Origin: Listeria ivanovii subsp. ivanovii
GTDB lineage: Bacteria > Bacillota > Bacilli > Lactobacillales > Listeriaceae
Length of the DNA: 64,000 nucleotides
Reading direction: 5' to 3'
Assembly: GCF_900187025.1 (NCBI RefSeq)
Contig: NZ_LT906478.1
Coordinates: 2,836,001 to 2,900,000, forward strand
The notes under the pieces were generated by a model, which worked only from the letters and a program-made list of their open reading frames with translations, had not been told where the DNA came from and made no database searches. This document shows positions 1 through 64,000 of the stretch, in pieces (within the stretch, counting starts at the first letter, position 1; each line of letters begins with the position of its first letter). The position numbers and the translations under genes were made by a program.

Positions 1-1916
1 CAACGGGCATTGGTTGTTCTCGAAAGCGATTCACGGTGTCCGCATTCGCGGTCTTGACATACTAGCATTGTACCGCGTTTACCTTTAACTTTTAGCATTG
101 GCTTCCCGCAATCAGGACATTTTTGTGAAGTAATATTATCATGGCGGAATTTCTTATCATTTTGCTTAATTTCCAATACTGCTTTTTTCGCATAATCGCG
201 CATTTCCGCAGTAAACTTACGATAATCTAATTCACCTTTTGCAATTTTAGATAGTTTTTGTTCCCAGCGAGCAGTTAATTCCGGGGACTTCAAGTCTTCT
301 GGAACTAGCTCAAGTAGTTGACGTCCTTTAGAAGTAATTTGGATCTCCTTACCTTGCTTTTCTAGGGAGAAGCTGTTAAAAAGTTTTTCGATGATGTCTG
401 CTCGAGTTGCAACAGTTCCAAGGCCACCCGTATCACCAAGTGTTTTCGCTAGCGCTTTACTTGATGTTTCCATATATTTTGCTGGATTTTCCATTGCCGA
501 TAAAAGTGTCGCTTCATTAAATCTAGCTGGCGGCTTAGTTTTTCCAGTTTCTAAATTTACTCGTTTGACTGGAATTTTATCACCCTTTTTCATTTTGGTC
601 AGCTGATCTGGTTCGCGCGTTTCCCCGTAAATGCTTTTCCAGCCAAGTGATTTAACAACTTTTCCTTTTACCGTGAAATCTTCTTGACCAATTTTTGCTT
701 TAACAGAAGTTTCTTCATAAGTATACGGATCTGAAAGTACTGCTAAGAAACGTTTGACAACTAAGTCATAGATTTTTCTTTCTTTATCGCTTAAGTCTCC
801 AAGTGAAACGGATTGTTCTGTCGGGATAATCGCATGGTGATCACTGACTTTGCTGTTATCGACGAACGATTTATTTGCTTTAATAGGCTTGCTGCTAATT
901 TGGCGAGCAGCTTTCGCATTTTCACCTACACCACATGCTTGTAGGCGTTCTTTTAATGTTGGGACGATATCTGTAGAAATAAAGCGTGAATCTGTCCGTG
1001 GATAAGTTAAAATTTTATGTCGTTCATACAGTGTTTGCATGATATTAAGTGTTTCTTTTGCCGAAAAGTCATAACGATTATTGGCATCGCGTTGTAATTC
1101 TGTTAGGTCATATAGCCCAGGAGAAAAAGTTTTCTTTTCTTTCATAGAAACATCGGTAATAACGGCTGTTTCACCTTGCAAAGATTTCACTAGTTTTTCA
1201 GCTAATGCTTTATCAAAAGTTTGCCCATTGTTCCACGTGAAACATTCTTGCTCAGTTAAAGCAGTAATTCCGTAGTACTCACGTGGTTTAAAGTTGCGAA
1301 TTTCTTCTTCACGATGCTGAATCATCGCAAGTGTAGGTGTTTGAACTCGCCCACATGAAAGTTGAGCATTATATTTGGTAGTAAGTGCTCGTGTTGCGTT
1401 AATCCCAACTACCCAGTCAGCTTCCGAACGCGCAACAGCAGAATGATATAGATTTTCGTAGGCTTTTCCAGGTTTTAAATGTTCAAAGCCTTCGCGAATT
1501 GCTTTGTCAGTTACAGATGAAATCCATAGTCGTTTAAGTGGCTTCTTGATTTTTGCATAATCAATAATCCAGCGCGCGACAAGTTCCCCTTCTCGTCCTG
1601 CATCGGTTGCAATAACGATTGTCGTAATATCCGTGCGGTTCATTAGTTTTTTCACTGTCTCGTATTGTTTTCGTGTTTGTTTAATTGGTTCTAGCTTCAT
1701 TTTTTCTGGAAGCATCGGTAAATCTTCCATATTCCAATTTTTATATTTAGGGTCGTAGCGTTCTGGGTCTGCTAGCGTGACAAGGTGTCCAAGTGCCCAA
1801 GTGACAACATACTTCCCTCCTTCTAAATAGCCATTCTTTCCTTGTTTAGCCCCGAGTACGCGACCAATATCTTTACCGACAGACGGTTTCTCTGCCAGCA
1901 CTAATGTTTTTGTCAT
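1..1916 (-). CDS. topB: DNA topoisomerase III (partial, 3' end outside window)
   Basis: Type IA topoisomerase that cuts and passes single strands, commonly working with RecQ. Reading the minus strand from the ATG at 1916 gives an open frame of about 638 residues running off the left edge. It starts MTKTLVLAEKPSVGKDIG (Toprim), carries the DAGREGE acidic motif, the active-site tyrosine in LTYPRTDSRF, and near the left edge a cysteine-rich zinc motif (CPDCGKP then CQDRECGHR). The family is usually about 720 residues, so only the C-terminal tail is missing. recQ lies directly upstream, which suggests co-expression. A consensus parS site is embedded in the gene at 1229-1244. Confidence 0.95.
   Translation of the reverse strand, partial: MTKTLVLAEKPSVGKDIGRVLGAKQGKNGYLEGGKYVVTWALGHLVTLADPERYDPKYKNWNMEDLPMLPEKMKLEPIKQTRKQYETVKKLMNRTDITTIVIATDAGREGELVARWIIDYAKIKKPLKRLWISSVTDKAIREGFEHLKPGKAYENLYHSAVARSEADWVVGINATRALTTKYNAQLSCGRVQTPTLAMIQHREEEIRNFKPREYYGITALTEQECFTWNNGQTFDKALAEKLVKSLQGETAVITDVSMKEKKTFSPGLYDLTELQRDANNRYDFSAKETLNIMQTLYERHKILTYPRTDSRFISTDIVPTLKERLQACGVGENAKAARQISSKPIKANKSFVDNSKVSDHHAIIPTEQSVSLGDLSDKERKIYDLVVKRFLAVLSDPYTYEETSVKAKIGQEDFTVKGKVVKSLGWKSIYGETREPDQLTKMKKGDKIPVKRVNLETGKTKPPARFNEATLLSAMENPAKYMETSSKALAKTLGDTGGLGTVATRADIIEKLFNSFSLEKQGKEIQITSKGRQLLELVPEDLKSPELTARWEQKLSKIAKGELDYRKFTAEMRDYAKKAVLEIKQNDKKFRHDNITSQKCPDCGKPMLKVKGKRGTMLVCQDRECGHRESLSRTTNAR
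1229..1244. other. parS: parS site 1 (ParB binding), inside topB
   Basis: TGTTCCACGTGAAACA matches the Bacillus/Listeria-type parS consensus TGTTNCACGTGAAACA at every fixed position. The site lies inside the topB reading frame, so it is kept in spite of coding constraint. Confidence 0.9.
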
Positions 1917-1962
1917 CTGTCAAAATCCTCTCTTCTATCCTACTTATCGTAACACAACTTAT

Positions 1963-3738
1963 TTATTCTTTCACTGCCTCTTGTTGTAAAACAGCCAAGA
2001 ATTCTGCCCCGTATTTATCACGCTTCATTGCACCAATACCTTTAATTTCTAAAAGCGCCTCTTCGTCTTGTGGCAAGTAAGCGCACATTTCTCGTAAAGT
2101 TTCGTCAGAGAAAATGATATATGGGGGCACTTTATGTTTGGAAGCTAATTCTCTCCGTACTTCCCGGAGTTGTTCGAATAAGTCGCTATTTACTTCTATT
2201 TTCACTTTTTCTGCTCGTTTTGCTTGTTTTCGTTCGACTTTTAATTCACCGCGTAACACAGATACTGCTCGCTCCGTTAATTTTAACGCGGGAAACTGGC
2301 TATCGGTTGGTTGTAAATATTTTTCAGCGATGAGGTAATCAATCAGTTGCAGAACATCTTTTTGGGAGGCTTCTTTCATTAACCCATAGGTACTCAGTTC
2401 GTCAAATCGCCACTCTTTTACTTTCTGATCAGCTGAACCGGTCAATACTTTGGCAATTAGAACTTTTCCAAAGCGCTCTCCCATCCGCTTAATACAGGAA
2501 AATACTTGCTGTGCTAAAATCGTTACATCAGTGGATTCTCTTGTATCTAAACAGTTGCTACACTTCCCGCAATCCTCCTCATCATCACCAAAATATTGAA
2601 CGATATACTTTTGCAAGCAGATTTCTGTATAGCCGTAGCCCGTCATTTGGCGTAGCTTGGCAAATTCGTTCTGTTTCCGCTCTTCGTCTAGCTCAGATTG
2701 TTCGATTAAAAACTGCTGAATCCGGCTATCTTGTGGAGAGAAAAGCAAGATACAATCACTCGGAACCCCGTCTCGCCCAGCCCGTCCTGCTTCTTGGTAA
2801 TATGCCTCGATATTTCGTGGAATGTTATAGTGAATAACAAAGCGCACGTTAGACTTATTAATTCCCATTCCAAATGCGTTTGTGGCAACGATTACGCGAA
2901 TATCATCATATAGGAACTTCTCTTGCCAATCTTGCCTTGCTAAATCGCTCATTCCTCCGTGATACATGCCGGATTCGACGCCTTTTTTTAGCAAGAAAGC
3001 ATGGAGCCGCTCTACTTCTTTCCGTGTTGAAGCATAGACAATTCCTGACTCGGTTTTGTTTTTTGTTAAATATTCCATCAAATACTTATCTTTGTCTTGA
3101 CCCTTAACTACTTGAAAGAATAAATTATCTCTCGAAAAACCTGTTTTCACGACTGAACTTTGCCCGATTTTTAACAACCGGCAAATATCATCCGAAACAG
3201 CTTGAGTTGCAGTTGCTGTTAGTGCGATAACAAGTGGTCTTTTTTTCATTTTATCTAAACTATCACAAAGCGTTAAGTAGCTTGGTCTAAAATCATGTCC
3301 CCACTGCGAAATACAGTGCGCTTCATCAATCGCGAACAAGGAAATTGGTACTTGTTCGATTAAACGCTGAAAACCTGGTGTTTCAATCCGTTCTGGCGCA
3401 ATATAGAGCATCTTTAGCTCACCTGAAAAAGCGGCGTCTAAACGAAGATCGATTTCGTAAGTAGTTAGTGTACTATTTATAAAAGTGGCTCGAATCCCTT
3501 CAGAAACCAGCGCATCGACTTGATCCTTCATTAGTGAAATAAGTGGCGAAACAACAATCGTTAGTCCATCAAAAAGAAGTGCTGGGATTTGATAACAAAG
3601 TGACTTTCCGCCGCCAGTTGGCATAATTGCAAGAGCATCTTTTCCCGCGCAAAGTTTGGAAATGACATCCACTTGACCATCCCGAAAATCTTGATAACCA
3701 AAATTCTGTTGTAAAATAAGTTTTGCTTGCTCTATCAT
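1963..3738 (-). CDS. recQ: ATP-dependent DNA helicase RecQ
   Basis: 3'-5' superfamily 2 helicase for recombination and repair. The 591-residue protein has Walker A TGGGKSLCYQ near residue 42, DEAH box in DEAHCISQWGHDFRPSY near 137, motif III TATAT, motif VI QEAGRAGRDG, an RQC zinc cluster (CGKCSNCLD near 395) and a C-terminal HRDC domain (about 515-591, GIGAMKRDKYG). This is full length for the family. The ATG at 3738 follows GGAGG with a rather long spacing. A possible own promoter on the minus strand (TTCAAT, 17 nt, TATACT) ends about 30 nt upstream. topB follows 47 nt downstream. Confidence 0.95.
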   Translation of the reverse strand: MIEQAKLILQQNFGYQDFRDGQVDVISKLCAGKDALAIMPTGGGKSLCYQIPALLFDGLTIVVSPLISLMKDQVDALVSEGIRATFINSTLTTYEIDLRLDAAFSGELKMLYIAPERIETPGFQRLIEQVPISLFAIDEAHCISQWGHDFRPSYLTLCDSLDKMKKRPLVIALTATATQAVSDDICRLLKIGQSSVVKTGFSRDNLFFQVVKGQDKDKYLMEYLTKNKTESGIVYASTRKEVERLHAFLLKKGVESGMYHGGMSDLARQDWQEKFLYDDIRVIVATNAFGMGINKSNVRFVIHYNIPRNIEAYYQEAGRAGRDGVPSDCILLFSPQDSRIQQFLIEQSELDEERKQNEFAKLRQMTGYGYTEICLQKYIVQYFGDDEEDCGKCSNCLDTRESTDVTILAQQVFSCIKRMGERFGKVLIAKVLTGSADQKVKEWRFDELSTYGLMKEASQKDVLQLIDYLIAEKYLQPTDSQFPALKLTERAVSVLRGELKVERKQAKRAEKVKIEVNSDLFEQLREVRRELASKHKVPPYIIFSDETLREMCAYLPQDEEALLEIKGIGAMKRDKYGAEFLAVLQQEAVKE

Positions 3739-3842
3739 GATCTTTTTTCACGCCTCCTCTATAGAAATAGTATAGCTGTTTTGCGACTGTAATTGAAGCT
3801 TTTTGAGAAAATTCGTGTTTTGGAGCTGATTTTGATTTTTTA

Positions 3843-3882
3843 CTAAAAAAAGCAGAATCTCTGAATTAAAGAGATTTCTGCT
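3843..3882 (-). terminator. Rho-independent terminator between guaB and recQ
   Basis: On the minus strand AGCAGAAATCTCT and AGAGATTCTGCT form a 12-bp stem with one bulge, followed by TTTTTTT. guaB already has its own terminator at 4007-4044, so this second one closes a short transcript between the two, or catches read-through before recQ. Confidence 0.8.
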
Positions 3883-3964
3883 CGGATAGTAACCAATCAA
3901 TAATATGAATTATAGGAATTCCGTCTATTTGAAGTAATGTTCTAGTTAATAAATATTTCACCAT
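3866..3964 (-). CDS. Candidate 32-residue ORF of unknown function
   Basis: ATG at 3964 to TAA at 3866 encodes MVKYLLTRTLLQIDGIPIIH plus 12 more residues. Its stop codon lies in the stem of the terminator at 3843-3882, so it fills the space between two terminators. The start codon lies in a perfect 12-bp inverted repeat (3962-3973/3978-3989). No convincing Shine-Dalgarno sequence or promoter is visible. It could be a chance ORF, a gene remnant or a small hydrophobic protein; I do not recognise it. Confidence 0.2.
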   Translation of the reverse strand: MVKYLLTRTLLQIDGIPIIHIIDWLLSEQKSL

Positions 3965-3989
3965 TATTTGAAGTTAGCTTCAAATAATG
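3962..3989. repeat. Perfect 12-bp inverted repeat with 4-bp loop
   Basis: CATTATTTGAAG and CTTCAAATAATG are exact reverse complements separated by TTAG. There is no T-tract on either side, so it is not a terminator. It could be an operator or an RNA hairpin covering the start of the small ORF at 3866-3964. Confidence 0.6.
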
Positions 3990-4006
3990 ACGTTTAAAGT
4001 ACTTTT

Positions 4007-4044
4007 AAAAAAAACAAGGACTCTCATCAACCTCTTGAGAATCC
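4007..4044 (-). terminator. guaB terminator
   Basis: Minus strand: GGATTCTCA and TGAGAGTCC pair (one wobble) around a 9-nt loop, followed by TTGTTTTTTTT, 16 nt past the guaB stop codon. Confidence 0.85.
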
Positions 4045-4059
4045 CTGCTTTCTAAAAAC

Positions 4060-5553
<1,494 letters not shown>

Positions 5554-5610
5554 CTAGCTTTTTATATAGAAAAAACGCATCATCTTCTCCCTATTTTCAT
5601 AAAGAAAAAA

Positions 5611-5632
5611 TGGTGGAAAATATCCACATCAT
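5611..5632 (-). other. Hairpin in the guaB 5' leader
   Basis: On the minus strand GTGGA TATTT TCCAC forms a hairpin followed by CATTTTTTC, resembling a weak terminator within the roughly 160-nt guaB leader. A second imperfect stem (CGCAT...ATGCG then TTTTTTC) can form further down. The function is not established; possible attenuation. Confidence 0.35.
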
Positions 5633-5693
5633 GCGACTTGTACTTCTATAATCATGCTGAAATAGCCAATGTATTTTTTAGTTATTGAATATG

Positions 5694-5722
5694 ATGTTAC
5701 AAGAAGCTAGGAGCTATGTCAA
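5694..5722 (-). promoter_or_regulatory. guaB promoter (sigma-A type)
   Basis: Minus strand TTGACA (5722-5717), 17-nt spacer, TAACAT (5699-5694). The predicted start near 5687 leaves a leader of about 160 nt before the guaB ATG. Confidence 0.75.
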
Positions 5723-5765
5723 GAAGGTTTTATTTTGTTGTTTTATTCAGAAAATATAGTAAAAA

Positions 5766-5781
5766 TGTTTCACGTGAAACA
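5766..5781. other. parS: parS site 2, upstream of guaB promoter
   Basis: TGTTTCACGTGAAACA, a perfect 16-bp palindrome matching parS, located between the terminator of the macro-domain gene and the guaB promoter. Confidence 0.9.
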
Positions 5782-5782
5782 T

Positions 5783-5815
5783 AAAAAAACCCGTCTAAGA
5801 TATTTTTCTTAAACG
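5783..5815 (-). terminator. Terminator of the macro-domain gene
   Basis: Minus strand CCGTTTAAGA...TCTTAGACGGG followed by TTTTTTT. The stem overlaps the stop codon of the gene it ends. Confidence 0.85.
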
Positions 5816-6339
5816 GACTCACTTTTTATTAACTTATTATACAATGCTAGATTTTCATCATCGTAACAAACAAAGCGAATTTCTTTAATGCTCGAATCAT
5901 ACTCTTCTTCTATCCATTTTCGCACGGTATATAAGACTACTTCAGCAGCTAGTTTTTTAGGAAATCCATATACGCCAGTTGAGATATTCGGGAAAGCAAT
6001 TGATGTTAAGTCTTTTCCGGCTGCTAGGTCTAAAGATTTCCAATAACAAGAAGCTAATTTGTTTGCTTCTTGATGTTCGCCACCCTTCCACACTGGGCCT
6101 ACCGCATGGATGATGTAGTGAGTTTTTAGTTCGCCTGCTGCTGTAATAACAGCTTCTCCAGCTGGACATGAGCCAATTCGATTAATAATCTCTTGACATT
6201 CTTTTAATAAATTTGGACCGGCTGCCTGATGAATTGCTCCATCGACTCCTGCTCCGCCTAAAAGCCCTGAGTTAGCTGCATTCACAATAACATCGACATC
6301 TTGTTCGGTAATATCACCTTTTACAATTGTTAGCTTCAC
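5809..6339 (-). CDS. Macro-domain protein, probable O-acetyl-ADP-ribose deacetylase
   Basis: A 176-residue single-domain protein of the YmdB/MacroD type, which hydrolyses O-acetyl-ADP-ribose or mono-ADP-ribosyl ester links. Diagnostic motifs are [20 protein letters not shown] (residues about 19-38) with the conserved Asn and GVDGAIH loop, and [12 protein letters not shown] (about 115-126), the ribose/phosphate-binding loop. It starts with GTG at 6339 after AGAGGTGA. It lies 57 nt downstream of the ABC-F gene on the same strand and may be co-transcribed with it. Confidence 0.9.
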
Positions 6340-6396
6340 TTCATCACCTCTTTTCTTTATTCTAATTTATTTTAATGGGAATTTCCAGCTAAGCGA

Positions 6397-8010
6397 CTAA
6401 TTTCGTTTCGTCAATGCATAACTATAATTCCCTTCATAGGTGATTAACTGCTGGTTTTCAAGCCAAATTACTTTTGAGCAAAGTTGATCCATAAAGTAGC
6501 GGTCATGCGAGACTGTTATAACTGTTCCCGAAAATGATTTGATGGCTTCTTCTAAAACCTCACGAGATGCAATATCTAAATGGTTCGTCGGTTCATCTAA
6601 AATTAACGTATTGACAGGCATATTAATAAACTGCGCCAGCCTCAGCCTCATTCGTTCGCCACCACTAATATTCCCGACTTTACGAAAGACCATTTCTCCG
6701 TAAAACATAAACCCTGCCAACATTTTTCTTGCATCTCCCTCTGTCACTGCCACCTTATCTCGGAACGCTTCAAGCACAGTCATCTCTTGGTTAAGTTCTT
6801 CCATTTGCTGGGAAAGTGATGCAATTTTAACACTCGCACCAACTTTAATAAAAACGCTATCTGGCGTGACTTCACCCTCTATCATTTTTAGAAGCGTTGT
6901 TTTCCCTGTACCATTTTCACCAATAAGTGCTACTCGTTCCCCTTGTCTAATTTGTAGAGATACATCCTTTACAATCGGCTTGTCTACAAAAGCTTTAGTC
7001 AAATTCTCCATAACTACTACTTCTTGCCCACTACGACCTGCTTCATCAAATTGAAGTTGCATTTGTTTTTGCGTCAAGACAGGTCGCTTCATCATCACGA
7101 TTCGCTCTAAGGCTTTTTCCATGTTCTTTGCTCGGCGAAACATTGCATCACTAGGAGGATTTGATGCCATTGCCCAAATACGTAGCTGTTTAATCGCCTT
7201 TTCCATTTTTTTGATTTTCTTTTGTTGGTCTTTATATTCTTGAAATTCGCGCAATAACCGCTCTTCTCGTTCCTTTAAATAACCAGAAAAATTCGTGTTA
7301 TAAATGATTAGCTCTTTATTTTCCAACTCAACCATTTTCTGAACTACTTCGTCTAAAAAGTATCTATCATGCGATACAACGAAGACAGTTCCAGTATAAT
7401 ATTGCAAAAATGCCGTTAACCATTCTACCGCCATAAAATCTAGGTGGTTTGTTGGTTCATCTAGTAGTAGTAAATCTGTTTTCTGTAACAATAAATGGGC
7501 TAATGCAGTTTTTGTTTTTTCGCCACCGCTTAACTCGCTCCATTTTCTAGTCTTCAGCTTACTGATACCTAAACCATTCACTACTTTGTTCAGATTAGCA
7601 TCCATTTCATAGCCGCCAAGTTCCCCAAATAATGACATCTTATCACCATAGCGATTCAGTAGTTTTTCACTTGTATTTGTTGTGAGCTCTTTCTCTAAGC
7701 TACGAATTTCATTTTCTAATAGTTGAAGTTCTCCAAAGCTTGTCCGCAAATACTCCTCTACATTGATTTCTGGATCAACAGTAGATAACTGCTCTAAAAG
7801 CCCCCCAATTTTCACTCCTTTTTTATGCGTCACGATTCCGTGATCTACACCTTCCGAGCCTTTCAAAATTTTTAAAATGGTACTTTTACCTTCCCCGTTC
7901 CGACCAATTAGGCCAACACGTTCCCCTTCTTCTAACTGAAGTGATACTTTATCTAAAATAATATCTCCTGTAAAATTTTTTACCACGTCATTCATTGCTA
8001 CTATTGTCAT
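6397..8010 (-). CDS. ABC-F family ATPase (ribosome-associated)
   Basis: Twin ATPase domains without membrane segments. The first has GLIGRNGEGKS and signature LSGGEKTKTALA. A charged linker of about 80 residues (about 235-315, including KIKKMEKAIKQLRIWAMA) follows; in ABC-F proteins this enters the ribosomal E site. The second domain has ALIGENGTGKT, ISGGERMRLRLA and DEPTNHLD. ABC-F proteins either act in translation or protect ribosomes from antibiotics; the sequence does not decide which. The ATG at 8010 sits after GGAGGGGAAA; an in-frame ATG at 8022 overlaps this ribosome site and is unlikely. Expression probably depends on read-through of the attenuator at 8073-8311. The gene sits at the place of EGD-e lmo2760 (recalled). 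Confidence 0.9.
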   Translation of the reverse strand: MTIVAMNDVVKNFTGDIILDKVSLQLEEGERVGLIGRNGEGKSTILKILKGSEGVDHGIVTHKKGVKIGGLLEQLSTVDPEINVEEYLRTSFGELQLLENEIRSLEKELTTNTSEKLLNRYGDKMSLFGELGGYEMDANLNKVVNGLGISKLKTRKWSELSGGEKTKTALAHLLLQKTDLLLLDEPTNHLDFMAVEWLTAFLQYYTGTVFVVSHDRYFLDEVVQKMVELENKELIIYNTNFSGYLKEREERLLREFQEYKDQQKKIKKMEKAIKQLRIWAMASNPPSDAMFRRAKNMEKALERIVMMKRPVLTQKQMQLQFDEAGRSGQEVVVMENLTKAFVDKPIVKDVSLQIRQGERVALIGENGTGKTTLLKMIEGEVTPDSVFIKVGASVKIASLSQQMEELNQEMTVLEAFRDKVAVTEGDARKMLAGFMFYGEMVFRKVGNISGGERMRLRLAQFINMPVNTLILDEPTNHLDIASREVLEEAIKSFSGTVITVSHDRYFMDQLCSKVIWLENQQLITYEGNYSYALTKRN

Positions 8011-8045
8011 TTTCCCCTCCATTTATCCGAGGAAGCACAGCAAAA

Positions 8046-8061
8046 TGTTTCACGTGAAACA
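8046..8061. other. parS: parS site 3, upstream of ABC-F gene
   Basis: TGTTTCACGTGAAACA lies between the leader terminator (8073-8102) and the ABC-F start codon, so it is part of the 5' untranslated RNA of any read-through transcript. Confidence 0.9.
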
Positions 8062-8072
8062 TTTTTAGACAA

Positions 8073-8102
8073 CAAAAAAGCGTCAGACAAGCGCCCGACG
8101 CC
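8073..8102 (-). terminator. Leader/sRNA terminator upstream of ABC-F gene
   Basis: Minus strand GGCGTC, then a GGGCGCTTGTCT loop region, GACGC and TTTTTTG. It lies 63 nt before the ABC-F ATG, and no other promoter is obvious in between, so it looks like an attenuator. Confidence 0.8.
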
Positions 8103-8104
8103 AA

Positions 8105-8167
8105 TTATAAGTATAACACTAATTTAGCACTATACAAACCGATTGCGTGACTCCATGCTTCTCTCAT
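8105..8167 (-). CDS. Candidate 20-residue leader peptide 2
   Basis: ATG AGA GAA GCA ... TTA TAA encodes MREAWSHAIGLYSAKLVLYL. It starts 9 nt after the stop of the first micro-ORF and has only a weak ribosome site, so it may be translationally coupled. The stop is directly against the terminator stem, where a stalled or terminating ribosome would affect folding. Confidence 0.4.
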   Translation of the reverse strand: MREAWSHAIGLYSAKLVLYL

Positions 8168-8176
8168 TTTTTCTAG

Positions 8177-8287
8177 TTATGCAGTTTTTTGGGCAGACTT
8201 CGCCAATGTAACTGCAATACCGGAAAAAATTGCACGAACGATATACAAATATTTTGCTATAGTAGTACGCGCATTCAAAAGAAACAT
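8177..8287 (-). CDS. Candidate 36-residue basic small protein / leader peptide 1
   Basis: ATG at 8287 follows GAGGTGAGATGAC, a strong and well-spaced ribosome site about 25 nt after the predicted transcription start. The product begins MFLLNARTTIAKYLYIVRAI and ends in SAQKTA. It has five basic and no acidic residues and a hydrophobic centre, so it could be an amphipathic or membrane-active peptide. Being inside the attenuated leader, it could equally be a regulatory uORF. Too short for ordinary gene finders. Confidence 0.5.
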   Translation of the reverse strand: MFLLNARTTIAKYLYIVRAIFSGIAVTLAKSAQKTA

Positions 8288-8317
8288 GTCATCTCACCTC
8301 TTTCCATTAATACTTAT

Positions 8318-8346
8318 AGAATAACGGACCCCCCTGTAAATGTCAA
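8318..8346 (-). promoter_or_regulatory. Promoter of the RliI-like leader / ABC-F gene
   Basis: Minus strand TTGACA at 8346-8341, exact consensus, 17-nt spacer, TATTCT at 8323-8318. A G-tract of six lies in the spacer. Confidence 0.8.
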
Positions 8347-9977
<1,631 letters not shown>

Positions 9978-10026
9978 GCCTTGTTCTCTCTCTGCTTCAC
10001 CAATTATTCTTGGGAGGGAATTTTTT

Positions 10027-10329
10027 ATGAAAAAAATATTGCTTGTTTGTGCAGCCGGAATGTCCACAAGTTTACTCGTTACGAAAATGAAAGCGCACGC
10101 AACCTCAATTGGGGAAGAAATTGAAATCGAAGCACTTCCAGTATCTGAAGCTAGTAATGTAGTAGATGAAATGGATATCGTTATGCTTGGGCCTCAAGTC
10201 CGCTATCAAAAACCACAAGTAGATGAACTTGTACAAGGTCGTATTCCCGTTGTTGTTATCGATATGAAAGATTACGGTATGCTAAACGGTAAAGCAGTTC
10301 TCGAAAAAGCTTTTGCTGAAATTAGATAA
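10027..10329 (+). CDS. PTS lactose/cellobiose-family enzyme IIB
   Basis: A 100-residue cytoplasmic phosphocarrier. The phosphorylated cysteine is Cys8 in LLVCAAGMSTSLL, the lactose/cellobiose-family P-loop. ATG follows TTGGGAGGGAATTTTTT. It passes phosphate from IIA (12597-12905) to the sugar bound by IIC, which starts 26 nt downstream. Confidence 0.92.
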   Translation: MKKILLVCAAGMSTSLLVTKMKAHATSIGEEIEIEALPVSEASNVVDEMDIVMLGPQVRYQKPQVDELVQGRIPVVVIDMKDYGMLNGKAVLEKAFAEIR

Positions 10330-10355
10330 GAAATTTAAAATAGGGAGGTTTTAAA

Positions 10356-11708
10356 ATGAGTATAATGACAAAATTTGAACACGGCATGGAACGTGTTCTG
10401 GTACCAGTTGCGAATAAATTGAACTCTCAGCGCCATATTGCAGCAATTCGTGATGCATTTATTTTAGTTTTCCCATTAATTATGGCTGGTTCAATTATTA
10501 CCTTAATTAACTTCGCAGTATTATCACCTGATGGCTTTATTGCAAAAATCTTATTTCTTGGGAAAATTTTCCCTAATTTAGCTGATGCACAGGCCGTTTT
10601 CTCTCCTGTTATGCAAGGCTCGACGAATATTATGGCGATTTTAATTGTATTTTTAGTTGCCAGAAATCTCGCCATCTTCTTCAAACAGGATGATTTACTC
10701 TGTGGACTCACTGCAATTGGTGCCTTCTTCATTGTATATACTCCTTACACAGTGATTGATGATGTCACTTATATGACCATCAAATTCCTTGGTGCTCAAG
10801 GGCTTTTTGTAGCGATTATTGTAGCAATTATTACTGGTGAGGTATTTAGTCGCCTAGCTAGATCCCCGCGTTTAATGATTAAAATGCCTGAACAAGTACC
10901 ACCAGCAGTTGCTCGTTCTTTTAAAGTATTAATTCCAGTTATTATCATTACGATTCTTTTCACTGTAATTAACTACCTTATTACACTTGTAGCTCCAGAA
11001 GGTTTAAACGACCTTGTTTACACAGTCATTCAAGCTCCACTTAAAGATATGGGTACGAACGTTTTCTCTGTAATTATTATTGGTCTTGTATCTAACCTGT
11101 TATGGGTTCTTGGAATTCACGGACCAAATACAGTTGCGGCTATCCGTGACACCATCTTCACTGAACCTAACTTAGATAACTTATCCTACGTAGCACAACA
11201 CGGCTCCGCTTGGGGCGCACCATACCCGGCAACTTGGGCTGGTCTTAATGACGGATTTGCAAACTACGGTGGATCTGGTATGACACTTGGTCTTCTAATT
11301 GCTATCTTCATTGCATCTCGTCGTGCAGATTACCGCGATATTGCAAAACTATCTATCGCACCAGGTATTTTCAATATTAATGAACCAGTTATTTTCGGTT
11401 TACCAATCGTATTAAACCCAATTATGGTTATTCCTTTCATCATCACACCAGCAATCAACACATTAATTGGTTACTTCTTTATCACAACAAAATTAATTCC
11501 ACCTGTCGCCTATCAAGTGCCTTGGACAACACCGGGACCACTGATTCCATTCCTTGGTACAGGAGGAAACTGGCTCGCGCTTCTGGTCGGACTGCTTTGT
11601 CTCGCCGTCGCGACAGTCATTTATCTACCATTCGTCATTGTATCGAACAAAATTGCCGCGAGTGATGCCGCAATGGATGCAAACGCAACAGCTTCAACTG
11701 AAAAATAG
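10356..11708 (+). CDS. PTS lactose/cellobiose-family enzyme IIC permease
   Basis: A 450-residue integral membrane sugar channel with about ten hydrophobic segments. The family motif region WVLGIHGPNTVAAI (about 246-260) and the conserved FNINEPVIFGLPIVLNP (about 340-356), which forms the sugar-binding site, are both present. ATG follows AGGGAGGTTTTAAA. The substrate is probably cellobiose or another beta-glucoside, judged from the neighbouring GH1 enzyme. Confidence 0.93.
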   Translation: MSIMTKFEHGMERVLVPVANKLNSQRHIAAIRDAFILVFPLIMAGSIITLINFAVLSPDGFIAKILFLGKIFPNLADAQAVFSPVMQGSTNIMAILIVFLVARNLAIFFKQDDLLCGLTAIGAFFIVYTPYTVIDDVTYMTIKFLGAQGLFVAIIVAIITGEVFSRLARSPRLMIKMPEQVPPAVARSFKVLIPVIIITILFTVINYLITLVAPEGLNDLVYTVIQAPLKDMGTNVFSVIIIGLVSNLLWVLGIHGPNTVAAIRDTIFTEPNLDNLSYVAQHGSAWGAPYPATWAGLNDGFANYGGSGMTLGLLIAIFIASRRADYRDIAKLSIAPGIFNINEPVIFGLPIVLNPIMVIPFIITPAINTLIGYFFITTKLIPPVAYQVPWTTPGPLIPFLGTGGNWLALLVGLLCLAVATVIYLPFVIVSNKIAASDAAMDANATASTEK

Positions 11709-11719
11709 GATGTGACAAT

Positions 11720-12604
11720 ATGAAAATTGCAGCATTTGATATTGGTGGAACGGCCCTTAAAATGGGGGTCGTTTTGCCACATGGAGAAATTATTTTAACG
11801 AAATCCGCCGAAATAATTGGCAGTGATGGTGACCAAATTTCAACAGAAATGAAGCAGTTTCTGGCAGAAAATACAGATGTCAACGGTATCGCCATTAGTG
11901 CCCCCGGTTATGTTAATCCAAAAACCGGGCTGATTACAATGGGTGGCGCTATTCGTAGATTTGATCATTTTAATTTAAAAGTATGGCTGGAAACAGAAAC
12001 TAATCTTCCGGTTTCCATCGAAAATGATGCTAACTGCGCCCTACTTGCAGAAAAATGGCTTGGCAAAGCAGCAGATTTAGACGATTTTCTTTGCTTGACG
12101 ATTGGAACTGGGATTGGTGGCGGAATTTTTTCTAATGGAGCAATCGTTCGTGGTGGAAGGTTTCGTGCTGGAGAATTTGGTTACATGTTTAGCGAACGTC
12201 CAGGAGCTAGTAGACCAGGAAAATACACGCTAAACGAAACGACTACTATGCTCGTTCTTCGTAGATACTACGCCGAGATTACCGGACGACCATTAGAAGA
12301 AATTACTGGTGAAGAAATTTTTGCGAATTATGACGCTGGTGACGCTATTTCTGAGCGATTAATCAATGAGTTTTATACTGGGATTTGTACAGGGTTATAC
12401 AATTTAATTTATCTATTTGATCCTACACATATTTTCATTGGTGGCGGAATTACTAGTCGCCCTACTTTTATCGCCGAACTGCAGCATCATATGACTAGTT
12501 TTGGTCTACGCGACACTATTATCGAGACGGCAACACATAAAAACCAAGCTGGCCTGCTCGGGGCAGTTTATCACTTTTTACAGGAGGAAAATAGACATGA
12601 ATGA
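11720..12604 (+). CDS. ROK-family sugar kinase
   Basis: A 294-residue protein with the ROK phosphate-binding motif FDIGGTALKMG at the N terminus and TIGTGIGGGIFSNGAIVRG (about 131-150). There is no N-terminal HTH, so this is a kinase rather than a repressor. The CXCGXXGC zinc motif of many ROK proteins is absent; GEFGYMF follows directly. In the operon it probably phosphorylates the free glucose released by the GH1 enzyme. The stop overlaps the next start by 8 nt. Confidence 0.85.
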   Translation: MKIAAFDIGGTALKMGVVLPHGEIILTKSAEIIGSDGDQISTEMKQFLAENTDVNGIAISAPGYVNPKTGLITMGGAIRRFDHFNLKVWLETETNLPVSIENDANCALLAEKWLGKAADLDDFLCLTIGTGIGGGIFSNGAIVRGGRFRAGEFGYMFSERPGASRPGKYTLNETTTMLVLRRYYAEITGRPLEEITGEEIFANYDAGDAISERLINEFYTGICTGLYNLIYLFDPTHIFIGGGITSRPTFIAELQHHMTSFGLRDTIIETATHKNQAGLLGAVYHFLQEENRHE

Positions 12605-12905
12605 AATGGAAACCGTGATTTTTGGCATGATTAGCCAAGTTGGTTCTGCAAGAAGCAGTTACTTAGAAGGGCTACGCGCGGCACGTGGTGGTGATTTTGA
12701 AGAAGCAGAGGCAAAATTACAAGAAGGAAGCGAATCACTCGGAAACGGCCACCACGAGCACCATAAACTAATTCAAAAAGAAGCTTCCGGTGAAAAAGTA
12801 GAAATTCAACTACTTTTAATCCATGCAGAAGACTTACTTATTACAACGGAAACATTGCGCGAAGTTGTCACTGAGTTCGTCCATGTTTATAAAAAAATAA
12901 GTTAA
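12597..12905 (+). CDS. PTS lactose/cellobiose-family enzyme IIA
   Basis: A helical 102-residue phosphocarrier starting MNEMETVIFGMISQVGSARS. The phosphorylated histidine is in LLIHAEDLL (about residue 80), and the Gly-rich start of helix 1 is typical. I chose the ATG at 12597 after CAGGAGGAAAATAGAC; the frame is open upstream to 12501 inside the ROK gene, but no ribosome site supports that. It completes the PTS set, although it is the last gene of the operon. Confidence 0.9.
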   Translation: MNEMETVIFGMISQVGSARSSYLEGLRAARGGDFEEAEAKLQEGSESLGNGHHEHHKLIQKEASGEKVEIQLLLIHAEDLLITTETLREVVTEFVHVYKKIS

Positions 12906-12921
12906 TATCATTTTTAAGAAA

Positions 12922-12953
12922 AAAATCTATCCTACTTAAGGGTAGATTTTTTG
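12922..12953 (+). terminator. Terminator of the beta-glucoside PTS operon
   Basis: AAATCTATCC, TACTTA loop, then GGGTAGATTTTTTG, 20 nt after the IIA stop. Confidence 0.8.
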
Positions 12954-13123
12954 TTTTACGCTATATTTTTACGCTTTTTGCTTCTGCTAAATTCAAGTTA
13001 TTAATTGCTATACTATTTTTAAATCAATGGGTAAAGCTTGGGAGCAAAATTTGCCCCGCAAAAAAAAACTGCATTCGCTATAGTTAAAGTATCATCCAAC
13101 TTGGCCAAGGAGGAAGATTTAAA

Positions 13124-13930
13124 ATGGATATCAAAAGACTGAGCTTATTGCATCGTTTAACACAGATTCTTGATCGCAATCATTTTGGAACTATTGATTA
13201 TGAGCTTGCCAAATTTTTTTTAGACAACTATCGTTCCATAAGTAAAATGAATATTTATGAAATCGCTGAACAAAATTTTGTCTCACGTGCTAGTATTCGT
13301 CGTTTCGCCAGCCATATCGGTTATGAAAATTTTGCAAAAATGAAACAACATTTCCAAGACTTTGATGAAGGAGCTGAAGTTTATCGCAAAGTCCATGGCA
13401 CTGCTGACTTCCGCATAAAATTATATCGCTATCTATCACTCATGATGGAAGAACTCAACATTCGCATGAATTCAAGCGAGGTTTCCTGGCTCATCCAAGA
13501 GATTGATCAAGCACAAGAAGTAGCTTTTATTGCTTCTAGTCACATCGCAGGTATTTTCCAAACCTTCCAGCAAGAACTAGTAATCTTCGGAAAACGAGTA
13601 ACCCTACTTTCCAATGAAGAAGATATTTGCGCTAGCCTCGATTATTTCGGTCCAGAAACAATGATTATTGTCTTTTCTATCTCTGGTTTACTAGCAGAAA
13701 CTTTAGCGCCGGCAATTAGATGCTTCACTGGCAAAAAAATTCTTTTCACTTTAAAACGTGCACCTGAATTCAATTACAACTTTAAAAAAATTTATCATTT
13801 ACGCAGTCAGGAAAATACGGAGATACCAGATGTTTTCTATTATTCTTATGCCGTTCATTATTTCTTAGATGTCATTTTAAGTGAATTTTTAAAATTAAAA
13901 ACGGAGAGGAACGATTTTAATGATTTATAA
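13124..13930 (+). CDS. RpiR-family transcriptional regulator
   Basis: 268 residues. The N-terminal HTH_6 domain (about 1-80) has the recognition segment FVSRASIRRFASHIGYENFAKMK, and the C-terminal part carries an SIS-like sugar-phosphate-binding fold (FIASSHIAGIFQTF, VFSISGLLAET). ATG follows AAGGAGGAAGATTTAAA. It overlaps by 11 nt the start of the ruined GH1 gene downstream, so it once led a beta-glucoside operon. It may still control the intact operon upstream; that is inference. Confidence 0.85.
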   Translation: MDIKRLSLLHRLTQILDRNHFGTIDYELAKFFLDNYRSISKMNIYEIAEQNFVSRASIRRFASHIGYENFAKMKQHFQDFDEGAEVYRKVHGTADFRIKLYRYLSLMMEELNIRMNSSEVSWLIQEIDQAQEVAFIASSHIAGIFQTFQQELVIFGKRVTLLSNEEDICASLDYFGPETMIIVFSISGLLAETLAPAIRCFTGKKILFTLKRAPEFNYNFKKIYHLRSQENTEIPDVFYYSYAVHYFLDVILSEFLKLKTERNDFNDL

Positions 13931-15026
13931 AAACAACCCCCTTTTTCCAGCAAATTTCATGTGGGGGGGCTTCCAGTGCTGCCTGGCAGGTTGAAGGTGC
14001 CGTTAATGAAGATGGCCGGACACCCGCAATCATTGACTTAAATAGTAAAACAAAAAAGCCATTCGCTGATAATTCTGTTGCATCTGACCATTATCATCAT
14101 TATTTAGAAGATGTTGCTTTGATGAAAGAAGCTGGTTTCACTTCTTACCGCTTCTCGATTGCTTGGCCACGTATTTATCCAACTGATTCTTTTGAACCCA
14201 ATCAACTTGGAATTGATTTTTATGATCACTTAATTGATGAACTTGTAAAAAACGGCATAGAGCCCATTGTCACATTATATCACTATGATATGCCAGTCTG
14301 GGTTGACGAAAAATATGACGGCTGGTATGGTCGTGGAATTATCGACGCTTTTGATCAATATACACGTACTTGTTTTAAAGAATTTGGCGACCGCGTTAAG
14401 TATTGGTTGTCTATTAACGAGCAAAACATGCAACCTGGCCTAGCAGCACTACCTACTTTTATCCCAACAGATGGTTCTGGATTCAGTAGTAATTTTTGGT
14501 ACGCGGTATTGACCATCCTCATTGCCATTAGTACCTCCGTCGTAATGACTTTATTTCTAGGAAAAAGAAACACAAAACAACCAAAGTCGCACGTCACTAT
14601 TAAAAGCCCTCTTTCAGGTAAAATTATCCGCTAGAGACTATCAAAGATGAACTGTTTTCACAAAAAATATTGGGCGACGGAATTGCTATTATTCCAACTA
14701 ATGGAGAAATAGTAGCCCCGTCATCCGAATCTATCATAATGACTACAAAAACCAACCACGCCATCGGTATCCGAACAGAAGATGGCATCGAGTTGCTCAT
14801 TCATTGTGGACTGGATACCGTTCAACTTGCCGGACGTTATTCTGAAACACTCGTTCAAGAAGGGGAACAAGTAACTGCTGGACAACTGCTTCTAAAAATG
14901 GATCTTACCTCCATCCAGACAGCCGGTTATGACACTATAACACCAATAATTGTAACAAACAGTGCTGACATCACCAAATTGACAAACCTAGCACCAAAAG
15001 CGTTACAGCACTCGATTCATTGTTAA
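13920..15026 (+). pseudogene. Degenerate GH1 / PTS EIIBCA beta-glucoside fusion remnant
   Basis: The ATG at 13920 reads MIYKNNPLFPANFMWGG and then shifts frame at a run of seven G (13963-13969; six would keep the frame). GH1 sequence continues in the +1 frame to INEQN (about 14425). There it jumps into the C-terminal part of an EIIC domain (FSSNFWYAVLTILIAIS) and a IIA domain (IKSPLSGKII). A second frameshift (one base missing near 14629) precedes the rest of the IIA domain (GDGIAIIPTNGEIVAPS, IHCGLDTVQL), ending at 15026. So about 300 residues of GH1 and most of the permease are deleted and two frameshifts have occurred. The nucleophile half of GH1 is lost. Confidence 0.88.
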
Positions 15027-15048
15027 CTATATCATTTTAAATAAATCA

Positions 15049-15089
15049 AATAAGGCTTCCACCCCTAATTTTTGGATGGAAACCTTATT
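15049..15089. terminator. Bidirectional terminator
   Basis: AATAAGGCTTCCA pairs with TGGAAACCTTATT (one mismatch) with T-rich flanks on both strands. It separates the PTS remnant from the convergent membrane-protein gene. Confidence 0.75.
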
Positions 15090-15140
15090 TATTATCTCTA
15101 CTACCTATTTTCAAATCAATCAGTATGTATTTTTCATTTT

Positions 15141-15596
15141 CTAGTAAGTATTTTCTTTCTCAATACTAGAAATATTCACTACTGACAATATAGCCAAAAC
15201 AATATAAACTAACTCAATTATTGGGATATTCCAACTAATAATTCTTACTATTAAAGAAAGTACCATGCATATAATAATAATTATGTACATTCTCTTCTTT
15301 GGAATACCTAATCGACGCAAGCGACCAAAAGCTTTGAAACAAAAATAACTCAAAACGAAATATACTGCAATAATGAGCATAATAATTACACCTAAAATAA
15401 AGAATGTTAAATTACTCGTTATAATAAGCATTCCTCCACCAAAAAGGCCAATAGTAAGAAAAGTGAAAACTCCTACAACTAAACTAATAATAGCTAAGGC
15501 TAATGTTGAACCGCGAACAATCGCACTTTTTTTCCAAAAAATCCTTTGTTCTTCTGTCGCATTCTGACTTACAGGGTTAAATGGTTGCTCTAGCAT
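15141..15596 (-). CDS. Predicted membrane protein, unknown function
   Basis: 151 residues with four hydrophobic segments (about 28-50, 53-85, 101-120 and 124-141) and a charged stretch between helices two and three (FKAFGRLRRLGIPKKR). The N-terminal 25 residues are polar (MLEQPFNPVSQNATEEQRIF), resembling short DUF-type Listeria membrane proteins. ATG follows AAAGGAGAAGATT. It stands alone between a terminator and an RpiR gene. I do not recognise a function. Confidence 0.7.
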   Translation of the reverse strand: MLEQPFNPVSQNATEEQRIFWKKSAIVRGSTLALAIISLVVGVFTFLTIGLFGGGMLIITSNLTFFILGVIIMLIIAVYFVLSYFCFKAFGRLRRLGIPKKRMYIIIIICMVLSLIVRIISWNIPIIELVYIVLAILSVVNISSIEKENTY

Positions 15597-15655
15597 AATC
15601 TTCTCCTTTAATAAATAGTATATTAATCTCGGTGAACAGAAAAAATTTTATGAAG

Positions 15656-16390
15656 TTATTCTACTTGCTCCTGATTATAGTTCTTCTTCGCCATTGCTTC
15701 TAATAAAAATAAAACGGGAATCTGCGTCGTAATATTCGTTTTATCCACCATTTCCTGCGTTACATAGTACGGAATATTAACGTCTGACAGTCCTGCAAGC
15801 GTGTTATGGCTCGTATTCGTGATACTAATAATTCGGCTACCATACTGCTGCATATTCTGCGCTTGCTCAAGCACCTGATCCGTTTCACCAGATACAGATA
15901 AAATAATCATGACCGCTTTATTTTTAAATTGTTCTCCCGGATTAGGATAAAATGGATCTTTAATATAAAAGGTCCGTTTTTTCATATTTGAAAAAAAGCG
16001 ACTGCCATATTCTGCCAAAATCCCTGAAGTTCCAATACCAAAAAAGACAACTAAATCGGCTTCATTAATAATTTCAGCTGCTGCATCTAGCACTTGGTCA
16101 TAGTCCCGGTTCATTGTCCGCTCAAAAAACTCTTCTAAAACTTCGACTGTATCAGCCGTTTTTTTCTTTACTGCGCGTGTTGCCTCTTGCTTTAGCTTCA
16201 CTTTAAATTCGGAAAAGCCTTCACAACCAAGTTTTCTTGTAAAACGAACAATCGAAGCTGGTGAAACGTGTGTCGCTTCTGAAAGTTCGCGAACTCGCAT
16301 AAACATAACTTTATCCCGATTGTCCATTATGTAACGGTATAAATGATGTTCTGTCTCTGTAAATTGCCTAATCACTTCATAGGAAAACAT
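15656..16390 (-). CDS. RpiR/MurR-family transcriptional regulator
   Basis: N-terminal HTH_6 (VRELSEATHVSPASIVRFTRKLGCEGFSEFK) followed by an SIS domain (DLVVFFGIGTSGILAEYGSRFF; VMIILSVSGETDQVLEQAQ), which binds a sugar phosphate. I choose the ATG at 16390 (MFSYEVIRQF, 244 residues) because GAGGTGAATAGATTT precedes it. An in-frame ATG at 16411 would put the ribosome site inside the gene. A perfect Noc-binding site lies 28 nt upstream. No sugar genes are adjacent on the same strand, so the target is unknown. Confidence 0.85.
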   Translation of the reverse strand: MFSYEVIRQFTETEHHLYRYIMDNRDKVMFMRVRELSEATHVSPASIVRFTRKLGCEGFSEFKVKLKQEATRAVKKKTADTVEVLEEFFERTMNRDYDQVLDAAAEIINEADLVVFFGIGTSGILAEYGSRFFSNMKKRTFYIKDPFYPNPGEQFKNKAVMIILSVSGETDQVLEQAQNMQQYGSRIISITNTSHNTLAGLSDVNIPYYVTQEMVDKTNITTQIPVLFLLEAMAKKNYNQEQVE

Positions 16391-16417
16391 AAATCTATTC
16401 ACCTCATCCATATCAGT

Positions 16418-16431
16418 ATTTCCCGGGAAAT
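16418..16431. other. Noc-binding site (NBS) 1
   Basis: ATTTCCCGGGAAAT is an exact match to the 14-bp palindrome bound by the nucleoid-occlusion protein Noc of Bacillus. noc itself is at 36460-37320. Confidence 0.85.
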
Positions 16432-16474
16432 AAAAACAGATGACCGCCTCGCTATATGCAACTTAGGTCATCTG
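16432..16474 (-). terminator. Terminator of the DUF1129-like gene
   Basis: Minus strand CAGATGACC...GGTCATCTG, a perfect 9-bp stem with a 20-nt loop, followed by TTTTTATTT. It directly abuts the Noc-binding site. Confidence 0.8.
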
Positions 16475-16489
16475 TCCGCATCCATCTTC

Positions 16490-17146
16490 TTATAAGGATG
16501 GAATATTTTTCTTTTTCTTCACATAGAATCGAAGGGCAATAATAATTGCACCGCCAACTGTATTAACAATCGGACTTAAAGCTACGTTAATATTTGGTGG
16601 AATTGTCACTTGAACAATTGTCATAACGAACATCCATACAGCGATGACTCCAACTGCCACGAGTAAGTATTTTATGGTGCCTCCTTTTTGACCAGCACGC
16701 ATATTTGATGCATATTTACGTAATATCAGCATTGCAAAACCGCCGACAACTGCTGTAATTAGAAGCACAATAATTCCAAGTGTTTGTGCATCTTTTTGGA
16801 AAAAGGCACTAATTCCAGAAATTAACATCATCGCTCCAAGTACAAGTAATCCACCATCTAGCACAAGCCACCATTTATCGGTATTTTGTTCTACTGGTGC
16901 AGCTTTTACATCTAAAGAAACAACATATTCTGTTGGTGTTAAATTAAATAATTTTCTCGCTGTTATGCCTTTTTTTTGTTCTGCTAAAATTTTCTCACAC
17001 ATTTCATAAATAATGATTTCTCGCTGTTCTTCGCCGTAATGGGTCCCACGCAAATGTTTTTCGACTTCCATTACATATTGCAGATTCCGCTTTGTTAATC
17101 CAGCTTTCAACTCAGCTAAAAGCGGTTTATTCGTTTCTGTGGTCAA
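16490..17146 (-). CDS. DUF1129-like membrane protein
   Basis: About 218 residues. A soluble N-terminal region of about 80 residues (LKAGLTKRNLQYVMEVEKHL, with a helical repeat also seen in small DUF1129/DUF1048-type proteins) is followed by four hydrophobic segments. I prefer the TTG at 17146 (MTTETNKPLL), 8 nt after GGAGG; the frame opens earlier at a GTG (17164) that overlaps the ribosome site. It lies downstream of an ABC exporter pair on the same strand. Function unknown. Confidence 0.7.
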   Translation of the reverse strand: MTTETNKPLLAELKAGLTKRNLQYVMEVEKHLRGTHYGEEQREIIIYEMCEKILAEQKKGITARKLFNLTPTEYVVSLDVKAAPVEQNTDKWWLVLDGGLLVLGAMMLISGISAFFQKDAQTLGIIVLLITAVVGGFAMLILRKYASNMRAGQKGGTIKYLLVAVGVIAVWMFVMTIVQVTIPPNINVALSPIVNTVGGAIIIALRFYVKKKKNIPSL

Positions 17147-17216
17147 TGCTAAATCCTCCCTCACTCATTCTAACCTCTATTATACCGGACTTATCGACTA
17201 TAAAAAAGCTATTTTT

Positions 17217-18350
17217 TTAATTGATTTTAGAGCCCTGAAAAAGCCCCCGTAATTTACGTAAAAGATACAACATGAAAACAAAAGTCGCTATCATTGAACC
17301 TATTATCCAACAAATATAGGAAACAAAATTTAATGGATTTGTGTTTGTAACAGCTAGATTCGCTATCGCTACTCCAAAAACTAACGAGAACACGATAAGA
17401 AATGGCCACTTGACCCATGGAAATGCAAATAAGTATCCGCTACGCTCAATATGTTGTTTTTTATATAAGATTAAAATAATCACAACCATAAAAATATTTA
17501 AAACTATACTAAAAATCACTGGACCAATCGCAACTGATTCAAACGAAAATAGCGCAAACACATTCAGATAATCTTCAAAACGCAGCAAAGTCCCCATTCC
17601 TGCTTCACCGGCATTCGGCCAAATATAATTAAATATATTATTGAGCATTGGATTGATTACATTAGGTAATAATGTCACTCCGAAAGCCACTGCTGCTGCC
17701 GCAATTGGTGAGCCAATTAAAAGTCCAATTAAAACAGCTACCAAAAACACCAGAATAAACGAGGACAACCCACCAGCTAAATCCATCCAAAATTTTGTTG
17801 TATCAAGCTGAATATATTCATTAGGAACATGGTTTAAAAAGTAAGACCAACCAATAGCCATTGAAACAATGTAACTTAGCACAATTGTTATAATTCCCAA
17901 AATTAGTTTTACACCAACAATATGAGTGCGTTTATAAGGTAGAGAGGCAGTAATTCGATTTCCACGTGTATATCTTTCAAAAATAATAGCTAGTACTCCC
18001 AAGATAAACACACTTACTTTAATTAATGTAAAAAGTAAATCCATTTGAAAGTAAAACATAAACGGCATATATTCTTGATATTCCTCTGCCACAAATGTTG
18101 TATACATAGGTACCGCTAAATAAGCCACTGTCAAACTTGCATTCATTTCTTCATCAGAAGTTTTAAACTCTGGATCCTCTTTTTGCTGCTTCAAAAAACC
18201 ACTAGACTCATAGTAACTCTTTTGACTTTGCCACCTATCCGCATCCGAAACAAGACCTAAAGTAATTCCTAGGAAAAACAACACCGTTACACCTAAAAGC
18301 ATCCATCTCATATTACGCCATTCCCGGTACCATAAACCTCGATTAAACAT
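17217..18350 (-). CDS. ABC transporter permease
   Basis: About 377 residues with a long extracellular loop (about 40-105) after the first membrane segment and some seven further hydrophobic segments, typical of ABC-2 export permeases. ATG at 18350 (MFNRGLWYREWRNMRW) follows GTGAGGCTAGCA. The gene partners the ATPase at 18378-19265, 27 nt upstream. The substrate is unknown; such pairs often export lipids or peptides or respond to cell-wall agents. Confidence 0.82.
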   Translation of the reverse strand: MFNRGLWYREWRNMRWMLLGVTVLFFLGITLGLVSDADRWQSQKSYYESSGFLKQQKEDPEFKTSDEEMNASLTVAYLAVPMYTTFVAEEYQEYMPFMFYFQMDLLFTLIKVSVFILGVLAIIFERYTRGNRITASLPYKRTHIVGVKLILGIITIVLSYIVSMAIGWSYFLNHVPNEYIQLDTTKFWMDLAGGLSSFILVFLVAVLIGLLIGSPIAAAAVAFGVTLLPNVINPMLNNIFNYIWPNAGEAGMGTLLRFEDYLNVFALFSFESVAIGPVIFSIVLNIFMVVIILILYKKQHIERSGYLFAFPWVKWPFLIVFSLVFGVAIANLAVTNTNPLNFVSYICWIIGSMIATFVFMLYLLRKLRGLFQGSKIN

Positions 18351-18377
18351 TGCTAGCCTCACTCCTCACTGTATGTC

Positions 18378-19265
18378 TTAAATCTCGTAGTAATCAATTT
18401 TATCATTCGTTAAATAAATCGTAAAAATATCTTCTATCGTGATTGCCATCTCTTCATACAGAATAGGATTTTCTTGCTGTAATTGTTGCACGAACTCGTT
18501 AGCATTTTCTGTTACTAATAGTGTGTATATTCTCCCATTCCGATAAAGTAGTCTCGCTTTTTCTTTCACAAAACCAGGTATTATTTTCGTTTTGAATGCC
18601 ACTTGTATTTTTACCGAATTATCTCGCATATCTGCTAAATAATAGTCTAACTCCACACTTGCACCTTTCAAAACAATAACTCTATCCGCAATAGCCTCCA
18701 ACTCATCCAAACGATGGGAAGCAATAACCACACTTGTTTCACGCATTTTAACTGTGTCTTTAATAAGAGTTAAAATTTGTTTTTTAATAATTACATCTAA
18801 ACCATCCATTGGTTCATCCAAAAGCAAAAACCGAACATTTAGTGAAAAAGCTAAAATAATGAAAAATAATGCTTTTCTCCCTTTTGAAAAAGATATCAAT
18901 TTCGCTTTCATCGGGAGCTCAAATTGTTTCATTAAATCATTAAATAATTGCTCATCAAATGTCGTATAAATATTTTTATAAATCTTAACAACCGCGTGAA
19001 CACTATATGTATTATAGTGGTTCATATTGTCTTCCAAGAAAAATAACTCGCGCTTCACTTCTGGGTGCTTATAAATACTTTTCCCGTCTAAAAAAACGTC
19101 CCCATCATCAGGCAAGTAAATTCCCGTCATCGTCGAAAAAAGCGTTGTTTTCCCCACACCATTCCGGCCAATAAGCGCGGTTACTTCTCCACCTTTTAAA
19201 TCAAATGAAATATCCTTCAGCACTGTCTTATCTTCCATCTTTTTTGTTATATTTCGAATTTCCAT
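18378..19265 (-). CDS. ABC transporter ATP-binding protein
   Basis: 295 residues. Walker A is ALIGRNGVGKTTLFS and Walker B is FLLLDEPMDG. The signature is degenerate, ISFSKGRKALFFI in place of LSGGQ, as in some YtrB-type exporters. The C-terminal extension of about 80 residues after the H-loop (VIASHR) is typical of this subfamily. YtrB-type operons usually include a GntR regulator, but none is present here. ATG follows AGGTGAAAAA. It is divergent from gshF. Confidence 0.85.
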   Translation of the reverse strand: MEIRNITKKMEDKTVLKDISFDLKGGEVTALIGRNGVGKTTLFSTMTGIYLPDDGDVFLDGKSIYKHPEVKRELFFLEDNMNHYNTYSVHAVVKIYKNIYTTFDEQLFNDLMKQFELPMKAKLISFSKGRKALFFIILAFSLNVRFLLLDEPMDGLDVIIKKQILTLIKDTVKMRETSVVIASHRLDELEAIADRVIVLKGASVELDYYLADMRDNSVKIQVAFKTKIIPGFVKEKARLLYRNGRIYTLLVTENANEFVQQLQQENPILYEEMAITIEDIFTIYLTNDKIDYYEI

Positions 19266-19439
19266 TTTTTCACCTCACCAATCCATTATATAAGCTCCAT
19301 GATAATTTTTCTATACTTTTTAAAATTTTCTACCAATTCTTTTCACAAAGTTAATGCCCAAACCAATCATTATACTAATTTCACATATTGCGGTAAAATA
19401 TTCCTATATGAATTTATTTAACCCCCCTGAGGTGAAAAC

Positions 19440-21770
19440 ATGATAAAACTAGACACTACTATGCTTGATTACTTTAAAGAAAACCCTACTCTCCGGAAAC
19501 ATTTATTTTCTGGTCATTTTGGTTTGGAAAAAGAAAATGTCCGCGTCACTGCTGATGGCAAATTGGCACTTACGCCACATCCAGCCATTTTTGGCCCAAA
19601 AGAAGATAATCCATATATCAAAACTGATTTTTCTGAGAGCCAAATTGAAATGATTACACCAGTGACAGACTCGATTGACACTGTTTATGAGTGGCTTGAG
19701 AACCTTCATAACATTGTTTCCTTGCGTTCTAAAAATGAGCTGCTTTGGCCTTCTAGCAACCCACCACTTTTGCCTGCTGAAAAAGATATTCCGATTGCCG
19801 AGTACAAAACCCCTGATAGCCCAGACCGGAAATACCGCGAACATTTAGCAAAAGGATACGGCAAGAAAATCCAACTTTTATCTGGCATTCATTATAATTT
19901 TTCCTTTCCAGAAGTTTTGATTGATGAGCTTTACTCAAAAATCAGCCTTCCAGAGGAATCAAAGCAAGACTTTAAAAATCGCTTATATTTAAAAGTCGCT
20001 AAATATTTCATGAAAAATCGCTGGTTACTAGTTTACCTGACTGGGGCTAGTCCGGTTTATCTAGCCGACTTTACCCATACTAAAAACGAAGAAATTCTTG
20101 CTGATGGAAGTAGTTCTCTCCGTGACGGAATTTCGCTTCGTAACAGCAACGCCGGCTACAAAAACAAAGAAGCATTGTACGTTGATTATAATTCCTTTGA
20201 TGCTTATATCTCCAGTATCTCTAATTATATTGAACAAGGTAAAATCGAAAGCATGCGTGAGTTTTATAATCCCATTCGCCTGAAAAATGCCCATACAGAT
20301 CAAACGGTTGAAAGCTTAGCAGAACACGGCGTGGAATATTTGGAAATCCGTTCGATTGACTTAAACCCGCTTGAAGCAAACGGTATTTCCAAAGACGAAC
20401 TTAACTTTATTCACTTATTTTTAATCAAAGGTTTGCTTTCCGAAGACCGAGAATTATGCGAAAACAATCAACAATTAGCAGATGAAAATGAAAATAACAT
20501 TGCTTTAAATGGCCTAGCGCAACCAGCTATCAAAAATTGTGATAACGAGGAAATTCCGCTTTCAGAGGCTGGATTACTAGAGCTTACGAAAATGAATGAC
20601 TTTATTCGTGTCCTTCTTCCAGATGATACTTATTTCACCAGTATTATCGAAAAACAAAAAGAACGATTGCAACATCCAGAAAAAACGATTGCTTCCCAAG
20701 TAATAAATCATGCAAAAACAACTGGCTATATCAATTTCCATTTAAATCAAGCAAAAGTTTTCATGGAAGAAACCGAAGCATTAGCCTATAAACTGATTGG
20801 CGCTGAAGATATGGAGCTATCCACACAAATCATTTGGAAAGACGCCATCGCACGCGGTATCAAAGTAGATGTTCTTGACCGTGCCGAAAATTTTTTACGA
20901 TTCCAAAAAGGCGATCATGTCGAATACATCAAGCAAGCAAGTAAAACTTCTAAAGATAACTATGTTTCTGTTTTGATGATGGAAAATAAAGTTGTTACCA
21001 AAATAATCCTAGCAGAAAATGGGATTCGGGTCCCATTTGGTGACAGTTTCAGTGATCCAGTCCTTGCACTTGAAGCTTATTCGCTATTTCAGGGTAAACA
21101 AATCGTCATTAAACCTAAATCCACCAATTACGGCTGGGGTATCAGTATATTTAAAAATAATTTCTCACTAGAAGACTATCAAGAAGCCTTAAATATAGCT
21201 TTTAGTTATGATAGTTCCGTCATTATTGAAGAGTTTATACCTGGTGACGAGTATCGCTTTCTAGTAATCAACGACAAAGTAGAAGCTGTGTTAAAACGCG
21301 TCCCTGCTAATGTCACTGGTGATGGTATCCACACTATTCGCGAACTAGTGAACGAAAAAAACACGGATCCATTACGTGGAACCGATCATTTAAAACCACT
21401 TGAGAAAATTCGGACTGGTCCAGAAGAAACACTGATGCTTTCGATGCAAAAACTTTCATGGGACAGCATTCCAGAATCCGGTGAAACCATTTACTTGCGC
21501 GAAAACTCCAATGTCAGCACTGGTGGCGATAGTATTGACTATACAGCCGAAATGGATGATTACTTTAAAGAAATTGCTATTCACGCAACACAAGTGCTTG
21601 ATGCCAAAATTTGTGGCGTTGATATCATTGTTCCACGTGAAACAATTAATCGCGATAAGCATGCTATCATCGAACTTAACTTTAACCCTGCAATGCACAT
21701 GCACTGCTTTCCTTATCAAGGCGAGCAGAAAAAAATTGGTGATAAGATTTTAGATTTCTTGTTTGATTAA
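19440..21770 (+). CDS. gshF: Bifunctional glutamate-cysteine ligase / glutathione synthetase
   Basis: Makes glutathione in one 776-residue protein. The N-terminal half is a GshA-like ligase (FGLEKENVRVT near residue 25; the family glutamate-binding region EIRSIDLNPLEANG near 303). The C-terminal half is an ATP-grasp domain (IVIKPKSTNYGWGIS, IIEEFIPGDEYRFLVI, ELNFNPAMHMH). The ATG follows CCTGAGGTGAAAAC. It stands alone, divergent from the ABC pair and ended by a terminator. In L. monocytogenes glutathione from this enzyme activates the virulence regulator PrfA, so the gene matters beyond redox balance where PrfA exists. parS site 4 lies inside it. Confidence 0.96.
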   Translation: MIKLDTTMLDYFKENPTLRKHLFSGHFGLEKENVRVTADGKLALTPHPAIFGPKEDNPYIKTDFSESQIEMITPVTDSIDTVYEWLENLHNIVSLRSKNELLWPSSNPPLLPAEKDIPIAEYKTPDSPDRKYREHLAKGYGKKIQLLSGIHYNFSFPEVLIDELYSKISLPEESKQDFKNRLYLKVAKYFMKNRWLLVYLTGASPVYLADFTHTKNEEILADGSSSLRDGISLRNSNAGYKNKEALYVDYNSFDAYISSISNYIEQGKIESMREFYNPIRLKNAHTDQTVESLAEHGVEYLEIRSIDLNPLEANGISKDELNFIHLFLIKGLLSEDRELCENNQQLADENENNIALNGLAQPAIKNCDNEEIPLSEAGLLELTKMNDFIRVLLPDDTYFTSIIEKQKERLQHPEKTIASQVINHAKTTGYINFHLNQAKVFMEETEALAYKLIGAEDMELSTQIIWKDAIARGIKVDVLDRAENFLRFQKGDHVEYIKQASKTSKDNYVSVLMMENKVVTKIILAENGIRVPFGDSFSDPVLALEAYSLFQGKQIVIKPKSTNYGWGISIFKNNFSLEDYQEALNIAFSYDSSVIIEEFIPGDEYRFLVINDKVEAVLKRVPANVTGDGIHTIRELVNEKNTDPLRGTDHLKPLEKIRTGPEETLMLSMQKLSWDSIPESGETIYLRENSNVSTGGDSIDYTAEMDDYFKEIAIHATQVLDAKICGVDIIVPRETINRDKHAIIELNFNPAMHMHCFPYQGEQKKIGDKILDFLFD
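21629..21644. other. parS: parS site 4, inside gshF
   Basis: TGTTCCACGTGAAACA in the ATP-grasp coding region, reading IVPRET in frame. Confidence 0.9.
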
Positions 21771-21777
21771 TTAAAAA

Positions 21778-21813
21778 AGCTACTAAAACAAATTACGTTT
21801 TAGTAGCTTTTTA
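21778..21813. terminator. Bidirectional terminator after gshF
   Basis: AGCTACTAAAAC and GTTTTAGTAGCT form a perfect 12-bp stem around a 7-nt loop, with TTTTT on the plus strand and TTTTTT on the minus strand. It serves gshF and the convergent gene. Confidence 0.88.
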
Positions 21814-21819
21814 TTGTAA

Positions 21820-22317
21820 TTAAGCTAAACTTTCCATTTGAGCCAAGAATGCTTTTTGCCATTTCTTTTCGTTCAAGAATTCAATTGGAAACGATGGATC
21901 TAGTTTATGGAGAATCTCAGCCCATGCATCTGTTCGTAAAGATGAAGCTTGGCGAATCGCCATAACCCACAATATAATGGTCCCAGCAATCAATACCAAG
22001 AAAGACAGAATTCCAGTTGCTATTGCTGCTGGAATTTGGTTATTTACCGCAAAGAAAACGGCAAGCGCGCCTAAAGCAATAACCAAGACAAAAAATAATG
22101 GTATAAAAAGCAACGTTTTCTTCCGACTTGCTCGATAAGTCGAAACGCCTAATTGCTTTTCGAGTAATGCTAACTGGCGTACCGGATTTTTCTTCTTCGC
22201 AACAGGCATTGCATATTTATCTATTAGTAAATGTGCAGCCTTTACTTCTTCTTTATTGTTCTTTGGCATAAGAACAACTAAAACAATTAATAATATAATT
22301 ATAACTAGTTGAATCAA
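21820..22317 (-). CDS. Predicted membrane protein, unknown function
   Basis: About 165 residues: an N-terminal membrane anchor (VIIILLIVLVVLM), a basic cytoplasmic stretch (AKKKNPVRQLALLEKQLGVS), two further hydrophobic segments (about 76-97 and 100-123), and a polar C-terminal tail of about 40 residues. I place the start at the TTG at 22317, 8 nt after AGGAG; the frame is open seven codons further up without a good ribosome site. Unrecognised. Confidence 0.65.
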   Translation of the reverse strand: MIQLVIIILLIVLVVLMPKNNKEEVKAAHLLIDKYAMPVAKKKNPVRQLALLEKQLGVSTYRASRKKTLLFIPLFFVLVIALGALAVFFAVNNQIPAAIATGILSFLVLIAGTIILWVMAIRQASSLRTDAWAEILHKLDPSFPIEFLNEKKWQKAFLAQMESLA

Positions 22318-22425
22318 ACAAAACACTCCTATAATCAAATTTCATATTTAATTATAGCATTTAAAACTATTGCCAGGTTTGTAGTTTTTGTGAACGTTTG
22401 TTTTATAAATCAATTAAAAAGTACC

Positions 22426-22466
22426 AAAAAAAACAATTTCTCGACTATACATCTGTCAAGAAATTG
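22426..22466 (-). terminator. ychF terminator
   Basis: Minus strand CAATTTCT...AGAAATTG followed by TTTTTTTT. The stem touches parS site 5. Confidence 0.8.
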
Positions 22467-22480
22467 TTTCACGTGAAACA
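22465..22480. other. parS: parS site 5, 3' of ychF
   Basis: TGTTTCACGTGAAACA, 3 bp beyond the ychF stop codon, overlapping the outer bases of its terminator. Confidence 0.9.
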
Positions 22481-22482
22481 TA

Positions 22483-23583
22483 TTAAACATTAAAGCGGAA
22501 ATGAACTACATCTCCATCCTTCATTTCGTATTCTTTACCTTCTAAGCGAACTTTCCCCGCTTCTTTTGCAGCTTGTTCAGAGCCATATTCAAGTAAAGCG
22601 TCATAGGCAACCACTTCGGCACGAATAAATCCTCGTTCGAAATCTGTATGGATAATTCCCGCACATTGAGGAGCTTTCATGCCTTTAATAAATGTCCAAG
22701 CACGCACTTCTTGAACTCCTGCCGTGAAGTATGTTGCAAGACCAAGTAATGTATACGCAGAACGGATTAATTGATCTAATCCAGACTCTTCAATTCCAAG
22801 TGCTTCTAAAAATTCAACTTTATCTTCATCTTCTAATTCGGCGATTTCTTCTTCTGCACGAGCGCACACAACGATAACTTCGGAGTTTTCACCAGCTGCA
22901 AATTCGCGTACTTGTTGCACGTATTTGTTATCGTCTGGACTAGAAACATCTTCTTCACTCACGTTAGCCACATATAAAACTGGTTTTCTTGTAAGCAAGA
23001 ATAAATTACGCACAATTTTCTCTTCATCGTCACTAAATTCAATCGCACGAGCTGGCTTATCATTTTCAAAAGCATCACGTAATTTAACTAAAACATTAAA
23101 TTCTGCAACAGCATCTTTATCTTTTTGTTTAGAAAGCTTCTCAACACGACCAATACGCTTCTCTACCGTTTCTAAGTCCGCTAAGATAAGTTCTAAGTTA
23201 ATAGTAGAAATATCATCCAGCGGGTCTACACGACCTTCTACATGTGTGATGTTCTCATCATCAAAACAACGCGTTACATGACAAATCGCATCTACTTGAC
23301 GAATATGCGACAAAAATTTATTTCCAAGGCCTTCTCCTTTACTAGCACCCTTCACAATACCGGCAATATCCGTAAATTCAAAAGTGGTTGGAACGGTTTT
23401 TTTCGGTTTCACAAGTTCCGTTAATTTGTTTAAGCGGTGGTCAGGTACTTCAACAATCCCAACATTTGGGTCAATCGTCGCAAATGGATAGTTCGCAGCC
23501 TCTGCTCCTGCTTTCGTGATTGCATTAAAAAGTGTCGATTTCCCAACATTAGGAAGGCCGACAATACCAGCTGTAAGTGCCAT
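22483..23583 (-). CDS. ychF: Redox-regulated ATPase / Obg-type NTPase YchF
   Basis: 366-residue P-loop protein of the Obg class that binds the ribosome and prefers ATP. The sequence has GLPNVGKSTLFNAI (residue 8 on), DIAGIVKGASKGEGLGNKFL (G2/G3 switch), a central coiled coil (about 130-165) and a C-terminal TGS domain (GDVVHFRFNV). I use the ATG at 23583 (MALTAGIVGL) with AAAAGGAGTTTATATATA ahead; an in-frame ATG 63 nt further upstream would add an atypical tail. Housekeeping gene. Confidence 0.93.
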   Translation of the reverse strand: MALTAGIVGLPNVGKSTLFNAITKAGAEAANYPFATIDPNVGIVEVPDHRLNKLTELVKPKKTVPTTFEFTDIAGIVKGASKGEGLGNKFLSHIRQVDAICHVTRCFDDENITHVEGRVDPLDDISTINLELILADLETVEKRIGRVEKLSKQKDKDAVAEFNVLVKLRDAFENDKPARAIEFSDDEEKIVRNLFLLTRKPVLYVANVSEEDVSSPDDNKYVQQVREFAAGENSEVIVVCARAEEEIAELEDEDKVEFLEALGIEESGLDQLIRSAYTLLGLATYFTAGVQEVRAWTFIKGMKAPQCAGIIHTDFERGFIRAEVVAYDALLEYGSEQAAKEAGKVRLEGKEYEMKDGDVVHFRFNV

Positions 23584-23689
23584 TATATATAAACTCCTTT
23601 TCATTAACTTCATTTTGAAATGCCCATCTAGTAGACATTTTTTCACTAACGTATATTATAAAGGTTTTTCATACAAAAAGCCACCCAAT

Positions 23690-23728
23690 AAAAAAACGAA
23701 AACCCCTTAATCAGTGTGGGATTTCCGT
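23690..23728 (-). terminator. Catalase gene terminator
   Basis: Minus strand ACGGAAATCCC, 11-nt loop, GGGGTTTTCGT, then TTTTTT. It lies 13 nt after the kat stop. Confidence 0.82.
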
Positions 23729-23740
23729 TTTTCTTTTAAC

Positions 23741-25207
23741 TTATTTTAAATCAGCTACATATTCTGCAAGCTTAATTCCAGTGCCAACAGCTACACGTTC
23801 TGCAAATTCAGGCTCTACTTGATAGAAATTGCGCAAATTGCGAATTTTAATATCTTCACGCACACCCTCCCAATCATCCACAATATTTTTCACAAGTGCC
23901 GCACGTTCTGCATCTGAGTAACGATTCCAAACCTCTTTAGCATGTCCAAAGTTATTCGGTTTTTCTGCTGCAAGTCGTCCAGAAATATCGCCGCGAATTT
24001 CTTGCTCAGGCTCGATATATGCTGGGTTTTCTTTTGGTTCTGTCTCATAACTATTCGGCTCATAATTAATCGAGCTCGTTTGTTGTTTAAATGGCATATA
24101 ACCATCGCGTTGGTTGTTAGCAACAACTGTTTTCGGGCTGTTAATTGGTAATTGTAAGTAGTTCGGTCCAACGCGGTGTCTTTGCGTATCCGAGTAAGAG
24201 AACAACCGCCCTTGAAGCAAACGATCTTCAGAAGGTAACATTCCGGGTACAAGTACACCTGGATTAAAGCCAACTGATTCTGTTTCAGCAAAAATATTAT
24301 CAGGGTTACGATTTAATGTCATCGTTCCAACTAATTCATATGGAAATACATCTTCAAACCAATCTTTTGTCGCATCAAGTGGATTGAAATCATAGTTATC
24401 CAAGTTTTTTGGATCAAGAACTTGCACATATAAGTCCCACTCAGGATAATCTCCATTTTCAATCGCTTCATATAAGTCACGGCTAGCATGATTAAACTCT
24501 TTTGCTTGAATTTGCGCTGCTTGTTCTGTTGAAAGATTGACAATTCCAGCTTTTGGAACCCAGCGAAGTTTAACATACACTGTTTTCCCCTCAGCGTTAA
24601 TCCATTTAAAAGCATGAACACTAGAACCACGAATTTCGCGATAAGACGCTGGTGTTCCTTCATCACTAAACAAGTACGTAATCATCGTTGTTGCTTCAGG
24701 TGTCAAACTAAAGAAATCCCAATAACGGTTCCCATCTTGAATATTCGTACGTGGATCTGGCTTCAAGGAATGGATCACATCCGGAAACTTAATTGCATCA
24801 CGAATAAAGAATACTGGTAAATTGTTCCCAACAAAATCGTAGTTCCCTTCTTCCGTATAAAATTTAACAGAAAAACCACGTGGGTCGCGCAAAGTTTCTG
24901 GTGAGTGCTGTCCGTGAATAACCGTTGAAAAGCGCGCAAAAACTTCTGTCTCCGTTCCTTCTTCTTGTAAAAATTTTGCTTTCGTATACTTTTTCATGCT
25001 CTTTTTCGTTACAAATTTCCCGTGCGCACCAGCACCACGAGCATGCACTACCCGCTCTGGAACACGCTCTCTATCAAAATGCGCCAATTTCTCAATTAAC
25101 ACATAATCTTCTAATAAAGTTGGTCCTTTTAATCCTGCTGTCATCGAATTTTGGTTATCGCCAACTGGCACCCCTTGATTTGTTGTTAAGTTCTTTTTAT
25201 CTGACAT
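23741..25207 (-). CDS. kat: Monofunctional haem catalase
   Basis: Breaks down hydrogen peroxide. 488 residues, the small-subunit clade length. The distal histidine is in RVVHARGAGAHG (about 58), the distal asparagine in YDFVGNNLPVFFIRDA (about 131), and the haem-ligand tyrosine in RLFSYSDTQRHRVGPNYLQL (about 340). ATG follows GGAGGTATGTACAT. A near-perfect PerR box lies 32 nt upstream, so peroxide induction is expected. In EGD-e I recall several genes between ychF and kat; here they are adjacent. Confidence 0.95.
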   Translation of the reverse strand: MSDKKNLTTNQGVPVGDNQNSMTAGLKGPTLLEDYVLIEKLAHFDRERVPERVVHARGAGAHGKFVTKKSMKKYTKAKFLQEEGTETEVFARFSTVIHGQHSPETLRDPRGFSVKFYTEEGNYDFVGNNLPVFFIRDAIKFPDVIHSLKPDPRTNIQDGNRYWDFFSLTPEATTMITYLFSDEGTPASYREIRGSSVHAFKWINAEGKTVYVKLRWVPKAGIVNLSTEQAAQIQAKEFNHASRDLYEAIENGDYPEWDLYVQVLDPKNLDNYDFNPLDATKDWFEDVFPYELVGTMTLNRNPDNIFAETESVGFNPGVLVPGMLPSEDRLLQGRLFSYSDTQRHRVGPNYLQLPINSPKTVVANNQRDGYMPFKQQTSSINYEPNSYETEPKENPAYIEPEQEIRGDISGRLAAEKPNNFGHAKEVWNRYSDAERAALVKNIVDDWEGVREDIKIRNLRNFYQVEPEFAERVAVGTGIKLAEYVADLK

Positions 25208-25238
25208 ATGTACATACCTCCATCAAAATAGTGTTTAT

Positions 25239-25253
25239 TTATAATTATTATTA
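25239..25253. promoter_or_regulatory. PerR box upstream of kat
   Basis: TTATAATTATTATTA matches the PerR consensus TTATAATNATTATAA at all but one position (14 of 15 counting N). It lies in the promoter region of kat and predicts repression by the metal-bound peroxide sensor PerR. PerR itself is not in the window. Confidence 0.75.
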
Positions 25254-25353
25254 AATGATACTATTTATATTCTAAAGAAGGTTACCCTAAACTTCAACTA
25301 AAAGGCTTATAAAAAAACAAGCCATTCATTTAGAGTAATGAATGACTTGCTCT

Positions 25354-25560
25354 TTATTCTTCAGCTTTAACTAAAATCTTTTTAACTTTCCGTTCAAAAT
25401 CTCGACGCGGAATCATCACACTATGCCCGCAGCCTTCACATTTAATTCGAATATCCATCCCCATGCGGATAATCTTAAACCGATTCGTTCCACAAGGGTG
25501 AGGCTTTTTCATTTCTACAATATCATTTAAATCGAAATGCTTTTTTTCCATAAACATCAC
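25354..25560 (-). CDS. DUF951 family protein (YyaB-like)
   Basis: Conserved 65-68 residue Firmicute protein (HFDLNDIVEMKKPHPCGTNR). Two Cys-containing motifs (HPCG and CEGCGH) suggest metal binding, followed by a basic C terminus (RRDFERKVKKILVK). The exact start is uncertain: ATG or GTG codons at 25560, 25557 and 25551 share one weak AGGTT ribosome site. It begins 3 nt after parB and is probably the last gene of the parA-parB operon. Function not established. Confidence 0.8.
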   Translation of the reverse strand: MMFMEKKHFDLNDIVEMKKPHPCGTNRFKIIRMGMDIRIKCEGCGHSVMIPRRDFERKVKKILVKAEE

Positions 25561-25563
25561 AAC

Positions 25564-26415
25564 CTATTCATCATCAAACTGAATATCTAAAATTTCTAAA
25601 ATACGATCTAAATCATCATCAGATAAAAACTCAATTTCAATTTTACCTTTTTTATCCCGACGTTTAATAGATACAGCCGTTCCAAATTTATCTCGTAACT
25701 GACTTTCACTTTCACGAATAAAAATAGGAACACGCGCTGGTTTTAATGTTTCACGTGAAACATTTTCATTTAAATTAGCTACAACATCTTCTAACTGGCG
25801 AACTGTCAACTCTTGCGCCACAGCCTTTTTCGCTGTTGGGATGATATTCTTTTTAAGTTTCAGACCTAATAATACTCGACCATGACCAGCTGATAACGAG
25901 CCATCTCGCAGCATTACTTGGACTTCTTCTGGTAGTGTTAAAAGACGGACAAAGTTAGCAATATACGGTCTGCTTTTACCAACGCGCTCTGCTAATTTGG
26001 CTTGGGTTAATCCTAATTTTTTCATTAAGAATTGGTAAGATTCCGCTTCTTCTAAAGGAGATAAATCTTCCCGTTGCAAGTTCTCAATGACAGAAAGCTC
26101 CATCATTTCTTCTTCAGTTAGATCACGGACAACTGCTGGAATTTCTTTTAATTTAGCTTCTTTTGCTGCTCGGAATCTGCGCTCACCAACAACAATTTCA
26201 TATCCTTTAGCTGTGTTTCTTAAGATGATTGGTTGTAAAACACCATGAATTTTAATGGAATCACGTAATTCATTGATTGCTTTCGTATCAAAAATTTTAC
26301 GTGGTTGGTATGGATTTGGTTTAATTTCTTTTAGAGCGATGTTTTGAACAGTTTCTTCATTTGTATCGACATTATTAAATAGCGCATTGATTCCCTTACC
26401 TAGACCCTTAGCCAT
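25564..26415 (-). CDS. parB: Chromosome-partitioning CTPase-clamp protein ParB (Spo0J)
   Basis: Binds parS, loads as a CTP-dependent sliding clamp and recruits SMC. The 283-residue protein starts [13 protein letters not shown]. The CTP-binding region has GERRFRAAK (about 78-86) and ENLQRED (about 110). The parS-reading HTH is about 130-165 ([20 protein letters not shown]). The C-terminal dimer domain follows. ATG at 26415 after AAGGAAGTGG overlaps parA by 8 nt. The gene itself contains parS site 6. Noc (36460) is its paralogue. Confidence 0.95.
25747..25762. other. parS: parS site 6, inside parB
   Basis: TGTTTCACGTGAAACA in the parB frame, reading NVSRET. The place and residues match the classic parS inside B. 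subtilis spo0J. Confidence 0.92.
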
Positions 26416-27169
26416 GTGCAACCACTTCCTTTGCTAATTCTAAATAAACTTCTGCCCCTTTGGATTTCGCATCATATAACAAAATTGGTTTCCCGTGACT
26501 AGGTGCTTCACTTAGGCGTACATTACGTGGAATAATTGTATTAAATACTTTGTTTTGGAAGTATTTTTTTACTTCTTCAATTACTTGTATTCCTAGATTT
26601 GTTCTAGCATCAAGCATTGTTAGTAGCACACCTTCAATTTGCAAATCTTCATTAAGATGTTTTTGAACAATTCTTATTGTATTTAAAAGTTGGCTTAAAC
26701 CTTCCAGTGCATAGTATTCGCATTGAACTGGAATGAGCACAGAATCTGCGGCTGTCAAAGCGTTTAAAGTCAAAAGGCCCAGCGATGGCGGACAGTCAAT
26801 AATTACATAATCATAATCATCACGAATTGAGTCGATTGCCTTCTTCAATCTAATTTCACGTGAAATCGCTGGAACTAGCTCTACTTCGGCTCCTGCAAGT
26901 TGAATTGTAGCTGGAATAACGTTTAAATTATCTAGGTCTGTTTTTTGCAACACATCTTGAATGGCTACATCGTCAACTAGTACATCATAAATACAATGTT
27001 CTATTTCACCTTTGTTTACACCAACACCACTTGAAGCATTTCCTTGTGGGTCAATATCTACTAGTAATACCTTTTTACCTAAAAAAGCTAGGCTAGAGCT
27101 TAAATTAACAGATGATGTTGTTTTACCAACCCCACCTTTTTGGTTCGCTAGTGCAATCACTTTGCTCAA
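26408..27169 (-). CDS. parA: Chromosome-partitioning ATPase ParA (Soj)
   Basis: 253-residue deviant-Walker ATPase that dimerises on DNA and acts with ParB in origin segregation and initiation control. The sequence has [14 protein letters not shown] (deviant Walker A, residues 11-24), [11 protein letters not shown] (about 40) and [14 protein letters not shown] (about 120). The start is TTG at 27169, after GGTGAAAAAGA. It is the first gene of the parA-parB-DUF951 operon. A degenerate parS-like palindrome lies at 26853-26866. Confidence 0.95.
26853..26866. other. Degenerate parS-like palindrome in parA
   Basis: ATTTCACGTGAAAT keeps the central CACGTG and inner arms of parS but has the wrong outer bases (full 16-mer AATTTCACGTGAAATC). 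It may be a weak ParB site, or one intermediate between parS and NBS, whose outer ATTT/AAAT it shares. Confidence 0.4.
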
Positions 27170-27328
27170 TCTTTTTCACCAACCCTTATTTTGTACCGAG
27201 ATTTCCGGTTCTTTTATATTCTATTCTACCAAAAGATTTTCATTTAGTCTTACAAAAAGTAAAAATAAATTTAAATTCATGTTTTTAAAGCTAAAAAAGA
27301 ACGAAAATATTGTTTTTAATTCTTAAAA

Positions 27329-27344
27329 TGTTTCACGTGAAACA
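27329..27344. other. parS: parS site 7, upstream of parA
   Basis: TGTTTCACGTGAAACA at the core of a longer palindrome (AAAA and TTTT flanks, 27326-27347). It sits in the parA upstream region, where ParB binding could affect transcription. Confidence 0.92.
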
Positions 27345-27353
27345 TTTTGAATT

Positions 27354-27384
27354 AAAAAAAGCAATCAACCTAAGCTGATTACTT
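27354..27384 (-). terminator. Terminator of the HTH protein gene
   Basis: Minus strand AGTAATCA, GCTTAGG loop, TTGATTGCT then TTTTTTT. Confidence 0.7.
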
Positions 27385-27391
27385 TTTCTAT

Positions 27392-28150
27392 TCAATCTAC
27401 AGAGAATGTGGTCTTAACGCCTAGAACTGTGCAGACTTTCTGATACATCCGAAGTGTCAAATCTGGATCACCTGCTTCTAAACGTCCAATAATTACTGGT
27501 GACAAATCGGATTTTAAAGCTAAATCCATTTGTGACCATTTCTTTTCCATTCGTTTTGCAAATATATATTTACCTAAGCTTGCCGAAAAACTTTCTAAGT
27601 AATGAGCGATTCCTTCATTTTCTAAAGCTTGATTTTTAAGAGTTTCAAATTGATATTCTGAATTACCAATACTTGTTTCTGCATCAATTCGGCGTAAGAA
27701 AACACGTTTTGCCTCCTCACGGTATGAACCCATTTGATCAGTGAACGGGTTTTTATCTTTAAAATAGCCTTTAACGAAGCAATAATACGTTTCATCTCCA
27801 CTAAATGCAGTGAAGTAGATTAAACGACAATTTTTATCTTTAAAATGTGCCTTCATCTCTTGGATTGGTTGATCTACTGTTGTTTCGATACGAGTTGTTT
27901 GTAGTGAATAGGCTTGACTTTTACCAATAATTAGATGAACATCAGGGAGAATTTGCTTCCCTGTACTAAGTTTTCTTGTTTCTGCTGTTTCGAGTTGTAA
28001 CAGGCCTTGGAATACTAAAGTGGCCATTAGTGGTTCTTCCACAATTAAGTTTTGTAAAAAATCATACGCTTGGAACTCATTTTGTTCGTCTTTCACAAAA
28101 ATGATTTTTGCCATTCGTTTCGTGATTCCACCCCTAGTTGAGTGAATCAC
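27392..28150 (-). CDS. HTH (XRE) protein with RelE/HigB-like N-terminal region
   Basis: Up to 252 residues. The C-terminal 60 residues are an XRE helix-turn-helix (KRMEKKWSQMDLALKSDLSP, then VIIGRLEAGDPDLTLRMYQK). The middle (about residues 105-155: RLIYFTAFSGDETYYCFVKG, then YREEAKRVFLRR) resembles the HigB/RelE-type toxin core followed by its EEAKRR helix. The start is unclear: a very strong AAAGGAGGGA lies only 2-3 nt before the GTG at 28150, while the ATG at 28111 (MAKIIFVKDE) has a weaker site (GGGGTGG). It stands alone upstream of parA. Function unknown; see findings. Confidence 0.6.
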   Translation of the reverse strand: MIHSTRGGITKRMAKIIFVKDEQNEFQAYDFLQNLIVEEPLMATLVFQGLLQLETAETRKLSTGKQILPDVHLIIGKSQAYSLQTTRIETTVDQPIQEMKAHFKDKNCRLIYFTAFSGDETYYCFVKGYFKDKNPFTDQMGSYREEAKRVFLRRIDAETSIGNSEYQFETLKNQALENEGIAHYLESFSASLGKYIFAKRMEKKWSQMDLALKSDLSPVIIGRLEAGDPDLTLRMYQKVCTVLGVKTTFSVD

Positions 28151-28290
28151 TCCCTCCTTTACAACTTTACCTATTTCTATTGTACTTTTTTCTGCTCAAA
28201 ATTGCACTTATTTTCTCTAATCTTTCTGAAATACACAATGAGAGCCATTTCTATCTTCCACCAACTCAAATTGAGTCGTTTTTAAAAATT

Positions 28291-28315
28291 AAAAAAGCCG
28301 CTTACATCTGCGGCT
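28291..28315 (-). terminator. Terminator of the nucleoside operon
   Basis: Minus strand AGCCGC, AGATGTAA loop, GCGGCT, TTTTTT. The stem overlaps the end of the PNP gene. Confidence 0.85.
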
Positions 28316-29105
28316 CTTCTTGAATAAATGACTTAATTAATATTTTGAAATCCGCTTTTACTTTTTCGGTCGTTTCTACCACTTCTGCGTGATTTAATGT
28401 TGCTTGCATTCCTGCTGCCAAATTAGTAATACAAGAAATACCTACTACTCTTAGTCCACAATGATTTGCAACAATTGTTTCACTAACAGTAGACATCCCA
28501 ACAGCCTCTGCTCCCATTAGTCGAGCCATACGTATTTCTGCTGGCGTTTCATAAGATGGCCCTGAAAACCCCATATAAATACCTTCTTGAAGCTTCATTT
28601 GCAGCCTGTTAGCAATTGATTTCAAATGGCTTTGGTACTCCTTATCATAAGCAACACTCATGTCTGGAAATCGGTGCCCCTCATCATTGTTTGGACCAAT
28701 TAAAGGATTTGTACCTGTAAAGTTAATTTGGTCAGATATCACCATTAATTCTCCTTGTTTAAACTGCTCGTTAACTCCACCAGCTGCATTTGTCAGTATA
28801 ACGGAGTGCGCGCCTAGCTTTTTCATGACGCGAATTGGCATTGTTACTTCTTCCATCGAATAACCTTCATAGTAATGAAATCTTCCTTGCATACCAAGAA
28901 CCCATTTTCCCATTAGTTTTCCGTATACAAGCCTTCCTTTATGTCCCTCAACAGTAGAGATTGGAAAACCAGGAATAGTATGGTAATCAAAGTAAAGCGC
29001 ATCTTCTATTTCCTCTGCAAGTTCTCCAAGCCCTGATCCTAAAACTAATCCAAAATCCAACTTTTTAATACCCTGCCCTTTTAAAAATGCAACTATCTCT
29101 TTCAT
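28302..29105 (-). CDS. Purine nucleoside phosphorylase
   Basis: Trimeric-type (PNP family 2) enzyme that splits inosine or guanosine with phosphate into base and ribose-1-phosphate. 267 residues: phosphate loop GSGLGELAEE (about 23), HKGRLVYG (about 55), MQGRFHYYEGYSMEEVTMPI (about 73) and LTNAAGGVN (about 105) are the family signatures. The Glu-Met-Asn region (SYETPAEIRMARLMGAEAVG) is also present. Last gene of the LacI-controlled nucleoside island; ATG follows GAGAGGAGAAAC. Confidence 0.93.
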   Translation of the reverse strand: MKEIVAFLKGQGIKKLDFGLVLGSGLGELAEEIEDALYFDYHTIPGFPISTVEGHKGRLVYGKLMGKWVLGMQGRFHYYEGYSMEEVTMPIRVMKKLGAHSVILTNAAGGVNEQFKQGELMVISDQINFTGTNPLIGPNNDEGHRFPDMSVAYDKEYQSHLKSIANRLQMKLQEGIYMGFSGPSYETPAEIRMARLMGAEAVGMSTVSETIVANHCGLRVVGISCITNLAAGMQATLNHAEVVETTEKVKADFKILIKSFIQEEPQM

Positions 29106-29118
29106 CGTTTCTCCTCTC

Positions 29119-30111
29119 TCATTTAAATAAAGTGATTTCTTTCGCTATAAGTTGCTTTTCTTCTTCCGTAGCAAAAGAGGCCTTCATCGCTTCTAAAGTT
29201 ACCTTACGAATAACCGCTGTTGTAACTTGCAGCGCTTGCCATTCAGAGGTTAGCGTCGTCCCTGATACGCTGCGGTTATCTGTATTGACAGAAAGAGATA
29301 ACCCAGCATTATAAAACTCTTGAAACGGGTATTCCTTCATTGTAGAAATAGCCTTTGTTTGTAAGTTACTAGTAGGACACATTTCGATATGAATATTATG
29401 CTTAATACATGTAGTAATCAAATCTCGATGCCCACGCATGCTAGTCCCATGACCAATGCGCCTTGCCCCAAGCGCAATCGAATCTCGTATATTTTCCGCT
29501 GAACCACATTCACCAGCATGAATCGTCAAATTAACGCCCTTTTCTTTTGCATAACGGAACCATTCAAGAAAGATTTTTGGAGGATAGCTCGCTTCATCTC
29601 CGGCCAAATCGACTCCAACAACACCTAGTTTCCGATATAAAACCGCTGCATCAATGACTTGTTTATTAGTTTCTAGATCATGTCCCCGCATGGCGCACAA
29701 AATCATATTACTACGAACACCATAATCTAAATACCCCTGCTTTAATCCCGCTGTAACACTCTGAATTATTTGAGCATCACTTAAGCCTTCTAATTTAAAT
29801 AATACTGGTGAAAATCGTACTTCTATATAAACTATATTTTCGTCCGCAGCTTGCGAAATCAAGTCATAAGCAGCAATTCTTAGCGCTTTTTCACTTTGCA
29901 AAAATGGCATTACTGTCTCAAAACACTTTAAATAACTAGCTAAACTCTGACAGTTAGCTACAACACGTAAGTTTCCAATAACTTCTTCATCAGGCGGTAA
30001 CGTCTTACCAGCTATTTTCGCCAATTTTTTTAAAGTAGTTAGCGAAATAGAGCCATCTAAGTGGGTATGCAACTCTACTTTCGGAAGACTTTTGATTGTT
30101 TGAAAGGTCAT
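29119..30111 (-). CDS. add: Adenosine deaminase
   Basis: Converts (deoxy)adenosine to inosine, the substrate of the next enzyme. 330 residues with the zinc-binding HTHLDGS (about 15), HAGECG (about 195, catalytic Glu), HGTSM and the second metal Asp in SVNTDNRSVSGT (about 277). It overlaps the upstream kinase gene by 4 nt (ATGA) and is 13 nt from PNP, so expression is coupled. Confidence 0.93.
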   Translation of the reverse strand: MTFQTIKSLPKVELHTHLDGSISLTTLKKLAKIAGKTLPPDEEVIGNLRVVANCQSLASYLKCFETVMPFLQSEKALRIAAYDLISQAADENIVYIEVRFSPVLFKLEGLSDAQIIQSVTAGLKQGYLDYGVRSNMILCAMRGHDLETNKQVIDAAVLYRKLGVVGVDLAGDEASYPPKIFLEWFRYAKEKGVNLTIHAGECGSAENIRDSIALGARRIGHGTSMRGHRDLITTCIKHNIHIEMCPTSNLQTKAISTMKEYPFQEFYNAGLSLSVNTDNRSVSGTTLTSEWQALQVTTAVIRKVTLEAMKASFATEEEKQLIAKEITLFK

Positions 30112-30968
30112 TTTAGCACCATTCTAGTTGGCATTCCTTTCTGAGCGCCTTTTGATTTGACAGAAATTGCACTTGCTTTTACTGCCCACTTTACGGCTTG
30201 TTCAAAACTTTCTTCTGCTAACATTGCCGCAAAAACACCTGTGAATGTATCTCCAGCTCCCGTCGAGTCCACTGCCTCCACTTTTTCAGCTGGAATATTT
30301 ATTTGCTTCCCATTATCGACATAGCTTACACCTTGTGCACCTTTTGAAATAATGATTTTCTGAGGATTTTCCATCAGCAGTTCTTTTTCCGTAGTATGCA
30401 GTTTTTTAGCAATCTCCGTGAATTCCATTTCATTTGGTGTGATATAATTTGCTTTTTCAAACATTTCCGCAGAAAACAAATCGGATGGCGCAGGGTCTAA
30501 AATCGTAGTAATTCCGTTCTCTTCACAATAAGTTAGTGCCTGTATGATGATTTCTGTTGGCAATTCCAATTGAAGTAAGACAATCTTAGCTCCTTCAAAA
30601 ACTTTAGAAAAGTCAGCTATATCAAACTGATGGTTGGCGCCTGGAACGTAAATAATCGAATTATCGCCATTCATAATAGTTATGACAGCTGCCCCAGTCG
30701 CTCCATCTACCTGTTGTACAAAGTTGGTTTGAATACCTTCTTTTTTAAAATTAGTTAAAATCTGCGTACCTGCATCGTCTTTCCCCACAGCTCCTACAAA
30801 AGCAACATCTCCACCAAAACGTTTAGCTGCAACTGCTTGGTTTGCGCCCTTACCACCAAAATATTTTTTGAATTCTATGCCTTCGATTGTTTCGCCCGTT
30901 TGTGGCTGGCGATCAGTCTCCACGACATAGTCAATGGAGCAGCTCCCAAGAACAACTATTCTACTCAT
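30108..30968 (-). CDS. Ribokinase-family (PfkB) sugar kinase
   Basis: 286 residues, PfkB fold. The substrate motif GGKGANQAVAAKRFGG (about 38-53) is typical of ribokinase, and the ATP/anion-hole motif DSTGAGDTFTGVFA (about 239-252) carries the catalytic Asp. In this operon it most likely phosphorylates ribose freed by the nucleoside hydrolase, but a nucleoside kinase role is possible. ATG follows AAAGGAAGATAGC. Confidence 0.85.
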   Translation of the reverse strand: MSRIVVLGSCSIDYVVETDRQPQTGETIEGIEFKKYFGGKGANQAVAAKRFGGDVAFVGAVGKDDAGTQILTNFKKEGIQTNFVQQVDGATGAAVITIMNGDNSIIYVPGANHQFDIADFSKVFEGAKIVLLQLELPTEIIIQALTYCEENGITTILDPAPSDLFSAEMFEKANYITPNEMEFTEIAKKLHTTEKELLMENPQKIIISKGAQGVSYVDNGKQINIPAEKVEAVDSTGAGDTFTGVFAAMLAEESFEQAVKWAVKASAISVKSKGAQKGMPTRMVLK

Positions 30969-30991
30969 GCTATCTTCCTTTCACATAAACT

Positions 30992-31801
30992 TTATGCTTT
31001 ATTTGCTTTAATTGCCTCAATCATTTCACTTACATCCAGAATTTGATTTCCTAACCCTAACTGTTTAGCAACTCGACTGATGTATGGTTGTTTCAAATTA
31101 GCTTTTTCTAAAATCTCAAAGTTCCAGAACACATCACGTCTAGAGGAATCAAGCAATTTCTGTTTATTTGCCATAACAATTACTCGTTCAAAGTTGCTTA
31201 CGACAAACTCCATATCATGGGTAATCGTGATAATAACTTTATTTTCCTTTTGTAATTCAGAAATAATTCGTCCTAATCTTAGCATTGATGGGAAATCTTG
31301 CCCTGCTGTCGGCTCATCTAGAATAATGACATCTGGATTCATCGCAATAACTGCAGCAATTGTTATAAATTTCCGAATCGAAAATGGTAAATTATAAGGA
31401 TGCTCTGATAAATATGGCTTAAGACCAGTCAATTCCACTGCCTTATTAACATTTTCTTGTACTTGTTTTTCCGTTAATTTAAGGTTCTTTGGTCCAAACT
31501 CAATTTCACTTAAGACGTCACTGTGAAAAATTTGATCATCTGGATTTTGGAAAACATAGCCGACCTTTCTTGAAATCTTCGCCGTTGTGTAATCTTTTGT
31601 GTCCCAGTCATCCACTATAATTTTTCCAGAAGTAGGTCGGAGTAAGCCATTCATTAGTTTTACTGTCGTTGTTTTTCCGGCTCCGTTTTGACCAACAATT
31701 GCAACGGCCTCTCCTTTTTCAAATGACATACTAACATTTTCAACTGCACTAAAACCACCTGGGTATGAAAATGAGACTTGATCTAATTGTAAATAACTCA
31801 A
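30992..31801 (-). CDS. ECF transporter ATPase, with degenerate signature motif
   Basis: 269 residues. Walker A is VGQNGAGKTTTVKL, Walker B is DVIILDEPTAGQD, and the Q-loop FQNPDDQIF is normal. The signature reads NLPFSIRKFITIAA where LSGGQ is expected, so one of the two composite ATP sites in the heterodimer would be impaired. It pairs with the ATPase at 31798-32658 (4-nt overlap), the T component and the S component to form one dedicated energy-coupling-factor importer. Confidence 0.87.
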   Translation of the reverse strand: MSYLQLDQVSFSYPGGFSAVENVSMSFEKGEAVAIVGQNGAGKTTTVKLMNGLLRPTSGKIIVDDWDTKDYTTAKISRKVGYVFQNPDDQIFHSDVLSEIEFGPKNLKLTEKQVQENVNKAVELTGLKPYLSEHPYNLPFSIRKFITIAAVIAMNPDVIILDEPTAGQDFPSMLRLGRIISELQKENKVIITITHDMEFVVSNFERVIVMANKQKLLDSSRRDVFWNFEILEKANLKQPYISRVAKQLGLGNQILDVSEMIEAIKANKA

Positions 31802-32658
31802 AATGACTGAACCTCCCCTAAAAGTGCTTGAAGTTGTTTCACAGCTGCATCTTCAGTTAGCGGGATTTCCTTTAGCGGGATGCCTGCTTTCTTCAGTTCC
31901 AGCCCTAAAATCGCGAATTGTGGGATGACCCCACCATATTCGATTACTTGCTCTTTTGATAAAATAGCTTGTTTTGGTCCCATCATTTTGATTTCTCCAT
32001 CTTGAAGAAGAATAATTTCATCCGCGTATTCAGCAACTAGCTCAATTTTATGCTCTACTAGAATAATGGTGGATCCCAAATCTTTCATCATCTTAATAAT
32101 TTTAAACACATCTTCTGTTCCTTGGGGATCTAATTGGGAAGTTGGTTCATCAATAATCAGTATTTCTGGTTCCATAACAATAATAGAAGCTAAAGAAATT
32201 CTTTGTTTTTGCCCTCCTGAAAGGAAGTTTGGGTTCTTATCGCGCAAAAAATCAATTTCCAATAAATCAATAATCGCATTTACTTTTTCTCGAATAATAT
32301 TTTCTGGCATTCCTAGATTTTCTAGCCCAAATGCAATTTCTTCAAAGACCGTTTCCTTAGAACCACTAATTTGAGTAAACGGATTTTGAAAAACATAGCC
32401 AATTTTTTGCGACAAATCGCTTAAAGACCATTCTTCTAATCGCTTTCCGAAAACAAGCACCTCACCCGCTAATTCTCCATGATAGAAATGCGGAATAAAT
32501 CCTCGAAGTAAATTACATAATGTTGTTTTTCCTGCATCGTTACTACCGATTAACGCATAAAACTTACCTTTTTCAATCGACAAATTAATATTTTGCAACA
32601 CTTCTTTATGGCCAATTGGGTATTTGTAAGAAACATTTTCTAATGTTATTACATTCAT
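31798..32658 (-). CDS. ECF transporter ATPase, canonical
   Basis: 286 residues. Walker A is IGSNDAGKTTLCNLL, signature FLSGGQKQRISLA and Walker B EILIIDEPTSQLDP. The first half of the heterodimeric motor. The C-terminal 40 residues extend past the ATPase core. The start overlaps the preceding EcfT gene by 4 nt. Order S, T, A, A within a catabolic operon marks a group I (dedicated) ECF system. Confidence 0.88.
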   Translation of the reverse strand: MNVITLENVSYKYPIGHKEVLQNINLSIEKGKFYALIGSNDAGKTTLCNLLRGFIPHFYHGELAGEVLVFGKRLEEWSLSDLSQKIGYVFQNPFTQISGSKETVFEEIAFGLENLGMPENIIREKVNAIIDLLEIDFLRDKNPNFLSGGQKQRISLASIIVMEPEILIIDEPTSQLDPQGTEDVFKIIKMMKDLGSTIILVEHKIELVAEYADEIILLQDGEIKMMGPKQAILSKEQVIEYGGVIPQFAILGLELKKAGIPLKEIPLTEDAAVKQLQALLGEVQSF

Positions 32659-33395
32659 AGTACAAAACTCCTTACAATTAAGAGTACAATCAAAATAATA
32701 AAGATTGTCGAAATCCAGTAATCTTTTTTCGCTTTTTTAATCGAATAGATATTTGTTTTCTTTACTTTTGCAGAAAATGCTCTTGATTCAAGTGTTAATA
32801 CCCGCTCTTCTGATGATTCTACCGATGAAAGCACTAATGGCCCTAAGATTGGTAAGAATGATTTTGCACGTATTAGCAGGCTTCCTTCCGTCTCAATTCC
32901 CCGTGACCTTTGCGCATCCATAATAGTGTTAGAAAGTTCTTTCATCTGTGGTGTAATTTGTAATGTTGACATGATGACATAGGTTACTTTTTTCGGCATC
33001 CCCATTTTTTCTAAAGAGTAAATGAAATCTTTTGTTTTTGTAATACGGAAAAATAAAATAATAATCGAGCTAATAGCGACAATTTTAGAGGTTAAAATAA
33101 GACTATACATGATTCCTTCTAGATTGACTGTAAAAACCCACCAACTAAAAAGCTCTGTTGTTCCTGGATAAAACAGCCCTTGAATAACGAAAATAAAAAT
33201 AATAATAGTAAAAATAGCTTTCATAAACAGACTGAAAAATTCGCCTCCCTTACCTGCAATCATTGCAATTAGTATGCATACCGGAAAAATGGCGTATTGG
33301 TATAAATAACCTGGAATAAACATGCTGGATAATATTACAAAAGCAACAACCCACAGCTTGGTCGTCGGATAGATACTAAGAATAAATTGCTTCAT
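32655..33395 (-). CDS. ECF transporter transmembrane (T) component
   Basis: 246 residues, CbiQ/EcfT-like. About five hydrophobic segments and the cytoplasmic coupling helix region with SRGIETEGSL (about 157) and LTLESRAFSA (about 195), equivalents of the Ala-Arg-Gly motifs that contact the ATPases. ATG follows AAAAGGAGTTTATGAT. It joins the S component to the two ATPases. Confidence 0.85.
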   Translation of the reverse strand: MKQFILSIYPTTKLWVVAFVILSSMFIPGYLYQYAIFPVCILIAMIAGKGGEFFSLFMKAIFTIIIFIFVIQGLFYPGTTELFSWWVFTVNLEGIMYSLILTSKIVAISSIIILFFRITKTKDFIYSLEKMGMPKKVTYVIMSTLQITPQMKELSNTIMDAQRSRGIETEGSLLIRAKSFLPILGPLVLSSVESSEERVLTLESRAFSAKVKKTNIYSIKKAKKDYWISTIFIILIVLLIVRSFVL

Positions 33396-33411
33396 ATCAT
33401 AAACTCCTTTT

Positions 33412-34029
33412 CTATACGATTTTGGTAGTATTTAACTCTTGTTTTTTAATATATGGCATTCCATAATTTTGCTTCGATAGATAACGAGCCGACATTTTCT
33501 TTACAATTAACCAAGCAATTAGTAGATTCACAACGGAATTGATACTTCCGATAATAAGCGTTTGTGAAAAAACTGCTGTCCAAATTTGTTGTCCTGTGGA
33601 AAGTATAGTAGCCGTAATTAAATCAATGGAAGAGCCTGTCACTCCACCAAACATAATGACTTGTACTGGGGCTGATGTAATGGAAGAAACGATTGTAACA
33701 ATCACTGAGGAAATTAATAACAAAATCAAGTTATTAAACATTTTGGCTCTTGATAGCATCCCGACAGTCCAACCAACAGACATTGAAACTAGGGCAAAAG
33801 GGATAGCAACTGGGTTAAGCATTCCATTAACCAGACTTCCAAGCCCTCCCGTAACAAGCCCAACCCATGGCCCAGCAATCATACTAACCATCGCTGTTCC
33901 CATTAAATCCAAAAATACAGGTAATTTTAAAATAGAAGACAGCTGATACCCAACAACATTGATTGCAACACCAATTGGTATTAACAAAATCGACAGTAAA
34001 GAAAAATCATATTTCATTCCGCGTTTCAT
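33412..34029 (-). CDS. ECF transporter substrate-binding (S) component, probable nucleoside
   Basis: 205 residues with about six hydrophobic segments and no signal peptide, typical for S proteins; FLDLMGTAMVSMIAGPWVGL (about 39-58) resembles the conserved loop of this fold. Nucleoside specificity is inferred only from the hydrolase, deaminase and phosphorylase in the same operon. ATG at 34029 follows GGAGGTTTTCAA, the strongest ribosome site in the operon. Confidence 0.8.
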   Translation of the reverse strand: MKRGMKYDFSLLSILLIPIGVAINVVGYQLSSILKLPVFLDLMGTAMVSMIAGPWVGLVTGGLGSLVNGMLNPVAIPFALVSMSVGWTVGMLSRAKMFNNLILLLISSVIVTIVSSITSAPVQVIMFGGVTGSSIDLITATILSTGQQIWTAVFSQTLIIGSINSVVNLLIAWLIVKKMSARYLSKQNYGMPYIKKQELNTTKIV

Positions 34030-34048
34030 TTGAAAACCTCCATATAGT

Positions 34049-34960
34049 TTATTTTTCTTTAAGTAGAATATCTAACAATAATTCATTAAAACGTTCACTA
34101 TCCACATCTAGACATAAATCAACATTACCATTTTCATCATATGTAGCAACGGTTTGTCCAGTTGGATGTCTATGATCATACTCCACTTCGATAGTTACTT
34201 TCTCTGTCTTAACTAGGCTTCTATCAAGGAGAAGTGAAACCGTAAGCGGATCATGCATCAATGTAAAATCTTCCTCAATAAAGTCAAACCATCGATCTAG
34301 CATTTTAACAAGCGCATCATTTAATGGTAAACCCGATGCTTTCAACTGGTCGCGTTCTGGTTTGGTGAATTTCACTTTCATAGTCACATCGAGACCAACC
34401 ATCGTAATTTTTGCTTTACTCCGGAAGACTAGTGATGCTGCTTCTGGATCTGATTTGATATTATGTTCGATTTGGCGTATCTTCAGACCATTGTCGCCAA
34501 GTCTCGTTACTCCACCCATTAATATGATTTCTTTCACGTTTTCAGCTATTTTTGGTTCGCGAATAATAGCCGCTGCAACATTAGTTAACGGTCCAATTGT
34601 AATAAGCGTTATTTCGTGCGGATTATCCATAATTGTTCTAATAATAAAATCGACTCCGTGTTCTGCTTCTACTTCAAGCATTTCATAATCTTCTAAAACA
34701 CCGTCGCCTTCATGACCAGCCATCCAGACTTCTCGATTATGTAAAAGTGGCTCTTTAATTCCAGCATAAACTTTTACTTCCTCAGCATTCCCAAGTGTTA
34801 AAAGTTTTTTCGCTAGTTTAGCTCTCAAAACAGTGTTGCCATAAACAGTTGTTACTCCCTCGATGTAGATATCATCTGATTTCATCGCAAGAGCAAGGGC
34901 CATTGCATCATCGATATCACTACCTACATCCGTATCAATAATTACTCTATTTGTACTCAT
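34049..34960 (-). CDS. Inosine/uridine-type nucleoside hydrolase
   Basis: Hydrolyses nucleosides to base plus ribose. 303 residues with the calcium-binding N-terminal cluster DTDVGSDIDDAMALALA (residues 9-25), ITIGPLTNVAAAI (about 122-134) and the late Asp in LMHDPLTVSLL (about 241). First gene of the island after promoter and operators at 34977-35067; ATG follows AAAAGGAGGAAATTTAAAAA. Its presence with PNP gives two parallel routes of purine nucleoside breakdown. Confidence 0.92.
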   Translation of the reverse strand: MSTNRVIIDTDVGSDIDDAMALALAMKSDDIYIEGVTTVYGNTVLRAKLAKKLLTLGNAEEVKVYAGIKEPLLHNREVWMAGHEGDGVLEDYEMLEVEAEHGVDFIIRTIMDNPHEITLITIGPLTNVAAAIIREPKIAENVKEIILMGGVTRLGDNGLKIRQIEHNIKSDPEAASLVFRSKAKITMVGLDVTMKVKFTKPERDQLKASGLPLNDALVKMLDRWFDFIEEDFTLMHDPLTVSLLLDRSLVKTEKVTIEVEYDHRHPTGQTVATYDENGNVDLCLDVDSERFNELLLDILLKEK

Positions 34961-34976
34961 TTTTTAAATTTCCTCC

Positions 34977-35000
34977 TTTTATTAAAACGTTTTAATAAAA
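34977..35000. promoter_or_regulatory. LacI-family operator O2 (perfect 24-bp palindrome)
   Basis: Each 12-bp arm reads TTTTATTAAAAC from its outer end, meeting at a central CG. It lies about 30 nt downstream of the predicted start site and runs into the ribosome-binding site of the nucleoside hydrolase gene, suited to a roadblock. The AAAACGTTTT core is shared with O1. Confidence 0.8.
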
Positions 35001-35038
35001 TTGCAAAAGTCATTTTTGTTAGCGCTATCATTTTTTAA

Positions 35039-35067
35039 AGCATAAATTAAAACGTTTTAAAAGTCAA
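35039..35067 (-). promoter_or_regulatory. Promoter of the nucleoside operon with embedded operator O1
   Basis: Minus strand TTGACT (35067-35062), 17-nt spacer, TATGCT (35044-35039). The spacer contains the palindrome TTAAAACGTTTTAA (35047-35060), so repressor and RNA polymerase would compete. The LacI-type gene lies just upstream. Confidence 0.82.
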
Positions 35068-35075
35068 CCGTTTTT

Positions 35076-36074
35076 TTATTTTAGCTCAGCTCTCACACTT
35101 GATCGTTCAACCAAAGTGACTGGCGCTACATAGTTTTCAACTGCATCATTATTATTTTGAATTCGCCAAACTAAATTCTCAACTGCTACTTTACCAAGCT
35201 CTCCAATCGGTTGATGAATCGTTGTTAACTTAGGCGTCAAATATTGAGCTGTCGTAATATCATCAAAACCAAGCACTGAAATATCAGTTGGTATTACTTT
35301 GGCAAGCTCGTTAATAGCTTCATACACGCCTATTGCCATTAAGTCATTACATACAAAGATTGCTGAAATATCTTTTTCACATAATTTCAAGCCTTCTTTA
35401 TAACCGCTTTCGACAGTTAAGGTTCCATTTTCCGAATAAATAGGCGTTAGTTGGTGTTTTTTCATTGTTTCTAAGTAACCTCGGCCACGTTCTGAGATAT
35501 TCACAAACTTCTCAGCTCCACTTAAACAAGCAATTTTAGTATGCCCCTTTGAAATTAAATGTTCTGTTGCAATAACACCACCTGCATAATCATCCACAAA
35601 AACACCATTATTCACAACTCTGCTTGGGCGATCCATCAAAATATACGGAACATTTGATTTCCCTAGTTGCTGGATAGTCGTTTCGTTTAAATTTTCCGCA
35701 CTAGCAAAAATAATCCCTTCAATGGAACGATAAAGCATTTCATTAATGTATTTCTGTTCACGCTCTAAATCATACGCACTATTACATAAAAATAGTAAAT
35801 AACCTGCTTCGTTAAGGGCATTTTCAATACTATTCGCTAATTTCGAGAAAAACGGGTTGGAGACATCTGGTACTATTAAACCAATGGTATTACTTTTAAC
35901 ACTATTTAGATTTTTAGCAAAGTAATTAGGCTGATAATTTAGTTTTTCAATTGCTTCGTTTACTTTTTTGACAGTTTTAGGGCTGAATAGTTCTGCTTTC
36001 CCATTGATAATAAGCGAAATTGTAGCGATGGAAACCCCTGCTTCTTTCGCGATGTCCTTTATGGTTGTCTTCAT
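35076..36074 (-). CDS. LacI-family transcriptional repressor of the nucleoside operon
   Basis: 332 residues. The N-terminal HTH (TIKDIAKEAGVSIATISLII) and hinge (NYQPNYFAKNL) are followed by a periplasmic-binding-protein-like effector domain (IGLIVPDVSNPFFS; ISVLGFDDITTAQYLTPKLT). It reads into the operator-promoter region it probably controls. The effector may be a nucleoside, ribose or a phosphorylated form, which cannot be told from sequence. ATG follows GGAGAGGGGACT. Confidence 0.88.
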   Translation of the reverse strand: MKTTIKDIAKEAGVSIATISLIINGKAELFSPKTVKKVNEAIEKLNYQPNYFAKNLNSVKSNTIGLIVPDVSNPFFSKLANSIENALNEAGYLLFLCNSAYDLEREQKYINEMLYRSIEGIIFASAENLNETTIQQLGKSNVPYILMDRPSRVVNNGVFVDDYAGGVIATEHLISKGHTKIACLSGAEKFVNISERGRGYLETMKKHQLTPIYSENGTLTVESGYKEGLKLCEKDISAIFVCNDLMAIGVYEAINELAKVIPTDISVLGFDDITTAQYLTPKLTTIHQPIGELGKVAVENLVWRIQNNNDAVENYVAPVTLVERSSVRAELK

Positions 36075-36111
36075 AGTCCCCTCTCCTTTCTGTTTAAATT
36101 AAATAGGTCGA

Positions 36112-36135
36112 AAAACCCGCTTCATTAGGCGGGTT
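36112..36135 (-). terminator. Terminator of the 99-residue membrane-protein gene
   Basis: Minus strand AACCCGC, CTAATGAA loop, GCGGGTT, TTTC. It insulates the noc side from the LacI gene. Confidence 0.78.
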
Positions 36136-36147
36136 AACTAATTACGC

Positions 36148-36447
36148 TTATTTTTTTGCTTCTTTCGCTATTTGATACCAACTGTAAATCTTCACTATAG
36201 CAAAGAAAGTATAGGCGAACGCGATGAGATATGCCCCATAATTAACTAATAAAATATTGATGGCGTTTCCCCAGCCAGATTCTTCTGCCACAGCAACTGC
36301 TCGCGCATAAGGACTAGTGAAAAAATAAGTAATATATAATGGGTTAAAACTTAAAACAGCGCTGGTAATTGCTATGACGAAGGATGGTAGTACCATTAAG
36401 CAACTAATAACTCCAATTGCATGCCCAACTATCTTCAAAAACCTCAT
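36148..36447 (-). CDS. Small membrane protein, unknown function
   Basis: 99 residues with two hydrophobic segments (about 9-32 and 65-88) and an extracellular or loop region with YFFTSPYARAVAVAEESGWG between them. The lysine-rich C terminus (AKEAKK) is probably cytoplasmic. It follows noc by 12 nt and is probably co-transcribed with it. Unrecognised family. Confidence 0.65.
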   Translation of the reverse strand: MRFLKIVGHAIGVISCLMVLPSFVIAITSAVLSFNPLYITYFFTSPYARAVAVAEESGWGNAINILLVNYGAYLIAFAYTFFAIVKIYSWYQIAKEAKK

Positions 36448-36459
36448 TGCTACACCTCT

Positions 36460-37320
36460 TTATTTCTTTTTAGGAATTTGAATGGTAATTTGATAAAAAT
36501 CATCTGTTTCTTCTTCCTTAAAATCTAGTTCCATTCCGTTATCTTTAACCATCGTAACAGATTGCTTGATTGTATTCATAGCAATACGTACATCACGACT
36601 GATTGCTTGCCGTTTTGGTTTTGTTTTTTTAGTGGTGGTTGACTTTTTCACGCCTAGAAGCTCTTGAATTCGTGCTTCGGTTTGCTTAACGTTCCAGTGA
36701 TTTTCTTTTATTTCTTGTAAAAGACTCACTTGCTGTTCTTCCGTTTCTAAAGCTAGTAATGAACGAGCATGACGTTCTGAAATTTGTTTGTTAAGTACGG
36801 CATTTTGGATTGTTTCTGGTAGTTTTAAAAGACGCATTTTGTTAGCAATAGCGGACTGGCTCTTCCCGACACGTTGAGCAAGTGCTTCTTGAGTGACGTC
36901 TTGCATATCTAGCAAGCTTCGGTATGCTTTTGCTTCTTCAATAGGCGTCAGTTCTTCGCGCTGTAGGTTTTCAATTAAAGCAATCGCAGCTACTTCTTCA
37001 TCATCCAAATTTTGAATAATTGCTGGGATTTTTTCCATTTCCAAAGAAAGAACAGCTCGAAAACGACGCTCTCCGGCAATGATTTCATAATAATCCGGTT
37101 CCATCTCTCTAACCACAATTGGTTGAATGACACCATGAATTCGAATCGTTCGAGCAAGCTCCTCAATCTTATCTTGATCAAATACGGTCCGTGGTTGAAA
37201 TTGGTTTGGGAAAATTTTATCCATAGGAAGTTCTTGTACACGCTGTACTCCTTCTTCTACTATGTTATCATCCAGTTGATTATTCTTTTCTTTTTTTCCA
37301 AATAAACGTGAAAAAGGCAT
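36460..37320 (-). CDS. noc: Nucleoid occlusion protein Noc
   Basis: ParB paralogue that binds NBS sites, spreads as a CTP clamp and blocks division over the nucleoid. 286 residues. The N terminus [12 protein letters not shown] is the amphipathic membrane-targeting helix expected of Noc, which decides the ATG at 37320 (AAAGGAAGGACCCAG ahead) against a start 60 nt upstream. It has GERRFRAVL and ENLQREE (CTP site) and the [24 protein letters not shown] (residue K-S-Q pattern differs from ParB K-S-R). Two candidate NBS sites are in the window (16418 and 52084). Confidence 0.93.
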
Positions 37321-37471
37321 CTGGGTCCTTCCTTTCCGGAAATTCTTGGGCGCTAAGTGAGTAAATCCTACTATCCGCAAGTCTCTTTCATTATTTTAGC
37401 AGAAATGACGCAGAAAAACACGTTTATTCTAAATTAAAAATTCCAGAACTTGCTTGTTAACTTGAATTGAT

Positions 37472-38167
37472 TCATTTATTGTTAATTTCTTTTGTAAAAC
37501 GTGCAGTTATCTCTTGCGGTCTTGTTATTGCTCCGCCAACAACAACGGCGTGACAACCTAGATTTAGCACTTCTCTCGCTTTCTCAGGAGTATCAATTTT
37601 CCCTTCTGCAATGACTGGGCGGTTCGTACTTTTTAATACTTCTTTTAAATGGGAGAAGTCGTAATCGCTAATATTTTGATTTGCGGTTTCGTCTGTGTAG
37701 CCGTAAAGTGTTGTACCTATCAAATCAAAGCCCAGGGAATCAGCGTAATGAACATCTTCCATGCTTCCAGTGTCTGCCATTAGGAGGGTACTTGGAAACT
37801 CTTTGCGGATTATTTGTAGTATTTCTTCGAGGTTTTCGTTATTAGGGCGCGGTCTTGTAGTTGCGTCCATTGCTACTATTTCAGCGCCAGTTTCACAGAT
37901 TTTCCTTACTTCTTTTAATGTTGGGGTAATAAATACGTTGCAGTCATCGTATACCTGTTTGAAAATGCCGATGATGGGCACGTTTACTTCATTTTGAATG
38001 GCGCTAATGTCTTCGGGTGTGTTTGCTCGAATACCTATCGCGCCTCCTTGGACTGCTGCGAGGGCCATTTTCGACATGATAAATGAGCTATGGAGTGGTT
38101 CATCTGGCAGAGCTTGGCAGGAAACTATTAGCTCACCTTTTATTTTTTCAAGTACAGAATTATTCAC
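37472..38167 (-). CDS. nanE: N-acylglucosamine-6-phosphate 2-epimerase NanE
   Basis: Converts ManNAc-6-P to GlcNAc-6-P in sialic acid or ManNAc use. 231-residue TIM barrel with GAIGIRANTPEDI (about 41), catalytic Lys in VPIIGIFKQVY (about 69), the EIVAMDATTRPRP motif (about 105) and VIAEGKIDTPEKA (about 183). There are no sialic acid genes next to it. In EGD-e I recall more sugar genes between noc and this gene, so it may be the remnant of a larger operon. Confidence 0.9.
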   Translation of the reverse strand: MNNSVLEKIKGELIVSCQALPDEPLHSSFIMSKMALAAVQGGAIGIRANTPEDISAIQNEVNVPIIGIFKQVYDDCNVFITPTLKEVRKICETGAEIVAMDATTRPRPNNENLEEILQIIRKEFPSTLLMADTGSMEDVHYADSLGFDLIGTTLYGYTDETANQNISDYDFSHLKEVLKSTNRPVIAEGKIDTPEKAREVLNLGCHAVVVGGAITRPQEITARFTKEINNK

Positions 38168-38193
38168 TTTTATTCCTCCTTGGCTGAAATTAA

Positions 38194-38222
38194 TAAGTCC
38201 TCTCGTTTTGAAAGGACTTTTT
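38194..38222. terminator. Terminator-like hairpin between rsmG and nanE
   Basis: AAGTCCT and AGGACTT pair around CTCGTTTTGAA. The T-tract is better on the plus strand than on the minus strand that would need it for rsmG. Confidence 0.5.
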
Positions 38223-38227
38223 CGTAT

Positions 38228-38944
38228 TTATTCGATTGGTAATTTGTTCGGTGTTCCGGGCTTTCTTGGGTATTTATTCGGTGTTTCTTTTGTTTTAGCG
38301 ATAACGTAAATGTTCCGTTCGCTTTCTTCTATTGGTAGTGAGAAAGAGAAGTGATTGACCACTTTCCCGCCTAATACTTTGATAGCTTTTTCGGCTGTTT
38401 GTAATTCTTGTTCCGCTTGGGCTGCTTTCATTACGAGGAAAGAACCGCCTTTTTTGACAAGTGGCAGGCAAAGCTCAGATAATACGCTCATTCTTGCTAC
38501 TGCTCGCGCTGTTACTAGGTCATATTTTTCACGATGCGCTTTGTTCTGACCGAATGTTTCAGCACGATCGTGATAAAAATGGACGTTTGTTAAAGCTAGT
38601 TTTTCTGCTAGTGCATCTAAAAAGGTCATTCGTTTCTTGAGCGAATCTACTATGCTAACTTCTAAATGCGGGAAGCAGATTTTGATGGGAATGCTTGGAA
38701 AACCAGCGCCAGCCCCAACATCACAAATCGAATGAAAGTCATTGAAATCAACGTAAAATGCCGCGGAAATAGAGTCATAGAAATGCTTTAGGTAGACTTC
38801 TTTTTCCTCTGTAATGGCTGTTAAATTCATTTTCTCGTTCCATTCTACTAGCATTTCAAAGTAATCGTGGAATTGTTTCAATTGTACTTCATTTAATTCT
38901 ATTCCTTTTTCAGCAAGAGCGTTACTGAATTGTTCTGGATTCAT
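38228..38944 (-). CDS. rsmG: 16S rRNA m7G527 methyltransferase RsmG
   Basis: SAM-dependent methylation of G527 in 16S rRNA; loss gives low-level streptomycin resistance in other bacteria. 238 residues with SAM motif [18 protein letters not shown] (about 69-85), [16 protein letters not shown] (about 93) and [12 protein letters not shown] (about 143). Normal length. The ancestral mnmG-rsmG-noc order is kept but a four-gene cassette separates it from mnmG. Confidence 0.95.
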
Positions 38945-39052
38945 GTTTTTTCCTCACTTTACTTTTGCTATTTTTCCAGTGTCTTATCTCTACTGTATTT
39001 ATAAAGTATAAATTTTTTCTTCTCATTTATCAAACTCTTCCTCTTTATATCT

Positions 39053-39331
39053 CTAACAATTATCAAGTTTGTTTGTAATCTCCTTAAAACTTTCTTTAGC
39101 CTGAGTCACCCATTTGCCTTTTGCGGTGGTAGAAATCCCGTTAACGTAGCTCGTACAGTTGCTTTTTATGTCTTCTAGCTTATCCTTTTTCATCATTTCG
39201 AGCATTTTCTTACGGTTTTCTGATGTTGTATGGCTTTGACTGGCCACAAACATACGAATAAGATTTCTTTCTAAATTTTTTCGCGATTCTAATAAATCTG
39301 CTTTTAAACTATCTATCATATTATCAATCAC
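39053..39331 (-). CDS. Small helical protein, candidate type VII partner 2
   Basis: 92 residues, predicted helical and charged (SLKADLLESRKNLERNLIRM, then SENRKKMLEMMKKDKLEDIK), ending with ...KESFKEITNKLDNC. Its size, position after a lipase and coiled-coil protein, and lack of signal peptide resemble the short DUF5344/WXG100-like partners of LXG-type effectors. It overlaps the upstream gene by 8 nt. The family match is an inference from layout and composition. Confidence 0.55.
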   Translation of the reverse strand: MIDNMIDSLKADLLESRKNLERNLIRMFVASQSHTTSENRKKMLEMMKKDKLEDIKSNCTSYVNGISTTAKGKWVTQAKESFKEITNKLDNC

Positions 39332-39686
39332 GTTCCTTCTTTAGCTGATGTAATTCTTCTTCATAAGAAAATGCTTGTTTCCTATAAAGAGCATGCTGTT
39401 CTTCGTGTTCATTTTCTAATTTTGTCAGTGCATTTTTTACAGTCCATTCGCTTTCTTCTTGAATAGAGCTGATTAAATGATATTCTTTTTGTAAACTGGA
39501 GGAATCGATATAATCTCTTTTTTGGTTTATGTACCTTATTTGCTCGGAAAGATTTTCCAACTCGCGATTAAACTTCCATTTTTCTTGAGTTACTTCATCC
39601 ATTGATTCTTCTAGCCGTCTTCTTTTTCTATTAAAATCATCCTCTAGGTTCTCTATTTTCAATAGTAGTTGTCGTTGTTTATCCAT
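39324..39686 (-). CDS. Coiled-coil protein, candidate type VII partner 1 (DUF5082-like)
   Basis: 120 residues, almost wholly heptad-like helix (LLLKIENLEDDFNRKRRRLE, then QIRYINQKRDYIDSSSLQKE), with no signal peptide. Proteins of this size and composition precede LXG toxins or follow reverse LXG lipases and help present them to the type VII secretion system. Starts inside the last codons of the lipase gene (8-nt overlap) after GGGAGCATGT. Confidence 0.6.
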   Translation of the reverse strand: MDKQRQLLLKIENLEDDFNRKRRRLEESMDEVTQEKWKFNRELENLSEQIRYINQKRDYIDSSSLQKEYHLISSIQEESEWTVKNALTKLENEHEEQHALYRKQAFSYEEELHQLKKERD

Positions 39687-40959
39687 ACATGCTCCCTATT
39701 TGTTTGGCTAATTCTTGGTCCGTTTTTAGCTGACTGGTTATGGCTTCGTTAATTTGTTCTAGCAATTTATCATATTCTTGTTCTATTTTAGTTGCTTCTG
39801 CTAAAGATTTTTCGCAATCTTGCACTGTTTCATTCACAATTTTTGCTTCTGTTGCCCCACCGTATGCGAGTGCTGTTAGTATTTCTGACTCGGATAGTTT
39901 TGAGCCAATATCCCTCGCATCTGAAAGTGTATCACTCCACAACTCTTCTGCGTTCTCGGTCGCTTTATCAAACATATCTTTTAAGTCTTTAATCTCTCCT
40001 TGTAGCGTTTGTTTCATCCCTTGCGTAATGGCTAGTCCTTCTGCTGCATCCAAAAATATTTCTTCCGATGAAGATAAGCCTCCGCCGCTTTTTGTAAAAC
40101 TTGTTCGCATGATATTGATTGCTGATAATTGCTGGCTAGTTGCGTATTTGGCTAGTCGCAAGCTTCCTTCTTTGTCAGTAAGGAGATTACCGTCTTTGTC
40201 GAATTGATAACCACCCCACATATGTTGTTCAATCAAACCGACGTTTTTAGAATCAACTTCGATTAAATGTCCGACTGCTGGGTTGCCAATACCATAACCA
40301 ATTGGCACATAATCTTTTCTATCAATGTAATTAAATAGTTTATCTAAAGCGTTTATTGCTTTTACTGTGTCTTGTTGTTCTGGGGTTAAATTTGAATAGA
40401 TATTGGGACCTTGGTAAAAGAATCCGCCGCTAATGCGTTTAATGTCTTTTTTGTCCAAGTCTGCAATAGCGTATTGGGCGTCCATAGAACCTAGCGAGTG
40501 TCCATATACGTAAACTTGGGCGTTTGGGTAAAGTTTCATTGCTTGTTTAAGAGTTTCTGCAGAGGATTTTAATTGCGGGGTTACTACCGGACCTCCGCCG
40601 TTTATAACTTGAAAAGCAGTTGGAATATCATTATCTAACCAGTCTTCTCTTACATCTCTATAGTCTGGATGAAGCGGGACATTAAGATTTGCAGTAGATG
40701 GTGCGGTGGAGCCTTTGTATAGGATGGTTAGTTCTTTTACCTTGTTTCTTTCGGTAGATGCGGCGGTGGGTGGCGTGTATTTGTCTGTGATGATGAAAGA
40801 TTGTTCGCCGGTTGGTTTGTTGTTTACTTGGGATACGGTGCCGATTGTTTTAATTCCCCCATTGGTTTTAGAAATATATACTGCCTCACCAGATTTCAGT
40901 TTATGGTATTCTTTTTCTGTTAACTTAACTCTTTCTTGGTCTGTACTAGCTTGACTCAT
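39679..40959 (-). CDS. Alpha/beta-hydrolase (lipase-like) with C-terminal helical domain; candidate type VII effector
   Basis: 426 residues, no N-terminal signal peptide. The catalytic serine motif is VYVYGHSLGSMDAQYA (Ser about 155), of the class 3 lipase type, followed by candidate Asp (NYIDRKDYVP) and His (GHLIEVD). Residues about 300-426 are helical and rich in Glu, Lys and Ala, ending QLKTDQELAKQIGSMYG. An N-terminal enzyme joined to a C-terminal helical targeting domain is the reverse arrangement reported for the S. aureus type VII lipase TslA. Corresponds in place to EGD-e lmo2805 or neighbour (recalled). The substrate is unproven. Confidence 0.65.
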   Translation of the reverse strand: MSQASTDQERVKLTEKEYHKLKSGEAVYISKTNGGIKTIGTVSQVNNKPTGEQSFIITDKYTPPTAASTERNKVKELTILYKGSTAPSTANLNVPLHPDYRDVREDWLDNDIPTAFQVINGGGPVVTPQLKSSAETLKQAMKLYPNAQVYVYGHSLGSMDAQYAIADLDKKDIKRISGGFFYQGPNIYSNLTPEQQDTVKAINALDKLFNYIDRKDYVPIGYGIGNPAVGHLIEVDSKNVGLIEQHMWGGYQFDKDGNLLTDKEGSLRLAKYATSQQLSAINIMRTSFTKSGGGLSSSEEIFLDAAEGLAITQGMKQTLQGEIKDLKDMFDKATENAEELWSDTLSDARDIGSKLSESEILTALAYGGATEAKIVNETVQDCEKSLAEATKIEQEYDKLLEQINEAITSQLKTDQELAKQIGSMYG

Positions 40960-41348
40960 TTGTCTCCCTCCAAAAGCCCTAATTGTTTAGTAAGCTCTTT
41001 AGATATACTTGCACCGCCACCTTCTAATTTTCCGTTATGATTGTTCAAAGTATATGTTAATTTCAAGGTATCATCCTTATTAATAACTAAGGTAACTATT
41101 ATCCCTCCCATTGGATTATGCTCTATACTCTCCTTATCAACTTCATATGACTGAATTATACCTTCTTTGGTGAATGCTTTCGTATCAATAAGTTTTATAT
41201 CGTTTTCGAATACCTCTTTTGCTTCATCACTATAAACTACTTTAATCATTTCTTCGTCCAACTTTTTCTCGTCCATATAGAATTTCACCCCTAATACCAA
41301 AATAATTGTTACTACAATTCCTAGTGTCATTATTAGTTTCTTTTTCAA
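40956..41348 (-). CDS. DUF1310-family membrane-anchored protein, possible immunity protein
   Basis: 130 residues with one N-terminal membrane anchor (LIMTLGIVVTIILVLGVKFY) and no lipobox cysteine, so the domain would face outside. The domain includes SIEHNPMGGIIVTLVINKDD and GGGASISKEL, features I recall for DUF1310 proteins, which occur in multiple copies in Listeria. TTG start after AGAGGTGAAGAA. It overlaps the lipase gene by 4 nt (ATGA). A surface-facing immunity role is inferred by analogy with type VII lipase cassettes. Confidence 0.65.
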   Translation of the reverse strand: MKKKLIMTLGIVVTIILVLGVKFYMDEKKLDEEMIKVVYSDEAKEVFENDIKLIDTKAFTKEGIIQSYEVDKESIEHNPMGGIIVTLVINKDDTLKLTYTLNNHNGKLEGGGASISKELTKQLGLLEGDK

Positions 41349-41443
41349 TTCTTCACCTCTGATGTTAGATTTTTTTCATCTCTAAGCTCATCTTATCACA
41401 TACTATAATTTTTCACTTCTTTTATGTAGGTCTATTTTGCTCT

Positions 41444-41495
41444 AAAAAAACCACCTTATTCATGAAAAATTAAAACTTTCATGAATAAGGTGGTT
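41444..41495 (-). terminator. mnmG terminator
   Basis: A 19-bp stem beginning AACCACCTTATTCATGAAA, 9-nt loop, and TTTTT on the minus strand. The strongest terminator in the window, separating mnmE-mnmG from the lipase cassette. Confidence 0.92.
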
Positions 41496-41512
41496 CTTGA
41501 GTTTTGTATTTT

Positions 41513-43402
41513 TTACTTGCTTATTTTTGCTATTTTCCCTTGCTCGATATAGACAAGCAAAATGGAAATGTCGGCTGGATTTACGCCACTGATGCGACTA
41601 GCTTGGGCGATAGAAAGTGGTTCGATTTTCTTCAGTTTTTCTAGTGCTTCTGTTGCAAGTCCGCTGATAGCATCATAATCAATATTTTCTGGGATTTTTT
41701 TATCTTCCATGCGTTTCATTTTTTCTACTTGTAGTTTAGATTTTTCAATGTATCCTTCATATTTCACTTGGATTTCGACTTGTTCCGCGACATCATCCGT
41801 TACAGATGTTTCACGTGAAACAATTTCGGCGATTTTATTATACGTGATTTCTGGACGGCGAAGTAAATCTGCTGCTAAAATGCCGTCTTTTAGCTCACCG
41901 GAACCAATTTCTTTAAGCATTGCTTGAACTTCAGCAGTTGGTTTGATGCGCGTTTTTTGAAGTCTTGTTTTTTCGGCTTCGATAGCACTTTGTTTTGCCA
42001 AAAAGCGTTCATAACGTTCGTCACTAATTAAACCAATTTCATGACCGATTTCTGTTAAACGTAAATCAGCATTATCGTGGCGTAGTAACAAGCGATATTC
42101 TGCACGAGAAGTAAGTAAGCGATACGGTTCTTCGGTGCCTTTTGTTACTAAATCATCAATTAATACACCAATATATGCTTGGTCACGACCTAGGATTACA
42201 GGTTCTTTCTTGAAGACTTTACGTGCGGCGTTGATTCCTGCCATTAAGCCTTGTCCGGCAGCTTCTTCGTACCCACTTGTGCCGTTAATTTGGCCCGCTG
42301 TGAAAAGACCTTCTACAAGCTTTGTTTCAAGTGATGGCCAAAGTTGGTCTGGCATTACTGCATCGTATTCAATCGCGTAACCAACACGCATCATTTCTAC
42401 ATTTTCAAGGCCAGGGATTGTTCTTAACATTTCGCGTTGTACTTCTTCTGGCAAGCTTGTGGAAAGCCCTTGAACATAGACTTCTTCTGTATTGCGGCCT
42501 TCTGGTTCAAGGAAAATTTGGTGTCTTGGTTTGTCGCTGAAACGAACAATTTTATCTTCAATTGATGGGCAATATCTTGCACCAGTTCCTTTTTTTGTAG
42601 CTGTGAACATTGGGGAACGGTGTAAATTGGCTTGGATTATTTCGTGTGTTGTTTCGTTTGTGTAGGTTAACCAACATGGTAATTGGTCCAGTATCATTTC
42701 GACTGTATCAAAGCTAAATGCGCGTGCGTGCTCATCACCAGGTTGTTCTTCAGTTTTGGAATAATCAATCGTACTGGATTTTACGCGTGGTGGGGTTCCT
42801 GTTTTAAAGCGGCGTAGCTCAAAGCCAAGTTCTTCCAAGTGTTCTGAGAGTTTCACAGATGGTTGTTGGTTATTCGGACCACTTGAATAGCGCAGTTCGC
42901 CAACAATGATTTCTCCACGTGAGAATGTTCCCGTTGTAATAACTACTGTTTCTGCGTAGTAAATTGCGCCACTATTCGTGATGACACCTTTACAAACCCC
43001 ATCTTCTATTACTAAACGATCAACAAGTCCTTGACGTAAAGTAATGTTTTCTTCTTTTTCAATGGTATGCTTCATTTCGTGTTGATAGTCCCATTTGTCG
43101 GCTTGAGCTCGTAATGCGCGGACAGCTGGACCTTTACCAGTATTTAACATCCGCATTTGAATGTAAGTTTTATCTGTATTACGACCCATTTCTCCGCCGA
43201 GTGCATCAATTTCGCGCACGACAACGCCTTTAGCCGGACCTCCAACAGAAGGGTTACATGGCATAAATGCAACCATATCTAAATTTATTGTAAGCATCAA
43301 TGTTTTGGCGCCCATCCGGCCACTTGCTAGACCTGCTTCTACACCGGCATGTCCTGCGCCAACAACGATGACATCAAAAGTTCCTGCATCATAAGTTTGC
43401 AA
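41513..43402 (-). CDS. mnmG: tRNA uridine-5-carboxymethylaminomethyl modification enzyme MnmG (GidA)
   Basis: FAD-dependent partner of MnmE in cmnm5U34 formation on tRNA. 629 residues: [14 protein letters not shown] (FAD site, about 10), [12 protein letters not shown] (about 46), [14 protein letters not shown] (about 205), [11 protein letters not shown] (Cys involved in catalysis), and the C-terminal MnmE-binding helices. I take the TTG at 43402 ([10 protein letters not shown]), 9 nt after AGGAG; the ATG at 43411 would touch the ribosome site. parS site 8 lies inside. Confidence 0.94.
41807..41822. other. parS: parS site 8, inside mnmG
   Basis: TGTTTCACGTGAAACA within mnmG, encoding IVSRETSV. 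Confidence 0.92.
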
Positions 43403-43421
43403 TTTTAACATCTCCTAAAAA

Positions 43422-44795
43422 TCATTTTCCCAGACAAAATTGATTAAACAACTGATCGAGTAACTCATCTTGAACAGAATCTCCGGTAATTTCACCTAGT
43501 AGATCCCATGCGCGAGTCATGTCAATCTGGACAATATCGACTGGCATACCGAGCTGAATTCCTGTTGTTACCGCATTTAAAGACTCAAGTGCTTGGTGAA
43601 GCAAGGCAATATGGCGAACATTTGATACGTATGTTGCGTCACCAGCATCAATATCTCCTGCAAAAAATAACGTTTTAATTGCTTCTTCTAAAGCTTCTAA
43701 ACCCTCATCTTTTACTAAAGAAGTCGAGACAATCGGGTTGTTTCCCGCAAGTTCACGTACTCTATTTATATCAAGTTTTGTTTCCAAATCGGTTTTATTT
43801 AAAACAACAACATAATTATGACCAGCAGCTGCTTCAAATAACGCTTCATCTTCCACTGTTAGCTCTTCATTTTGGTTTAATACTAAAAGGATAAAATCAG
43901 CATCCGCCAGCGCTTTTCTGGAACGTTCTACGCCAATTTTCTCCACGATGTCCTCTGTTTCACGAATTCCCGCAGTATCAATCAAACGTAGCGGTACTCC
44001 GCGAACATTGACATATTCTTCAATGATATCTCTTGTTGTTCCAGCAATATCAGTTACAATCGCTTTTTCTTCTTGAATTAATTGGTTTAGTAAAGAAGAT
44101 TTCCCAACGTTTGGTCGACCGATGATTGCTGTTGCAAGCCCCTCGCGGAGAATTTTTCCTTGGCTCGCGGTTTGTAGTAGTTGCTCTACAGAGGCGCGGA
44201 CTAGTTCTGTTTTCTCCAGTAGCATTCGCTGAGTCATTTCTTCTACATCATCATATTCAGGATAATCAATGTTTACTTCGACTTGCGCGAGTGCATCTAA
44301 AATCTCTTGGCGTAAATTGCGAATCAATCTTGATAAATTCCCGTCCATTTGTCTGATTGCAACACCCATCGCCCGGTCTGTTTTGGCGCGAATCAAGTCC
44401 ATTACGGCTTCTGCTTGTGACAAATCAATTCTTCCATTTAGAAAAGCGCGTTTTGTGAATTCGCCCGGTTCCGCTAAATTCGCCCCATTTCGAAGCAATA
44501 ATTGGAGCACACGATTAACCGAAACGATTCCGCCATGCGCGTTAATTTCCACGACATCTTCTCTTGTAAAAGTCTTTGGAGCACGCATAACGGTGACCAT
44601 AACTTCTTCTATTACTTCGCCATTTTCTTTAATATGACCATAATGAATTGTATGACTTGCTGCTTCACTTAAACTATTTTTGGCATAAAAAATACGATCC
44701 GCTATCTGAATCGCCTCTGGACCGCTTAATCTAATAATAGCAATGGCCCCTTCTCCCGGCGGTGTTGAGATTGCAGCAATAGTATCAAATTCCAT
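43422..44795 (-). CDS. mnmE: tRNA modification GTPase MnmE (TrmE)
   Basis: 457 residues: N-terminal tetrahydrofolate-binding domain ([21 protein letters not shown]), a helical domain, an inserted G domain ([14 protein letters not shown] near 223, [20 protein letters not shown]) and the catalytic C-terminal QFCLGK. Potassium-activated GTPase working with MnmG; 19 nt separate the two genes. Upstream lies a DnaA-box cluster that may affect its promoter. Confidence 0.95.
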
Positions 44796-44880
44796 TCTTT
44801 ACTCATCCTTCCTCATTAGAATTCCAGCTCAAATAAGCCTTATTCTATTTTGAATAAATTTTGGCACATGATTTTGTGCA

Positions 44881-45025
44881 TTATCAACAACTTACGCTCC
44901 GCTTTGACCAAAGCAATTAAATTGTTAGTATTTGGAAGGTTATCCATAGACTTATCAACATATCCACAGAAAAACCGTTAATAAAATTTCATCCCTACCA
45001 TTTTAACTTATCCACATGTGAATAA
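44881..45025. other. DnaA-box cluster between mnmE and an LPXTG gene
   Basis: Within 145 AT-rich bases: TTATCAACA (44881), TTATCCATA (44940), TTATCAACA (44952), ATATCCACA (44960), TTATCCACA (45008, exact consensus) and its inverted partner TGTGAATAA (45017) directly adjacent. All differ from TTATCCACA by at most one base. No rRNA, dnaA or rpmH gene is nearby, so this is not the main origin as annotated in Listeria. Confidence 0.65.
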
Positions 45026-45173
45026 CAATAGTTTTATCTTTGCTATTTTCAACTTCCTCCTGAAAACTGTCACATATACTATTACTTGTTGTGTAAATTA
45101 CACACATAGTGCAACTAAAAAACAAGTATGATTCATTTAAGAAATAAATGAAGTAAACAAGGAGCTAAAATAA
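45026..45173. promoter_or_regulatory. Upstream region of the LPXTG gene with two palindromes
   Basis: TGTGTAAATTACACA (45090-45104) is a perfect odd palindrome suited to a dimeric regulator. TTCATTTA and TAAATGAA (45132-45152) form an 8-bp hairpin 20 nt before the start codon. No clear -35/-10 pair is seen. Confidence 0.45.
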
Positions 45174-47834
45174 ATGAGTAAAAAACGAAAAATAAAACAA
45201 GGTATTCGACTTACTTCTATGGCGTTCCTTGTAACAGGATTGGTCATATCTCCAATTAATTTAGCTACAACTACCTCACAAGCAACTGCTGCAACTACAT
45301 CAAATGCAGCTATTATATCTTTAGAAAATGGAGATTTTGAAACGCCAACTGTCCCATCTAAAAGAACTTACCAATTATTTAGTGCTACTAGCGTTCCTGG
45401 CTGGCAGACTACAGATAGCAGCAATAAAATTGAAATCCAAAAGAACGGTTTTAAATCATCCTCTGCCAGTTCTGCTGTTACTGCGCAAAGCGGAAACCAA
45501 TGGGCTGAATTAAACGCCTATGAAAACTCCGCACTTTATCAAGATATCCCAACAACTCCAGGAACAAAAGTGCATTGGCAAGTTTATCATAAAGGTCGGA
45601 AAGGAACAGATGTTGCATTAGTAGAATTTGGCGCACCTGGAAATACACTTGTAGAGCAAACAAAAATGTCTGATGGAAACTCAGAATGGGGCCTATATAA
45701 AGGAACTTATACCATTCCAGAAGGACAAACTACCACACGCTTTCAGTTTAGAGCTGTCAGTAGTTCAGGTGGAGATCCCGGACTTGGAAATTATTTAGAT
45801 AATGTCCAGTTTGCAACAGCTTCCAACCTCCAAGTAGCAGGAGTTTTTTCTAACACTAGCATTAAAGTCCATGATAGCGTGGATTATCAAATTCAAGCGA
45901 CCAACACTGGCGGAATGCCCGCAGCAAATAATAACTTTTCCGTCCAAATTCCCACTGAACTATCCTACACCCCAGGAAGCCTTTCATCTACTAATACAAG
46001 CATTACTAGCGAAAACTATGACGAAGCCACTCGCACACTCACATTTACAACCGGAAATATAAAAAAAGATGCTTCGATAAATATTAGTATTCCATTAACA
46101 GCTGAAAAAGAAACAACAGCGGCGACACCTGATACGGATGTCGTTTATAATGATGAAAATTTTGAAGACGAAACTGCCACCACTGAAGCAACAGACTCTT
46201 CTACTAAGATTATTAGTAATGACGCACCGGCAATTACAGGAGAAACAAACACGATTCTTCAACCTGGTGAGACTTTTGATCCTGTAAATACAATTACCGC
46301 GACGGATAAAGAAGATGGTAATTTAACAGACAAAGTTAAAGTTACTAATAATCCAGTCGATACGTCCAGATCTGGCACATATGAAGTGAGCTATGAAGTG
46401 ACAGATAGTGATGAAAATACGGCTACCTTTATACGAACTGTTACTGTTACCGAAGCTCCTGTCATTACTGGGGAAAATGAAACTCGTTTAAACCCCAATG
46501 ATGCTTTCGATGACCCTATGAGCACAATTAACGCAACTGATAAAGAAGATGGCGATTTAACAAAAAAAGTTAAGATAACGAACAATACAGTAGATGTCCA
46601 TACACTAGGGAGTTATGAAGTTAGTTATGAAGTCACAGATAGCGATGGCAACAAAACTACCTTTAAACGCACAGTTATCATGACAGAAGCTCCTACTATT
46701 TCTGGTGACAGTGAACTCGTGCTAAATCCTAACGCTAGTTTTGATCCAATGAGTTCCATCACCGCCACTGATGCAGAAGATGGTAATATTACGCAAAATG
46801 TCCAAATAACAAATAATTCAGTAGACACTTCTAAACCAGGAAGTTATGAAGTTACTTATCAGGTATCAGATAGTGATAGCAACAAAGCTACCTTCACCTG
46901 TACAGTTATCGTGACAGAAGCTCCTGTCATTACTGGGGATAACGAAACAGTTCTAAACCCTAACACCCCTTTTGACCCAATGAGCTCCATTACAGCGACT
47001 GATAAAGAAGATGGCGATTTAACAAAAAATATTAAAGTAGTTAGTAACACGGTCGATACTAGTACTCCGGGAACCTATGAAGTTGCTTATAAAGTTACTG
47101 ATAACGACGGAAATGTATCTACTTTTACACGCACAGTCGTTGTAACAGAAGTCCCTATCATTACTGGCGATAGTGAAAGCTCTATAAATCCAAATGCTGT
47201 ATTCGATCCAATGAGCACGATGGAAGCTAAAGATAAAGAAGATGGCAACATCACTCAAGACATCAAAGTGTTAAACAATCCTGTTGATACTAGCACTCCA
47301 GGAACTTATGATGTCACTTATGAGGTAACAGATAGCGATGGAAATAAAACTCGCTTCACTCGTACAGTGATTGTGACAGAAGCTCCTATTATTGCCGGGG
47401 ATAGCGAAACACATTTAACACCTAAGGATAACTTTGACCCGATGGACACTATCACCGCCAACGATAAAGAAAATGGCGATTTAACAAATCAAGTAGAAAT
47501 TATCTCCAATAATGTGGATATTAATGTCCCTGGTAACTATCAAATTGTCTACGAAGTCACTGATGCCGATGGGAATATAACCACTTTTACTCGCACAATC
47601 GTTGTACAAATAATCGTTCAACCTCAAATACAACCGAGCGATATCACAAATCCACCTATTAATATCCAACCAGGAAAAACGATCGTAACAGAAAAGATAT
47701 TCCCCCCTAATACAGCTGAAAAAATTTCTCTTCCTAAAACTGGGGATCATTCACAAGTACCAAATGGTCTAGCTGGTATTGGATTACTGGCTGTCGGAGT
47801 CTTTGTTTTATTGCGGAAGAAAAAGAGGTATTAA
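45174..47834 (+). CDS. LPXTG cell-wall-anchored protein with six Ig-like repeats
   Basis: 886 residues. Long basic signal peptide (1-40, KIKQGIRLTSMAFLVTG and an ATA cleavage region). Residues about 50-220 form a carbohydrate-binding-like module (NGDFETPTVPSKRTYQLF start). About 222-320 is a DUF11-type repeat (VHDSVDYQIQATNTGGMPAA). Six repeats of about 78 residues (DUF5011/Ig type, each with ITG.NET..NP...DPM..I.A.DKEDG) follow, then a Pro-rich linker, LPKTGD, a hydrophobic helix and RKKKRY, the sortase A signal. A probable adhesin. ATG follows AAGGAGCTAAAATAA. The repeats differ at nucleotide level enough that they are not recent copies. Confidence 0.88.
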   Translation: MSKKRKIKQGIRLTSMAFLVTGLVISPINLATTTSQATAATTSNAAIISLENGDFETPTVPSKRTYQLFSATSVPGWQTTDSSNKIEIQKNGFKSSSASSAVTAQSGNQWAELNAYENSALYQDIPTTPGTKVHWQVYHKGRKGTDVALVEFGAPGNTLVEQTKMSDGNSEWGLYKGTYTIPEGQTTTRFQFRAVSSSGGDPGLGNYLDNVQFATASNLQVAGVFSNTSIKVHDSVDYQIQATNTGGMPAANNNFSVQIPTELSYTPGSLSSTNTSITSENYDEATRTLTFTTGNIKKDASINISIPLTAEKETTAATPDTDVVYNDENFEDETATTEATDSSTKIISNDAPAITGETNTILQPGETFDPVNTITATDKEDGNLTDKVKVTNNPVDTSRSGTYEVSYEVTDSDENTATFIRTVTVTEAPVITGENETRLNPNDAFDDPMSTINATDKEDGDLTKKVKITNNTVDVHTLGSYEVSYEVTDSDGNKTTFKRTVIMTEAPTISGDSELVLNPNASFDPMSSITATDAEDGNITQNVQITNNSVDTSKPGSYEVTYQVSDSDSNKATFTCTVIVTEAPVITGDNETVLNPNTPFDPMSSITATDKEDGDLTKNIKVVSNTVDTSTPGTYEVAYKVTDNDGNVSTFTRTVVVTEVPIITGDSESSINPNAVFDPMSTMEAKDKEDGNITQDIKVLNNPVDTSTPGTYDVTYEVTDSDGNKTRFTRTVIVTEAPIIAGDSETHLTPKDNFDPMDTITANDKENGDLTNQVEIISNNVDINVPGNYQIVYEVTDADGNITTFTRTIVVQIIVQPQIQPSDITNPPINIQPGKTIVTEKIFPPNTAEKISLPKTGDHSQVPNGLAGIGLLAVGVFVLLRKKKRY

Positions 47835-47841
47835 ATCATAC

Positions 47842-47878
47842 AAAAAGCAGTGTCGCTACCAAACGACGCTGCTTTTTT
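47842..47878. terminator. Bidirectional terminator between two LPXTG genes
   Basis: AAAAAGCAGTGTCG and CGACGCTGCTTTTTT with a CTACCAAA loop; A/T runs on both sides serve both convergent genes. Confidence 0.87.
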
Positions 47879-47883
47879 GTCTT

Positions 47884-49857
47884 TTAATTTAATTCCTTTC
47901 GTCTTCCGAGGTAAAATAACCCGAAAACAGAACTAATTAGCCCAATACCAATCATCGTTGCCGTAAAAGAATTGCTATCTCCCGTTTTTGGTAACGTCTC
48001 TTTACCGCTTTGAGCTAAATGAGAATTAATAGCTGCAGTAGGAGTTGTAGTAACATGCGTGTCTTCATTCCCTCGTGAATGAATCTCTGGCTTTTGATTC
48101 GTTATAGTTATTGGAGAATCGCTTTTAACCAGTTTATTCGTTTTTATTAATTGGATTTTTTCATTTTCCGTACCTTTTATTGTAAATAAAATTGCTGTGT
48201 TGTCTAAAACATACCCTTTTGGTGCAATCGTTTCTGTTAGAGTATAGTTCCCCGGATCAATATTATTTATTTCAATGATGCCATTTTTATTACTTGTGAA
48301 GTTCCCCAGCTCTATTTTCGTATCATTATTAACAAGTTTAAAAACAGCATTAGCTAAAGGTTTATTGTTATCCATCACTACTTTTAATAAAGTGATTTTA
48401 TTAAGTGGTTCATAGCGCGGTTTAATTGGCATTGCTGGTACCACTGGCTCATATAGAACATCTGGAACTGGTTCATATGTTGGTAAAATTGGAGTCGTTG
48501 GATATTTTGGTGTTGGCGTATAATTCGTTTCACTTTGTTTGAAGGTACTAAACGAATTCGACATCGAGCTAGTTGTAGTGATAGTAAGTACCTCATACGG
48601 TCCAGGATCCAGCAAGTTAAAATAACCATAAGTTGCTTTACTTGCCATATTACTTAACAGAAGCTGATAACCATATTTTTGAGCTAACTCACTAACTGGT
48701 AAATCTCTTAGACTAGTGAAAAAAGGTGCATTATTATTAACATCTTCTGGCGTAACACCCTGAACACCGCCACCACTAATAAATGCAAAGGCTCGTTTCT
48801 GTGTGTCAGCCGCATCTTCAATACTATGCATGAAGATATCATAATCATTCAATGTATAGCTAGAATTATTATAGACTTTAAATGCATCGATGTATTCATT
48901 AATCGATTGTTCATAGAGAGTGAAGGCTTGTGTTTTAGCTTCATCTAAGGCTGCTTCCCATTTAGTTACCATGCCTGGATTAATCCTAAAGACACCTTTC
49001 GTCATATTCATCGAAGCCGAATCAAAATCGTTGTTATAGGCCTTTACAAAAAGGTCTTTCAAGGCTTGTTTAATATTTTGTTCTGTTGGATGATTTAATA
49101 TGCTTGGAACATCATCAAGGGTTTGTCCAGTACTGCTACTGAATGTATGATAAAATTCTACACCTTGAAAGCCGTTATACCAATTTCCATTAGCCACATC
49201 CGTTGTTACTGTGCTCATACTCAAGTCAAAAGCTTTTTCAGAGCCAATACTTTTTTCAAAAGCCGCAAACGTATTCCACTCATTTATTAGCTTTTGTACA
49301 TTTTCCTCCACAGTAGCACTACTTGTAAATGGATTAGTCGCTACGTTTTGTTGAATGCTTGTAATTAGTGAATTACCTGTTAAAGATAATCCAGACGAAA
49401 TCATTTGGTTCATTGCAGCATAATTCACCAAATAAGATTGTAGTTGACCACTCATGCTGTTAAATTCCGGCCCTACATACTGACCTTTACTGCCATGATC
49501 TGCTATATCGGCAACTTGCTGATTGTATTCATCCACTTTTGTTTGGTAATCAGCAGCTTCCTTTTCATAGGCAGCCTTTTTAGCGGTATTTTCTGCTGTA
49601 ATTTTATCTGCCGCAGCTTTAGCATCACCATATTCTTGTTTTTTCTGGCTGTATTCCTTTAAATTGATTTCGTATTGTGTATTTTCTTTATCATATTTAC
49701 CTAAAGCAGTTAAATATTCATGATGATCATGATAGATAATTGACTGATTTACTGATTTTGTTTCAGCAAATACTGTTGGAAAACTCCCTAATTGATTAAT
49801 AATCATTGCTAAAATTGCGATACAGCAAATTAGCTTTAAAATCTTCTGGTTTTTCAT
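47884..49857 (-). CDS. LPXTG surface protein with coiled coil and SpaA/Cna-B-type domain
   Basis: 657 residues. Signal peptide (ILKLICCIAILAMIINQLGS, cleavage near VFA-ET), a charged coiled coil at about 55-115 (YDKENTQYEINLKEYSQKKQ), a large unrecognised domain (about 120-425) and a Pro-rich stretch with four YEP/PTYEP motifs (about 445-490). A SpaA-like Ig fold follows (KITLLKVVMDNNKPLANAVF ... NYTLTETIAPKGYVLDN, about 492-560), then LPKTGD, a membrane helix and RRKELN. The ETIAPKGY segment holds the Glu typical of isopeptide-forming domains. Starts after AGAGGAATTATTA. Probably a surface adhesin. Confidence 0.85.
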   Translation of the reverse strand: MKNQKILKLICCIAILAMIINQLGSFPTVFAETKSVNQSIIYHDHHEYLTALGKYDKENTQYEINLKEYSQKKQEYGDAKAAADKITAENTAKKAAYEKEAADYQTKVDEYNQQVADIADHGSKGQYVGPEFNSMSGQLQSYLVNYAAMNQMISSGLSLTGNSLITSIQQNVATNPFTSSATVEENVQKLINEWNTFAAFEKSIGSEKAFDLSMSTVTTDVANGNWYNGFQGVEFYHTFSSSTGQTLDDVPSILNHPTEQNIKQALKDLFVKAYNNDFDSASMNMTKGVFRINPGMVTKWEAALDEAKTQAFTLYEQSINEYIDAFKVYNNSSYTLNDYDIFMHSIEDAADTQKRAFAFISGGGVQGVTPEDVNNNAPFFTSLRDLPVSELAQKYGYQLLLSNMASKATYGYFNLLDPGPYEVLTITTTSSMSNSFSTFKQSETNYTPTPKYPTTPILPTYEPVPDVLYEPVVPAMPIKPRYEPLNKITLLKVVMDNNKPLANAVFKLVNNDTKIELGNFTSNKNGIIEINNIDPGNYTLTETIAPKGYVLDNTAILFTIKGTENEKIQLIKTNKLVKSDSPITITNQKPEIHSRGNEDTHVTTTPTAAINSHLAQSGKETLPKTGDSNSFTATMIGIGLISSVFGLFYLGRRKELN

Positions 49858-49970
49858 TAATAATTCCTCTTCCTATCAAAAATTTACTGGACTTATTAAG
49901 AATTAAAACATATTACGTGGAGCAAAACATAGAAAGTCTTATAAACAAGACCGCACGACCATTTTAAATC

Positions 49971-50003
49971 AAAAAAACACGCCTCCTAATTAATGAAGGC
50001 ATG
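49971..50003 (-). terminator. Terminator of the 109-residue gene
   Basis: Minus strand CATGCCT, TCATTAATT loop, AGGCGTG (one G-T pair) and TTTTTTT. Confidence 0.8.
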
Positions 50004-50019
50004 CTTTATAATTAATTTT

Positions 50020-50349
50020 TTATTCTTCTACTTGAATAGATAGCCCGATATCAAGTATATCCTCTATCGCCTCTATCAACGAAAAAGAACCATGTTGATA
50101 GACTTTATGATTTACTACTAAAATAGGTAAAGCGCTCATCTCGTTACATATTAGTAAATCCTCCACTAAACCGGGGAAGCCATTTTGGTCAACTGAGGTA
50201 ACTTGATGCAACTGAATATTATATATATCGTTTTTATATTCTTGGTAAATTCGTAGTCCTTCTTCCCCACTATCAATGAAAGACTGCCATATTTCCAGAT
50301 TGATTTCTGATTCTTTTTCTGGAGAATAAAAATAGTCGATTTTAATCAT
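50020..50349 (-). CDS. Small protein, possible thioredoxin-like/ArsD-like fold
   Basis: 109 residues, acidic, no signal peptide. The late segment MSALPILVVNHKVYQHGSFS has a cis-proline-like ALP followed by a strand, the pattern of ArsD or thioredoxin-like folds. The usual N-terminal cysteine pair is missing (FYSPEKES at that place) and only one cysteine (ICNEMS) is present, so redox or metal activity is doubtful. It lies between surface-protein genes. Function unknown. Confidence 0.55.
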   Translation of the reverse strand: MIKIDYFYSPEKESEINLEIWQSFIDSGEEGLRIYQEYKNDIYNIQLHQVTSVDQNGFPGLVEDLLICNEMSALPILVVNHKVYQHGSFSLIEAIEDILDIGLSIQVEE

Positions 50350-50395
50350 TTTGGTGACCTACCTCCTGCTGTTCTAGTTATAAATATTCTAACAA

Positions 50396-50440
50396 AAAAG
50401 GCTACCTAAAGCGAATTCTAACTTCACTAATAGGTAGCCT
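50396..50440 (-). terminator. Terminator overlapping the end of the LPXTG remnant
   Basis: Minus strand AAGGCTACCTA...TAGGTAGCCTT followed by TTTTG. The stem includes the remnant's stop codon. Confidence 0.8.
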
Positions 50441-50702
50441 TATTGTGTGTTTCATGATGTTTTCTCGAATTACGGATAAGCGTTATGCTTGCAAAGCCAA
50501 CTAATATTAAGCCTAAGCTCGCCCACCATAACGTATAATTCGTATCACCTGTTTCTGGTAGTTTCCATTGCTCGATTTTGACACTTTCTCCATTATTTCC
50601 CGGTCCATTCGTGCTGTTTGTTCCGTTTGTCCCATTAGTTCCTGGGATATTGGGATCATCGGTTGCTTAATTTACCGCTTCTACTGTAATATCAGAAGGT
50701 TT
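50427..50702 (-). pseudogene. Remnant of an LPXTG surface-protein gene (C-terminal end only)
   Basis: Read on the minus strand, the frame gives KPSDITVEAVN, a stop (50667-50669), then ATDDPNIPGTNGTNGTNSTN, LPETGDTNYTLWWASLGLIL, a hydrophobic helix and the charged tail RNSRKHHETHNKATY. This is an intact sortase signal with its wall-spanning linker, cut off from any start codon by an in-frame stop and loss of the 5' part. Upstream there is no more coding sequence before the DUF1015 terminator. Confidence 0.82.
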
Positions 50703-50731
50703 TACTAAAAACAACACGCTCTATTTATAAC

Positions 50732-50769
50732 AAAAAAGAACCCCCCCTTTTATGAAGAGAAGTTCCTTT
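50732..50769 (-). terminator. Terminator of the ser operon
   Basis: Minus strand AAAGGAAC...GTTCTTTT with a long loop including a run of seven G (plus-strand C7 at 50741-50747), then T-rich sequence. Confidence 0.65.
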
Positions 50770-50772
50770 ACC

Positions 50773-52014
50773 TTATTTACTCTCTAAATCATGTACAAAC
50801 AATCCACTTAGCAATTTCGGTTCAAACCATGTTGATTTCGGTGGCATAATTTCTGATGCATCGGCTACACTAAGTAAATCATCCATCGTTGGGGGATACA
50901 TCGCAAATGCAACGGAATGGCTACCATTATCTACCAATCGCTCTAGTTCGTTTAATCCGCGAATTCCGCCAACAAAATCAATTCGCTTATCACGACGAAT
51001 ATCTTCCATTCCAAAAATCGGTGTTAAGATTTGCGTTTGTAAGATGGAAACATCCAACTGCCCAATTACATCACTTGGTATCACATCACTTTTCGCTGTT
51101 AATTTATACCAATTACCATCTAAATACATACCAACTTGTTTTGGTTTTTCCGGTTTGAAAGCCGTTTTCCCAACCTTTTCTAAATCAAAACTCGCACTAA
51201 CTTTTTCAAGGAAATCCGCTTCAATTGGTACATTAATAACCCGGTTATAATCTAAAATCTCCAATTGTTCTTCAGGGAAAACGACCGATAAGAAGAAATT
51301 GAATTCTGCTTCTGGTCCAGCATTAGGATACTCCGCACGACGCTTCAAGCCAACCTTAACGGCTGATTCTGTCCTATGGTGTCCATCTGCTATATAAAAT
51401 GCGGGAACCTCTGAAAACGCCGCTGAAAGGTCTTCTAGAATATATGCATCTGTGATAGCCCAAACCTTGTGCTCAACCCCGTGAAAGCTCTTAAAGTCAT
51501 ATTCAGGTTCATTTTCTTTCACCCATGAGTCTATCAGTGCATTAATCGCTTCTTTTCCTCGGTAAGTTAAGAAAATCGGACTCGTATTCGCATCACATGT
51601 ATCCACGTGCCGAATTCGATCTAACTCTTTTTCTTCTCGGGTTAATTCGTGTTTTTTAATTTTCCCTTCTGTGTAATCATCAATCGACGTACAAACAACC
51701 AGCCCCGTTTGTGGCCGTCCGTTCATCGTTAGCTGATAAATATAAAATGCAGGATTCGCTTCTCTTCCAAGCCAACCATCAAGTTCAAATTGCTCTAGAT
51801 TATCAGCCGCTTTTTGATAAACTGCTGGGTCGTAAGGAGAAATATCTTTACTCAAATCAATTTCCGCCTTATCAATATGTAAAAATGAATACTGATTATT
51901 ATCTCCTAATTCACGCGCCTCATCCGAATTAAGCACATCGTAAGGTAATGAAGCTACTTTCTCCGCCAGATTTTTAATGGGGCGAATCGCTTTAAATGGT
52001 CGTATCTTTACCAT
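50773..52014 (-). CDS. DUF1015 family protein (HTH-like/kinase-associated), unknown function
   Basis: About 413 residues, starting MVKIRPFKAIRPIKNLAEKV at 52014 after AAAAAGGAGGATAATT; the frame is open 60 nt further up without support. Family motifs are VASLPYDVLNSDEARELGDN (about 19-38), FYIADGHHRTESAVKVG (about 206) and GMEDIRRDKRIDFVGG (about 345). DUF1015 proteins often sit next to serA and serC, as here, and a serine kinase role has been proposed for relatives. Separated from serA by 88 nt that contain a near-match Noc site. Confidence 0.82.
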   Translation of the reverse strand: MVKIRPFKAIRPIKNLAEKVASLPYDVLNSDEARELGDNNQYSFLHIDKAEIDLSKDISPYDPAVYQKAADNLEQFELDGWLGREANPAFYIYQLTMNGRPQTGLVVCTSIDDYTEGKIKKHELTREEKELDRIRHVDTCDANTSPIFLTYRGKEAINALIDSWVKENEPEYDFKSFHGVEHKVWAITDAYILEDLSAAFSEVPAFYIADGHHRTESAVKVGLKRRAEYPNAGPEAEFNFFLSVVFPEEQLEILDYNRVINVPIEADFLEKVSASFDLEKVGKTAFKPEKPKQVGMYLDGNWYKLTAKSDVIPSDVIGQLDVSILQTQILTPIFGMEDIRRDKRIDFVGGIRGLNELERLVDNGSHSVAFAMYPPTMDDLLSVADASEIMPPKSTWFEPKLLSGLFVHDLESK

Positions 52015-52083
52015 AATTATCCTCCTTTTTAGTAAAAGAGCATGCATCGTCTGGCCATCACCATGAAGTTTCATACTCTGAAT

Positions 52084-52097
52084 ATTTCCCGGGTAAT
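52084..52097. other. Noc-binding site (NBS) 2, one mismatch
   Basis: ATTTCCCGGGTAAT differs from ATTTCCCGGGAAAT at one position. It lies between serA and the DUF1015 gene. Confidence 0.65.
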
Positions 52098-52102
52098 AAT
52101 TT

Positions 52103-53290
52103 TTAAACAGTTACTCCTAATGGTTCAATAACACGCACACGTAAAACACCTTGAACCGCCAATAAGTCCCGTTTTAATTGCTCCAAATTAGCTGGTGTTT
52201 CTTTATCAATATCAATTAACGTATAAGCATATTCATTTTTACTACGATTAGTCATATCTAAAATATTTAAAGAATATTTTCCTAATTCCGTTGTAATCTG
52301 TCCAACCATATTGGGAATGTTTTGATGGCAAATACCAATTCGCGGATGTCCGTTATATAGCATTTCTACATTAGGATAGTTAACAGAGTTCTTGATGCTA
52401 CCAGTTTCCAAATATGCTTGCAATTCTTTCGCAGCCATTTTGGCACAGTTAGTTTCTGCTTCTTCTGTCGATGCCCCTAAATGAGGAAACACATGCACTT
52501 TTTTATGGCCTAATAATTCTTTTGTAGCAAAATCGGTAATATACAAGCGTAAAAGTCCGTCGTTTAAAGCTTCTTTAATTGATGTCGTATCCACTAACTC
52601 GCCACGTGAAAAGTTTAATAGTACCGCATTATCTTTCACAAGTGAGAGTGTATCCGCGTTAAACATTCCACGGGTTTTATCTGTCAAAGGTACGTGAACA
52701 GTTAGATAATCACATGTCGCAAGTACTTCTTCTATCGTCATTGCTCGTTCTACTTCTTTAGAAATCCTCCATGCGGTATCTACCGAAACGAAAGGATCAT
52801 AACCAACTACATCCATGCCAAGAGCAAGAGCATCGTTGGCAACTAATGCACCGATTGCGCCTAAACCGATAATTCCAAGTTTTTTGCCCGCAAGTTCTGT
52901 TCCTGCGAAAGCTTTTTTGCCCGCTTCCACTTTTTGCTCAACATCATCAGCGGCAGGTAATTCTTTCACCCATTCTGTTCCTTCTAAAATCGGCCTAGCA
53001 GAAACGAATAAGCTTGCGAGCACTAATTCTTTTACAGCATTCGCATTGGCACCTGGTGTGTTAAATACAACTATTCCTTTTTCAGAGCAACTTTCTACCG
53101 GAATATTATTAACCCCCGCTCCAGCTCTAGCAACAGCTTTCACCGTATCTGGGAAATCAAAATCGTGTAGATTATAACTACGTAGTAAAATCCCATCTGC
53201 CGGTTGATTCGCATCAATTACATACTTTTCCAGATCAAATGTTTTTAATCCTTCTTTAGCAATTGCATTAAACGTTTGGATATTAAACAC
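52103..53290 (-). CDS. serA: D-3-phosphoglycerate dehydrogenase
   Basis: First step of serine synthesis. About 395 residues: NAD-binding [18 protein letters not shown] (about 146), the catalytic Arg in NFSRGELVD (about 232), Glu and His in [14 protein letters not shown] (about 275), and a C-terminal ACT domain (about 325-395, [20 protein letters not shown]). I choose GTG at 53290 ([10 protein letters not shown]) after GGGGGAGAAGTAC; it overlaps serC by 8 nt. It is shorter than Bacillus SerA, as the intervening domain is absent. Confidence 0.9.
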
Positions 53291-54374
53291 GTACTTCTCC
53301 CCCTTTTCGCGCATTCGCAAATTTTTCCATAAAGGTAATTAGTGCTTCCACCCCTTCAAGAGGAAATGCATTATAAAGGCTTGCTCGCATTCCACCAACA
53401 GAGCGGTGTCCTTTTAAGTTAACAAAACCATTCACCTCTGCTTCTTTGACAAAAGCTTGATCAAAATCTGTTGAACTCGTTACAAACGGAATATTTGTAA
53501 GCGATCTGGCAGACGGTTCGACTGGTGAAGAGAAGAAATCTGACGCATCAATATACTCATATAGTAAAGCTGCTTTTTTACGATTTAATGCTTCAATCCC
53601 AGCAACCCCACCTTGCTCTTTAATCCATTCAAATACGAGTTTTGCAACATAGATAGCAAAAGTTGGCGGCGTGTTGTACATGGAATCATTGTCTGCTTGT
53701 ACTTTAAAATCAAGCATTGAAGGAAGTCCCTCCACTTGACCAATTAAATCATCCCGCACAATAACTAGCGTCAGCCCAGCAGGACCAATGTTTTTTTGAG
53801 CACCTGCATAAATAAGACCAAATTTTTTCACATCATAAACACTGGATAAAATGTTAGAAGACATATCTGCAACGATTGGTACAGCCGATTCTGGTACATC
53901 AAACATCGCTGTTCCTTCGATTGTATTATTTGTAGTCACATGTAAGTAAGCCGCATCACTAGAAACAGTGGGAATTTCAGGAATATAACTGAAATTACGG
54001 TCTTCAGATGAGGCAATTACTTCCACCTCAACACCCTGAATTTTCTTAGCCTCTGAAATTGCTTTTTTCGCCCAAGATCCGGTGTTTACATAAACTGCTT
54101 TTTTTCCATTTGCAAGGTTCATTGGTACCATATTAAACTGTAAACTTGCGCCACCTTGCAAAAATAGTACTTTGTAATTTTCTGGAATCTCCATCAATTC
54201 TCGAATTAAACTCTCCGCATCGTCCATGATGTTTTGAAATAATTCTGACCGGTGACTCAGCTCCATTACCGACATTCCTGAACCATTGTAAGAGAGCAAT
54301 TCTCTTTGAACCTTTTCAAGTACCGGTACTGGTAATACAGCCGGACCTGCCGAAAAATTATAAACACGTTCCAC
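53283..54374 (-). CDS. serC: Phosphoserine aminotransferase
   Basis: PLP enzyme converting 3-phosphohydroxypyruvate to phosphoserine. 363 residues: [10 protein letters not shown] (residue 6), [16 protein letters not shown] (about 72), and the PLP lysine in [16 protein letters not shown] (about 196). [17 protein letters not shown] near the C terminus binds substrate phosphate. GTG start at 54374 after AGGAGAGATGTTGA. First gene of serC-serA-DUF1015; no serB is adjacent. Confidence 0.93.
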
Positions 54375-54516
54375 TCAACATCTCTCCTGTCCATCAATTT
54401 TCCCCAAATACATCCAAAAAATTTTCACTAGCAATAGATATAATTCTATTTTTACCAGTCAGATATGAGCCTTCCTCGTTAAACTTACTTGTTTTCGAAG
54501 TTCTGTTCTTAAGAAA

Positions 54517-54554
54517 TAAAAAAAACGAACCTGTGATATTCCACACAATATTCG
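54517..54554 (-). terminator. Terminator-like hairpin in the serC leader
   Basis: Minus strand CGAATATTGTG, TGGAATAT loop, CACAGGTTCG (two 4-bp helices and an internal loop) followed by TTTTTTTT. It lies between the serC promoter and gene, about 140 nt before the start codon, so it could attenuate serC. Confidence 0.6.
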
Positions 54555-54601
54555 GATTTTTCAGCGCTTAAAAGTAAACACTGCCTTTTGTACTTTTTTA
54601 T

Positions 54602-54630
54602 ATTATAGCAGAAATAGCACTGTTTTTCAG
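54602..54630 (-). promoter_or_regulatory. Likely serC promoter
   Basis: Minus strand CTGAAA (54630-54625), 17-nt spacer, exact TATAAT (54607-54602). It predicts a leader of about 220 nt. The leader lacks a T-box GGUGG element that I can see. Confidence 0.6.
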
Positions 54631-54682
54631 AAAATTTATACTAACTCTCCAAATAAATGTGATGTTTAAACATTCTGACATT

Positions 54683-54729
54683 AAAAAAGAGTGAGAATCG
54701 GCTATTTAAAGCAATCCCCACACTTCTCA
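54683..54729 (-). terminator. Terminator of the MFS gene
   Basis: Minus strand AGTGTGGGGATTGCT...AGCCGATTCTCACT (imperfect stem) then TTTTTT. Confidence 0.7.
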
Positions 54730-54756
54730 TCTTTGAAAATCAGTTCACAAGAGATG

Positions 54757-55905
54757 TTAGTTATTTTTCACTTTTCGGCCTAAAGTAAACCAATACACGA
54801 TAAAAAATGCTACTAACGCAAAAATGGCAGTCCGATACATTATCGCATAGTTGTAATAAGTTGCTACTATACTTAAACCAAAACTCCCTGCAGCCATACC
54901 TATATCCATCCCTGATAGAAAAGTACCATTTGCTGTTCCTTTGTTATGTGGCGCAGCTCTATCAACAGCAAGTGCTTGCAGTGCCGGTTGCGACATTCCA
55001 TAGCCTAGCCCAAAGAATAGTGAAGCAATAAATAAGCTAATTACGCCAGTCGCAAAGGACAGAATAAGTATTCCCATAATCATCGAAATAGCTCCCGGAA
55101 TAATAACAAAACGATGTCCCTTCGTATCATATAATCTCCCAGCAAACAAACGACTAACAAGCACCATAATAGCCTGTCCAATAAAGTAAACCCATGTTGT
55201 TGTAATACCAATTTCTGTTCCATAAACCATCATAAATGTTTGAATGCCACCAAGCGGAATCGCCATCAGTAAACAAAGGCCAGCTGGTAGTAACGCTGTC
55301 TTCTCAAATAGTTTCATTTTTTGATGAACGATTTTTTCCGATTTTGGAAGTTTTACTTGCGTCATTAATAACAAAATAAACACCATCAGTACGAGTGAAA
55401 AAGTCACTAAAACATCAAAAGAAAAGTAATTCATAATTAAAATAGCAATAATGGGTGCGAGCGACATGCCGAGCGCAGTTGTAAGCCCATAAAAGCCAAT
55501 ACCTTCACCCGTTCTGCTTGGTGGTACAAGCTTAGAAACCCCGGTTGCAATTGATGTTGTTCCAATCCCCCAGCCTGCCCCGTGAAAAAGTCTTAATATC
55601 AACAAGGCCGCAACAGCCGTCGACCAATAAAAATTCACCGTTGTCAGTATTAAAATTAAAAAACCAACAATAATTAATAATTTCGGTCCAAATTTATCAT
55701 TCCAACTTCCGGCAATCGCACGCATCAGCAAAGCAACGATTGAAAATAATCCAACTGCTAAACTCGCTTCCATTTGCGTGCCACCAAGTTCAATAATTCG
55801 CGCAGGTAAGGTTGGCATAAAAACCATAAAACCAATATAAAGCATCACACTTCCAATTAATAAAAATAGGTAGTCCTTCGTCCAAAGTTTTGTCTTATTA
55901 TCCAA
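54757..55905 (-). CDS. Major facilitator superfamily transporter
   Basis: 382 residues with 12 hydrophobic segments. The loop 2-3 motif is seen as GSWNDKFGPKLL (about 66), the repeat motif as GRLYDTKGHRFV (about 257), and motif C as GFYGLTTALGMSLAPIIA (about 137), typical of drug/H+ antiporters. It follows a MarR regulator by 14 nt; substrates are probably toxic small molecules sensed by that regulator. Confidence 0.85.
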   Translation of the reverse strand: MDNKTKLWTKDYLFLLIGSVMLYIGFMVFMPTLPARIIELGGTQMEASLAVGLFSIVALLMRAIAGSWNDKFGPKLLIIVGFLILILTTVNFYWSTAVAALLILRLFHGAGWGIGTTSIATGVSKLVPPSRTGEGIGFYGLTTALGMSLAPIIAILIMNYFSFDVLVTFSLVLMVFILLLMTQVKLPKSEKIVHQKMKLFEKTALLPAGLCLLMAIPLGGIQTFMMVYGTEIGITTTWVYFIGQAIMVLVSRLFAGRLYDTKGHRFVIIPGAISMIMGILILSFATGVISLFIASLFFGLGYGMSQPALQALAVDRAAPHNKGTANGTFLSGMDIGMAAGSFGLSIVATYYNYAIMYRTAIFALVAFFIVYWFTLGRKVKNN

Positions 55906-55919
55906 AATCTATTCCTTCT

Positions 55920-56342
55920 TTACTCCAAATTTGCCGAAACGTTTTTTAAAATAGCTGTTAATTGTTCTACATCTTCCTGTGAAATTCCGGCAAACATTTT
56001 TTTGCAATTTGCTTCCACGATATCTCGCAGCTCATTCGTTTCTATTCTTCCTTTTTCAGTCAATGACAAGAGTGATATCCGCCTATCTTCCGAGCTAACC
56101 TCTCGAACAATCAGTTCTTTCCTAAGCAACACATCTACAATTCTATTCACTGTTGGTGTGTCTTTTTTTGTCCAAAGTGCAATTTCTTTTTGAGAGATTG
56201 GTTCATTAGCTTCAATCCCCTCCAAAACAGACCATTGCTCTGGTGTTACATCATAACTCGCAATTGCTCGCATCAAAAATAAATGCATTTTCTTTGCTGT
56301 CGTGTTTACACTAAATGAAATCTCGTCATAATAACCTCGCAT
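55920..56342 (-). CDS. MarR-family transcriptional regulator
   Basis: About 140 residues (MRGYYDEISFSVNTTAKKMH start). Winged helix: YDVTPEQWSVLEGIEANEPI then the recognition helix QKEIALWTKKDTPTVNRIVD and wing SSEDRRISLLSLTEKG. I choose the ATG at 56342 with AGAGGATAGCT ahead; upstream in-frame ATGs lack a ribosome site. It probably represses itself and the MFS gene through the paired repeats at 56360-56386. Confidence 0.87.
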   Translation of the reverse strand: MRGYYDEISFSVNTTAKKMHLFLMRAIASYDVTPEQWSVLEGIEANEPISQKEIALWTKKDTPTVNRIVDVLLRKELIVREVSSEDRRISLLSLTEKGRIETNELRDIVEANCKKMFAGISQEDVEQLTAILKNVSANLE

Positions 56343-56359
56343 AGCTATCCTCTTTTCCG

Positions 56360-56386
56360 TTGCCATAACAATAATTGTCATAACAA
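56360..56386. promoter_or_regulatory. Direct-repeat operator candidate for the MarR regulator
   Basis: Two copies of TTGYCATAACAA at 56360 and 56375 (15-bp period), each partly palindromic (TTGT/ACAA ends). They lie just downstream of the -10 box. Confidence 0.6.
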
Positions 56387-56388
56387 CT

Positions 56389-56417
56389 ATTATACATAAC
56401 TATGTACTATTTTACAA
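56389..56417 (-). promoter_or_regulatory. Promoter of the MarR-MFS operon
   Basis: Minus strand TTGTAA (56417-56412), 17-nt spacer holding ACATAGTTATGT, and exact TATAAT (56394-56389). Confidence 0.7.
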
Positions 56418-56441
56418 GAAAAACAGCCGAATGTTCGGCTG
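56417..56441 (-). terminator. Terminator of the 117-residue gene
   Basis: Minus strand CAGCCGA, ACAT loop, TCGGCTG, TTTTTC. Confidence 0.8.
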
Positions 56442-56444
56442 CTA

Positions 56445-56798
56445 CTACAATAACTCTACATCTATAATGTCTCTAAACTCCATAACGTACTCTTGACCGA
56501 TAATATCTTTTAAAATAACTTCTTCTGTTAACATATCTATCTCTATTGGGACTAAATCCAGTTTTTCAATTTCTCCTAAACCTAAAAAAGCAGAAGGATA
56601 CTCAAAAGATGCGAGGCGTAAAGAAGAAACATCTGCTTCATGAAAATAGGTTAGCCGAACAACCCAAGCTCGTTTGGTTGCATCATTTAGTGTAATGAAG
56701 AAACTCTCACGTTCTAAATAATCGACTTCCGGACGACTTGTTAGAAAAGCAGCATTTTTTTGTATTGGGGATTGTTCTTTACGAATTGCTGTCACCAT
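56445..56798 (-). CDS. Conserved hypothetical protein
   Basis: About 117 residues, no signal peptide or membrane segment, mixed strand-rich composition (REVDYLERESFFITLND type pattern, KRAWVVRLTYFHEADVSS). ATG at 56798 (MVTAIRKEQS) lies 6 nt after AGAGGTG; an in-frame GTG at 56807 overlaps that ribosome site. It stands alone between the nitroreductase and the MarR gene. I do not recognise the family. Confidence 0.7.
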   Translation of the reverse strand: MVTAIRKEQSPIQKNAAFLTSRPEVDYLERESFFITLNDATKRAWVVRLTYFHEADVSSLRLASFEYPSAFLGLGEIEKLDLVPIEIDMLTEEVILKDIIGQEYVMEFRDIIDVELL

Positions 56799-56923
56799 AA
56801 TGATCACCTCTTAATATTATTATACGAACAAACGTTCTTAAAAGCAACTATTTTACTTAAAATTTTTTTGATAAGAGCCACAACCCGTTTAGCGCTTACA
56901 TGAAATATTCCCGACAAAAACGC

Positions 56924-56961
56924 TTGCAAATTAATAAATAGTTGCTATACTTATGTAAGTA
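56924..56961 (+). promoter_or_regulatory. Nitroreductase promoter with YodB-like operator
   Basis: TTGCAA (56924-56929), 16-nt spacer, TATACT (56946-56951). The palindrome TACTTATGTAAGTA (56948-56961) overlaps the -10 box and resembles operators of HxlR-family quinone or diamide sensors such as YodB, which control nitroreductases in Bacillus. Confidence 0.6.
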
Positions 56962-56990
56962 AATAACATTAACAAAGGAGAATTATTATC

Positions 56991-57590
56991 ATGACTAATA
57001 CATTTTTAGATTCCATTAAAGTTCGTCGCTCTATTTACGCACTAGACAAAAACGTTTCATTAGAAGATTCCAAAATAGAAGAAATCGTTAAAGACGCCGT
57101 AAAATATAGCCCCTCTTCCTTCAACTCTCAAAGTTCACGTGCAGTTATTCTTTTAGGAGAAAGCCACAACAAACTTTGGAATATTGTAGAAGATACCTTA
57201 CGCGCTATTGTTCCAGCTGAAAACTTTGCAGCAACTGCTGAAAAAGTTGGATCTTTCCGCGCTGGATACGGAACAGTTCTTTTCTTTGAAGATAATGCTG
57301 TTATCGAAGGCTTGCAAGAAAACTTTGCTTTATATGCAGACAACTTCCCAGTTTGGGCTGAACAATCTACAGGTATTGCACAACACTCTGTATGGGTTGC
57401 TCTTGCCAATGCTGGTATTGGGGCTTCTCTTCAACATTATAACCCTCTAATTGACGATGCCGTTAAAACTGAATGGGATATTCCTGCAAGCTGGAACTTA
57501 CGCGCTCAAATGCCCTTTGGTAACATCGTTCAAGAAGCTGGCGAAAAAGAATTTATCGATGACGCTGACCGTTTCCGCGTTTTCAAATAA
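56991..57590 (+). CDS. Nitroreductase family protein (oxygen-insensitive type)
   Basis: 199-residue FMN flavoprotein of the YodC/NfsA-like type. RRSIYALDKN (residue 12) and YSPSSFNSQSSRAVIL (about 39) bind FMN phosphate, and QHSVWVALANAGIGASLQHY (about 126) is the conserved helix. It probably reduces quinones or nitro compounds. ATG follows AAAGGAGAATTATTATC. Single gene with a regulated-looking promoter. Confidence 0.9.
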   Translation: MTNTFLDSIKVRRSIYALDKNVSLEDSKIEEIVKDAVKYSPSSFNSQSSRAVILLGESHNKLWNIVEDTLRAIVPAENFAATAEKVGSFRAGYGTVLFFEDNAVIEGLQENFALYADNFPVWAEQSTGIAQHSVWVALANAGIGASLQHYNPLIDDAVKTEWDIPASWNLRAQMPFGNIVQEAGEKEFIDDADRFRVFK

Positions 57591-57594
57591 TAAA

Positions 57595-57610
57595 TGTTTC
57601 ACGTGAAACA
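57595..57610. other. parS: parS site 9, 3' of the nitroreductase gene
   Basis: TGTTTCACGTGAAACA, 4 bp after the stop codon and just before the terminator; 483 bp from site 10. Confidence 0.92.
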
Positions 57611-57646
57611 AAAAAATTCCGCGACCATTAACCGGTATCGCGGAAT
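57611..57646. terminator. Bidirectional terminator
   Basis: ATTCCGCGA and TCGCGGAAT form a perfect 9-bp stem; T-rich on both sides (minus strand TTTTTTTG). It serves the nitroreductase and the convergent thioredoxin. Confidence 0.85.
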
Positions 57647-57648
57647 CT

Positions 57649-57969
57649 TTATTTTGCTAGACTTCTAAATCTACTTCTTAATTCTTCACAACTAACAATA
57701 CCAGCAATTGCACCTTTAATCTCCCCATCCACAATAATGAGCGAATTCGGTATCCCTTTAACATCAAATTTTTGTGCTAAAGCTCGTTGTTTATCTACAT
57801 TAATTTTTACAACTTGGACATTACCTTCTTCGACCTCCGAAAACTGCTCAAGCGTTGGCCAAAAACATCGGCAAGGAGCACACCATTCCGCCCAAAAATT
57901 AAGTAATATCTTAGGATGGCTACTAATAAGCTCTTCCAAGTTCTCTTCTTTTGCAAAAATAATCGCCAT
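57649..57969 (-). CDS. Thioredoxin-like protein
   Basis: 106 residues with the thioredoxin fold: LLNFWAEWCAPCRCFWPTLE (redox pair CAPC, about 27-30, followed by an extra Cys), and cis-Pro in VKGIPNSLIIVDGEI. The active site differs from the usual CGPC, so potential and partners may differ from the main TrxA. ATG at 57969 (MAIIFAKEEN) follows GAGGTGGATATGT. Single gene. Confidence 0.85.
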   Translation of the reverse strand: MAIIFAKEENLEELISSHPKILLNFWAEWCAPCRCFWPTLEQFSEVEEGNVQVVKINVDKQRALAQKFDVKGIPNSLIIVDGEIKGAIAGIVSCEELRSRFRSLAK

Positions 57970-58077
57970 ACATATCCACCTCACATTCAGAATATTCTAA
58001 AGTTGTATTATGGTCAAGTAAAGGGTTCTAAAATAGCAATATATCTTGCTTTTTGTTCATTTTTTGACACTTTTAAA

Positions 58078-58093
58078 TGTTTCACGTGAAACA
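58078..58093. other. parS: parS site 10, 3' of pgmB
   Basis: TGTTTCACGTGAAACA, 2 bp after the pgmB stop codon. With AAA and TTT flanks the palindrome also resembles a terminator, and no other terminator is seen for this operon. Confidence 0.9.
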
Positions 58094-58095
58094 TT

Positions 58096-58758
58096 TTATT
58101 TACTATGTAATATTTCTAAAATACGCAAATCAAGCAAACCTGTATTTTTTACTGTCATATCTGCATCACGAAGTCCTGAACCAACGCCCACACTAATAAT
58201 ACCAGCTGCGTTTATTGCTTCAATTCCCGCTTGAGCATCCTCCACACCGATTACTTCTGCCCGTTTAAGTCCCAGCTCACGTGTTGCTTCAATAAAGATT
58301 TCAGGATCTGGTTTTGATTTAGTAATCTTGGCTGCATCAACAATGTAGTCGAATTCTTGCTCCATTTCCAATGCGCTTAGCACCGTATGAGCATTTTTAG
58401 AGACAGAGGCAATCGCACATTTTAAGTGCTGCTTTTTCAGTGCCACAATCAGTTCTTTAATCCCTGGCAACACATCAGCTGGTGTGATTTCTTGCAACAA
58501 ACTAACATAAAATTCATTTTTATCTGCGGCAAGTGCTTCTATTTCTTCTTGTGTAAAATCATTTTCGCGGTTATCTTTCTTTAAAATAAGCAGCAATGAG
58601 TCAATTCTGCTTACTCCTTTTAAATTTTCATTAAATGCCTCGTCAAATTCAATACCGATACTCTCTGCTGTTTTTTTCCAAGCAAGGTAATGATAATGTG
58701 CTGTATCTGTGATGACGCCATCTAAATCAAATAGTACTCCTTTTAAAGCTGTTGTCAT
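58096..58758 (-). CDS. pgmB: Beta-phosphoglucomutase
   Basis: HAD-superfamily enzyme converting beta-glucose-1-phosphate, the product of GH65 phosphorylases, to glucose-6-phosphate. About 220 residues: catalytic FDLDGVITDTAHYHYLAWK (about 10), KGVSRIDSLLLIL, SVSKNAHTVLSALE, KSKPDPEIFIEA, and VEDAQAGIEAINAAG. ATG at 58758 shares its A with the TAA of the glycerate kinase gene. Last gene of the sugar operon. Confidence 0.92.
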   Translation of the reverse strand: MTTALKGVLFDLDGVITDTAHYHYLAWKKTAESIGIEFDEAFNENLKGVSRIDSLLLILKKDNRENDFTQEEIEALAADKNEFYVSLLQEITPADVLPGIKELIVALKKQHLKCAIASVSKNAHTVLSALEMEQEFDYIVDAAKITKSKPDPEIFIEATRELGLKRAEVIGVEDAQAGIEAINAAGIISVGVGSGLRDADMTVKNTGLLDLRILEILHSK

Positions 58759-59876
58759 TAAACTCGTCCTTTCCAAACTGCCGCAACATTTCGTGCGGTC
58801 CTTCTTAAATTATTTGGGGTTTCTTTAAGTATTTGTTCTAATGTTGCAGGTTGTGCGATGGACGCGAATACAGCAGTAATTCCAGCTTCATAAACAGCGT
58901 CTAACCCATCCCCTACGCTCCCACAAATGGCAATAACTGGTATTCCGTGGGGAACTTGTTTTGCGACTCCCACTGGTGCTTTACCTTCTGCAGTCTGCCC
59001 ATCCATTTTTCCTTCGCCAACAATAACTAAATCAGCGTCTTTACATATCGCTTGCATCTGAAGTGCTTCCAGAACAAAGTCGATGCCCGAAAGTAAATTT
59101 GCTTCCAAAAACGTTGCAAGACCAGCGCCAATCCCACCACCAGCTCCTGCGCGCGGCATAGTAAGCATCGCAGAGTTGGCAAGTTGATAGAAATGTTGCA
59201 TTGCTTCATCGGCCTTAAGTAAGTCCGTTTTTAGCAACCCTTTCTGCGGACCAAAAACAAATGTTGCACCTTTTTCCCCACAAAGCGGATTCTCCACATC
59301 TGTAACCACATTAATAGTCACGTTTTTTAGCTCTGCTGGAACATTTTTAGCATTTATTGTTGCTATCTTTGCTAAATTCACACCAATGGCTTCTAGCGTT
59401 TGCCCAGTATTATCTAAAAACTCGTATCCAAGTGCACTAGCCATACCAATTCCACCATCGTTTGAAGCGCTTCCACCAATACCAACAATAATTTCTCTTG
59501 CGCCTTTTTGAATGGCATAGAGAATAAGTTCGCCTACTCCTTTGGTGCTTACCAGAAGTGGATTTCTTTGGCTTAGCGGAACTAAGTGTAAACCACACGC
59601 TTCAGCCATTTCGATCAGTGCCTTTTGATTTCCCTTTGTAAAAGCAATTTCTGCTGGAACTTCATCACCAAAAGGACCAGAAACGTTAATTTTCATTTTA
59701 GTCGCACTAAAGGCCTCACTTAAAATTGACATTGTCCCTTCTCCGCCGTCACCAATAGGAAGAGTATAATAAGTTGCATACGGATAAATTTCTTGAAAGC
59801 CCTCTTTAATATACTCTGCCACCTGATGCGCCGTCAAACTTTCTTTAAAAGAATCCGGCGCAATAACAATTTTCAT
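58758..59876 (-). CDS. Glycerate kinase
   Basis: 372 residues of the GlxK/GarK (type 1) family. APDSFKESLTAHQVAEYIKE at the N terminus, PIGDGGEGTMSIL (about 41), GGSASNDGGIGMASALGYEF (about 131) and VGEGKMDGQTAEGKAPVGVA (about 289) are family motifs. Phosphorylates glycerate to 2-phosphoglycerate. Its place among disaccharide phosphorylase genes is unusual. It overlaps the GH65 gene by 4 nt. Confidence 0.9.
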   Translation of the reverse strand: MKIVIAPDSFKESLTAHQVAEYIKEGFQEIYPYATYYTLPIGDGGEGTMSILSEAFSATKMKINVSGPFGDEVPAEIAFTKGNQKALIEMAEACGLHLVPLSQRNPLLVSTKGVGELILYAIQKGAREIIVGIGGSASNDGGIGMASALGYEFLDNTGQTLEAIGVNLAKIATINAKNVPAELKNVTINVVTDVENPLCGEKGATFVFGPQKGLLKTDLLKADEAMQHFYQLANSAMLTMPRAGAGGGIGAGLATFLEANLLSGIDFVLEALQMQAICKDADLVIVGEGKMDGQTAEGKAPVGVAKQVPHGIPVIAICGSVGDGLDAVYEAGITAVFASIAQPATLEQILKETPNNLRRTARNVAAVWKGRV

Positions 59877-62050
59877 AAAGACACACCCTTTTGTTCAAAG
59901 TTAATAGTTAGTCTATCCGTTAACTGATGTTTTTCTCCGTCGATAATTAATTCTAGCACGCTTTTCGTTGTTTTTGAAAGCTCTAATGTTTTGGGAGTTA
60001 TTTTAAAACCAATTCGTTCCTTATTCCAGACAAATTCAAACGCCACCGATTGCCATGCTTCTGGCAAATTCGGGGAAACTTGGAGTAATTCCTCACTAGT
60101 GTCAATCCCAGCAAAGCCAAAAATCACTGTGAGCCAAATCGCACCAAGCGAGGCTGCATGAAGTCCATCATCTGATGAATGCGGTTCACTGCCAAGATCA
60201 ATTAAACACGCCTCTTGGAAAAATTGGTATGCTTGCTCCCTATCACCTAGCCGATTTTCTACTATTGCATGAATCGCCTTACTTAAAGAAGAATCATGAA
60301 TTGTCCGTTTTTCATAATAATCCAAGTTTTTCTTCATCGTTTCAGTATCAAAAATAGTTGGGAAAAGATAAAATAACATGACTAAATCAGCTTGCTTCAA
60401 AATTTGCAAATCATTCACTTCTTGCCTGGAATAATCTAGTAGAATCCCTTGTTTACCTTGCGCAGCTTTGTATTTGTCCAATTTTATCCAAGCTTTTTGC
60501 AAAAATGTGTCGTCTTGGGGGACTAGCCCTGCCGAATTCGCAACGGGTAAATATAACTTCGCTAGGAAATCTTTGGCACGTTTTTGGAATGCTTGATTTT
60601 CTTTATTCCAAATCATTGCTTTTTCTACATTATAATACGCCATGTAATTAGTATACGTATTATTATCAATATGCTCTGTGTATTCGTCTGGTCCAATAAC
60701 ATCAAGTATCTCCAGAAGTCCATTACGATTAATTGCTCGGCTTATCCAAAATTCAGCAGTTTCAAGGAGCATTTCTGCCCCGTAATCAGTCATAAACTGT
60801 TCATCCTTGGTTGCCACCACATATCCACACACCGCAAAAGCAATATCGGCTACTAAATGGTGCTCTGAAATAGCAGAGGCAACCTTTTGGCGAGTTCCTG
60901 TCCGAATGTTAATCGCTGCAAATTCTGGTGTCTCTTCTTTGCCAGAAAATGCGCTCTCCCACGGATAAAGTGCTCCTTTATAGCCATTTTTCATTGCTTT
61001 TTCTTTTGCTTCTTTCAAGTGAAGATACCGATATTGTAGTAATTGTTTAGCCGTTTTCGGTTGATTATATAAGAAAAATGGCAAGATGAAAATTTCTGTA
61101 TCCCAGAAAACATGTCCTTTATAGCCTTCACCGGTCAATCCTTTTGCCCCAACACTACAACGAATATCATCTTTTGGCGTCATAATTTCTAAGTGATAAC
61201 AAGCAAAATCAAGCGCAAATTGGTCCATTCCATTCGTACTATCCAACTGAACACCTACTGACTGCCAAAAATCGGCCCAAGCTTGGTCTGAAGGTACTTT
61301 TAATTCTTGATAGGTCGTATTGAGAATTTCGACATCTAATTTGCCAAGTGAAGTATTAACCGAGCTAATTTTTTCCAAAGTGAAGGTCTCATTTGCTTTC
61401 ATGTTCTGCTCTACTTCCGTCATTAGTTGGCGGTTTTTTGCTGTAAAAACACCTTTAACATTCATTCTAGTTGCCACAACGATTCGCTGTTTGCTTTCAA
61501 TCGTCTCATATTCCCCAACCATCAATTCTTCATCAAAAATTCGCAAACTTAATTCCCTCAGCTGCTGCGTTCCAAAATTCGTTTGCTGCGCATCAATCCC
61601 AGTCCGCACTTTCACCACACCAGCATCTGTCAAAGGGGTAATTTCCACCCTAGTAGCAACCAAATGTTGCGCTACTTTCGAAACAAATCGATGAAAATTA
61701 ATCTGATATTTTTTATGTGCGTTATTTTCCCAAGTGATTTTTCTGACTAATTCTCCTGTATTCATATCTAAATAACGTTCATAACTATGGACGGCTCCTG
61801 CTTGCATAGAAAAAGCTTCTCCATCAAGCGTCAACTGGAATCGCATGATGTCTGGTAAATTCACTAATTCCGAACTTGTTGATCCACTTGGTCTGTTATA
61901 AATCCCAGCTACATACATCCCGCGAACTTGCTCTGGATAGTCTTCCTCCAATGCTCCGCGAATACCCAAATAACCATTCCCAATAGTCATTTGGCTACCA
62001 TATTTATTTAGATAATCTACTGCAAATTCCTTCTCGATTATTTTCTTCAT
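59873..62050 (-). CDS. GH65 disaccharide phosphorylase
   Basis: 725 residues. Phosphorolysis of an alpha-glucoside (maltose, trehalose, kojibiose or similar) to glucose and beta-glucose-1-phosphate. The N-terminal beta-sandwich (GNGYLGIRGALEEDYPEQVR) leads to an (alpha/alpha)6 barrel with HVFWDTEIFILPFF (about 313), the catalytic Glu in VIGPDEYTEHIDNNTYTNYM (about 455) and the phosphate-binding HHSS-equivalent HDSSLSKAIHA (about 575). The adjacent pgmB supports a phosphorylase. The exact linkage cannot be decided. It has no signal peptide, so the sugar must be imported. Confidence 0.88.
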   Translation of the reverse strand: MKKIIEKEFAVDYLNKYGSQMTIGNGYLGIRGALEEDYPEQVRGMYVAGIYNRPSGSTSSELVNLPDIMRFQLTLDGEAFSMQAGAVHSYERYLDMNTGELVRKITWENNAHKKYQINFHRFVSKVAQHLVATRVEITPLTDAGVVKVRTGIDAQQTNFGTQQLRELSLRIFDEELMVGEYETIESKQRIVVATRMNVKGVFTAKNRQLMTEVEQNMKANETFTLEKISSVNTSLGKLDVEILNTTYQELKVPSDQAWADFWQSVGVQLDSTNGMDQFALDFACYHLEIMTPKDDIRCSVGAKGLTGEGYKGHVFWDTEIFILPFFLYNQPKTAKQLLQYRYLHLKEAKEKAMKNGYKGALYPWESAFSGKEETPEFAAINIRTGTRQKVASAISEHHLVADIAFAVCGYVVATKDEQFMTDYGAEMLLETAEFWISRAINRNGLLEILDVIGPDEYTEHIDNNTYTNYMAYYNVEKAMIWNKENQAFQKRAKDFLAKLYLPVANSAGLVPQDDTFLQKAWIKLDKYKAAQGKQGILLDYSRQEVNDLQILKQADLVMLFYLFPTIFDTETMKKNLDYYEKRTIHDSSLSKAIHAIVENRLGDREQAYQFFQEACLIDLGSEPHSSDDGLHAASLGAIWLTVIFGFAGIDTSEELLQVSPNLPEAWQSVAFEFVWNKERIGFKITPKTLELSKTTKSVLELIIDGEKHQLTDRLTINFEQKGVSL

Positions 62051-63078
62051 AAAGAAACACTCTCACCTTTTTCTGCCGATTCGTATAAACTTTCAACGAT
62101 TTTTTGAATTCTGTAACCTTGTTCTGCGTTCGCGAGTTGTTCATTCGATGCTCCGAGCACACTATTTACAAATGCCTTCATGCTATTCTCATGCTTGTCC
62201 TCATCAAGTGCTCCAAGCTGCTCTAAAAGCTGGAACTCCCCAGCATTATCCGTATAAATTTCAGCCGGATACAAACTACCACCTGCCAAATCACCAAAAA
62301 AGTTCACATTCAAGATGCTCTCTGGTTTAATGTGCAAGGCAAATGAAGTATCTAGCTCAATAAGTCCACCATTTTCTAGCTCAATAAACCCAAATAACGC
62401 ATCTTCCACCGTATATTTCCTCGGATCCCATGAACCAAATGTACCGTGGTTTTTTTTCGTGCCGATTTTTTGGAAACTTTTCGCCGTAACTTTTTTTACT
62501 TTTGGAAAACCGAGCACGAACATCGCCGCATCAAGCATGTGAATCCCCATGTCAATTAATGGACCTCCACCTTGCATCTCTTTATTTGTGAAGGTTCCCC
62601 ATCCTGGTACTCCTGAACGTCTAAGCGCAGTTGCCTTCACACAATAGATCTCCCCAAAAAGAGCCGCATTTTGCTTTAAAAATCGTGCTTCACTTGAAAA
62701 ACGGTGGTGAAAATCATAGGCTAAAATCGTTTTTTTCTGTTCGGCCAATTCCCACATCGCTTTAGCTTCTAGTGCACTCATTGCGGGTGGCTTTTCACAC
62801 ATAACTGCCGCCCCATGATTAAGTGCCAACATTACATTATCAAAATGGAACCGATTTGGCGTACAAATACTGACTATATCAATTTCTTCTGATGCAAACA
62901 TTTCTTCTGCAGTTGGGTAATATCTTTGAAAACCATTTTTCACTTGAAATTCTTTGCCACGTTCCATGCTCGGATCACACACTGCAATCAGCTCTAGTTC
63001 ATCTCTTGTTTGATAATATGCGGCGTGTACTTTCTCTGCAACTTGTCCTGCTCCTATAATTGCAACTCTTTTTTTCAT
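62047..63078 (-). CDS. Gfo/Idh/MocA-family oxidoreductase
   Basis: 343 residues. Rossmann AIIGAGQVAEKVHAAYY (6-22), VSICTPNRFHFDNVMLALNHGAAVMCEKP (EKP motif about 95-97) and a C-terminal alpha/beta substrate domain with GGGPLIDMGIHMLDAAMF (about 170). Likely NAD(P)-dependent dehydrogenase of a sugar or sugar derivative. ATG follows AAAAGGAGTTTCGGAT. A terminator at 63097-63128 lies between it and the upstream isomerase gene. Confidence 0.87.
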   Translation of the reverse strand: MKKRVAIIGAGQVAEKVHAAYYQTRDELELIAVCDPSMERGKEFQVKNGFQRYYPTAEEMFASEEIDIVSICTPNRFHFDNVMLALNHGAAVMCEKPPAMSALEAKAMWELAEQKKTILAYDFHHRFSSEARFLKQNAALFGEIYCVKATALRRSGVPGWGTFTNKEMQGGGPLIDMGIHMLDAAMFVLGFPKVKKVTAKSFQKIGTKKNHGTFGSWDPRKYTVEDALFGFIELENGGLIELDTSFALHIKPESILNVNFFGDLAGGSLYPAEIYTDNAGEFQLLEQLGALDEDKHENSMKAFVNSVLGASNEQLANAEQGYRIQKIVESLYESAEKGESVSL

Positions 63079-63096
63079 ATCCGAAACTCCTTTTAG

Positions 63097-63128
63097 AAAA
63101 ATCCGCCCGCTTGAATTGGGGCGGATTT
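63097..63128 (-). terminator. Internal terminator within the sugar operon
   Basis: Minus strand AAAATCCGCCC, CAATTCAAGC loop, GGGCGGATTTTT. A strong stem between two same-strand genes 56 nt apart; it may lower expression of the distal genes rather than end the operon. Confidence 0.82.
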
Positions 63129-63134
63129 TCTATT

Positions 63135-63932
63135 TTAAATTAAACAGCTTTTTAAATGCGCTAATGCGTCTTTGTAAGCTTGCTCAGGATTTTCACTGCG
63201 AACTCGACATTCAAAAGTTAAAAATCCGTTATAACCATTCTTTTTCAATTGATCAAAACTTGTTTTAAAATCAAGGCTTCCGCTACCTGGTTGGTAACGA
63301 TGGTTATCTGCAACATGAATGTGCCCAATCGAATCTTTATAGGTACGAAGCGCTCCCGGTATGCTGTCTTCCTCAATATTCATATGATAAAAATCAGCAA
63401 TAATTTCGACATGCTTCAAGTTATTTGTATCAATATATTTCTTCGCATCACTTAGTAAATTAATCATATGATCTTGATAGCGATTAAGTGGTTCAAGATA
63501 AACTTTTGTTCCTGTTTCCTCAGCAATTTTATCTAAGTAAACGAGTGATTCACTCACGGCTTTAAAATCACCTGCTTGAGTTCGCGGTGAAACCATTGGC
63601 GGTAAGCGGTACGTAAACATTCCCCATGCAGCCGGAACAACAATTCCTTGTCCACCAACCTCTTGCAAAGCTTCAAGAATTGCCTTAATCTCTTCCAAAC
63701 CATTCAACCGACGCTCTTCAATAAAGTCCCCAATCCAGCCGTCATAACCACCACAAGCTGTTGAAACTGGTAAACCTGTTTGCTTGATTGCAACTTTGAC
63801 TTCTTCCAAATTTTCCACAAGCAACTTACCATCAATTTCAAAGCCTTCAAAGCCCATTTCTTTTACATAAGCAAATTTTTCTTGAATATTTTCTGGAAAA
63901 AAAGCTTGATTTTGTGTTCCTAATTTCATCAT
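63135..63932 (-). CDS. Sugar phosphate isomerase/epimerase-like TIM-barrel protein
   Basis: 265 residues of the AP endonuclease 2 / xylose isomerase-like fold: FEGFEIDGKLL (about 32), metal-ligand candidates in VYLEPLNRYQDHMINL (Glu about 148), IIADFYHMNIEEDS (Asp/His about 180), GHIHVADNHRYQPGSGSLDF (about 208) and FLTFECRV (Glu about 244). Substrate unknown; probably an inosose, keto-sugar or related compound handled with the neighbouring Gfo/Idh enzyme. Two adjacent ATGs (63932 and 63929) follow AAGGAGCGATA. Confidence 0.85.
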   Translation of the reverse strand: MMKLGTQNQAFFPENIQEKFAYVKEMGFEGFEIDGKLLVENLEEVKVAIKQTGLPVSTACGGYDGWIGDFIEERRLNGLEEIKAILEALQEVGGQGIVVPAAWGMFTYRLPPMVSPRTQAGDFKAVSESLVYLDKIAEETGTKVYLEPLNRYQDHMINLLSDAKKYIDTNNLKHVEIIADFYHMNIEEDSIPGALRTYKDSIGHIHVADNHRYQPGSGSLDFKTSFDQLKKNGYNGFLTFECRVRSENPEQAYKDALAHLKSCLI

Positions 63933-63941
63933 TATCGCTCC

Positions 63942-64000
63942 TTATAACATAATACCCATTTTAATACTTAAATCAGGGTGTCTATCAACATATTTCATGT
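63942..64000 (-). CDS. C-terminal end of a gene entering from the right edge
   Basis: The minus strand frame ends ...MKYVDRHPDLSIKMGIML and stops with TAA at 63942, which abuts the ribosome-binding site of the isomerase gene. Only the last 18-19 codons are visible, so the product cannot be named; its spacing shows it is part of the same operon. Confidence 0.65.
   Translation of the reverse strand, partial: MKYVDRHPDLSIKMGIML

Follow-up and report, generated by a model that had tools for sequence, protein, structure and literature searches.

In Listeria monocytogenes, the rli53-lmo0919 and rli59-lmo1652 loci are presented in a review as cases in which transcription ends prematurely, in an antibiotic-sensitive way, before it reaches an ABC gene, and in which the leader has a small ORF (PMC8079631). 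According to the same review, Dar et al. 2016 proposed that RliI is a conditional terminator for lmo2760, so that this idea is already in print. In the same species, the rli80-hflXr leader is described as drug-induced, with a 14-residue leader ORF and alternative terminator and antiterminator structures (PMC6310831). The Bacillus subtilis vmlR leader, as reported, has a stem that covers the ORF and acts as an anti-antiterminator, a pause hairpin and a terminator before an ABC-F gene (PMC9226507), and in the tlrB/yxjB leader a NusG pause is reported to give time for ribosomes to load on the leader ORF before pairing makes its ribosome site inaccessible (PMC6851288).

The RliI locus shares these arrangements and differs in its parts. 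The rli53 ORF has 3 residues, whereas that of RliI has 36 codons with a RAxF core; vmlR relies on a MIN tripeptide, and the letters given for its pause hairpin (GCUAUUU, UUAUUU) do not match the RliI module (PMC9226507). The tlrB/yxjB leader has a 9-residue RYR peptide and an rRNA methyltransferase gene (PMC6851288), and rli80, which we liken to RliI by description and not by sequence, has an RLR motif and an HflX-type gene (PMC6310831). The peptide core FLYxxRAxF is shared with RAxF-45 (NF041642), which NCBI models as a protein family but which behaves here as an ABC-F leader peptide. New in this study are the relation between the RliI ORF and RAxF-45, and the position of RAxF-45 matches directly upstream of ABC-F genes.

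The window analyzed is a 64,000-nt stretch of Listeria ivanovii subsp. ivanovii, and the parts of the locus were located computationally on its minus strand. The rliI promoter (8318-8346) has a -35 element TTGACA at 8346-8341 and a -10 element TATTCT at 8323-8318 with a 17-nt spacer; the pattern recurs, with spacers of varying length, at 23 of 24 Listeria loci, although consensus scans alone stay within chance in the window (5 promoters found versus 6.6 expected; 1 terminator versus 1.7). The Rfam model RF01487 matches over its full length at 8312-8074, with 275.6 bits against a gathering score of 45, and this 239-nt RNA folds with z -4.9, none of 200 shuffles being as stable. Because the match begins at 8312, the lead to the ATG of leader ORF1 (8287) is 25 nt. 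ORF1 (8177-8287, 36 aa) has the ribosome site AGAGGTGAG at 8293-8301, and ORF2 (8105-8167, 20 codons) begins 9 nt past it. An intrinsic terminator of 10 pairs (8079-8102, T run 8079-8074) follows, then an untranslated stretch with parS TGTTTCACGTGAAACA (8046-8061), and the ABC-F gene of lmo2760 type (6397-8010; SD GGAGGGG at 8020-8014, longest ORF from 8022). All of these parts, including an RNA of about 240 nt taken for RliI, had been proposed in an earlier note, as had the lack of another obvious promoter before the ABC-F gene; our promoter scan lists no site between the terminator and the start at 8010. Searched for riboswitch aptamers, the window reaches an Rfam gathering score with rliI only. 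Among 25 Listeria genomes searched, 24 carry an rliI match at E 0.001 or better, 22 of them above the cut-off, and when 20 diverse loci were scanned, the sole Rfam models at gathering level were TPP, tRNA and rliI.

The earlier note placed two micro-ORFs in a translation-sensing attenuator, of which only the first is conserved as a peptide. ORF1 is present at all 24 Listeria rliI loci examined, with 36 codons at the 15 close loci (the window and 14 others) and 38-50 at the other nine. The residues LYIVRAIFS, and RAIF within them, are invariant among the close loci, and synonymous changes occur in the codons just ahead of RAIF. ORF1 is thus a leader ORF kept as a peptide and equipped with a ribosome site. 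ORF2, by contrast, has 20 aa at 12 of the 15 close loci, 15 aa at three, and anything from 0 to 50 aa from the first ATG at the other nine; without conservation as a coding sequence it was rejected as a second sensor and is judged a non-functional ORF. Scored against NF041642, the ORF1 peptide reaches 23.9 bits (E 2.5e-5), below the 27-bit cut-off, so we file it as a divergent RAxF-45 relative and not as a member. At the same locus of a divergent Listeria genome (G022), ORF1 scores 46 bits, above the cut-off. None of the 11 listed genomes from other genera of the family has an RAxF-45 match.

Across the Bacilli, 107 of 118 RAxF-45 places are followed within 450 nt, on the same strand, by an ABC-F gene, as are 61 of the 62 that score at least 27 bits. 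The set of 118 combines 110 of 114 class-level places (G621, G459, G739 and the window itself were left out) with 8 of 25 rows from an order-level search; the 17 other rows are Listeria rliI loci, every one with an ABC-F match, and G022 belongs to both the rliI and the RAxF set. For one locus (L074) the offset is wrong, which makes its distance and its missing module unreliable. Of the 11 places outside the ABC-F linkage, L051 lacks the hairpin module described below and is probably a chance match, no downstream ABC-F match was found for L100 and L151, L109 has an ABC-F-like frame 143 nt downstream with a broken match, and L158 meets a contig end. The remaining six are matched through the module part alone, and the genes that follow them are of Msr (L125), Mef-like (L139, L141), RlmA-type (L142), Mph-like (L150) and Vga (L153) kinds, the L141 gene being named by likeness to that of L139 and the L153 gene, about 1.25 kb away, via L178, probably the same contig. 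Because 107 of the 118 places adjoin an ABC-F gene on its upstream side, we read RAxF-45 as a probable leader peptide for these genes and not as a stand-alone protein.

In the predicted fold of the window, 8297-8291 pairs with 8151-8145 and 8288-8277 with 8165-8154. This anti-antiterminator helix covers the ORF1 ribosome site and start (5' strand 8277-8297; 3' strand 8145-8165). The switch strand 8151-8145 (GUCACGC) has two computed, mutually exclusive partners, namely the ORF1 ribosome site and the terminator 5' arm (8093-8101), with which it would form a 7-bp antiterminator. Gap-free anchored covariation around the module was unusable, as spacers vary, and we used instead a duplex test of matched against permuted pairs, on the 70 or 64 leaders that remained once sequences at least 80% alike had been removed. 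The ribosome site and the downstream strand pair with z -18.4 (0 of 2000 permutations, n=70), the outer stem of the module with z -15.7 (0 of 2000, n=70), and the downstream strand and the terminator 5' arm with z -5.9 (n=64), whereas other regions give z between -0.6 and +1.2 against that arm (n=64). Because control windows of the n=70 test give z +1.8, -4.5 and -2.3, some signal of ancestry or composition remains in these permutations. Family-wide, then, the ribosome-site pairing is strongly supported and the terminator-arm pairing modestly. The module itself was rejected as an antiterminator strand, its family-wide z being -0.2 with the sequence downstream and +1.2 with the terminator arm.

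Nascent folds in which the ribosome site is blocked raise antiterminator pairing in 59 of 64 leaders, from a mean of 0.16 to 0.54, and in the window from 0.07 to 0.68. A swap control gives a modest difference (own arm 0.50, foreign arms 0.39, advantage 0.109 +/- 0.023), and in 16 of 64 leaders the own arm exceeds the 90th percentile of the foreign ones. The equilibrium fold of the full-length RNA retains its terminator even when blocked (mean 0.76 vs 0.74; 0.75 vs 0.67 in the window), with a drop above 0.1 in only 2 of 64 leaders, so antiterminator capture would have to be kinetic.

RliI is probably an attenuated leader of the ABC-F gene, in which ribosome arrest on ORF1 would switch terminator to antiterminator. 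RNA polymerase would start near 8312 and ribosomes would load on ORF1. With normal translation, or once the ribosome departs, strand 8165-8145 would refold onto the ORF1 ribosome site, leaving the terminator 5' arm free to form the terminator and release the RliI RNA of about 239 nt. We infer that ORF1 is translated and that an inducing drug may arrest a ribosome within it, possibly near the R-A-I-F codons (8225-8236, the candidate stall site); with a following ribosome at the start region, fold-back would be blocked, 8151-8145 would pair with the terminator arm, and transcription would continue into the ABC-F gene, which presumably encodes a protein that relieves ribosomes. Against this scheme, stalling at RAIF would not by itself cover the ORF1 ribosome site; another ribosome would have to follow.

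Between the ORF ribosome site and the pairing strand, most relatives carry a hairpin module of consensus GGGANNMGUMUGYCC, usually followed by T5-6. It is present at 113 of 118 RAxF-45 loci, with 5-6 Ts in the next seven bases at 97, 3-4 at 13 and 0-1 at three. In the window it reads GGCGAAGUCUGCCC (8191-8204), enclosed by an outer stem of 8216-8210 with 8186-8180 (8180-8216); the hairpin core is kept at the close Listeria loci, where A6 replaces the T tract. The layout reported for NusG-dependent pauses is a hairpin followed by TTNTTT at -11 to -6 (PMC12288461). The family's hairpin with T5-6 fits it, and the window, with A6 after its hairpin, departs from it. In most relatives, then, the module probably pauses RNA polymerase, which would let a ribosome load first. 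It recurs ahead of Erm, RlmA-type, Mph-, Mef-, Msr-, Vga-, Cfr- and FexA-type genes and behind FMN and glycine riboswitches. The idea that the second module class consists of BmrB-type leaders was dropped after the downstream genes were named. We would give an even chance to a broader reading, in which RliI belongs, as one branch, to a sensor family spread through the Bacilli. RAxF-45 would then be a leader peptide arrested by drugs and serving an ABC-F clade that is so far unstudied, and its C-terminal half would be a portable pause module and not peptide, set by evolution before these genes and behind these riboswitches as a general "wait for the sensor" element whose T tract was since lost in the window's close Listeria group.

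We consider it very improbable that RAxF-45, ORF1 included, is a small functional protein merely co-transcribed with ABC-F. In favour of this, the peptide shows conservation and NCBIfam models it separately, and where RAxF is literal its Arg uses two codons and its Ala three. Yet a stop codon precedes the module at 32 of 113 loci and the module lies out of the hit's frame at 19 of 113, so the C-terminal "domain" is kept as nucleic acid; Gly is encoded by GGG in 55 of 55 cases (neighbouring codons in the same pattern are likewise uniform), and a terminator parts module from gene at 132 of 134 loci (one genome counted twice). Read-through might instead depend on the level of ribosome loading, or on some ligand or protein acting, for instance, at parS or the module, and not on stalling at RAxF. 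The helix does pair with the ORF1 ribosome site itself, and the stall residue is uncertain because only 27 of 76 non-redundant hits have a literal RA-x-F, with cores such as AITH and GIVH elsewhere. A parS-like site also lies between terminator and gene at 21 of 24 Listeria loci (L012, among the three misses, is partly masked), but in RAxF-45 leaders outside the rliI set it occurs in 1 of 103, again Listeria G022. Given this and the invariance of RAIF in the close Listeria group, we regard such control as unlikely.

Less probable again is that RliI is mainly a trans-acting small RNA, with the ABC-F gene downstream by chance and read-through incidental. Published work gives this idea substance: RliI is reported to bind and lower the lmo1035-1036 mRNA (review PMC8079631) and to bind Rli51 (PMC11394854). 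A trans-acting RNA, however, need keep neither its place before ABC-F genes across Bacilli nor the matched switch pairings, and the linkage and the pairings count against it for that reason. Cis and trans roles can coexist, as the earlier note allowed in calling RliI not only trans-acting. From its sequence comparisons across Bacilli, RliI looks built as a cis-acting, translation-sensing attenuator of the ABC-F gene, as that note had suggested and in keeping with the published conditional-terminator proposal.

An attenuator of this kind would join, in one testable mechanism, an orphan "protein" family and a small RNA whose role is unclear, and would point to ABC-F genes that are probably stress-induced and hence readily overlooked when cells are untreated. 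One leader segment common to unrelated genes would be explained by the shared hairpin-T module, which could serve as a sequence signature when Gram-positive genomes are searched for leaders that sense antibiotics or metabolites. A further caution is that parts of small database "proteins" may be RNA signals read in frame.

The ABC-F protein itself scores 453.5 bits against NF000355 (cut-off 380), a predicted ribosome-protection-like family, and reaches the cut-off of none of the other 24 families listed. Among solved proteins it is closest to two ExpZ entries, Uup and EttA, with PoxtA ranked lower, and therefore the inducing drug is not to be guessed from the protein. Copies of an ABC-F 47% identical to it are carried by staphylococcal plasmids.

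In the window, a sigma-70-type promoter (8346-8318, minus strand) feeds RliI (8312-8074, minus; Rfam rliI), in which a good ribosome site lies 5′ of the 36-codon leader ORF1 (8287-8177, minus) and a strong terminator marks the end of the RNA (8102-8079, minus). A perfect parS, TGTTTCACGTGAAACA (8046-8061), stands between this attenuator terminator and the ribosome site of the ABC-F gene (6397-8010, minus, start at 8010). Sequence, Rfam, ORF and motif scans recovered every feature named in the earlier note: promoter, RliI, ORFs, terminator, parS and ABC-F. The promoter and terminator scans alone are at chance level; the fold of the whole of RliI exceeds chance (z -4.9, 0/200 shuffles), and the promoter pattern is retained in 23 of 24 Listeria loci despite differing spacers. 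The ABC-F protein is 82-95% identical to those of 14 same-genus genomes and about 60-65% identical to those of nine others, and a plasmid collection search, in which near records may be missing, returned two named L. monocytogenes records at 84%. The window is thus Listeria DNA, probably of a species other than L. monocytogenes. The rliI match is missing from G011 alone (same genus, 2.1 Mb) among 25 Listeria genomes. A parS-like site occurs in 21 of the 24 Listeria rliI loci; beyond these, 1 of 103 other RAxF-45 leaders has one, and it belongs again to Listeria genome G022; ParB binding there could affect read-through into ABC-F.

Excerpts of PMC8079631 place lmo2760 downstream of rliI, include lmo1035-1036 among the trans targets of RliI, and state that Term-seq by Dar et al. 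2016 suggested RliI to be a conditional terminator of lmo2760, so on this account a cis role of RliI is already published. In excerpts of two other papers, RliI binds Rli51 (PMC11394854) and Lmo2760 is among the proteins produced only during infection, as seen in a proteome study (PMC8407217). In the openly licensed literature we found no paper on the leader peptide, RAxF-45 or the module and peptide strings; Dar et al. 2016 may describe the ORF.

The earlier note had described two micro-ORFs in the leader, and the second, ORF2 (20 codons), did not hold up across the 24 Listeria loci. ORF1 has 36 codons in 15 of 15 close loci (the window and 14 relatives) and 38-50 codons in the 9 others, and its LYIVRAIFS is invariant across the close loci while codons 14, 16 and 17 vary synonymously. 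Among the 15 close loci, 12 have an ORF2 of 20 codons and 3 one of 15; counted from the first ATG, its length is 0-50 codons in the 9 others, where a GAGAAGCATG-like sequence persists as the 3′ strand of a helix with the ORF1 start region. We rejected ORF2 as a sensor because it is not conserved. Against the NCBIfam RAxF-45 model (NF041642), ORF1 scores 23.9 bits, under the cut-off of 27, and the ORF at the same locus of the divergent G022 reaches 46 bits.

RAxF-45 matches (E 0.001 or better) are present in 111 of 398 Bacilli genomes and 24 of 395 genomes of the order, with none in 11 listed genomes from other genera of the window's family. At 107 of the 118 places examined (110 of 114 class-level and 8 of 25 order-level rows), the next 450 nt of the same strand contain the start of an ABC-F gene (identity 34% or higher), a median of 116 nt from the end of the match; for matches of at least 27 bits the count is 61 of 62. 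Of 134 loci, a count that takes in Listeria and has G022 twice, 132 have a terminator separating leader from ABC-F. Two or more terminator-like hairpins precede ABC-F in 21 of the 134 (e.g., L052-L057, L059-L061, L063 and L065), and at loci L282 and L283 the ABC-F gene, ~47% identical to the window's, is on staphylococcal plasmids and adjoins a recombinase gene.

Judged from sequence, half of the RAxF-45 “protein” is a nucleic-acid signal. The C-terminal signature NGIRMPFF is one reading of GGGANNMGUMUGYCC plus a T tract, a hairpin module whose looser pattern is found at 113 of the 118 loci. A stop codon precedes the module in 32 of the 113, and the next 7 bases in those loci include six T in 25 and five T in 7; in another count, the module is outside the frame of the match in 19 of the 113, the protein match itself stopping short of it in 15. 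The Gly codon is GGG in 55 of 55, with neighbouring codons of the pattern likewise uniform. The peptide itself gives a less tidy picture: of 76 non-redundant matches, 27 contain RA-x-F literally (with two codons for Arg and three for Ala), and other members have AITH, GIVH or similar instead. Ribosome arrest by phenicols and linezolid tends to follow an alanine, which makes RA-x-F suggestive as a possible arrest motif.

The spacing of the module, a hairpin directly followed by T6, is compatible with the published layout of NusG-dependent pauses, where TTNTTT occupies -11 to -6 behind a hairpin (PMC12288461). Pausing at tlrB allows a ribosome to load on the leader ORF while the ribosome site is still accessible, ahead of its sequestration (excerpt of PMC6851288), and the vmlR leader is similar (excerpt of PMC9226507). 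In RAxF-45 leaders the module follows the ORF ribosome site and precedes that site's sequestering strand, a placement that would, by analogy, suit the same job. When 398 Bacilli genomes were scanned, GGGANNMGTMTGYCCNTTTTT matched 106 times, in 88 of them, and its reversed form, used as a control, appeared once among the matches listed. A stricter pattern matched at least 120 stretches in named genomes, and the 80 listed carry, as far as recognisable, names of Bacilli; of the 120, 67 have a downstream ABC-F (identity 36% or higher), 16 have a weaker match to an ATPase and 19 have neither, and in 18 the sequence ends too soon.

Of 30 GGGANNMGTMTGYCCNTTTTT-scan loci, 14 precede an ABC-F gene 41-49% identical to the window's and 10 another ribosome-drug type of gene (Vga, three Msr-like, another ABC-F, Cfr, two RlmA-type, Mef-like and Mph-like), with Vga and one RlmA-type gene about 1 kb or more from the module; three downstream genes are unclassified. 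The genes at L287, L290, L300, L301, L304, L308 and L310 were assigned by likeness to other loci. Erm and FexA are from the named loci, and the Erm-type leaders presumably resemble the ErmD/ErmK attenuators. Erm (L164, L182), FexA (L218), Msr (L125), Vga (L178), Cfr (L294), RibD and GcvT exceed NCBIfam cut-offs; the Mef-, Mph- and RlmA-type matches and L185 (FexA type) fall below them. Phenicol-exporter-type (L218, L185) and Cfr-type (L294) genes are also preceded by the module. The module also follows FMN riboswitches before RibD (2 of 30; L296, L299) and a glycine riboswitch before GcvT (1 of 30; L307), and is therefore not specific to drug genes. The RibD loci fit the ribD leader that a review counts as NusG-paused, a likeness by gene name, not by B. 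subtilis letters.

Duplex energies of matched strands were compared with those of strands permuted between loci in non-redundant leaders. The ribosome-site region and the downstream strand reach -34.4 versus -24.3 kcal/mol permuted (z -18.4), and the outer stem of the module -11.9 versus -6.9 kcal/mol (z -15.7; n=70 for both); control windows at z +1.8, -4.5 and -2.3 (n=70) imply that some slight composition or ancestry signal is left. Against the 5′ half of the terminator, the downstream strand scores z -5.9, and the module, ORF and ribosome-site regions give +1.2, +0.1 and +0.7 (n=64). The module as antiterminator was ruled out, since it stands at z -0.2 with downstream sequence (n=70). In predicted folds of the window, strand 8151-8145 pairs with either the ORF1 ribosome site (8297-8291) or the terminator arm (8101-8093). 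Family-wide, the downstream strand matches the ABC-F ribosome site as well (z -9.6); by eye, no such pairing was seen in the window.

With the ORF1 region blocked in nascent folds, 59 of 64 leaders show more antiterminator pairing (on average 0.54, up from 0.16; in the window 0.68, up from 0.07), part of the rise being trivial because blocking frees the strand. Pairing with the leader's own terminator arm is 0.50 versus 0.39 for foreign arms, a modest margin (paired difference 0.109 ± 0.023); in 50 of 64 leaders it is higher than the median for foreign arms. The full-length equilibrium fold keeps the terminator under blocking (0.76 vs 0.74), with a drop above 0.1 in 2 of 64 leaders, both from Listeria (L023, L024); any switching would therefore have to take place while the RNA is being transcribed.

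In our judgement, RliI probably behaves as the ribosome-mediated attenuators rli53, vmlR and tlrB do, with a leader peptide that is long and of a distinct type. A6 replaces the T tract in the 15 close Listeria loci, so a NusG-type pause is probably absent from the window's leader; the 9 other Listeria loci have T6 in 4 and a shorter or broken tract in 5.
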